33,431 bases of DNA from Dehalococcoidia bacterium (GTDB lineage: Bacteria > Chloroflexota > Dehalococcoidia > SM23-28-2 > HRBIN24). This document shows positions 1-33,431 of this stretch, one piece after another; positions within the stretch are counted from its first letter, which is position 1, and every line of letters begins with the position of its first letter. Location of the stretch: contig JANXAP010000022.1 of assembly GCA_025062275.1 (NCBI GenBank), positions 1-33,431 of the forward strand, written 5' to 3'. The translations under genes were made by a program, and so were the position numbers. The notes beneath the pieces were generated by a model that did no database searches, was not told where the DNA came from, and was given only the letters and a program-made list of their open reading frames with translations.

Positions 1-493
1 GCCCCAGGCCGTCGATGGCCGCCCGCACTGCCTGTCCCATGTGGAAATGGTCTCGGGGCGACAGGAAAGAGATGTTGAGGAGCAGGAGCCGTGCCCCCTC
101 CAGGCCCGGACGCAGGTGGTAAAGGGGCACGGTCACGGACCAGTCCAGGTCCCACTGGGAAACGGTGCGCAATGGCAGCCCCCTGGCCAATGCCTCCCGC
201 CGCACGGCCTGCACCGCCTCACGGTCTACAGGGAAAGAGAGGTGCACCTGGGGGGCGCCCCACTGGGCGAAGTCGCCTTCGGCTCGCTCGGCGTCCAGCA
301 GGGTGAAGGAGGTCGGGTGCAGGGGGCCGTGGACGGCTATCAGCACCGCCAGCTCCGGCCGATGGGAGGCCAGCTCGTCAGCTACCTGGGCCAGGGCGTC
401 CAGAGTGCGCTGGACCTCCCGCTCCCGCCCCCGTCCCACCTCGGGGACGATGATGGGCGGGTGGGGGGAGATGCAGGCATAGACGATGGGCAT
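1..493 (-). CDS. Class III extradiol dioxygenase-like (LigB/MEMO superfamily) protein, 3' end cut by window edge
   Basis: Reading the minus strand from an ATG at 493 gives an open frame of 164 codons that runs off the left edge. The N-terminus has the pattern ISPHPPIIVPEVG, seen in subunit-B-like proteins of the class III extradiol dioxygenase superfamily and in the related MEMO/AMMECR1-associated family. A later stretch, LIAVHGPLHP, has a His in the place where this fold usually carries a metal ligand. An ATG at 511 in the same frame is possible. I prefer 493 because a GGAAG sits about 10 bases upstream and the conserved region begins there. The gene starts 22 bases after the selA stop and is probably co-transcribed with it. 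It could be a true ring-cleavage enzyme or the non-catalytic MEMO type; the missing C-terminus would help decide. The family call is fairly sure and the substrate is unknown. Confidence 0.7.
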   Translation of the reverse strand, partial: MPIVYACISPHPPIIVPEVGRGREREVQRTLDALAQVADELASHRPELAVLIAVHGPLHPTSFTLLDAERAEGDFAQWGAPQVHLSFPVDREAVQAVRREALARGLPLRTVSQWDLDWSVTVPLYHLRPGLEGARLLLLNISFLSPRDHFHMGQAVRAAIDGLG

Positions 494-515
494 GGCCGCC
501 GCTTCCGGCATCCAA

Positions 516-1889
516 TTATACGGCGGCCAGAGCGCTGCGCAGCGCCGACAGCAGGGCGGCGTCGTCGCGGGGGTCCACCGTTCGGGGGTCCAGCAGGAGC
601 GCATCGGCCTCGATGCGACCCACCACCGACGGCTCCCCCAGGCGCAGGCGTCGGGCCACCTCCAGGAGCCAGGCCCCTTCCCCCGGCACCGCCAGCACCC
701 GCGTGGGCACCCCCTCCTCGGGCAGGCTGCCGCCACCCACCATAGAGCGGGAGGGGCGCACCTGGGCCGGTGGCCCCAACGCCCGTGCCCAGCGCCGCGC
801 CCGCCGCTCCACCTCCCGCAAGGGCATCGCTATCATCCGCCAGACGGGGACCTTGGCGAGGGCCTCGCCCCGCAGGTAGTGCAGCAGGGTAACCTGCAGG
901 GCGGCGGTGCTGGCCTTGTCCAGTCGCACGGCCCGTGCCAGGGGGTGGCGACGCAGCCGCTCCACCAGCTCCCGCCGACCGAGGACGATGCCGGCCTGGG
1001 GACCGCCCAGCAGCTTGTCGCCCGAAAAGCACACCAGGTCTGCCCCGTCCCTCAGGGACTCCTGAGGCGTCGGCTCGTAGGCCAGGCCGAAGCGCGTCGT
1101 ATCCAGCAGGCAGCCGGAGCCGAGGTCATCGATCAAGATGAGGCCGCGGGAGTGGGCCAGCTCGGCCATCTCCCGCAGGGGAACGCTGTGGGTGAACCCG
1201 ACGATGCGAAAGTTGCTGGCATGGACACGCAGCAGGGCGGCCGTCTCGGGGCCGATGGCGGACTCGTAGTCGTGCAGGTAGGTGCGGTTGGTGGTGCCCA
1301 CCTCCACCAGGCGGGCTCCCGACTGGCGCAGGATATCTGGGATGCGGAAGCCACCGCCGATCTCCACCGCCTGACCACGGGAGACCACCACCTCCCGTCC
1401 CTGGCACAGGGCGGTGAGGGCCAGCAGCACAGCGGCGGCGTTGTTGTTCACCACCAGGGCCGCCTCCGCCCCCGTGAGACGGCACAGCAGGCCTTCCAGG
1501 TGCACATGGCGGGAGCCGCGCTCGCCGGACTCCAGGTCGAACTCCAGGTTGGAGTAGCCCCGCGACACGGCCTCCATGGCCGCGACGGCCTCGTCGGACA
1601 GGGGAGCCCGTCCCAGATTGGTGTGGACGATCACGCCGGTGGCGTTGATGACCGGCCGCAGGGAGGGACGCAGGACGGCGTGTGCCCGGTGAAGGACGGC
1701 CTCTGCCAGTTGCTCATGGCTGGGGGCTGGCCGCCCCTGGGCGATGGCCGCACGGGCCTCGGCCAGCACCTCTCTGGCCAGCTGGGCCACTACCTCGGGC
1801 GGAGCGTCGTTGCGCAGGGGTTGAAGGGCTGGATGGCCCGCCAGGCGGTCTACGCTGGGAAGGTCACGGAAGGGGCTTCGGGATGTCAT
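516..1889 (-). CDS. selA: L-seryl-tRNA(Sec) selenium transferase
   Basis: SelA is a PLP enzyme that converts Ser-tRNA(Sec) to Sec-tRNA(Sec) using selenophosphate, the committed step of bacterial selenocysteine synthesis. The product is 457 residues, close to the usual 460. The N-terminal SelA domain is followed by the PLP fold, with INATGVIVHTNLGRAPLS near residues 81-98, VEVGTTNRTYLHDY near 195-208, DDLGSG near 254-259, and the PLP lysine in SGDKLLGGPQAG at K292. The start is an ATG 21 bases after the CoA-transferase stop, with only a weak ribosome site, so translation may depend on the upstream gene. Its presence implies that this organism makes selenoproteins. No selB, selD or tRNA-Sec is visible in the window, and no gene here needs UGA readthrough to stay open. 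Confidence 0.93.
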   Translation of the reverse strand: MTSRSPFRDLPSVDRLAGHPALQPLRNDAPPEVVAQLAREVLAEARAAIAQGRPAPSHEQLAEAVLHRAHAVLRPSLRPVINATGVIVHTNLGRAPLSDEAVAAMEAVSRGYSNLEFDLESGERGSRHVHLEGLLCRLTGAEAALVVNNNAAAVLLALTALCQGREVVVSRGQAVEIGGGFRIPDILRQSGARLVEVGTTNRTYLHDYESAIGPETAALLRVHASNFRIVGFTHSVPLREMAELAHSRGLILIDDLGSGCLLDTTRFGLAYEPTPQESLRDGADLVCFSGDKLLGGPQAGIVLGRRELVERLRRHPLARAVRLDKASTAALQVTLLHYLRGEALAKVPVWRMIAMPLREVERRARRWARALGPPAQVRPSRSMVGGGSLPEEGVPTRVLAVPGEGAWLLEVARRLRLGEPSVVGRIEADALLLDPRTVDPRDDAALLSALRSALAAV

Positions 1890-1910
1890 GGCGGGCGCCT
1901 GCCCGCGGCC

Positions 1911-3125
1911 CTACAGCGGACGGCTCTGGGCGGCCGCGTCGGGAGCCCTCACCAGGCCGTCTGCCAGGAACCTGGCTACCTCCTGGCTGCTGTAGCCGTG
2001 CTCCAGTAGCAGCTCCACCGAGTGCTGGCCGATCTCCGGCCCGATGGCCGGCGGAGCGGGGTCGGCCCAGCCCCTGCGCAGGGGCACGTCGATGCCGCGG
2101 AAGGTGACACCGCTGTCGTCGACCACCTCCACGATGGAATCGTTGGCCAGAACCTGGGGATGCTGCACCACCTGCGGGATGTCCAGGACCGGGGCGGCCA
2201 GCGCCCGGTAGCGAGCGCACCTCTCTAGCAACTCGAAGAGGGCCAGGCCGTTGCAGATGTCCTGGATCTCTCTCTCCAGCTCGTCGACGTGGGCCAGCCT
2301 GGACTCCATGTCCTTGAACCGTTCGTCCTGGTAGAGGGGGATGCCCAGCGCCTCGCAGAGCCGCCGGAAGAAGCCGTCGTTGGGCGCCGAGAGGAAGACA
2401 TGGCTGCCATCGGCACAGCGGAATATGCCTGACGGGGCGAAGTAAGGGCTGCGGTTGGCAGTCCGGGGGTGCACCCAGCCCGTGAGCAGATAGCTGCCCA
2501 ACGAGGTGGTGTTGAGGCAGAGGGCGGCCTCCAGCAGGGACGTATCTACCCTCTGGCCGGAGCCAGTAGCGTTGCGTTGCTGCAGCCCAACCAGCGCCCC
2601 GATCACCGCCAGCAGTGCTGTGGTCATATCGATGATGGGCGCCGGCACCCTCGAAGGGCGTCCAGCGTCGCCACCGTTGAGGCTGGCCAGGCCCGAGAGG
2701 GACTGGGCCAGGGGGTCGATGCCCGGTCGGCCCGCATATGGGCCCTCTTTGCCCCAGGCGGTGATGCCGACCCAGACGATGTCCGGCCGCACCTTGCTGG
2801 CCTGGTCGTAGGAGATGCCCAGGGCCGAGAGGGCCGGCTCCTGCACGTTGGTTATGAGGACGTCCGACCGCTCCACCAGCCGGGCGATGATCTCCCTGGC
2901 GCCGGGGTCGGCCAGGTTCAGCGCGATGCTGCGCTTGTTGCGGTTTACGCTCATAAAGAGGGCCGACTGGCCTCGCCATCTGGGCCCCAGGACGCGCAGC
3001 GGGTCGCCTTGCAGGTCTTCGACCTTCACCACATCGGCGCCGAGGCTGCCCAGGAAGGACGCCGCGTATGGCCCCGAGATCATGGAGGCCACTTCCAGGA
3101 CGCGCGTGCCGGCCAGGGGGCCCAT
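1911..3125 (-). CDS. Family III CoA-transferase (CaiB/BaiF type)
   Basis: This 404-residue protein belongs to the formyl-CoA transferase/CaiB/BaiF family, which moves CoA between carboxylic acids through an enzyme-bound aspartyl-CoA. Family hallmarks include the N-terminal LAGTRVLEVASMISGPYAAS, the strand GADVVKVEDLQGDPLR, the block NRNKRSIALNL, and the conserved Asp of PIIDMTTALLAVIGAL, which matches the catalytic aspartate region. The frame is open further upstream, but that part is compositional. The ATG at 3125 begins the conserved N-terminus. A -10-like TATAGT about 37 bases upstream suggests that this gene starts a transcription unit with selA and the LigB-like gene. The substrate cannot be read from sequence. 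Next to the flavoprotein operon, a role in activating a cyclic acid or a breakdown product is reasonable inference. Confidence 0.88.
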   Translation of the reverse strand: MGPLAGTRVLEVASMISGPYAASFLGSLGADVVKVEDLQGDPLRVLGPRWRGQSALFMSVNRNKRSIALNLADPGAREIIARLVERSDVLITNVQEPALSALGISYDQASKVRPDIVWVGITAWGKEGPYAGRPGIDPLAQSLSGLASLNGGDAGRPSRVPAPIIDMTTALLAVIGALVGLQQRNATGSGQRVDTSLLEAALCLNTTSLGSYLLTGWVHPRTANRSPYFAPSGIFRCADGSHVFLSAPNDGFFRRLCEALGIPLYQDERFKDMESRLAHVDELEREIQDICNGLALFELLERCARYRALAAPVLDIPQVVQHPQVLANDSIVEVVDDSGVTFRGIDVPLRRGWADPAPPAIGPEIGQHSVELLLEHGYSSQEVARFLADGLVRAPDAAAQSRPL

Positions 3126-3161
3126 CCCTGCTTCCCGTCTCGTCGAGAATGGTCTCCGACT

Positions 3162-3191
3162 ACTATATCGGCTCGGCCAGAGTGAGAGAAA
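3162..3191 (-). promoter_or_regulatory. Putative sigma70-type promoter for CoA-transferase/selA unit
   Basis: The minus strand carries TATAGT at 3162-3167, a good -10 match, with a weak TTTCTC 18 bases upstream at 3186-3191. The predicted transcript would start near 3155 and give a leader of about 30 bases, the length seen at the clearer promoters in this window. The -35 match is poor, so confidence is moderate. Confidence 0.42.
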
Positions 3192-3226
3192 GCCCCGACG
3201 GTCACGGAGCGCCGGGCGCGCCGCCG

Positions 3227-3679
3227 TCAGGAAGCGCTCTGTCGCCCCGACTTCATGAGGGTGGCGACGATACGGTCCAGCAACTCGTCCGAGCCTTGCT
3301 GCACGAAGGGGACCATCAGCCGGTTCACCACCGGCCCCAGCACGCCGCCGTAGGTGACATCGCCGTCGCCGCGGATGACGGTGCCCCCGTCCGAGTCGGA
3401 CAGGGTTATCAGGCCATGACCGCTGATGGGCTCGTTGAGGCCTGTCAGGTCGAACCCGACCCGTTCTCCCTCGACCCATTCGGTGACCACGACCCTGACC
3501 TTGGTGGTGCGTCGCAGAGGCCCCACCTCGCCCTTGATGACCCATATGTACTCTTTGTCGCTGATCACCTCGTGGGACTGGTAGCCAGGGGCCATGGGCG
3601 CCCAGTTGTTGATGTCCTTCACGAACTCCCACACCTGGGCGCGCGGGAGCGGGATCTCGCGTTCGTACTTGATCTTCAT
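3227..3679 (-). CDS. SRPBCC-family protein, CoxG-like
   Basis: The product is 150 residues with the START/SRPBCC (Bet v 1-like) helix-grip layout. It starts MKIKYEREIPLPRAQVWEF and continues with the typical helix-1 segment VKDINNWAPMAPGY, the beta strands, and a long C-terminal helix (VQQGSDELLDRIVATLMK). CoxG proteins of carbon monoxide dehydrogenase clusters are the nearest named family, but no CODH genes are present. A hydrophobic-ligand binding or membrane-recruitment role is more likely. The ATG at 3679 has GAGGGAG upstream; the frame remains open beyond it, but the conserved domain starts here. It is the last gene of the flavoprotein operon, 34 bases after the preceding stop. It may shuttle or present the hydrophobic substrate to the two dehydrogenases, which is inference. 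Confidence 0.8.
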   Translation of the reverse strand: MKIKYEREIPLPRAQVWEFVKDINNWAPMAPGYQSHEVISDKEYIWVIKGEVGPLRRTTKVRVVVTEWVEGERVGFDLTGLNEPISGHGLITLSDSDGGTVIRGDGDVTYGGVLGPVVNRLMVPFVQQGSDELLDRIVATLMKSGRQSAS

Positions 3680-3713
3680 CGCACAGCTCCCTCGGCATGA
3701 CCATCGGGACGGC

Positions 3714-5339
3714 TCATGCTTGCCCTCCGGTAGCGTGCATGGCCGACAGGTAGCCCCAGGTAACGGCCAGGCCGATAGTGCCTCCGCCACCGTAGTAGCC
3801 CGGCCCGGCCACGCTGGCCATGACGTTGCCGGCAGCGTAGAGGCCCTCGATAGGCTGGCCGCGCACGTTCAGCACCTGGCCGTGCACGTTGGTACGGGGG
3901 CCGCCCTTGGTGCCGGCCGATGCCACATGGATGGGCAGGGCATAGAAGGGAGGCCTCTCGATGGTGCCGATGTTGGGGTGGTAGTGGGACGGGTCTCCCA
4001 GCCAGCGCTCGTAGGGCGCGTTGCCGCGCTGGAACTCCCTGTCCACACCTGCCTTGGCGAACTCGTTCCAGCGGTCGACCGTGTCTTGCAGGCGCTCGCA
4101 GTCGATGCCCAGCTTCGCTGCCAGGTCCCCCAGCGTCTCGGCCTTGGGCAGCCACTCCGGGTCGGGGTCGGTGGGCATCACCGTCAGGATGGGATATTTG
4201 GCCCTGAACTGGGAGTCCATGATGACCCAGCAGGGGATGTTACGGAAGGTGTACTCGGTGGGATCGAAGGCGTACAGCGCCTTGGACATATCGTTGTAGT
4301 TAACGGCCTCGTTGACGAAGCGCAGCCCGTGGCGGTTGACCATGATGGAATGGGGCAGGCTCCTCTCGCCGATGACCCAGCGGCTGACGGGCCTCCCTTC
4401 GTACTCTTCGCCGGGGACGCTGGCCCCGGGGTAGAGCCAGGCCTCCGGCATGTTGCCCAGGTCGGCACCTATCTCCAGGGTCATGAGCAGGCCGTCACCC
4501 CTGTTGAAGGGAGTGCTGCAGTGGAGATGGACAGGCCCCGGAATGAAGCGGTGCCACAGCTCCTGGTTCCACTCGAAGCCGCCGCAGGCCAGGATGGTGC
4601 CCTTTGTGGCCTGCAGGACGATGCGCTCCTCCTCCCGGCGCACCGTTTCGACCCCCACCACGCGACCGTTCTGTTGCAACAGCCTGACGGCACGGGTCTC
4701 CAGCATGAACTCTATGCCACGGTCGAGGCATGCCTTCAGCAGCCCGGCTATGAGGGCGTTGCCCGAACCGACGAGGCCCTGGCTCATCCGCTCTTCGATG
4801 GCCTGCAGGGGGAAGGAGGCGGGCCGGGCCATGCCGAGCATGGCCTCGTCTATGGTCAGGGGGACCACCATCATGGGCGAAGGCGGGATTTTCGAAGCCC
4901 AGTCACCGAGCTGTGGCAGTGGGAAGAAGCCGGGGTCGAGAGTGCGGCCCGCCTTCCCTCCCGGCATCTCGGCATGATAATCGGGCATCGAGGAGGCGCG
5001 GAACTTGAGAGGCGTCTTCTCCTCTAAGTAGCGGATGACTTTATGTCCAGTATCTACGAACTTCTCCACCAGCTCGCGGGGCGCGCGGCCGGCAGTGAGG
5101 CGGGTGCAGTACTCCAGGGCCTCGTCCCTGGAGTCCTCCTCGCCCACCTCCGCCATGTGGTGATTGAGCGGTATCCACACCCCTCCACCCGACAGGGCAG
5201 ATGTCCCCCCGATCTTGTCGGCGGCCTCCACCACGATTACTCTCGCCCCTCGATCGTGGGCGACGATGGCCGCTGTCAGCCCAGCGGCCCCCGATCCCAC
5301 CACCACCACATCGGCCTCTCTGTTCCTGCTCTGCTCCAT
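3714..5339 (-). CDS. FAD-dependent dehydrogenase, KstD/fumarate-reductase flavoprotein family (copy 1)
   Basis: This 541-residue flavoprotein has the FAD dinucleotide motif GSGAAG at residues 15-20, the ADKIGGTSALSGGGVWIP segment typical of 3-ketosteroid delta1-dehydrogenase relatives, and the C-terminal FAD motif GLYAAGNVMASVAGPGYYGG followed by GGTIG. The first Tyr of that last motif aligns with the catalytic Tyr of the KstD C-terminal YPGAG motif. The family inserts or removes ring double bonds by hydride and proton abstraction. The length is typical. The ribosome site GGAGGG precedes the ATG at 5339. It is the second of two tandem paralogues, 37 bases after copy 2, and lies downstream of etfBA. 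A 3-ketosteroid, another cyclic ketone or a fumarate-like compound could be the substrate; the sequence does not say which. Confidence 0.85.
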   Translation of the reverse strand: MEQSRNREADVVVVGSGAAGLTAAIVAHDRGARVIVVEAADKIGGTSALSGGGVWIPLNHHMAEVGEEDSRDEALEYCTRLTAGRAPRELVEKFVDTGHKVIRYLEEKTPLKFRASSMPDYHAEMPGGKAGRTLDPGFFPLPQLGDWASKIPPSPMMVVPLTIDEAMLGMARPASFPLQAIEERMSQGLVGSGNALIAGLLKACLDRGIEFMLETRAVRLLQQNGRVVGVETVRREEERIVLQATKGTILACGGFEWNQELWHRFIPGPVHLHCSTPFNRGDGLLMTLEIGADLGNMPEAWLYPGASVPGEEYEGRPVSRWVIGERSLPHSIMVNRHGLRFVNEAVNYNDMSKALYAFDPTEYTFRNIPCWVIMDSQFRAKYPILTVMPTDPDPEWLPKAETLGDLAAKLGIDCERLQDTVDRWNEFAKAGVDREFQRGNAPYERWLGDPSHYHPNIGTIERPPFYALPIHVASAGTKGGPRTNVHGQVLNVRGQPIEGLYAAGNVMASVAGPGYYGGGGTIGLAVTWGYLSAMHATGGQA

Positions 5340-5376
5340 CGTGACCCTCCTGCGTCAGCCCTGTCTGGGGCCTCGC

Positions 5377-7023
5377 TTACATCCTTTCGGTGGCGGTCAC
5401 GCCGCAGATATAGCCGAAGGTTATGGCCGGGGCGAGGGTGCCTCCGCCCCCGCAGTAGGCGCCCCCCAGCGGAGCCGCGATGGTGTTGCCGGCGGCATAC
5501 AGGCCGGGAATGGGGTGCCCACGCACGTGCATCACCTGCCCCCTCTGGTTGACCCGGGGGCCGCCGTTGGTGCCCAGCGCTCCCGGGTACACTGGCAGGG
5601 CGTAGAAGGGCGGCTGAGCGATGGTGCCCAGGTTGGGATGTGGCGCGTCGGGATCCCCGGAGTAGCGTGCGAAGGGGTTCTTGCCCCGCCCGAACTCTCG
5701 GTCCTCGCCCTGCGCCACGAAGCTGTTCCAACGGTCGACGGTCTCCACCAGGCGCTCGGCGTCCACACCTATCTTTCCGGCCAGCTCCGGCAAGCTATCG
5801 GCCCGCACCAGCCACTCCGGATCGGGGTCGCCGGGCATGACCGTCATGATGGGGTACCTGGACCTGAACTGCCTGTCCATGATGGCCCAGCAGGGGATAT
5901 TCCTGTAGGAGTAGGAGGTAGGATCGAACTCGGCCATCGCCTTGGTCAGGTCGTTGTAGGGCGCCCCCTCGTCGGCGAAGCGCCGTCCCCACCTGTTGAC
6001 CATGATGGTGTGAGGTAGGTTACGCTCGCCCCCCACCTGTCGTGCCAGCGGGTGGCCCTCGTATTCCTCCCCAGGAATGAAGGCGGAAGGGGACCCCCAG
6101 ACGCTGTGGGTGTTGGCCAGGTCAGCGCCTACCTCCATGGCCATCAACAGGGCGTCGCCCTCGTTGCCGGGCGGGCTGTTGGGCCATTGCATGGGGAAGG
6201 GCAAGAAGCGGGATATCAGCTCCTGGTTCCACTCGAAGCCACCCGCTGCCAGCACCACCCCCAGCCGCCCGACCAGGTCCCACTCTCTGTCGCTCACTTG
6301 GACGCGGACGCCGGTCACGCGTCCCTCCTCCTGCAGGAGCCTCCTGGCCCGGGCGTTCAGCAAGACGTGGACGCCCAGGCGCAGGCAGCCTGCCAGCAGG
6401 CCCGTCACCAGGGCCTGGCCCATGGTGGCCATCCCCTTGGTCATGCGCTCCTCCAGGAGTTGCAGGGGTAGCCCGGCGCCCCGCAGGAGCCTGCCGCCAC
6501 CGATGATCTCCTCCAGCGTCAGGGGGATGGAGTAGATGGGGGCAGGCCGCAGGAACGGCTCGGCCTCGCCCAGCACGCTGCGCGGGATGGGCTGCGGCTC
6601 CAGGCTGCGTCCCTTGAGCTTGCCTCCGACGATCTCGGCGTGGTAGTCGGGCGCGGCCCACACCGAGAACCGGAGAGGGGTCTTGTCCTCCAGGAAGCGG
6701 ACCACCTTCGGGGCCGTGTCCACAAACGTCTCCACCAGCGTCGGGTCGGCCGTGGGGCCTCCCAGCTTGAGGCAGTAGGCCAGGGCCTCCTCCTTGCTGT
6801 CCGACTCCCCCACCTCGGCCATGTGGTGGTTCTGGGGGACCCAGATAGCGCCTCCGGATACGGCCGAGGTGCCGCCTATCTTGTCCGCCCTCTCGACGAC
6901 GATGACCCGTGCGCCTCTGGCTGCGGCAGCCAGGGCCGCCGTGAGGCCGGCGGCCCCTGAGCCGACCACCACCAGGTCGGCGCCGCGCTGCGCCAGTGTG
7001 CCGGGGTCAGTCACGACCGGCAT
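5377..7023 (-). CDS. FAD-dependent dehydrogenase, KstD/fumarate-reductase flavoprotein family (copy 2)
   Basis: The product is 548 residues and clearly paralogous to copy 1. They share GSGAAG (here residues 21-26), the ADKIGGTSA segment with NHHMAEVGE, TPLRF/TPLKF, the FEWNQELI/L block and the C-terminal GLYAAGNTIAAPLGGAYCGG. The C-terminal catalytic Tyr region reads AYCGGGG here and GYYGGGG in copy 1, so the Tyr is kept but its neighbours differ. That fits two related dehydrogenases with different substrates or different ring positions. A GGAGGTG ribosome site precedes the ATG at 7023. It lies 26 bases after the etfA stop, inside the operon. I infer that its reduced flavin is reoxidised by the co-encoded ETF. 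Confidence 0.85.
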   Translation of the reverse strand: MPVVTDPGTLAQRGADLVVVGSGAAGLTAALAAAARGARVIVVERADKIGGTSAVSGGAIWVPQNHHMAEVGESDSKEEALAYCLKLGGPTADPTLVETFVDTAPKVVRFLEDKTPLRFSVWAAPDYHAEIVGGKLKGRSLEPQPIPRSVLGEAEPFLRPAPIYSIPLTLEEIIGGGRLLRGAGLPLQLLEERMTKGMATMGQALVTGLLAGCLRLGVHVLLNARARRLLQEEGRVTGVRVQVSDREWDLVGRLGVVLAAGGFEWNQELISRFLPFPMQWPNSPPGNEGDALLMAMEVGADLANTHSVWGSPSAFIPGEEYEGHPLARQVGGERNLPHTIMVNRWGRRFADEGAPYNDLTKAMAEFDPTSYSYRNIPCWAIMDRQFRSRYPIMTVMPGDPDPEWLVRADSLPELAGKIGVDAERLVETVDRWNSFVAQGEDREFGRGKNPFARYSGDPDAPHPNLGTIAQPPFYALPVYPGALGTNGGPRVNQRGQVMHVRGHPIPGLYAAGNTIAAPLGGAYCGGGGTLAPAITFGYICGVTATERM

Positions 7024-7049
7024 GGGACACCTCCACGGCCAGGACCCCT

Positions 7050-8036
7050 CTATCCGGCCTCCCTCTTGGCCTCCTTGAGTCGACGGATGAGGGCGTCCAG
7101 TAGCTCTACTGCGTCGCCGACGACGCCGTACTTGGCGTACCTGAAGATAGGAGCGCCCGAGTCCTTGTTGATGGCCACGATGGTCCGCGCCCCCGAGCAG
7201 CCTGCCATGTGCTGACTGGCCCCCGATATCCCCACGGCGATGTAGAGCAGGGGCTTGACCACCTTGCCCGTCAGGCCCACCTGGTGAGAGGCGTCGACCC
7301 AGCCGGCGTCCACCAGGGGGCGGGAGGCGGCCGGCACTCCCCCCAGCAGGCGGGCCAGCTCCTGGATCAGGGGGTAGTTATCGGGCGATCCCAGGCCGCG
7401 ACCGCCCGCAACGATCACCTGGGCCTCGTCCAGCCTCGGCCCGGAGGTCTCGGCCACCTGTATTCGCCGCGCCCTCTCGCCCGTTCCGTCCAGCGGGATG
7501 TGGACCTCCTGATATTCCGGCTCCGATGGGAGCGGGGCTGCCTGGGGGATGGTCGCCGTGGGGGCGGTCAGAAGCAGGTAGGGCGGCCCTCCGCGCAACC
7601 GATAGTCGGCGGTGAGGCTGCCGCCGAACGCCAGGGCTCTGGCCCGGAGGGTGCTGCCATCCTCGTCTCGCTCCACCGACTGCACGTTCACCAGCACCGG
7701 GACCTGCAGCCTGACGGCGACCCTGGCGGCCACGATGCGCGACCACCAGGAGCTGGCGAACACCAGGACGAAGGGGGAGGCTGACCGGCAGTAACGGGCC
7801 AGCAGCTCCACCGAGGCATCCAGCCCCGCGTCCTCGTCGTCGGGGTTCAGTACTTCGACTCGCCCGATGCCGTAACTGCGGGCGAAGGCCCGCATGTCCA
7901 GGGGCGGACGGCCCAGGCCCAGCCAGCGGGCCTCGGCGCCCAGCCCTTCGGCCGTCTGTCGCAGGAAGGTGAGCAGCTCTTCGATGTCTCCGCCCGTGAG
8001 CCTCTCGTAGGCCGAAGTGCAGGCGACGGCAATCAT
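7050..8036 (-). CDS. etfA: Electron transfer flavoprotein alpha subunit
   Basis: The 328-residue product has the two-part ETF-alpha layout: a variable N-terminal alpha/beta domain, then the conserved FAD-binding domain. Signature stretches are VAGGRGLGS, GLTGKVVKPLLYIAVGISGA, QHMAGCSGARTIVAINKD and APIFRYAKYGVVGD, which together bind the FAD. The partner beta subunit is directly upstream (43 bases). The heterodimer accepts electrons from flavin dehydrogenases and normally delivers them to ETF:quinone oxidoreductase at the membrane. No acyl-CoA dehydrogenase is in the operon, while two KstD-like flavoproteins follow immediately. That makes them the likely donors (inference). The GGAG site lies about 11 bases ahead of the ATG, behind an A-rich spacer. 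Confidence 0.93.
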   Translation of the reverse strand: MIAVACTSAYERLTGGDIEELLTFLRQTAEGLGAEARWLGLGRPPLDMRAFARSYGIGRVEVLNPDDEDAGLDASVELLARYCRSASPFVLVFASSWWSRIVAARVAVRLQVPVLVNVQSVERDEDGSTLRARALAFGGSLTADYRLRGGPPYLLLTAPTATIPQAAPLPSEPEYQEVHIPLDGTGERARRIQVAETSGPRLDEAQVIVAGGRGLGSPDNYPLIQELARLLGGVPAASRPLVDAGWVDASHQVGLTGKVVKPLLYIAVGISGASQHMAGCSGARTIVAINKDSGAPIFRYAKYGVVGDAVELLDALIRRLKEAKREAG

Positions 8037-8079
8037 TTTTGCGGTTCTCCACCGTGGCTTTGGACTCTAAGGTCTGGGC

Positions 8080-8898
8080 CTAGAGCTTGACCAGGCCATC
8101 GCGCTGCAGCACTTCCAGCAGCTTGGCGGCCGTATCGTCAGCCCCGTCGCCCGAGATCATTTGGCAGTGTCCCTCCACCTGGACCACCCGGAGCCTCTCC
8201 AGGACGACCCGCGGCTCCAGGTCGCCAGGCCCCAGGCCCAGCTCCTGTGGAGTGACCACCTGGGGCATGGCACGACGGGCCTTGATGGCCCTGGCCGCGG
8301 GTGGGTACCTGGGCTGGCCCAGTTCGCTGGTGATGGTCACCACCGCTGGCAGCGGCAGTTCCCATACCTCCTCACCGTAAGGGGTCACGACGGTGACGTG
8401 CAGGGCCGGTCCATCTCCCGCCCCGTCCGGCTCGATGCTCAAGGCCCTGGCCGAGAGGGCTACGGGGATGCCCAGCAGTTCGGCCAGCGCCGGCCCCACG
8501 ATGCCCTGGTCGTCATCGGACGCCTGTCGACCGCACAGGACCAGGTCGGCACCGCCGGATGACCGTATGTATTCGGCGATGACGCGGGCCACGCCCAGGC
8601 AGTCCAGGTCGCGGGCGGGAATGGACACGATCTCGTCAGCGCCCAGGGCCAGGGCATAGCGGAGGACATTGATGGGGTCCTCTCCCACCGAGATGGCGAT
8701 TATCTGGCAGTCCACTCCGGCGTCCCGCAGGCGTAGCGCCGCCTCTATCGCCTGCTCGTCGTAGCCGTTGATGACTCGCGTGATGGCGCCCTCTTCGATG
8801 GTCTTGCCGTCGGGGCCGATGGACAGCTGCCCCGTCAGGACGAGGGCGTTGACCGCGTCTGGGTCCAGGACCTCCTTCACGCAGACGACGATCCTCAT
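8080..8898 (-). CDS. etfB: Electron transfer flavoprotein beta subunit
   Basis: This 272-residue protein starts MRIVVCVKEVLDPD and has the ETF-beta signatures VINGYDEQAIEAALRL, GADEIVSI and DLVLCGRQASDDDQGIVGPA, the last being the region that holds AMP and contacts the alpha subunit. A C-terminal extension, roughly residues 240-272, ends in a helix-like segment common in the FixA/EtfB subgroup of anaerobes and Chloroflexota. It begins 10 bases after the stop of the nitronate monooxygenase-like gene, so the two are surely co-transcribed. Whether this ETF bifurcates cannot be judged by eye; nothing else in the operon (no butyryl-CoA dehydrogenase, no FixC/FixX) argues for it. Confidence 0.93.
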   Translation of the reverse strand: MRIVVCVKEVLDPDAVNALVLTGQLSIGPDGKTIEEGAITRVINGYDEQAIEAALRLRDAGVDCQIIAISVGEDPINVLRYALALGADEIVSIPARDLDCLGVARVIAEYIRSSGGADLVLCGRQASDDDQGIVGPALAELLGIPVALSARALSIEPDGAGDGPALHVTVVTPYGEEVWELPLPAVVTITSELGQPRYPPAARAIKARRAMPQVVTPQELGLGPGDLEPRVVLERLRVVQVEGHCQMISGDGADDTAAKLLEVLQRDGLVKL

Positions 8899-8908
8899 CG
8901 CCGGGCTC

Positions 8909-10018
8909 TCACGAAGTTATGGTCAGTTCGCCGACGAGCTGTTCGAACACCTCCGTGGCCTCGGCGATCAGGTCGAACACGATCTGCCGGGCGGGCTTGA
9001 TGCTGGTGACGAAGCCCACGCCCTGACCGGCGGCCTCGGTCATGAAGTCCTCGATGCCGTAATCGCGGGCCGCCTGCATCACCTCGCCGGCCATGATCAT
9101 CTGGTGGGGCGGCGGGAGGGGCTTGGGCGCCTCCGGCGACTCCCACTCCTTGGTCCACTGGTTCCTGAGTATTCGCATGGGCAGGCCGGAGACGGAGCGT
9201 GAGTGGGTCAGGTCCTCGGCCGTGGCGGCCAGCAGCTTCTGCTTGATGACCATGTCCACGTCAGACTCGCGGCTGGTCAGCCAGATGGTGCCCGTCCACA
9301 CGCCCACGGCGCCCAGGCAGAGGGCGGCCGCCAGGTGCCGACCAGTGGTGACGCCGCCGGCAGCGATGACGGGGGTATCGCCGGCGATGGCTGCCACCAT
9401 CGGCACCAGGGAGAAGGTGCCGATGTAACCGGTGTGGCCGGCCGCGTCATAGCCCTGGGCGATGATGGCATCCACGCCCAGCTCGAGCTCGCGCTTGGCC
9501 TGCTTGGGAGAGCCGACCAGGCCCCAGACCTGCATGCCCCTGGCGCGGGCCGGCTCCAGGACCCACTCGGGGCTGCCGAGGCCGAAGGCCAGGACGGGCA
9601 CCTTGTGGTCCAGCACTACCTCCAGCTGACGCCTGGTGCCCTCCTTGCTGAACCACCCCAGCTTGTAGTACTCGGGCTCGTTCTTGGGGTCGGGGATGTT
9701 GTACTTGCGCTTTATCTCGGCCACGAATCGCTTGTGGGTCTCGGGAATCTGCGCCTTGAGCTCCTCGATGGTCGCGCTGGGCGGGCTGGCGGCGGGCAGG
9801 AGCAGGTCCACGCCGAAAGGCTTGTTGCCTATCCTCTCGCGGATCCATCTGATGTCGGCGTCCAGCTCGTCGGGCGTGCGGGGCGCACCGCCGTAGACCG
9901 AGAAGGCCCCCGCATTGATGACGGCTACGACCACGTCGCGACAGTGGGTGAAGGCGATGATGGGGTACTCGATGCCGAGGATGTCGCATAACTTGGTGTG
10001 CAGGGGGTTGCGGGCCAT
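8909..10018 (-). CDS. Nitronate monooxygenase / 2-nitropropane dioxygenase-family FMN protein
   Basis: The 369-residue product is an FMN TIM-barrel protein of the NMO/FabK/IpdC family. The phosphate-binding half is clear: GVDAIIAQGYDAAGHTG with the family His at residue 195, then TPVIAAGGVTTGRHLAAALCLGAVGVWTGT. The N-terminus is unusual: where classical members have a QAPMAG-like motif it reads PIIAFTHCRDVVVAV, and there is an insertion of about 40 residues near 90-130. Real nitronate oxidation is therefore doubtful. IpdC-type enzymes of steroid ring breakdown share this fold and make a better functional guess in this operon. The ATG at 10018 has GAGGTG five bases upstream; the frame extends further but without a ribosome site. 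It is the first gene of a six-gene operon. Confidence 0.85.
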   Translation of the reverse strand: MARNPLHTKLCDILGIEYPIIAFTHCRDVVVAVINAGAFSVYGGAPRTPDELDADIRWIRERIGNKPFGVDLLLPAASPPSATIEELKAQIPETHKRFVAEIKRKYNIPDPKNEPEYYKLGWFSKEGTRRQLEVVLDHKVPVLAFGLGSPEWVLEPARARGMQVWGLVGSPKQAKRELELGVDAIIAQGYDAAGHTGYIGTFSLVPMVAAIAGDTPVIAAGGVTTGRHLAAALCLGAVGVWTGTIWLTSRESDVDMVIKQKLLAATAEDLTHSRSVSGLPMRILRNQWTKEWESPEAPKPLPPPHQMIMAGEVMQAARDYGIEDFMTEAAGQGVGFVTSIKPARQIVFDLIAEATEVFEQLVGELTITS

Positions 10019-10052
10019 CGTATCACCTCGTCCCGATATCTTGCTCGCCCAT

Positions 10053-10081
10053 ATGCTATCGCCCGGCCAGATGCATGTCAA
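10053..10081 (-). promoter_or_regulatory. Strong sigma70-type promoter of the flavoprotein operon
   Basis: On the minus strand there is a perfect TTGACA (10076-10081) and a TAGCAT -10 (10053-10058) separated by exactly 17 bases. The transcript would start near 10046, leaving a leader of about 28 bases before the ATG at 10018. This is one of the clearest promoters in the window and supports treating the six genes as one unit. Confidence 0.75.
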
Positions 10082-10091
10082 TCAACATGTC
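10074..10091. promoter_or_regulatory. Candidate operator: CATGTC direct repeat over the -35 box
   Basis: The sequence CATGTC occurs at 10074-10079 and again at 10086-10091, separated by six bases, so the two copies start 12 bases apart. The first overlaps the -35 box of the flavoprotein operon promoter. The area is AT-rich compared with the surrounding coding DNA. A repressor or activator site is plausible; no regulator gene lies in the window. Confidence 0.35.
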
Positions 10092-10180
10092 TAACAGTTA
10101 ACGCGTCGATTTCTATGGCCTGTACACCGAAAGCGGGCTTCGATGCGGGTATGGCGTCGATAGGCCCAGGGCGTGGCGTT

Positions 10181-10873
10181 CTAGCCCGAGGCCCACAGCA
10201 GCAGAGAGCGCCAGATGGCCAGTCCGTCCTCTCCCCCCAGCAGCGCCTCGCAAGCGCGTTCCGGGTGGGGCATCATCCCCAGCACGTTGCCCTCCTCGTT
10301 GAGGATGCCGGCGATGTTGCCCAGGCTGCCGTTGGGATTGGCCTCGGCCGTCGTCTCGCCTGTCGGCGTGCAGTAGCGGAAGAGGACGCGCCCTTCCGCC
10401 TCCAGCATGGCCAGCGTTTCCGGGTCGGCGTAGTAGCGGCCGTCGCCGTGGGAGATGGGCATGGACAGGACTTGGCCCCGTCGACAGGCGGCAGTGAAGG
10501 GCGTCCCCTCTCGCTCCACCCTGATGTTCACCCACTGACAGCGGTACTGGAGATGCTCGTTGCGCAGAAGAGCCCCCGGCAGCAGGTGCGCCTCGCACAG
10601 GACCTGAAAGCCGTTGCAGATGCCGATGACCGGACGGCCGCGACGGGCGTGCTCGGCCACCGCTCGCATCACCGGCGAGAAGCGGGCGATGGCCCCCGGG
10701 CGCAGGTAGTCGCCGTACGAGAACCCTCCGGGCAGCACCACGCAGTCGTACCCAGTGAGATCGGACTGCCGGTGCCAGACCAGGTCGGCCTGCTGACCCA
10801 GGATGCGGGTGAGGACGTCGTGACAGTCGTAGTCGCTCCAGGTGCCGGGAAAGACGACGACGGCGAAGCGCAT
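10181..10873 (-). CDS. purQ: Phosphoribosylformylglycinamidine synthase subunit I (glutaminase)
   Basis: The 230-residue product is the class I glutaminase subunit that supplies ammonia to PurL in step four of purine synthesis. The nucleophile is C86 in GICNGFQVL, the oxyanion region is [15 protein letters not shown], and the His-Glu pair is H203/E205 in MMPHPERA. The N-terminal motif reads [12 protein letters not shown] where many bacterial PurQs have PGSNCDxD, a variation that does not touch the catalytic residues. The ATG at 10873 matches the family N-terminus; GGAG lies directly against it, so the ribosome site is not well placed. No purS or purL is adjacent: purQ stands alone between the flavoprotein operon and a divergent small ORF. 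Confidence 0.93.
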
Positions 10874-10947
10874 CTCCGCAACCAGTATGCCACAGCCACG
10901 CTCCGCAGGCACAGCCGCCCCGGCAGCATCGCGTATCCTGGGTAGAG

Positions 10948-11238
10948 ATGACGGTAGAGGCGAGGGCGGCCTTCCTGGCCTTCTTCTTCGTCGTCTGGGC
11001 GCTGATGGGGTTGCTGCCCTGGCTCGTGGCGGCCCTCTGGCGACGCGGCCGGGGGGTGCTCCTGGCGCTGCCCCTGGCACCTCTGACCGGCTGCCTCGCT
11101 GGCGCCCTGGTGCCTGTCCTGGGCGCCGACGATGGCCGGGGCTTTCTCGTCAGCCTGGCTGTCGCCCTCGGCGGGGGTGCCCTGGGCACGGCGGCGGGCG
11201 TGTTGCTGGAAGAACGCATCTTTCGCCCTGGCCATTGA
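10948..11238 (+). CDS. Small membrane protein of unknown function
   Basis: The 96-residue product has three hydrophobic stretches, about residues 8-29, 37-58 and 67-86, separated by short charged turns (WRRGRG; GADDGRG). It ends in EERIFRPGH. It resembles a small integral membrane protein of three helices, but I do not recognise a family. The ATG follows GGGTAGAG. It is divergent to purQ, with 74 bases between the starts, and ends 28 bases before the TIM-barrel gene, so it may lead that plus-strand unit. The reading frame is favoured over alternatives because the hydrophobic pattern is regular and it fills the gap exactly. Confidence 0.55.
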
Positions 11239-11266
11239 CGTCCCCTGATGCTACGTTGGAAAGGGG

Positions 11267-12178
11267 ATGGCGTCCTACTCCCTGTCCACCATGTGGTCGC
11301 AGGGGCGCTTCCGCTCCCTGGCCGACTTTGCCCGCACGGCCCGTCGCCTCGGCTACCCCAACGTCGAGATCAGCTACGTGGTAGGGCCAGAGGGGGTGGA
11401 GGAGCTGCTCTCGTGCGGGGAGGTGGGAGTCCTGTCCCTCCACAACCCCGTCCCCAGGGTGACGATAGCCGACGGCCGCACCAGCGATGCCCTGAACCTG
11501 GCCTCCCTGGACGAGGAGGAGCGTCGCCTGGCCGTGGAGCTGGGAAAGCGAACGCTGGAGCTGGCGGCCAAGGCCGGCGCCGACCGCGTCGTCTTCCACC
11601 TGGGGGGCATCGGCAATGACCACTTCCCCGAGGAGCGGGAGCTGAGGCGTCTGTACGACGCCGGCGTGCGCGAGGGTGAGGAGGTGGAGGCCTTGCGCCG
11701 TCGCGCCAGGGAGCGCCGCGCGGAGGCGGTCGGCCCTTACCTCGCTCGGGCGCGCAAGTCCCTGGCGGAGCTGGCCGAGGAGGCGGCCAGGCTGGGCGTG
11801 CGCATCGGCCTCGAGAACCGTTACCACTACCACGAGATCCCCAGCGTGGACGAGATGCACCTGCTCCTGGCCGACTACCCGCCCGAGGTAGTGGGCTACT
11901 GGCACGACGTGGGCCACGCCGAGGTCCTGGACCGTCTGGGCCTGGTGGACAAGCGCCGCTGGCTGCAGGAGCTGGGCGAGCGCTGCATCGGTGCCCATCT
12001 GCACGACGTGGACGGCCTGCAGGACCACCGCGCCCCCGGCCATGGCACCGCCGACTGGGACTACGTGGCCCGCTACCTGCCGCCCGACGCCCTGCGGGTG
12101 TTCGAGATCAACCAGCGGGTGCCCGAGGAGCAGGTGGCCGCTGCCATCGCCTTCCTGCGCCAGCGGGGCGTGCTATGA
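11267..12178 (+). CDS. Sugar phosphate isomerase/epimerase-like TIM-barrel protein (AP endonuclease 2 family)
   Basis: The 303-residue product has the xylose isomerase-like TIM barrel. Candidate metal ligands fall in the expected order: H111 in VVFHLGG, E183 in GLENRYHYHE, D214/H217 in YWHDVGHAE, H244/H246 in AHLHDVDG and E280 in VFEINQ. Members act as isomerases, epimerases, dehydratases or endonuclease IV. Here the segment around residues 246-264, HDVDG followed by GHGTADWDY, is typical of the epimerase-like group. A GGAAAGGGG precedes the ATG. Residues 131-165 form a charged, helix-rich insertion. The substrate is not identifiable. It is followed by the retropepsin-like gene and proS on the same strand. 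Confidence 0.83.
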   Translation: MASYSLSTMWSQGRFRSLADFARTARRLGYPNVEISYVVGPEGVEELLSCGEVGVLSLHNPVPRVTIADGRTSDALNLASLDEEERRLAVELGKRTLELAAKAGADRVVFHLGGIGNDHFPEERELRRLYDAGVREGEEVEALRRRARERRAEAVGPYLARARKSLAELAEEAARLGVRIGLENRYHYHEIPSVDEMHLLLADYPPEVVGYWHDVGHAEVLDRLGLVDKRRWLQELGERCIGAHLHDVDGLQDHRAPGHGTADWDYVARYLPPDALRVFEINQRVPEEQVAAAIAFLRQRGVL

Positions 12179-12179
12179 T
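12171..12179 (+). promoter_or_regulatory. Extended -10 element ahead of protease/proS
   Basis: TGCTATGAT overlaps the stop codon of the TIM-barrel gene. It matches an extended -10 (TG, one base, TATGAT). No recognisable -35 lies 16-19 bases upstream. The transcript would start near 12187, about 30 bases before the ATG at 12217. The same TGCTAT(C/G)AT word recurs at two other gene starts in this window. Confidence 0.4.
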
Positions 12180-12216
12180 GGGCGTCGGGCATTCGTCACA
12201 AGGGTGACACGAAGAG

Positions 12217-12582
12217 ATGGGCACCTTCCGCGTAGAGTTCGAGGTCGGGAACCCGGAGGGACGGCGCTTCGAACGCCTGCAGGCGCTGGTGGACACGGGC
12301 GCATCGCACATTGTCGTGCCCTCCTCCCTGCTGAGAAGTCTCGGCGTCCCCGTCCGCTGGCGCTGGCAGTTCCAGATGGCCGACGACCGCGTCGTGGAGA
12401 GGGATGCGGGCTACACGTTGGTGCGCCTGGACGGCCGGGTGGCGCCCACGGTAGTGGTCTTCGGCGACGAGGGGGTCGAGGCGCTGCTGCGCGCTGCCAC
12501 CCTCGAGACCTTCAGCCTGGCCGTGGACCCGGTGCGCAGGCGTCTGGTGCCCGTCCCGGGCCTGCTCAAGGCCGCCCGCTAG
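12217..12582 (+). CDS. Retropepsin-like aspartic protease domain protein
   Basis: This 121-residue protein is a single clan AA aspartic protease lobe. The active-site motif VDTGAS is at residues 25-30 with D26 as the catalytic aspartate, followed by the hydrophobic HIVVP strand. The second half has the LLRAATLETFSLAVDP segment, like the conserved C-terminal strand and helix of bacterial retropepsin-like families. Such proteins must dimerise to form an active site. There is no signal peptide or membrane segment, so it would act in the cytosol. The stop is two bases before the proS ATG, which implies coupled translation. A role in protein quality control or in processing a partner is speculation. 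The family call is good. Confidence 0.8.
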   Translation: MGTFRVEFEVGNPEGRRFERLQALVDTGASHIVVPSSLLRSLGVPVRWRWQFQMADDRVVERDAGYTLVRLDGRVAPTVVVFGDEGVEALLRAATLETFSLAVDPVRRRLVPVPGLLKAAR

Positions 12583-12584
12583 CC

Positions 12585-14282
12585 ATGCGCCTCTCCCAGC
12601 TCTTCGGCAGGACGCTGCGCCAACCGCCGGCCGAGGCCGAAACCGCCTCCCACCGCCTGCTGGTGCAGGCGGGCCTGGTGACACAGGTGGCCGCCGGCAT
12701 CTATGCCTTCATGCCCCTGGCCTGGAAGGTCCTGCGCAGGATCGAGGACATCGTCCGCCAGGAGATGGACGCCGCCGGCGGGCAGGAGGTGCACCTGCCC
12801 GCCCTCCACCCCCTGGAGATGTGGCAGGCGTCGGGACGCGACCAGACCATGAAGGACGTCCTCTTCCGCCTGCAGGACAAGCGGGGGAGGGAGTTCGTCC
12901 TGGGACCCACCCACGAGGAGGTCATCACCGAGCTGTTCAGGCGCTTCGTGCGCTCCTACCGCGACCTGCCGCTCCTGGTCTATCAGATCCAGACCAAGTT
13001 CCGGGACGAGCCGCGGCCCCGCGGCGGCCTCATACGTCTGCGGGAGTTCACCATGAAGGACCTGTATTCCTTCGACGCCGACTGGGAAGGGCTGGACGCC
13101 TCCTATCAGAAGATGTTTCGCGCCTACCAGAACGTCTTCCGACGGTGCGGGGTGCCCACGGTGCCGGTGCTGGCCGACGCCGGCGCGATGGGTGGTCGCG
13201 ACACCCACGAGTTCATCTTCCTGACGGACATCGGCGAGGACTCCTGCCTCTTCTGCCCCGGCTGCGGCTACGCCGCCAACGCCGAGGTGGCCACCTTCCG
13301 CAAGGCGCCCGCCCACGCCGACGAAGAGCCCCGGCCGGTAGCCGAGGTGCACACGCCGGGGGTCACCACCATCCCCGCCCTGGCCGAGTTTCTGGGGGTG
13401 CCCACCACCCGCACCTGCAAGGCCGTCTTCTACACCGCCGACGATCGGCCGGTACTGGTGGCCATCCGCGGCGACATGGAGGTGAACGAGACCAAGCTCC
13501 GTCGAGCCCTGGGAGCTATAGACCTGCATTACATGAGCGAAGAGGAGGTGGCCCGCCACGGCTTCGTGCCCGGCTCCGCCTCGGCCGTGGGCCTGCAGGG
13601 CGTCACCGTGGTGGCCGACGACCTGGTGCCCCGGGAGCGGAACCTGGTGGCCGGCGCCAACCGCCCCGACTTCCACCTGCTCAACGTCAACTACGGCCGC
13701 GACTGGCAGGCCGAGGTGGTGGCCGACATCGCCCTGGCCCAGGGCGGCCACCCCTGCCCCCAGTGCGGCACCCCCCTGGAGATGCGCCGGGGCATCGAGA
13801 TGGGCCAGATCTTCAAGCTGGGCACCTACTACTCCGAGAAGCTGGGGGCGGTCTTCCTCGACCGAGAAGGCAAGCAGCGGCCGGCCGTCATGGGCTGCTA
13901 CGGCATCGGCATCGAGCGGCTGCTGGCGGCGGTGGTGGAGGCCAACCACGACGAGAAGGGCATCGTCTGGCCGCCGGAGCTGGCGCCCTACCAGGTGCAC
14001 CTGGTGGCCCTGTCCCTGGACAGGGGCGAGGTGCGCGAGGCGGCCGAGGACCTGTACCGGCGCCTCTGGGAGGCAGGAATCGAGACCCTCTACGACGACC
14101 GGGAGGAGACGCCGGGCGTCAAGTTCAAGGACGCCGACCTGCTGGGGATGCCCCTGCGGATGACTGTCAGCCCGCGCACTCTGGAGCAGGGAGCGGTCGA
14201 GCTGAAGCCGCGCCGCGACACAACCGTTACTTTGGTGCCCCTTTCGGAAGCGGTGGAAGAGGTCCGTCGACGTCTGGCCTGA
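12585..14282 (+). CDS. proS: Prolyl-tRNA synthetase (bacterial type with editing domain)
   Basis: The 565-residue enzyme charges tRNA-Pro. The class II core is present: motif 2 near 138-158 (KFRDEPRPRGGLIRLREF) and motif 3 GCYGIGIERLLAAVVE before the C-terminal anticodon-binding domain. The YbaK-like editing insertion spans about 225-385 and keeps the conserved Lys at 279 (TRTCKAVFY), the position known in the E. coli enzyme. Cysteines form a CLFCPGC set near 221-227 and a CPQC pair further on; a zinc role is possible but not shown. The ATG at 12585 starts two bases after the protease stop with no clear ribosome site, so translational coupling is likely. Length and domain order are normal. 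Confidence 0.95.
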   Translation: MRLSQLFGRTLRQPPAEAETASHRLLVQAGLVTQVAAGIYAFMPLAWKVLRRIEDIVRQEMDAAGGQEVHLPALHPLEMWQASGRDQTMKDVLFRLQDKRGREFVLGPTHEEVITELFRRFVRSYRDLPLLVYQIQTKFRDEPRPRGGLIRLREFTMKDLYSFDADWEGLDASYQKMFRAYQNVFRRCGVPTVPVLADAGAMGGRDTHEFIFLTDIGEDSCLFCPGCGYAANAEVATFRKAPAHADEEPRPVAEVHTPGVTTIPALAEFLGVPTTRTCKAVFYTADDRPVLVAIRGDMEVNETKLRRALGAIDLHYMSEEEVARHGFVPGSASAVGLQGVTVVADDLVPRERNLVAGANRPDFHLLNVNYGRDWQAEVVADIALAQGGHPCPQCGTPLEMRRGIEMGQIFKLGTYYSEKLGAVFLDREGKQRPAVMGCYGIGIERLLAAVVEANHDEKGIVWPPELAPYQVHLVALSLDRGEVREAAEDLYRRLWEAGIETLYDDREETPGVKFKDADLLGMPLRMTVSPRTLEQGAVELKPRRDTTVTLVPLSEAVEEVRRRLA

Positions 14283-14329
14283 GGGCGGCTCGGCGACCAT
14301 GCGCGGGTGCTGGCGCAGGAATGTCCCTG

Positions 14330-14338
14330 TGCTATCAT
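14330..14338 (+). promoter_or_regulatory. Extended -10 element ahead of the 69-residue ORF
   Basis: TGCTATCAT forms an extended -10 with TATCAT at 14333-14338. The implied transcript starts near 14345, with a leader of about 19 bases that contains the GGAGG ribosome site at 14354-14358. No good -35 is present. The word is shared with the Rieske gene promoter. Confidence 0.42.
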
Positions 14339-14363
14339 CGTAGTGGGGCCATCGGAGGCTGTT

Positions 14364-14573
14364 ATGCCCAAGCGCGCGTTCCGATTCCCGGCCGACGAGA
14401 AGGGCCTGCGCACCATCGTCGAGAAGCTGATCGGCCAGTCGGTCAGCTACTGGGAGGACAACCGGCTGGTGCAGGGGCGCGTGGTGGCGGCCGAGATCAA
14501 GCGCGACCGCTACGGCAACCCCTACGTGGAGGCGGAAGTTGAGGAGGCCCCGACGGGGGCCTCCACCTCATGA
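14364..14573 (+). CDS. Hypothetical small protein, 69 residues
   Basis: The product is a small, basic then acidic protein: FRFPADEKGLRTIVEKLIGQ at its N-terminus, then QGRVVAAEIKRDRYGNPY and an acidic tail. I do not recognise a family. The middle looks like a helix followed by three or four strands, as in small SH3/OB-like folds, but this is only an impression. The ATG at 14364 has a near-perfect GGAGG five bases upstream and an extended -10 ahead of it, which strongly favours it over the in-frame ATG at 14307. It ends 31 bases before the DUF1015 gene. Confidence 0.65.
   Translation: MPKRAFRFPADEKGLRTIVEKLIGQSVSYWEDNRLVQGRVVAAEIKRDRYGNPYVEAEVEEAPTGASTS
14543..14564 (+). terminator. GC-rich stem-loop at the end of the 69-residue ORF
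   Basis: GGAGGCCCC (14543-14551) pairs perfectly with GGGGCCTCC (14556-14564) around a four-base loop GACG. It lies inside the last codons of the small ORF and has no T-run after it. It may slow transcription or translation before the DUF1015 gene, or protect the upstream message. It is not a classical intrinsic terminator. Confidence 0.35.
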
Positions 14574-14604
14574 CTGCGGGCGCCTGTCCCGCTCGTCCTT
14601 CCCC

Positions 14605-15885
14605 ATGGCCGAGGTGAGGCCCCTTCGCGCCCTGCGCTATGCCCCGGACGTGGACCTGGGGCTGGCCATCTGTCCTCCCTTCGATGTCATCTCGCCCCGG
14701 GAGCGTCAGCGCCTGCTCTCCCTCTCGCCCTACAATGCGGTGCGGCTCGAGCTGCCCCAGGACGGGGAGGATCCCTACAGGGCTGCTGCCGAGTTGCTGG
14801 CCCGGTGGAGGGCCGAGGGCGTCCTTCGCCGCGACGAAAGTCCTGCCCTCTACGCCCTGGAGCAGGCCTTCGTTGTCGAGGGTCGAGAGCACCGGCGCCG
14901 CGCGCTCTTCGCGCGCGTGAGGCTCGCTCCCTGGGAGGCAGGGGTAGTGCGGCCCCATGAGCACACCCTGCGCCCGCCCAAGGAGGACCGCCTGCGGCTG
15001 CTGAGGGCGCTGCGCACCCAGGTGAGTCCGGTATTCGGTCTGTGTCGCGACCGCCAGGGAGCTCTCTCGACGCTCCTGGAGGACGCCTGTCGGCGGGAGC
15101 CTCTCGCCGGCTTCACCGACATCGAGGGAGGCCGCTCCGCCCTCTGGGTGCTGGAAGACGGCGGGTCGGCCTCGCGGCTGCAAGAAGCCCTGGCTGCCGA
15201 GAGCATCTACATCGCTGATGGCCACCACCGTTACGAGACTGCGCTGGCCTACCTGGAGGAGTGCCGCGCTCGGGCCTCCTGCTGGACGGGCGACGAGCCC
15301 GAGAACTTCGTTCTCATGGGCCTGGTGGCAGCCGAGGACCCTGGCCTGGTGCTGCTGCCCCTCCATCGTCTCGTCCAGAGCGATGTCCCCCTCGAGCGAG
15401 CGGTGGAGGCGATGGTGACCCTCTTCGACATGGAGACGGTGCCCTCCCTGGAGCACCTGCTGCGGGCCATAGGTCAGCGGGGACGGGCCATAACCACCTT
15501 CGGCATGGCCTGTGCCGAATCCCCCGACCTCTATCTGCTATCGGTGCTGGACGTAGAGGCGGTGACCTCCCTGATGCCTCCGGGAAGCCCCCGGCAGTGG
15601 GCCCACATAGACACGGCCGTCATTCAACACGCCGTCCTCGCTCCGGTGCTCGGCATCGGCGAGGATCGGGTGCGAGAGGGCCAGGTCGTCCAGTACACCA
15701 CCGACGCCCAGGACGCTCTGCGTCAGGTGAGGGAGGGGAAGTTCCGCTACGCCTTCTTCGTGGGGCCGGCCAGGCCTGCCCAGATAATGTCGGTGGCCGA
15801 TGTCGGCGCCCGTATGCCCCCCAAGTCCACCTACTTCTACCCCAAGCTGCCGGCGGGCCTGGTGATGTATCCCCTGGAGCCCTAG
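14605..15885 (+). CDS. DUF1015 family protein
   Basis: The 426-residue product matches the DUF1015 family in length and motifs: VRPLRALRYAPD at the N-terminus, CPPFDVISP near 23-31, and the hallmark IADGHHRYETAL near 203-214. The biochemical function is not established. The family often sits beside serA and a serine-pathway aminotransferase, and it does so here, facing them convergently. That suggests a link to serine or phosphoserine metabolism (inference from context). The ATG at 14605 starts the conserved sequence; no ribosome site is evident, so initiation may be coupled to the upstream ORF. Its stop overlaps the serA stop in the opposite strand. Confidence 0.85.
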   Translation: MAEVRPLRALRYAPDVDLGLAICPPFDVISPRERQRLLSLSPYNAVRLELPQDGEDPYRAAAELLARWRAEGVLRRDESPALYALEQAFVVEGREHRRRALFARVRLAPWEAGVVRPHEHTLRPPKEDRLRLLRALRTQVSPVFGLCRDRQGALSTLLEDACRREPLAGFTDIEGGRSALWVLEDGGSASRLQEALAAESIYIADGHHRYETALAYLEECRARASCWTGDEPENFVLMGLVAAEDPGLVLLPLHRLVQSDVPLERAVEAMVTLFDMETVPSLEHLLRAIGQRGRAITTFGMACAESPDLYLLSVLDVEAVTSLMPPGSPRQWAHIDTAVIQHAVLAPVLGIGEDRVREGQVVQYTTDAQDALRQVREGKFRYAFFVGPARPAQIMSVADVGARMPPKSTYFYPKLPAGLVMYPLEP

Positions 15886-17465
15886 AGGCGGGCCAGTCGC
15901 GCCGAATAGATGTCCGGTATTTGCCGCACTGCCTTCAGTTGCTCCGGCGTGAGGGGCTCGTCCAGCGTCAGCACCATCAGCGCACGGCCCCGCTTCTGGT
16001 GCCGCCCTACGTTCATGAAGCTGATGTTGACGTCGAAGCCCCCCAGTAGAGTGCCGACCGCGCCGATCATCCCCGGACGGTCCTGGTTCTCGCAAACCAG
16101 CAAATAGCCGTCCACCGGCGGCACGTCTACCCAGAATTCGTCGATGGAGACGATGTGAGGGCCGTCGTGGGCCAGGGTACCCGAGACAGCGGTAATGGCG
16201 CCGTCGCTGCGGATGCGCACCGTGATTAGGTTGGCGTAAAGCTCGTGCGAGGGGCCGCGGCGCTCCGTCAGGTGCAGCCCGCGCCGCTTGACCACCAGGT
16301 CCACGTTGACGATGTTGACGTGTTCCTCGCTGATGGGCGCCAGCAGCCCCTTCACTACCGCGGCCCGCAGGGGTGTGGTGTCGTGGCTGGCGATCTCCCC
16401 CAGGTATTCCACCTCCACCTGCCCCAACTGGCCCTCGCAGAGCTGCACCGCCACCGAGGCCGTCTTCTGGGCCACCGTCAGGAAGGGTGCCAGGAAGGTG
16501 TAGGTCTCGGGCGGTATCAGGGGGGCGTTGACGGCGTAGCGGGCTGGCTGGCCCCGCAGCACCGCCAGCACCTCCTCCGCCACATCGATGGCCACTCGCT
16601 CCTGCGCCTCGGCGGTGGAGGCGCCCAGATGCGGGGTCACCACCACGTTCTCCAGGGCGAACAGCTTGTGCTCGGTGACGGGCTCCTCCTGGAAGACGTC
16701 CAGGGCGGCTCCGGCTATCCATCCCTCCCTGAGGGCGCGATAGAGGGCCTCCTCGTCCACGATGCCGCCACGAGCTGTGTTGATGACCCTGGCGGTGGGC
16801 TTCATGCGTCGCAGCTGCTCCTCGCCGATGAGGCCGCGGGTGGCCTCCGTGAGGGGGGTATGGACGGTTATGAAGTCCGACTGGGACAGCAGCTCGTCCA
16901 GCGAGACCAGCTCCACCCCCAGTACGCGCGCCCGCTCCGAGGGAACATAGGGGTCGTAGCCCAGCACCCGCATTTCCAGTCCGCGGGCACGGCGGGCCAC
17001 CTCCGACCCCACCTGGCCCAGGCCGATGACCCCCAGCGTCTTGCCCCGCAGCTCGGTGCCCAGGAAGCGGTTCCGTTCCCAGCGTCCTTGGCGGAGGGCG
17101 GCATCGGCCTGGGGGATGTTGCGGGCCAGCGCTAACATCAGGGCGATGGTGTGCTCGGCGGCGGAGATGGTGTTGCCGGTGGGGGCGTTGACGACGATGA
17201 TGCCCTGCTCGGTGGCGGCCTCCACGTCGATGTTGTCCACGCCGGTGCCGGCCCTGCCGATGACCTGCAGGGAGCGGCCGGCCCGCACCACCTCGGCCGT
17301 GACCTTGGTCTGGCTGCGGACGATGAGAGCGTTGTAGTCTCGGATGGCCTCCGCCAGCTCGCGGGGAGAGAGCCCCAGACGCACGTCCACCCGGGCGCCG
17401 GCCTGACGCAGCAGCTGGACGCCCTCCTCGGCGATGGGCTCTACAACCAGGACGCGGGCGTCCAT
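15882..17465 (-). CDS. serA: D-3-phosphoglycerate dehydrogenase (long form with ACT domain)
   Basis: The 527-residue enzyme oxidises 3-phosphoglycerate to 3-phosphohydroxypyruvate with NAD, the entry step of serine synthesis. The NAD motif is GLGQVG at 148-153, the catalytic Arg lies in NTARGGIVDE, and the Glu and His lie in the later segments, the His in TPHLGAST. An ASB-type intervening domain (about 320-450) and a C-terminal ACT domain (about 455-527, starting near GYLLVCENQDRPGMIG) make it the serine-regulated long form. The ATG is one base after the stop of the aminotransferase, so the two are translationally coupled. The tail overlaps the convergent DUF1015 gene by four bases. Confidence 0.95.
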   Translation of the reverse strand: MDARVLVVEPIAEEGVQLLRQAGARVDVRLGLSPRELAEAIRDYNALIVRSQTKVTAEVVRAGRSLQVIGRAGTGVDNIDVEAATEQGIIVVNAPTGNTISAAEHTIALMLALARNIPQADAALRQGRWERNRFLGTELRGKTLGVIGLGQVGSEVARRARGLEMRVLGYDPYVPSERARVLGVELVSLDELLSQSDFITVHTPLTEATRGLIGEEQLRRMKPTARVINTARGGIVDEEALYRALREGWIAGAALDVFQEEPVTEHKLFALENVVVTPHLGASTAEAQERVAIDVAEEVLAVLRGQPARYAVNAPLIPPETYTFLAPFLTVAQKTASVAVQLCEGQLGQVEVEYLGEIASHDTTPLRAAVVKGLLAPISEEHVNIVNVDLVVKRRGLHLTERRGPSHELYANLITVRIRSDGAITAVSGTLAHDGPHIVSIDEFWVDVPPVDGYLLVCENQDRPGMIGAVGTLLGGFDVNISFMNVGRHQKRGRALMVLTLDEPLTPEQLKAVRQIPDIYSARLARL

Positions 17466-17466
17466 C

Positions 17467-18567
17467 TCAGGCGCGGGCAGGCAGTTCGTATCCCACCCTG
17501 GGCAGGGCCTGGGCCAGGGCGTCCAGGACCTGACGGATGTCCTGCTCCGTCACCCAGCCCAGGTGGCCGATGCGGAAGACCTTGCCCTGCAGCTCCCCCT
17601 GGCCGCCGGCCAGCTCGACCCCGTATTCGTCCTCCAGCAACCGACGCAGGACGCGGTCGTCCACTCCTTCCGGCACCCGGACGGCAGTTACCGTGTTGGA
17701 GGCATAGCGCTCATCGGCTGCCAGGAGTTTCAACCCGAGGGCCTTGACTCCCGCCCTCGTCATCTCGCCGATGTGAGCATGGCGGGCGAAGATGTTCTCC
17801 ATCCCCTCCCGCTCCATCATCTCCAGGGCCACGTCCAGGGCGAACAGGACCGACACGGCTGGCGTCCAGGGGGTCTGGCCCCGTTCCAGGAACTTCTTGT
17901 GTCGGCCGAGGTCGAAGTAGACGCGAGGCATCCGTGCCTGGCTGTAGGCCTCCCATGCGCGGGGGCTCATGGACACGAAGGCCAGGCCCGGTGGGACCAT
18001 CCACCCCTTCTGGGACCCGCTGACCACCACGTCCAGGCCCCAGGCGTCCGTCTCCACGGGTATCGAGCTGAGGGAGCTGACGGCGTCCACCAGCAGCAGG
18101 CGGTCGGCCTCCCGCACGGCGCAGGCTATGTCGGCCAGGGGATTGGTGACGCCGGTGGACGTCTCATTGTGGGTGACCAGCACTGCCTTGGCGTCGGGGT
18201 GCTGGGCCAGGGCGCGGGCCACGTCCTCGGGGTCGGCGGCGTGGCCAGGCTCGTATTCCAGGCGGACCACCTGGGCGCCGTAGGTCTCGGCGATCTCGGC
18301 AAAGCGCTGGCCGAACTCGCCGATGATCACCGCCAGCACCTTGTCCCCCGGCGACAGGGTGTTGACGATGGCCGCTTCCAGACCGCCGGTGCCTGAGGTG
18401 GTGAGGATGAGGACGTCGTGCTGCGTCTGGTAGAAGCGCTTGAGGCGCTCGGCCACGCGCCCCAGGAGCTGGGCGAACTCTCGGCCGCGGTGGTTTATCA
18501 TCTGACGGGCGGAAGCCGCCAGCACCTCCGGGGGGCAAGGAGTGGGGCCTGGGATGCGAAGGTTCAC
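17467..18567 (-). CDS. Class V aminotransferase (alanine-glyoxylate / phosphoserine type)
   Basis: The 366-residue PLP enzyme begins with NLRIPGPTPCPPEVL, the usual N-terminus of the serine-pyruvate/alanine-glyoxylate aminotransferase group. Key positions include TTSGTGGLEAA near 56-65 (phosphate loop), D161 in LLVDAVSSL and the PLP lysine K187 in SGSQKGWMVPPG. The start is a GTG at 18567, chosen because GAGGAGG lies 8 bases upstream and it begins the conserved sequence; the frame stays open further upstream only by composition. Coupled to serA, it most likely makes phosphoserine or serine from the corresponding keto acid. The enzyme group can also use glyoxylate. Confidence 0.88.
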   Translation of the reverse strand: MNLRIPGPTPCPPEVLAASARQMINHRGREFAQLLGRVAERLKRFYQTQHDVLILTTSGTGGLEAAIVNTLSPGDKVLAVIIGEFGQRFAEIAETYGAQVVRLEYEPGHAADPEDVARALAQHPDAKAVLVTHNETSTGVTNPLADIACAVREADRLLLVDAVSSLSSIPVETDAWGLDVVVSGSQKGWMVPPGLAFVSMSPRAWEAYSQARMPRVYFDLGRHKKFLERGQTPWTPAVSVLFALDVALEMMEREGMENIFARHAHIGEMTRAGVKALGLKLLAADERYASNTVTAVRVPEGVDDRVLRRLLEDEYGVELAGGQGELQGKVFRIGHLGWVTEQDIRQVLDALAQALPRVGYELPARA

Positions 18568-18601
18568 CTGGGTCGCCTCCTCGTGATGGAGCTCACATGC
18601 T

Positions 18602-18630
18602 ATGGTAGGGCCTATACCTCGGGGGGTCAA
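18602..18630 (-). promoter_or_regulatory. Strong promoter of the aminotransferase-serA operon
   Basis: TTGACC (18625-18630) and TACCAT (18602-18607) lie 17 bases apart on the minus strand. The transcript would start near 18595, about 28 bases before the GTG start. The spacing and the -35 match make this a convincing promoter. Confidence 0.73.
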
Positions 18631-18717
18631 GGCAAGAAAGGGCCTGCGACGCTCCTGGCCCTCCGTCATCCGTCCGCTGCCTGTCCGTTGTGCCCAAACA
18701 GTCATCTTGGCGGGCGC

Positions 18718-18747
18718 TTGACAGCATCTGGGAACGGCCGGTATCGT
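18718..18747 (+). promoter_or_regulatory. Strong promoter of the AOR operon
   Basis: A perfect TTGACA at 18718-18723 is followed after 18 bases by TATCGT (18742-18747). The transcript would start near 18754, with a leader of about 28 bases carrying GGGAGGG before the ATG at 18782. It is divergent to the serA operon promoter, with about 90 bases between the two -35 boxes. Confidence 0.7.
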
Positions 18748-18781
18748 GATGGCGCGTTGTCAGACCAGCGGGAGGGCTGTT

Positions 18782-19243
18782 ATGAGGATGATCCTCTCCC
18801 ACCCTGAGAAGTGCGTCGCCTGTCATTTGTGCGAGGGCGCGTGCTCCTTCCGTCACGAGAACACCTTCGCCCCCTCCAAGACCCGCATCTGGGTCTTCGA
18901 CTTCGTGGAAGACCAGATATACGGCGCCTTTACCTGCTTCCACTGCGCCGATGCGCCCTGTCTGTCCAACTGCCCCACCTACGCCATCGGCCGCGACCCG
19001 CAGACGGGGCAGGTGTTCGTGAACGACGACAAGTGCATCGGCTGCAAGATGTGCCTGGTGGCCTGCCCCTTCGGGGTCATGGGCTTTCACGCGGACAAGC
19101 ACGTGGCCCAGAACTGCGACCTGTGTGGCGGCGACCCCCAGTGCGTCAAGGCCTGTGTCTACGGTGCCCTGGAGTTCGCCGAGGTAGAGCCGCTGCCCTG
19201 GGAGCAGCGTATGGCCCAGCTGGAGCAGCCTGCTGTTGCCTAG
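18782..19243 (+). CDS. Four-cluster [4Fe-4S] ferredoxin subunit of the aldehyde oxidoreductase (AorA-like)
   Basis: The 153-residue polyferredoxin has sixteen cysteines in four sets: 11/14/17/21, 52/55/60/64, 85/88/91/95 and 112/115/121/125. This is the DMSO-reductase-subunit-B style arrangement, so four [4Fe-4S] clusters are expected. It should carry electrons between the tungsten subunit and the flavin subunit encoded downstream. Aromatoleum aromaticum AorA has the same size and cluster count. The ATG at 18782 has GGGAGGG upstream and follows a good promoter; an earlier in-frame ATG at 18746 lies within the -10 region and is unlikely. The next gene, the AOR large subunit, starts 27 bases on. 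Confidence 0.88.
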   Translation: MRMILSHPEKCVACHLCEGACSFRHENTFAPSKTRIWVFDFVEDQIYGAFTCFHCADAPCLSNCPTYAIGRDPQTGQVFVNDDKCIGCKMCLVACPFGVMGFHADKHVAQNCDLCGGDPQCVKACVYGALEFAEVEPLPWEQRMAQLEQPAVA

Positions 19244-19270
19244 CACCCGAGCGCGCGGAGGTAAGGGAAC

Positions 19271-21094
19271 ATGCCTTATGGATGGGTCGGCACCGTCCTG
19301 CGCATCGATCTGACCAACGGCCGTATCGTCAAAGAGCCGCTCAACTTGGACTGGGCGAGGCAGTTCATCGGCGGCCGCGGTCTGGGCACCAAGTACCTCT
19401 ACGAGGAGATAGACCCCCGCTGCGATCCGCTGGGCCCTGACAACAAGGTCATCTTCGCTACCGGTCCCCTGACGGGCACCTACGCTCCTACCGGCGGCCG
19501 CTATATGGTCCTCTGCAAGAGCCCCTTGACCGATGCCATCGCCTGCTCCAACTCCGGTGGCTATTGGGGGCCGGAGCTGAAGTTCGCCGGCTATGACATG
19601 GTCATCCTGGAGGGGAAGGCACCGAAGCCCGTTTACATCTGGGTCTACAACGATCACGTGGAGATCCGAGACGCCTCCCACGTCTGGGGCAAGGACACGG
19701 CCCAGACGGAGGACATCCTCCGCTCCGAGACCGACCCCCAGGCCCGGGTGGCTGGCATCGGCCCCGCGGGCGAGAACCTGTGCCGCGTGGCCTGTGTCAT
19801 CAACGACAAGGGTCGGGCGGCAGGCCGCTCCGGCGTGGGCGCGGCCATGGGTGCCAAGAACGTCAAGGCCATCGTGGTCAGGGGCACTGGCGCTGTCCCT
19901 GTGGCCGACCCCATCGCCTTTTCCCAGCTGGTGATGGAGTCGCTGGAGCTCATCAACCAGTCCCCGGCCACGGCCCATGCATTGCGGGGCCTGGGCACCG
20001 CCTCCACGGTGGGATTCACCAACGCCGTGGGCATCCTACCCACTCGCAACTTCCAGTCGGGGCAGTTCGAGCATGCCCAGGCCGTCAGTGGGCAGGCCCT
20101 CGCCCAGTCGATGCTGGTGCGCAACAAGGGCTGCTACTCCTGTCCTATCGGTTGCGCTCGGGTTACCGAGATCCGCGGCCCCAGCAAGTGGCAGGGCAAG
20201 GGCGAGGGGCCGGAATACGAGACGGTGTTCGGGCTGGGCACCGACTGCGGCGTTGGCGACCTGGCCGCTGTCCTCTATGCCAACTACCTGTGCAACCTGT
20301 GGGCCATGGACACCATCTCCGCCGGGGGCACCATTGCCACCGCCATGGAGCTGGCCGAGAAGGGCTACATCCCGCCCGAGGACCTGGCGGAGCTGCCCTT
20401 CGAGCTGAAGTTCGGCAACCCCGACGCCGTCATCGGCTGTCTGGAGCTGATGGCGTTCCGCAAGGGCAAGTTCGGCAACCTGCTGGCCGAGGGAGGTTAT
20501 CGTCTGGCCGAATACTATGGCCACCCCGAGCTGTTCATGGGGGTGAAGAAGCAGGACTTCGCCGCCTACGACCCTCGCGGTGCCAAGGGCATGGGGCTGG
20601 GATACGCCACCTCCAACCGGGGCGCCTGCCACCTGCGCGGATATACCATGTCCGTGGAGTGGTTCGCGCCGCCCAACCAGCGCCTGGATCCCTTCACCAT
20701 CGAGGGCAAGGCGCAGGCCCAGAAGGTCTTCCAGGACAAGGCTGCCTGTGAGGACTCCGCCGGCATCTGCACCTTCAGCGCCTTCGCCATACCGCCCGAG
20801 AAGCTGTGCGCCCTCTACAACGCTGCCACCGGCGAGAACCTGAGCATCGAGCAGTGGAACCTGGCCGGTGAGCGCATCTGGAACCTGGAGCGCCTGTTCA
20901 ACAACCGCGCTGGCCTGGGTCGCAAGGACGATACCCTGCCGCCGCGCATGTTGAAGGAGCCTCTCACTGGCGGCGCCGTCCAGGGACAGGTGGTAGAGCT
21001 GGAGCCCATGCTGGAGGAGTATTACCGTGTGCGTGGCTGGGACGAAGAGGGGCGGCCGCTGCCCGAGACCCTGGCCCGCCTGGGCCTGGCCTGA
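19271..21094 (+). CDS. aor: Tungsten-dependent aldehyde:ferredoxin oxidoreductase family catalytic subunit
   Basis: The 607-residue protein is an AOR-family catalytic subunit that should hold a W-bis-pyranopterin and one [4Fe-4S] cluster. The cluster ligands are C288, C291, C295 (CYSCPIGC) and C500 (DSAGIC), at nearly the same positions as in Pyrococcus furiosus AOR. The N-terminal GGRGLGTKYLYEE segment, the GRAAGRSGVGAAMGAKN motif (about 181-197) and the GACHLRG motif with H454 are family signatures. Typical reactions are aldehyde oxidation to acid, or the reverse with low-potential electrons. A strong AGGTAAGGG site precedes the ATG. The operon also encodes the ferredoxin, the flavin subunit and a MoaD-like protein, so a three-subunit AorABC-type complex is likely. 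Confidence 0.93.
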   Translation: MPYGWVGTVLRIDLTNGRIVKEPLNLDWARQFIGGRGLGTKYLYEEIDPRCDPLGPDNKVIFATGPLTGTYAPTGGRYMVLCKSPLTDAIACSNSGGYWGPELKFAGYDMVILEGKAPKPVYIWVYNDHVEIRDASHVWGKDTAQTEDILRSETDPQARVAGIGPAGENLCRVACVINDKGRAAGRSGVGAAMGAKNVKAIVVRGTGAVPVADPIAFSQLVMESLELINQSPATAHALRGLGTASTVGFTNAVGILPTRNFQSGQFEHAQAVSGQALAQSMLVRNKGCYSCPIGCARVTEIRGPSKWQGKGEGPEYETVFGLGTDCGVGDLAAVLYANYLCNLWAMDTISAGGTIATAMELAEKGYIPPEDLAELPFELKFGNPDAVIGCLELMAFRKGKFGNLLAEGGYRLAEYYGHPELFMGVKKQDFAAYDPRGAKGMGLGYATSNRGACHLRGYTMSVEWFAPPNQRLDPFTIEGKAQAQKVFQDKAACEDSAGICTFSAFAIPPEKLCALYNAATGENLSIEQWNLAGERIWNLERLFNNRAGLGRKDDTLPPRMLKEPLTGGAVQGQVVELEPMLEEYYRVRGWDEEGRPLPETLARLGLA

Positions 21095-21115
21095 CACCAC
21101 GGTGAGGAGGAGGGC

Positions 21116-22393
21116 ATGACCAGCTACGTTATCCTGGGCGCCAGCGCCGCAGGCCTCTCGGCCATAGAGGCCATACGTCAGCGCGACCCCTCCGGCCCCA
21201 TCACGCTGGTCTCCAAGGAGCCGGAGCCTTGCTACTCCCGCGTCGCCCTTCCCTATCTCATCGCCGGCGAGAAAGACCTTCGCCAGATAACCTTGCAGAC
21301 ACCCGACTACTTCCGCAGTCGCGGAGTGGAGGCCATCTGGGGCGTGGGAGCTGCCGCTCTGGACCCACAGGCGCGGCAGGTGCGCCTGGAGGACGGCCGC
21401 ACCCTCAGCTACGACCGTCTGCTCATCGCCACCGGCTCCCGCTCCCGAGTTCCTCCCGTGCAAGGCATCCATGAGGCGGAGGTCTGCTATCACTGGACGC
21501 TGGCCGATGCGGCGCGGATCGACCGCGCCAGCGAGGGTGCTCGCAGTTGCTTCGTCATCGGCGCGGGCTTCATCAGCCTTCTCACCATCAACGCCCTTCT
21601 CAAGAGGCGCCCCGGCCTGCGCTACACCGTCGTCGAGATCGCCGACCAGGTCATGCCCCAGCTGCTGGACCCCGAAGGCGGCCGCCGACTGGAAGAGGAG
21701 ATGCGCTCCCTGGGCATGGAGGTCCTGCTGGGAGATGCCGTCAGCGCCGTCGAGCAGGGCAGGGATGGCAAGTTCACACTGCACCTGCGAAGCGGCAAGA
21801 CCTATCAGGCAGACATGGTCGTGTGCGGCACTGGCGTAGAGCCCAACATCGGCTTCGTGCAGGGCTCGGGTCTGGAAGTTGGCCGTGGTATCAGGACTAA
21901 CGAGCGACAGGAGACCAACCTGCCCGGCGTGTACGCTGCCGGCGACTGCGCCGAGACGCGCGACTTCATAAGCAGCGAGCCGGTGGTCCATGCCATCTGG
22001 CCCACGGCCGTCGACCAGGGGCGGGTGGCTGGCGCCAACATGGCCGGCGACAGCGTCACGTATCCGGGGAGCCTCAGCTGGAACGTCACCGAGCTGTTCG
22101 GCCTCTCCTGCGCCTCTATCGGCAAGTTCCGGGACGAGCCGGGCCTGGAGCCCATCGTCTTTCGCGACCGGGCCACCGGCGTCTATCGTAAGGTGCTGGT
22201 GGACGGCGAGAACCGGGTGGTGGGTGCTGTGGTCATTGGCCGTCCCCAGGACGTCCAGGAGCTGGGAGTGCTGCAGGCGATGGTGCGGCGGCGCACTGAC
22301 GTCTCCCGCTGGAAGCACCGCTTCACCCATGAGCGCATCAACCTTGGTATGATAGCTTTCGAGGCCCTCAAGGCCCAACTGGCGAGGCGATAG
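21116..22393 (+). CDS. NAD(P)/FAD-dependent oxidoreductase (AorC-like, nitrite-reductase/rubredoxin-reductase type)
   Basis: The 425-residue product is a two-dinucleotide-fold flavoprotein. The FAD motif is GASAAG at residues 8-13 (Ser in place of the middle Gly). The NAD(P) motif is GAGFIS at 149-154, ending in Ser rather than Gly. The second FAD motif is GVYAAGDCAET near 281-291. The early EPCYSRVALPYLI segment is common in NirB-like and CoA-disulfide-reductase-like members. In the AOR operon it most likely exchanges electrons between NAD(P)H and the ferredoxin subunit, as AorC does in Aromatoleum aromaticum. The ATG follows GAGGAGGGC, 21 bases after the AOR stop. Confidence 0.86.
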   Translation: MTSYVILGASAAGLSAIEAIRQRDPSGPITLVSKEPEPCYSRVALPYLIAGEKDLRQITLQTPDYFRSRGVEAIWGVGAAALDPQARQVRLEDGRTLSYDRLLIATGSRSRVPPVQGIHEAEVCYHWTLADAARIDRASEGARSCFVIGAGFISLLTINALLKRRPGLRYTVVEIADQVMPQLLDPEGGRRLEEEMRSLGMEVLLGDAVSAVEQGRDGKFTLHLRSGKTYQADMVVCGTGVEPNIGFVQGSGLEVGRGIRTNERQETNLPGVYAAGDCAETRDFISSEPVVHAIWPTAVDQGRVAGANMAGDSVTYPGSLSWNVTELFGLSCASIGKFRDEPGLEPIVFRDRATGVYRKVLVDGENRVVGAVVIGRPQDVQELGVLQAMVRRRTDVSRWKHRFTHERINLGMIAFEALKAQLARR

Positions 22394-22396
22394 CGC

Positions 22397-22633
22397 ATGC
22401 GGGTGAGGGTGGAGCTGCAGGCCTATCTGGACAAGTATTCGCCCAACGGCGCCGGGGAGTTCGAGCTGGAACTGCCCGAGGGAGCTACGGTAGACACGCT
22501 AGTGCGACGCCTGGGCATACCGGACGACATGGCCCAGGTCATCATCGTCAATAACGAGAACTCGGACTTCGACCGCGCCCTGCAGGAGGGGGACAGGGTC
22601 ATCCTCATCCCACCCCTGGCAGGGGGCCAATAG
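22397..22633 (+). CDS. MoaD/ThiS-family sulfur carrier protein with GGQ C-terminus
   Basis: This 78-residue beta-grasp protein has the MoaD/ThiS layout: an ELELPEGATVDTLVRRLGIP segment, then VIIVNNENSDFDRALQEGD and RVILIPPLAGGQ. MoaD proteins donate sulfur to the pterin dithiolene after their C-terminal Gly-Gly is adenylated. Here one residue, Gln78, follows the Gly-Gly (codons GGG GGC CAA then TAG), so the tail would need trimming before use. It is last in the AOR operon, starting three bases after the previous stop, and likely serves the tungstopterin of AOR. The partner MoaE, MoeB or protease is not in the window. Confidence 0.85.
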   Translation: MRVRVELQAYLDKYSPNGAGEFELELPEGATVDTLVRRLGIPDDMAQVIIVNNENSDFDRALQEGDRVILIPPLAGGQ

Positions 22634-22653
22634 GCACGGGCGCGTCCGCTCTC

Positions 22654-22695
22654 GGCCCCGTCGGTGACGGAGTCACGGTCCACGCCTGCGGGGCC
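22654..22695 (+). terminator. Branched hairpin terminator after the AOR operon
   Basis: GGCCCCG (22654-22660) pairs with CGGGGCC (22689-22695). Inside, GTGAC (22664-22668) pairs with GTCAC (22672-22676). The pyrimidine-rich TTCTGTCTCT follows. It lies 21 bases after the MoaD-like stop and probably ends the AOR transcript. The outer loop is long and the T-run is broken, so efficiency is uncertain. From here to 22818 I see no gene. Confidence 0.5.
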
Positions 22696-22818
22696 TTCTG
22701 TCTCTGCCCACGCGGGACGTCGCTAGGGGCGGCGGAACTGCCAGGCGGGTCTGGCTGTCCTGAGTGACGGCTTTTCGCCCCTGTTGCCCGCGCGACCCGG
22801 CCTGTCGTCAGGGGCCGC

Positions 22819-23130
22819 CTAGGACTTGGCCACCCGGATCTCGTCGCCCTGGACCTGGACCTGGAAGCAGGCGATGGGACGCGAAGGGGGCGGCGCCACC
22901 ACCTCGCCAGTGCGGACGTTGAACTGGCCGCCGTGCCAGGGGCACTCAACCACATCGCCCTTCAGCTCCCCTTCGCCCAACGGCCCGCCGCGGTGAGTGC
23001 ACTCGTTGCTGAAGGCCACGAACTCGCCGCCCAGGTTGGCCACCACTATCTCCTTGCCGTCCAGCTCCACGATCTTCATCTCCCCGGGTGGCAACTCGCT
23101 GACGGTGGCTACCTTTACGAATTCAGCCAT
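22819..23130 (-). CDS. Rieske [2Fe-2S] ferredoxin
   Basis: The 103-residue soluble Rieske protein has cluster ligands C44 and H46 (ECTHRGG) and C63 and H66 (CPWHGGQF). It has no membrane segment or twin-arginine signal, so it is a cytosolic Rieske ferredoxin of the kind used with NirD-like, oxygenase or biosynthetic partners. The ATG at 23130 has AGGAGGT at a good distance. The frame continues upstream, but that part covers the promoter. It is monocistronic, convergent to the AOR operon and divergent from pyrR. Its electron partner is not evident here. Confidence 0.9.
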   Translation of the reverse strand: MAEFVKVATVSELPPGEMKIVELDGKEIVVANLGGEFVAFSNECTHRGGPLGEGELKGDVVECPWHGGQFNVRTGEVVAPPPSRPIACFQVQVQGDEIRVAKS

Positions 23131-23165
23131 GGGGTGACCTCCTGTGCAGGGTTCTTCTGCTGCAA

Positions 23166-23174
23166 ATGATAGCA
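23166..23174 (-). promoter_or_regulatory. Extended -10 element of the Rieske gene
   Basis: On the minus strand TGCTATCAT (TATCAT at 23166-23171) lies about 36 bases ahead of the Rieske ATG, implying a leader of about 30 bases. The -35 region is weak (TTCGGC at 17-base spacing), consistent with an extended -10 promoter. The word is identical to the one at 14330-14338. Confidence 0.5.
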
Positions 23175-23199
23175 CTCGGAAGCTGACGGCCGAAGCCCC

Positions 23200-23229
23200 T
23201 TGCGCTCCCGGGGGGCGCCGTGATAACCT
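23200..23229 (+). promoter_or_regulatory. Putative promoter of the pyr operon
   Basis: TTGCGC at 23200-23205 is followed after 18 bases by TAACCT (23224-23229), preceded by TG at 23221-23222. The transcript would start near 23236, directly ahead of the PyrR-binding hairpin, which is where an attenuator leader should begin. The -10 match is modest. Confidence 0.45.
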
Positions 23230-23244
23230 GCCAACCAGAAGGCG

Positions 23245-24928
<1,684 letters not shown>

Positions 24929-24932
<4 letters not shown>

Positions 24933-26245
24933 CGAGCTTGGCCGTCCGCGGTGGTCGCGTCCTCGACCCGTCTCGGGGCGTCGACCTGGTGGGCGACGTG
25001 CTCATCGTGGACGGCCGCATCGCGGCCGTAGGCCCTGACGCGGGCCGAGACGCTGGCGAGGCTGTGGATGCCAGCGGCCTGCTGGTGCTGCCGGGCCTGG
25101 TAGACGTCCACTGCCACCTGCGGGAGCCAGGGCTGGAGCACAAGGAGACCATCGAGTCCGGCACCCTGGCCGCTGCCCGCGGCGGCTTTACCACCGTCTG
25201 CTGCATGCCCAACACCGAGCCGCCGCTGGACACCCCTGCCATGGTGCGCTGGGTGCGCCAGCGGGCGGAGCAGGTCGCACATGTGCGTGTGCTGCCCATC
25301 GCCTGCACCACACGGGAGCGTAAGGGCCGCGAGCTGGCCGACCTGGCCGAGCTGGCCGAGGCAGGTGCTGTGGCCTTCAGCGACGACGGCGACCCGGTGG
25401 CCGACCCAGCCCTTCTGCGTCGCGCCCTGGAGTACGCCTCCGTCCTGGGCCTACCCCTCATCGAGCACTGTGAGGACAAGCTTCTCAGCGCTGGCGGCGT
25501 CATGCACGAGGGATGGGTGGCGACGCGCCTGGGCCTCCGGGGCATCCCCGCTGCGGCCGAGGAGTCAGCGGTGGCCCGTGCCCTGGCGCTGGCTGCCGAG
25601 ACGGGCGGACGCCTGCACGTGGCCCACGTCAGCACTGCTGGCGCCGTGGCACTGGTCGAGGCTTATCGCGCCCGTGGCGCGCCCGTCACCGTCGAGGTCA
25701 CACCGCACCACCTGTGTCTGACCCATGAGGCCGTCATGGGCTCGGGCGAGTCGCCCGGCGGCCTAGCGTATGACACCAATGCCAAGGTGAACCCTCCCCT
25801 GCGCACTCGGGCCGACGTCGCGGCGTGCCGGGACGGTCTGTCCCGGGGTGTCATCGACTGCATAGCTACCGACCATGCTCCCCATGCCGTGGAAGACAAG
25901 CTGTGCGAGTTCGACCTGGCGGCTTTCGGCATCTCGGGCCTGGAGACAGCCCTGGCCCTGTGCCTGTCCCTGGTGCATGAGGGGCGCTTGCATCTGATGC
26001 GACTGGCGGAGGCCATGACCATCGGCCCCGTGCGAGCGCTGGGACTGGACCGGCACGTGCCTGGCCTGGGCACCCTGGCGGTGGGCGCGCCGGGAGACGT
26101 GACCGTAGTCGATCTTCAGCAGGAGTGGACGGTGGAGCCGGAGCGCTTCGCCAGCAAGGGCAAGAACACCCCCCTGGCGGGCCGCAGGCTTCGGGGAAGG
26201 GTCGTATGCACCATTTACGGAGGCAGGAAGGTATGGCAGGAATGA
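24929..26245 (+). CDS. pyrC: Dihydroorotase (class I)
   Basis: The 438-residue amidohydrolase closes carbamoyl-aspartate to dihydroorotate. Metal-site motifs are HCHL at 61-64, GFTTVCCMPNTEPP at about 86-99, HCED, HVST, PHH and TDHAPH, in class I order. The ATG at 24929 lies in the ATGA overlap with pyrB; the longer frame upstream is a shadow of pyrB. The C-terminal segment LAGRRLRGRVVCTIYGG is typical. It overlaps carA by 13 bases if carA starts at 26233. Confidence 0.95.
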
Positions 26246-27336
26246 GCGAGCGGGGATTTCTGGTGCTGGAGGACGGGAGCGTCTTCCCCGGCCGACCCTT
26301 CGGCGCTGCTGCCCCGGCCTACGGCGAGGTTGTCTTCTCCACCGCCATGACCGGCTACCAGGAGATGCTCACCGACCCGTCCTATGCAGGCCAGATATTG
26401 GTCCTGACCTACCCCCTGGTGGGCAATTACGGCATCAATCGCGAGGATGTCGAGTCGTCGCGCATCCAGGTGCGGGCGCTGGTGGTGCGGGAGGCCTGTC
26501 CCCTGCCCTCCCACTGGGCATCGGAGATGACCCTGCACGAGTACCTGGCCTCCCAGGGGGTGCCCGGACTGGAGGGGGTGGACACCCGCGCCCTGACACG
26601 GCGACTGCGCTCACGAGGCGTCATGATGGGCGCCATCGCCATCGGCGAGTCGCCCGAGGAGGCCCTGGCCCGTCTGCGCTCCCTGCCCCGCTACGGCACC
26701 ACCGACCTGGTGCGGGAGGTAACGACAGAGGAGCCTTACCTCTGGCCGGAGCCGCCTTCGCCCCGTTTTCATGTGGTGGTGGTGGATGCGGGCGTGAAGT
26801 TCAACATCATGCGCCTGCTGCGCCAGCGGGGCTGCCGGGTGACGGTGGTGCCGGCCACCACCCCCGGCGAAGACCTGCTGGCCCTGGGGCCTGACGGGCT
26901 GGTGTTGTCGCCCGGTCCTGGCGACCCGGCGTTGCTGGACTACCTGGTGCGCACTGTGCGACCGCTGGTGGGGAGGGTGCCCGTGCTGGGCATCTGTCTG
27001 GGGCATCAGGTCATCGCCCGTGCCTTCGGGGCGCGGACGTTCAAGTTGAAGTTCGGCCACCGGGGCGCTAACCACCCGGTGAAGGACCTGGCCACGGGAC
27101 GGGTGTTCATCACCGCTCAGAACCACGGCTATGCGGTGGACCCCGACGGCCTGCGCGACGGCATTCAGGTCTCCCAGGTCCACCTGAACGATGGCACGGT
27201 GGAGGGGCTGCGGCACCCGGAGCTGCCGTTGCTGACCATTCAGTACCACTCCGAGGCCTCGCCGGGGCCTATGGACAACGTATACATCTTCGACCGCTTT
27301 CTGGAGATGGTGCAGGCACACAAGGAGGCGCGATGA
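26233..27336 (+). CDS. carA: Carbamoyl-phosphate synthase small (glutaminase) subunit
   Basis: The 367-residue subunit hydrolyses glutamine and feeds ammonia to CarB. The N-terminal CPSase domain has EVVFSTAMTGYQEMLTDPSY, and the C-terminal class I glutaminase has nucleophile C255 in GICLGHQV and the His of IQYHSEASPGP. I chose the ATG at 26233 because GGAGG lies nine bases upstream. The ATG at 26242 would overlap the pyrC stop as ATGA and is a fair alternative, shortening the protein by three residues. The stop overlaps the next gene as ATGA. Confidence 0.95.
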   Translation: MAGMSERGFLVLEDGSVFPGRPFGAAAPAYGEVVFSTAMTGYQEMLTDPSYAGQILVLTYPLVGNYGINREDVESSRIQVRALVVREACPLPSHWASEMTLHEYLASQGVPGLEGVDTRALTRRLRSRGVMMGAIAIGESPEEALARLRSLPRYGTTDLVREVTTEEPYLWPEPPSPRFHVVVVDAGVKFNIMRLLRQRGCRVTVVPATTPGEDLLALGPDGLVLSPGPGDPALLDYLVRTVRPLVGRVPVLGICLGHQVIARAFGARTFKLKFGHRGANHPVKDLATGRVFITAQNHGYAVDPDGLRDGIQVSQVHLNDGTVEGLRHPELPLLTIQYHSEASPGPMDNVYIFDRFLEMVQAHKEAR

Positions 27337-27788
27337 GCATTCAGTTCCGACGGGCCGACCGGCGGCATGCCGCAGCCATCGCTCAGGTAGGGCAGGAGAT
27401 CATCGCCGAGCTGGGCGCCCAGGCGGCCGCCCTCCTCCAGCCCATGACGGCCGAGGCGGTGGCGCGGCGCCTGGCAGGGTACCGCGGGCGAGGAGCCATG
27501 TTTCTCGCACGCGACGGCCGCCGCCCGGTGGCCTTCGCTGCGCTGGAGCCCGACGCCAACGACCCCGATACGTCGGTGTTGGGGGTGTGGGTGCTGAAAG
27601 GGTACCGGCGGCGGGGCATCGGCCGCGAGCTGGCGCTCATGGCGCTGGAGTTCGCCCGAAGAAAGGGCTACCGGCGGCTGCGGGGCACCATACCTGAGGG
27701 AAACGAGGCGGCCCTGAGCTTTTTTGGCGAGCTGGGGTCCCTCGCTCAGGTCGTCGGAGGGGGCATGCAATACGAACTGCCGCTGTGA
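27333..27788 (+). CDS. GNAT-family N-acetyltransferase inside the pyr operon
   Basis: The 151-residue protein has the GNAT acetyl-CoA loop [19 protein letters not shown] at about 88-106, preceded by the strand SVLGVWV and followed by [21 protein letters not shown] and a C-terminal strand. It starts in an ATGA overlap with carA and ends 34 bases before carB, so it is a true operon member. The acceptor is unknown: GNATs modify small amines, amino acids or proteins. A role in pyrimidine metabolism is suggested only by position. Confidence 0.83.
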
Positions 27789-27822
27789 TACCTGTCGAGC
27801 GCAATGTCGGGGGCATCGAAGG

Positions 27823-30800
27823 ATGGGTAGTCTGAGGAAGGTTCTCATAATCGGCTCTGGACCTATCGTCATCGGGCAGGCAGCGGAGTTCGACTACTCG
27901 GGCTCCCAGGCCTGCCGTTCGTTGCGCGAGGAGGGCATCCATACCGTCCTGGTCAACCCCAACCCCGCCACCATCATGACCGACGAGGACATAGCCGATA
28001 CCGTCTACATCGAACCGCTGACGGTAGAGGTCCTGGCCCGCATCATCGAGCGTGAGCGCCCCGATGGCCTGCTGGGCACCCTCGGGGGACAGACGGGCCT
28101 CAATCTCACCGTGGCCCTGGCCGATGCCGGCATCCTGGACCACTACGGCGTCCGCGTCCTCGGCACCACCATCGAGTCCATCCGCAAGGCCGAGGACCGG
28201 GAGCTGTTCAAGCGCCTGCTGGACGAGATCGGCGAGCCGAGGCCCGAGAGCGAGACCGTCACCAGCCTGGAGGAAGCCCGCCGCGTGGCCGGAGAGCTGG
28301 GCTTCCCGGTGGTGGTTCGCCCCGCCTACACCCTGGGCGGCACCGGCGGCGGCATCGCCCGCGACATGGAGGAGCTGGAACACATCGTCTCCATCGGACT
28401 GAAGGCCTCGCCCATCGGCCAGGTCCTCCTGGAACGCTGCCTCCTGGGATGGAAGGAGCTGGAATACGAGGTGATGCGCGACGGTGCCGACAACTGCATA
28501 ACCGTCTGCAACATGGAGAACCTGGACCCCATGGGCGTCCACACCGGCGACAGCATCGTGGTGGCCCCCAGCCAGACGCTGACCGACAAGGAATATCACA
28601 TGCTGCGCTCGGCCGCCCTGAAGATCATTCGTGCCCTGGGCATCGAGGGCGGCTGCAACATCCAGTTCGCCCTGGCGCCGAGGCGGGAGATCGCACCCTG
28701 GGCCCTCTCGCCCGATGGCCGCCCGCCCTATTACGTCATCGAGGTCAACCCTCGCGTCTCCCGCAGTTCGGCGCTGGCCTCCAAGGCCACTGGCTATCCC
28801 ATCGCCCGGGTGGCGGCCAAGATAGCGGTGGGCAAGCGACTGGACGAGATCGCCAACCGGGTGACGGGCAAGACCACCGCCGCCTTCGAGCCGGCCCTGG
28901 ACTATGTGGTGGTGAAGATACCCCGCTGGCCCTTCGACAAGTTCCCGCTGGGGGAGCGGCGCATCGGCACCCAGATGAAGGCCACAGGCGAGGTGATGGC
29001 CATCGCGCGCACCTTCGAAGAGGCGTTGCAGAAGGCGGTTCGCTCCCTGGAGTTCGGCGGGCGCACGCTGCTGTGGGAGGACCCCTCCTGGAGCGAGGAG
29101 CAGGTGCGCCAGCTCATCGCCGAGCCCAACGACCAGCGGTTGTGGGCCATTATGGCTGCCCTGCGTCGGGGCATGGAGCCGATGCAGATATCCCTCCTGT
29201 CGGGGATCGACCCCTGGTTCGTAGAGAAGCTGGCCGGCCTCGTGTCCCTGGAGCGGCGTCTGCTGTCGGAGCCGCTGACCCCGGAGCTGCTGCGGCTGGC
29301 CAAGCGCAAGGGCTTCCCCGACCGCGACATCGCCACCCTGGCCGATATGCTGCCGGAGCAGGTACGGGAGCTACGGCAACGCTGGGGCATCCGTCCCGTG
29401 TACAAGATGGTCGACACCTGCGCTGCCGAGTTCGAGGCCGAGACCCCCTACTTCTACAGCACGTACGAGGACGACGCCGAGGCCGAGAACGAGGCGCCAC
29501 CTCTGGAAGGCCCCAAGGCCCTGGTGGTCGGCTCCGGACCCATACGCATCGGCCAGGGCATCGAGTTCGACTACGGCTCGGTGCATGCCGTCTGGGCGCT
29601 GGAGGAGTCAGGCCATCGGGCCATCATCGCCAACTGCAACCCGGAGACGGTATCCACCGACTTCGATACCAGCGACCGCCTCTATTTCGAGCCCCTGGAC
29701 GAGGAGGGGGTGCGGGATATCCTGGACAACGAGGATTCCGACGGCGGCCCGCCGCCCAGCATCGTCCAGTTCGGCGGCCAGACGGCCATCAATCTCGCAG
29801 TGCCTCTGGCGCGTGCCAACCTGCCCATCCTGGGCTCCAGCGCCGAGGCTATCGATATCGCCGAGGATCGCGGCCGCTTCGAATCCCTCCTGGAGGAGCT
29901 GGGCATACCCCGCCCGCCAGGCGCCGCCGTCGAGAGCCTGGAGGAAGCCCTGGAGGCGGCCGCCCGCATCGGCTATCCGGTCCTGGTCCGTCCCAGCTAC
30001 GTGTTGGGCGGCCGTGCCATGGAGATCGTCCAGGGCCCGCGGGAGCTGATACGTTATGTCGAGGAAGCTGCCCAGGTGGGCCAGGGGCGAGCCATCCTCA
30101 TCGACAAATACCTAGAGGGCATCGAGGCCGAAGTGGATGCGATCTGCGATGGCCACGACGTCCTCATTCCAGGCATCATGCAGCACATCGAACGGGCCGG
30201 CGTCCACTCCGGCGACTCCATGGCCGTCTATCCCGCCATAGGCCTCACCAACGAGGAGGTAGAGGCCATCGTCGACTACACGCGGCGCATCGCCCTGGCC
30301 CTGGGAGTGCTGGGTCTCATGAACATCCAGTTCGTCATAATGCGGGAGGGCGGCCGCTCCGACGTGTACGTGCTAGAGGTCAACCCCCGCTCCAGCCGCA
30401 CGGTGCCCTTCATATCCAAGGCCACGGGCGTGCCCATGGTCCGCCTGGCAGTGAAGGCCATGCTGGGCAAGCGGCTGCCTGAGCTGGGCTATCCCTACGG
30501 TCTGTGGCCCAAGCAGGGCCTGGTGGCGGTGAAGGCCCCTGTCTTCTCCATGTCCAAGCTGGCGGGGGTGGACACCTACCTGGGGCCGGAGATGAAGTCC
30601 ACCGGCGAGGTGATGGGCATCGACCGCGACTTCCGCTCCGCCCTGGCCAAGGCGTTGCAGGCCGCCGACCTGGCCCTGCGCCCCGGCATGTCCGTGCTCC
30701 TGTCCCTCTCCGACCGCACCAAGCCCGAGGCTATCCCTATCGTGCGGAAGTTGGCCCAGGCCGGTTGCCGACTCTACGCCACCGAGGGCACGGCGGCCCT

Positions 30801-31098
30801 CATCCGTGCCCTGGGGCTGGAGGTGGCCGAAGTGACCAAGCGGCTGGACCAGGGACATCCCAGCGTCATCGACGTCATCGACCAGGGGCTGGTGGACGTG
30901 GTCATCAACACCCCCGAAGGCTCCCAGACGGCCACCCTGCGTGACGGCTTTTATATCCGTCGCGCCGCCGTCGAGAAGCGGGTGGCGTGCTTCACCTCCC
31001 TGGACACGGCCCGGGCGGCGGTGGAGGCGATGCTGGTGGAGCCGGGCCAGTACTCGGTCCTGCCCCTCCCCGAATACCGCAATGGCGCTCGCCCATGA
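27823..31098 (+). CDS. carB: Carbamoyl-phosphate synthase large subunit
   Basis: The 1091-residue synthase subunit has two homologous ATP-grasp halves, each starting with its own nucleotide motif: [17 protein letters not shown] near residue 11 and [17 protein letters not shown] near residue 568. Between them is the oligomerisation region. The C-terminal 140 residues or so form the MGS-like allosteric domain that binds UMP or other effectors. The ATG at 27823 starts the family sequence and GAAGG lies just ahead; the frame extends upstream through the end of the GNAT gene and is rejected there. Length is slightly above the usual 1070. The stop overlaps pyrK in an ATGA. Confidence 0.96.
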
Positions 31099-31883
31099 CC
31101 GGCGAACGGCTGAAGCTGGAGCGGGCCGTGGTCCTTTCCCAGGACCGGGTCTGTGAGGACACCTTTCTCATGTGGCTCTCCTGCCCGTCCCTGACGCGGG
31201 GGGCCGCCCCCGGACGCTTCCTCATGCTGCGCTGCGGCGACGGCCTCGACCCCCTTCTGCCCCGTCCCATGAGCTACCATCGCTTTCGCCAACGAGACGG
31301 CCAGCGCCAGTTCGCCATCCTCTACGACGTGCGGGGCCGCGGCACCCTCTGGCTCTCGCAACGGCGGCCGGGGGACGAAATCGTGGCCTTCGGGCCGCTG
31401 GGAAAGGGGCTTCAGGTGCGGCCCGATGCCCGTCACCTGTTGCTGGTGGCGGGCGGCCTGGGCATCGCCGGACTGGTGGCCCTCGCCGAGGAGGCGGTAG
31501 CCCAGGGTCGGTCGGTGACCCTGCTGGCCGGCGCCCGCACCGCCGCCCGCCTGCTGCCGCCTTCCTTACTTCCGCCCGAGGTAGAGGTCGTCCACGCCAC
31601 CGACGACGGCTCTCGTGGCCACCACGGGCCTGTCACCGACCTGGTACCCGAATACCTGGACTGGGCCGACCAGGTCTTCGCCTGCGGCCCGGCGGCCATG
31701 TTCGCCGCCCTGGCCGAGGTGGTCCGCAGCCGCGCCTCCCGTCGCCCCGTGCAGGTGCTGATGGAGGAGCGCATGGGCTGCGGGACCGGTATCTGCTACG
31801 GCTGCGCCGTCTTCCCCCGTCGGGGCGGCGTGCGACTGGTATGCAAGGACGGCCCACGGTTCGACCTGCGCGAGCTGTTCTGA
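31095..31883 (+). CDS. pyrK: Dihydroorotate dehydrogenase electron transfer subunit
   Basis: The 262-residue flavoprotein subunit of class 1B dihydroorotate dehydrogenase has the FAD motif RPMSYHR near 57-63, a NAD-binding GGLGIAG near 120-126, and the C-terminal [2Fe-2S] cysteines C229, C234, C237 and C250. It passes electrons from PyrD's FMN to NAD. The ATG lies in an ATGA overlap with carB. pyrD would be expected next, but the unit ends here with a hairpin. The catalytic subunit must be encoded elsewhere, or PyrK serves another oxidoreductase. Confidence 0.92.
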
Positions 31884-31885
31884 GG

Positions 31886-31902
31886 GGGGGCCTGCAGCCC
31901 CC
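31886..31902 (+). terminator. GC stem-loop after pyrK
   Basis: GGGGG (31886-31890) pairs with CCCCC (31898-31902) around CCTGCAG, starting two bases after the pyrK stop. No T-run follows, so it may be a Rho-linked or RNA-stabilising hairpin and not a strong intrinsic terminator. Confidence 0.4.
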
Positions 31903-31918
31903 TAGGTAGCGGCGAAAC

Positions 31919-31946
31919 TTTGGGGCCGCATAACCGTTGATAGAAT
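31919..31946 (+). promoter_or_regulatory. Putative promoter of the lipoprotein gene
   Basis: TAGAAT at 31941-31946 is a good -10, with a weak TTTGGG at 31919-31924, 16 bases away. The transcript would start near 31953, giving a leader of about 58 bases before the ATG at 32011. Confidence 0.42.
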
Positions 31947-32010
31947 CGGGGGTAGGGCGCCGGAGGACTGTGTGCCCACGGCAGGGCGTGTGATCGCAGG
32001 GAGGAACGAG

Positions 32011-33431
32011 ATGAGAGGCGCCCACCACCCCGGTACCGCCGGCCGCCCCTCGGTCGCTGTCGTTTCTCTGACCGCCCTAGTTCTGGCGACCTCCCTCCTG
32101 CTGGCTGGCTGCGGCGACCGCGAGACGACGCCGACTCCACGCCCGACCTCCACACCAGCCTCCACACCGGCCGCCGCTACCGGGACGCCTGTCCACACAA
32201 TGCACCTTGTGGTGGAGCCATATCGCGGCGACTTTGGCCCTCTCCCCGAGCTGGGCGGAGCGGTGGTGGACGTGGCCACGGGGGCGACCAGCGGCCGTTA
32301 CTGCTTCGATCCCCGAAGGGCCCGGTGGTGGCCCGACGGCTCGGGCTTCGGCTTTCTCTGCTTCGTGTCCAATTCGGAGATGGTGGTGGGGCAGGCGAGG
32401 CTGCAGGGCGAACGGGTGGAGGTGGAGCAGGCCTACCTCCTGCGCGGGGTCCAGGCCCGGCCGGGAGGCATGTCCTGGTTCATATATCCCCAGGACTGGG
32501 CGCCCGACGGCAGGAGGCTCCTGGTGAGCGCCCACAGCCCGCCTGTGCCGCCGGACACCGCCACGCCGGCTCCAGCCGCCGGGGAGACTGAGGGCGAACT
32601 GTACGTCTTCGATGCGCGGTCGGGCGCAGTGCAGCTCGTGTTCTCAGCCCCGGGCCGCGTGCGCGGCGAATGGTCCCCGCGCGGTGACCGCATCGCCGTG
32701 GCCCGCCTGCTGGGGTTCGACGCCAGGCTCCGCGCGCAGGGTGCCGAGGTGGTCATCATACGCGCCGACGGTAGCGAGCCGGTGGTCGTCAGGGGGCCGG
32801 AGGGCGAGGACCTCTACTTCGACCTGGCATGCCATGCCCCGCTGTGGATGCGCTGCTGGTCGCCGGACGGGTCCATGCTGATCGTGAAGGGCGCCAGGAC
32901 CGCCCTGACCCTGGGCGCCCTGTATGTGGTGCGGGCCGACGGCACCGGCCTGCGGCAGGTAAGCCAGGACGGCATGGCCTTCGCTGGCTGGTCGCCCGAC
33001 GGCCGGGCCGTGCTGGTGACCGCCCCCACCGGCGATATCTACGACTGGGATATCCTCCTGCTGTCGCCGGACGGGGGAGCGCCCAGGCGGGTCGGGCGGG
33101 GGTTGGCGCCCGCCTGGTCGCCCGACGGACGGAGCGTGGCCTACGACAGCGGCCCCTGCATAGAGCGCTCGGTGGCCCGCTTCGACGTGGCCACCGGTCG
33201 GAGCACGCTGCTCAGCGGGCCCCTCGGAGCGCTCATTCAACTGGCCTGGTCGCCCAGGGGCGACGTCATCGCCGTTTCCGTCATCGCTCGGCCGGAGACG
33301 TCCGCGGTCTACCTGGTGCAGGCCGACGGGTCGGGGGTGAGGAAGCTGCCCGTCGGCCCGTCATGGCTGCTCTGGTCGCCCCGCGGCACCCACCTGCTGG
33401 TGGCCCCTTACGTGGGCGACCACTGCGTGTA
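32011..33431 (+). CDS. Lipoprotein with TolB/PD40-like beta-propeller, 3' end cut by window edge
   Basis: The frame is open from an ATG at 32011, with GGGAGG six bases upstream, to the right edge (473 codons). The N-terminus has a lipoprotein signal: a basic start, a hydrophobic stretch (about 15-31) and the lipobox LAGC with C34. It is followed by a Thr/Pro-rich linker (about 39-60). The rest has repeated blades ending in WSPDG or a variant (WAPDG, WSPRG), as in TolB/WD40-like PD40 propellers. A second TP-rich insert lies near residues 180-195. It should be an extracytoplasmic, membrane-anchored protein of unknown ligand. Its last visible bases, TA, leave the end undecided. Confidence 0.82.
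   Translation, partial: MRGAHHPGTAGRPSVAVVSLTALVLATSLLLAGCGDRETTPTPRPTSTPASTPAAATGTPVHTMHLVVEPYRGDFGPLPELGGAVVDVATGATSGRYCFDPRRARWWPDGSGFGFLCFVSNSEMVVGQARLQGERVEVEQAYLLRGVQARPGGMSWFIYPQDWAPDGRRLLVSAHSPPVPPDTATPAPAAGETEGELYVFDARSGAVQLVFSAPGRVRGEWSPRGDRIAVARLLGFDARLRAQGAEVVIIRADGSEPVVVRGPEGEDLYFDLACHAPLWMRCWSPDGSMLIVKGARTALTLGALYVVRADGTGLRQVSQDGMAFAGWSPDGRAVLVTAPTGDIYDWDILLLSPDGGAPRRVGRGLAPAWSPDGRSVAYDSGPCIERSVARFDVATGRSTLLSGPLGALIQLAWSPRGDVIAVSVIARPETSAVYLVQADGSGVRKLPVGPSWLLWSPRGTHLLVAPYVGDHCV

Follow-up and report, generated by a model that had tools for sequence, protein, structure and literature searches.

A predicted AorABC-type tungsten oxidoreductase operon in Dehalococcoidia, from a lineage separate from the Aromatoleum enzyme

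Introduction

The aorABC operon, together with the MoaD-like genes aorD and aorE, was described in 2019. In the aldehyde oxidoreductase of Aromatoleum aromaticum (AaAOR), filaments require the C-terminal helix of AorA (PMC10413684), and the use of H2, a side activity, takes place at the tungsten site (PMC9295118). The three C-terminal helices of its AorC have been proposed to nucleate the filament. Class III of the tungsten oxidoreductases (WORs) was defined in 2026; going by the main text of that paper, it has 179 members in 9 clades, AaAOR is the sole characterised member, and Chloroflexota are not mentioned (PMC13328260). A three-subunit AOR has also been reported from Moorella, on the basis of its operon structure (PMC6365974). 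A literature search for Chloroflexota together with AOR found no study of the operon described here.

Here we describe such an operon within a stretch of 33,431 nucleotides from a Dehalococcoidia bacterium (contig JANXAP010000022.1), which we call the window. Its nearest named relatives support a placement in Chloroflexota. Very probably, the product of this operon is a tungsten oxidoreductase of Class III (AorABC / WorLSN), encoded along with a helper for cofactor maturation, and the enzyme would oxidise aldehydes to acids and pass the electrons to NAD+.

Results

Operon structure and promoter

Four genes on the forward strand, in the order aorA-aorB-aorC-aorD, span positions 18782 to 22633, with intergenic gaps of just 27, 21, and 3 bp; GGAGG-like ribosome sites precede aorA, aorB, and aorC. 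The first gene, aorA (18782-19243), encodes a polyferredoxin of 153 amino acids with 16 cysteines in four motifs, as expected for four [4Fe-4S] clusters. It is followed by aorB (19271-21094), for the tungsten AOR catalytic subunit (607 amino acids, with the AFOR_N and AFOR_C domains); by aorC (21116-22393), for an FAD/NAD(P) oxidoreductase of 425 amino acids (Pyr_redox_2); and by aorD (22397-22633), for a MoaD/ThiS-like sulfur carrier of 78 amino acids, which we consider to be of the WorX type because of its ThiS match and its place after aorC. So the initial annotation had the composition right: the ferredoxin, the AOR subunit, the oxidoreductase, and the MoaD-like carrier are all there as open reading frames, each with a domain match.

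The TTGACA promoter that had been noticed in front of these genes also holds up. A sigma-70-type promoter, TTGACA-N18-TATCGT, lies at 18718-18747 on the forward strand and has 10 of 12 consensus matches with an 18-nt spacer. An exact TTGACA is found 58-86 nt upstream of aorA in all seven loci that were compared from the order (within a search zone of 120 nt, in which about 2% of loci would be expected to have one by chance), and in 6 of the 7 loci compared, a -10-like hexamer follows 17-18 nt later. For aorA, the ATG at 18782 is a better start than the GTG that had been listed (18746), which runs into the -10 box.

The catalytic subunit

AorB matches both AFOR domains from Pfam far above the cut-off (AFOR_N, PF02730, E=2e-85, 286 bits; AFOR_C, PF01314, E=6e-140, 467 bits). 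Its global identity is 51% to AaAOR, 54% to WOR1 of Acetomicrobium mobile (AmWOR1), and 50% to the AOR of Pyrococcus furiosus (PfAOR), so it is roughly equidistant from all three. In a search of the PDB, the bifurcating A. mobile enzyme (9mqx) came first and AaAOR (8c0z) came third, with BamB far lower.

All of the tungsten-cofactor, iron-sulfur, and catalytic residues that could be mapped are retained, bar one conservative change; V510 is replaced by Thr. The retained residues include the ligands of the FS0 cluster (C288, C291, C295, and C500), the catalytic residues (E317, H454, and Y433), and the contacts to magnesium and pterin (R77, N94, G96, R182, A183, D347, D495, and I499). The aromatic residues that line the substrate pocket (Y458, F502, and F505) are retained as well. 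The set of residues that goes with aldehyde-oxidising WORs (Thr243/Glu313/Tyr427/His448 in PfAOR numbering) is complete, as T243, E317, Y433, and H454. The AaAOR paper numbers its histidine both 464 and 484; we took His464 to be the catalytic one because position 464 aligns with H454 of AorB. These residues support a conserved tungstopterin site in AorB.

The polyferredoxin and its tail

The cysteines of AorA are grouped at positions 11/14/17/21, 52/55/60/64, 85/88/91/95, and 112/115/121/125. We counted exactly 16, as had been claimed for a four-cluster ferredoxin, and all 16 align with those of AorA from AaAOR (42% global identity). 8c0z is the top match in a sequence search of the PDB, and 8c0z_C is the best PDB match of the AlphaFold model (mean pLDDT 93).

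The model also has a C-terminal helix at 140-148 (pLDDT about 86-94), and the tail includes a motif, W-x-x-R-(M/L), that is conserved across the Chloroflexota clade. The tail is shorter than that of AaAOR, and the alignment between the two is loose. AorA has 26-51 residues after the last cysteine in AorC-linked loci; among the 15 loci in which no AorC was found, the tail has 8-21 residues in 10 and is long in 5. The difference in length between AorC-linked and other loci has P = 0.004 (Mann-Whitney test, which ignores relatedness). Because a third of the loci without a found AorC (5/15) are long-tailed, tail length is not a sharp discriminator of AorC linkage. Given the modeled helix, it is plausible that the Chloroflexota complex would form filaments.

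The flavoprotein

AorC matches Pyr_redox_2 (Pfam, E=2e-51) and is 37% identical, globally, to AorC of AaAOR. Its best PDB match is 8c0z_E both by sequence and by fold (TM 0.88, for an AlphaFold model with pLDDT of 92), and its fold neighbours also include persulfide and CoA-disulfide reductases. As in AaAOR, three C-terminal helices are predicted.

The nucleotide site is less alike. According to the AaAOR paper, Arg179 contacts the NAD phosphate; the corresponding residue here is Gln182, and it is Gln in all 8 aligned AorC proteins of the Chloroflexota clade. Gln294 of AaAOR is replaced by Trp295, the NAD motif GxGxxG has become GxGxxS (again in 8/8 aligned proteins of the clade), and Met42 is replaced by Val. 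The glutamate that ends the second beta strand of the NAD domain (VVE) is retained. A locus from Nitrospinota (L005) has the Trp and GxGxxS in common with the Chloroflexota proteins, but it keeps the Arg, so the Trp and GxGxxS look like features of a clade rather than damage. Without equivalents of Arg179 and Gln294, and with GxGxxS in place of GxGxxG, AorC is not guaranteed to bind nucleotides as AaAOR does; in particular, because Arg179 is Gln here, the use of NAD by AorC is something that we infer.

The MoaD-like protein

AorD matches ThiS/MoaD (Pfam, E=4e-11). MoaD proteins normally have GG as their reactive terminus, and the AorD proteins of most relatives end that way. AorD ends in GGQ in the window (LAGGQ, 22625-22633) and in HRbin24 (L002 3225-3458), and it ends in GGGQG in another locus (L003 9112-9351). 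The initial annotation gave the operon its own MoaD. There is indeed a MoaD-like gene in the operon, but it is not the sole MoaD-like gene of the genome, which has 8 further ThiS/MoaD matches, 7 of them above the cut-off. At G000:C9:51107-54266, three matches to the ThiS/MoaD family lie within 3.2 kb, and two of these are inside larger open frames.

Conservation and phylogeny

The order aorABCD is retained in 9 genomes: 4 of 4 from the family, 4 more from the order (G063, G196, G278, and G185), and 1 more from the class (G010). (In one of the genomes from the family, the contig begins inside aorA.) Within the class, strong matches to AorC are confined to genomes with ABCD, and the next match drops from 309 to 239 bits. 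The genes downstream, for a Rieske protein, PyrR, and PyrB, are conserved in the family and are dispersed across the order, while ABCD stays intact. That the gene order persists while the neighbours drift is good evidence that ABCD is one functional unit.

We built approximate trees with FastTree, from sequences that did not include the Moorella AOR. In the AorB tree, the Chloroflexota ABCD proteins form one clade (support 1.0) outside of the proteobacterial AaAOR clade; the branches between the groups that have ABC are weak and do not fix the order of these groups. In the AorC tree, all of the AOR-linked proteins, including AaAorC, group together (0.96), and flavoproteins from ferredoxin-flavoprotein pairs form a separate clade. 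Because the AOR-linked AorC proteins fall in one clade, the three-subunit design most likely came from a common ancestor. Independent recruitment of AorC in Chloroflexota would be a less simple explanation, as the AOR-linked proteins form one clade apart from their glutamate-synthase-linked relatives.

Ferredoxin-flavoprotein pairs that are homologous to AorA and AorC are common in the class (L129 409-3999, with similar pairs in L121-L141), and the pair in L129 adjoins a glutaminase domain of the glutamate-synthase type. This suggests that the pair can be reused as an adaptor that links NAD(P)H to catalytic subunits of different kinds. In L128, AorA and AorC reach about 55% and 35-39%, respectively, against their Proteobacterial counterparts, and they adjoin a much more distant subunit of the AOR family (33%). 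This pair may serve other tungsten enzymes too.

Classification

The sequence features that define Class III are present: WorL has both AFOR domains, a four-cluster WorS and a WorN with an FAD/NAD-binding domain are encoded adjacently, and the operon has no WorABC. AorB is not nested in the proteobacterial AaAOR clade but has a clade of its own (support 1.0). Judged by its sequences, aorABCD is a member of Class III from a lineage separate from that of AaAOR. Two other assignments were considered. The matches to the NCBIfam models for PadH and PadI are high yet below the cut-off (312 vs 475 bits and 91 vs 700), and the bifurcating Class IV would have WorABC, which is not found beside the operon.

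Genome and neighbourhood

The genome (1.81 Mb, 95% complete) has a single AFOR gene. Genes for tungstate uptake and pterin synthesis, whose absence would have counted against a tungsten enzyme in the initial annotation, are present: there are TupABC-like and ModABC transporters as well as MoaA and MoaC. At 231 bits, TupA stays below its curated cut-off (400), so the TupABC-like transporter is likely, rather than certain, to be specific for tungstate. There are also two matches to the molybdopterin-oxidoreductase family. The genome encodes a heme-copper oxidase, consistent with an enzyme that works in the oxidative direction, and no NiFe hydrogenase was detectable in it. Since AaAOR uses H2 at its tungsten site, the absence of a hydrogenase is neutral as to the use of H2.

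On one side, the operon is flanked by a divergent aminotransferase-SerA pair, and the Rieske, PyrR, and PyrB genes lie downstream. We tried to identify the substrate from these neighbours, but neither the aminotransferase and SerA nor the Rieske and pyrimidine genes give an aldehyde pathway. Farther away in the window, on the reverse strand, 516-1889 encodes SelA (selenocysteine synthase, over the curated cut-off), so the organism may use selenocysteine. Also on the reverse strand, 1911-10081 encodes a CaiB-type CoA-transferase, two ketosteroid-dehydrogenase-like flavoproteins, the alpha and beta subunits of ETF, and a FabK-like protein, which suggests a catabolic pathway for rings or acyl-CoA.

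Discussion

If the complex oxidises aldehydes, then AorB would convert the gem-diol of the aldehyde to the acid at a tungsten-bis-pyranopterin site, where Glu317, His454, and Tyr433 would relay protons. Single electrons would pass from the [4Fe-4S] cluster of AorB through the four clusters of AorA to the FAD of AorC, which would reduce NAD+ to NADH. AorA probably stacks via its C-terminal helix, so that several AorAB units would share each AorC, and AorD probably supplies sulfur for forming the dithiolene of the pterin. The chain of cofactors, from the tungsten site through the AorB cluster and AorA to FAD, is supported by the conserved residues that would hold it. We infer the rest, i.e., tungsten rather than molybdenum, the oxidative direction, NAD as the acceptor, the stacking of AorA, the role of AorD, and the class of substrate.

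The acceptor is where we have the most doubt. AorC might couple the wire to something other than NAD+, such as NADP+, a persulfide or CoA-disulfide, or another protein: the changes R179 to Q182, Q294 to W295, and GxGxxS are in 8/8 aligned AorC of the clade, and persulfide and CoA-disulfide reductases are among the neighbours by fold. But the VVE glutamate, which is usual in NAD enzymes, is kept, the AOR-linked proteins share one clade with AaAorC, and the closest fold is 8c0z_E, so we consider another acceptor to be unlikely. We are just as doubtful of a broader version, in which the clade is a distinct variant of Class III with a reshaped AorC pocket (Gln for Arg179, and GxGxxS), electrons that pass from the AorAB wire to something else than plain NAD+, and an AorD that must lose its terminal residue before it can act.

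Alternatively, the complex might run mainly in reverse in the cell, using NADH or H2 to turn carboxylic acids into aldehydes from which alcohols would be formed. AaAOR does reduce acids in vitro with H2 or low-potential donors (PMC9295118), and the AorB site is conserved. However, the acid/aldehyde couple is near -500 mV, which is beyond NADH alone, and the reduction of acids by AaAOR is observed at low rates and at low pH. A heme-copper oxidase is present and a NiFe hydrogenase is not (though AaAOR uses H2 at the tungsten site), and we saw no gene for an alcohol dehydrogenase next to the operon. All told, we think that this is improbable: of the two roles that the initial annotation suggested, acid reduction and aldehyde detoxification, the oxidation or detoxification of aldehydes is likelier because the genome encodes a terminal oxidase.

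Finally, it is very improbable that the enzyme depends on molybdenum, or that it is a homologue of AOR which acts on something other than aldehydes (cf. PfASOR, which acts on sulfonates, and BamB, which acts on benzoyl-CoA). The genome does have ModABC in addition to TupABC, and it has other Mo/W-type enzymes, but AorB keeps the full Thr243/Glu313/Tyr427/His448 set and the aromatic pocket of AaAOR (Phe511/Phe514/Tyr468), and its top matches in the PDB are aldehyde enzymes, well ahead of BamB.

With NAD-linked aldehyde oxidation as our reading, the operon adds a new branch to an enzyme class that was already known, and this is a well-supported but ordinary extension. The earlier suggestion that it widens the known range holds in that there is a new branch; it is less surprising than it seemed, given the Moorella AORs and the many Class III members that are already known. 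Still, this is a second and well-separated lineage (about 50% identity for AorB), and it is from a genome with a terminal oxidase. The Chloroflexota clade makes it possible to probe how general the findings from Aromatoleum are for filaments, for coupling to NAD, and for the use of H2.

How does the operon compare with known systems? The initial annotation matched it to the Aromatoleum AOR (8c0z), and this is correct as to homology: subunits A, B, and C are shared, in the order A-B-C and then a MoaD-like gene, as are the 16 cluster cysteines of AorA, the catalytic and FS0 residues, the three C-terminal helices of AorC, and a C-terminal helix of AorA (predicted, in our case). It is not the Aromatoleum AOR itself: AorB has its own clade and is about as far from AaAOR as from PfAOR and AmWOR1. 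The subunits are just 51% (B), 42% (A), and 37% (C) identical; there is one MoaD-like gene instead of two (aorD and aorE); and AorC has Gln for Arg179, Trp for Gln294, Val for Met42, and GxGxxS. The AOR of Moorella thermoacetica, which we compared by its description only, also has three subunits and the same operon structure, and it branches between AOR subfamilies (PMC6365974). WOR1 of A. mobile (9mqx), a bifurcating nanowire of Class IV, is the closest solved structure to AorB (54%) and has a similar nanowire subunit to AorA, but it hands its electrons on to WorABC, a bifurcating module, and there are no WorABC genes here. The AOR of P. furiosus (1aor, Class I) has the same fold and active site (50%), but it is a homodimer that is linked to ferredoxin and lacks both AorA and AorC. 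The ferredoxin-flavoprotein pairs of relatives in the class are homologous to AorA and AorC and are likewise encoded close together, but the catalytic partner is a different one (in L129, a domain of the glutamate-synthase type), and the pairs belong to a separate clade of the AorC tree.
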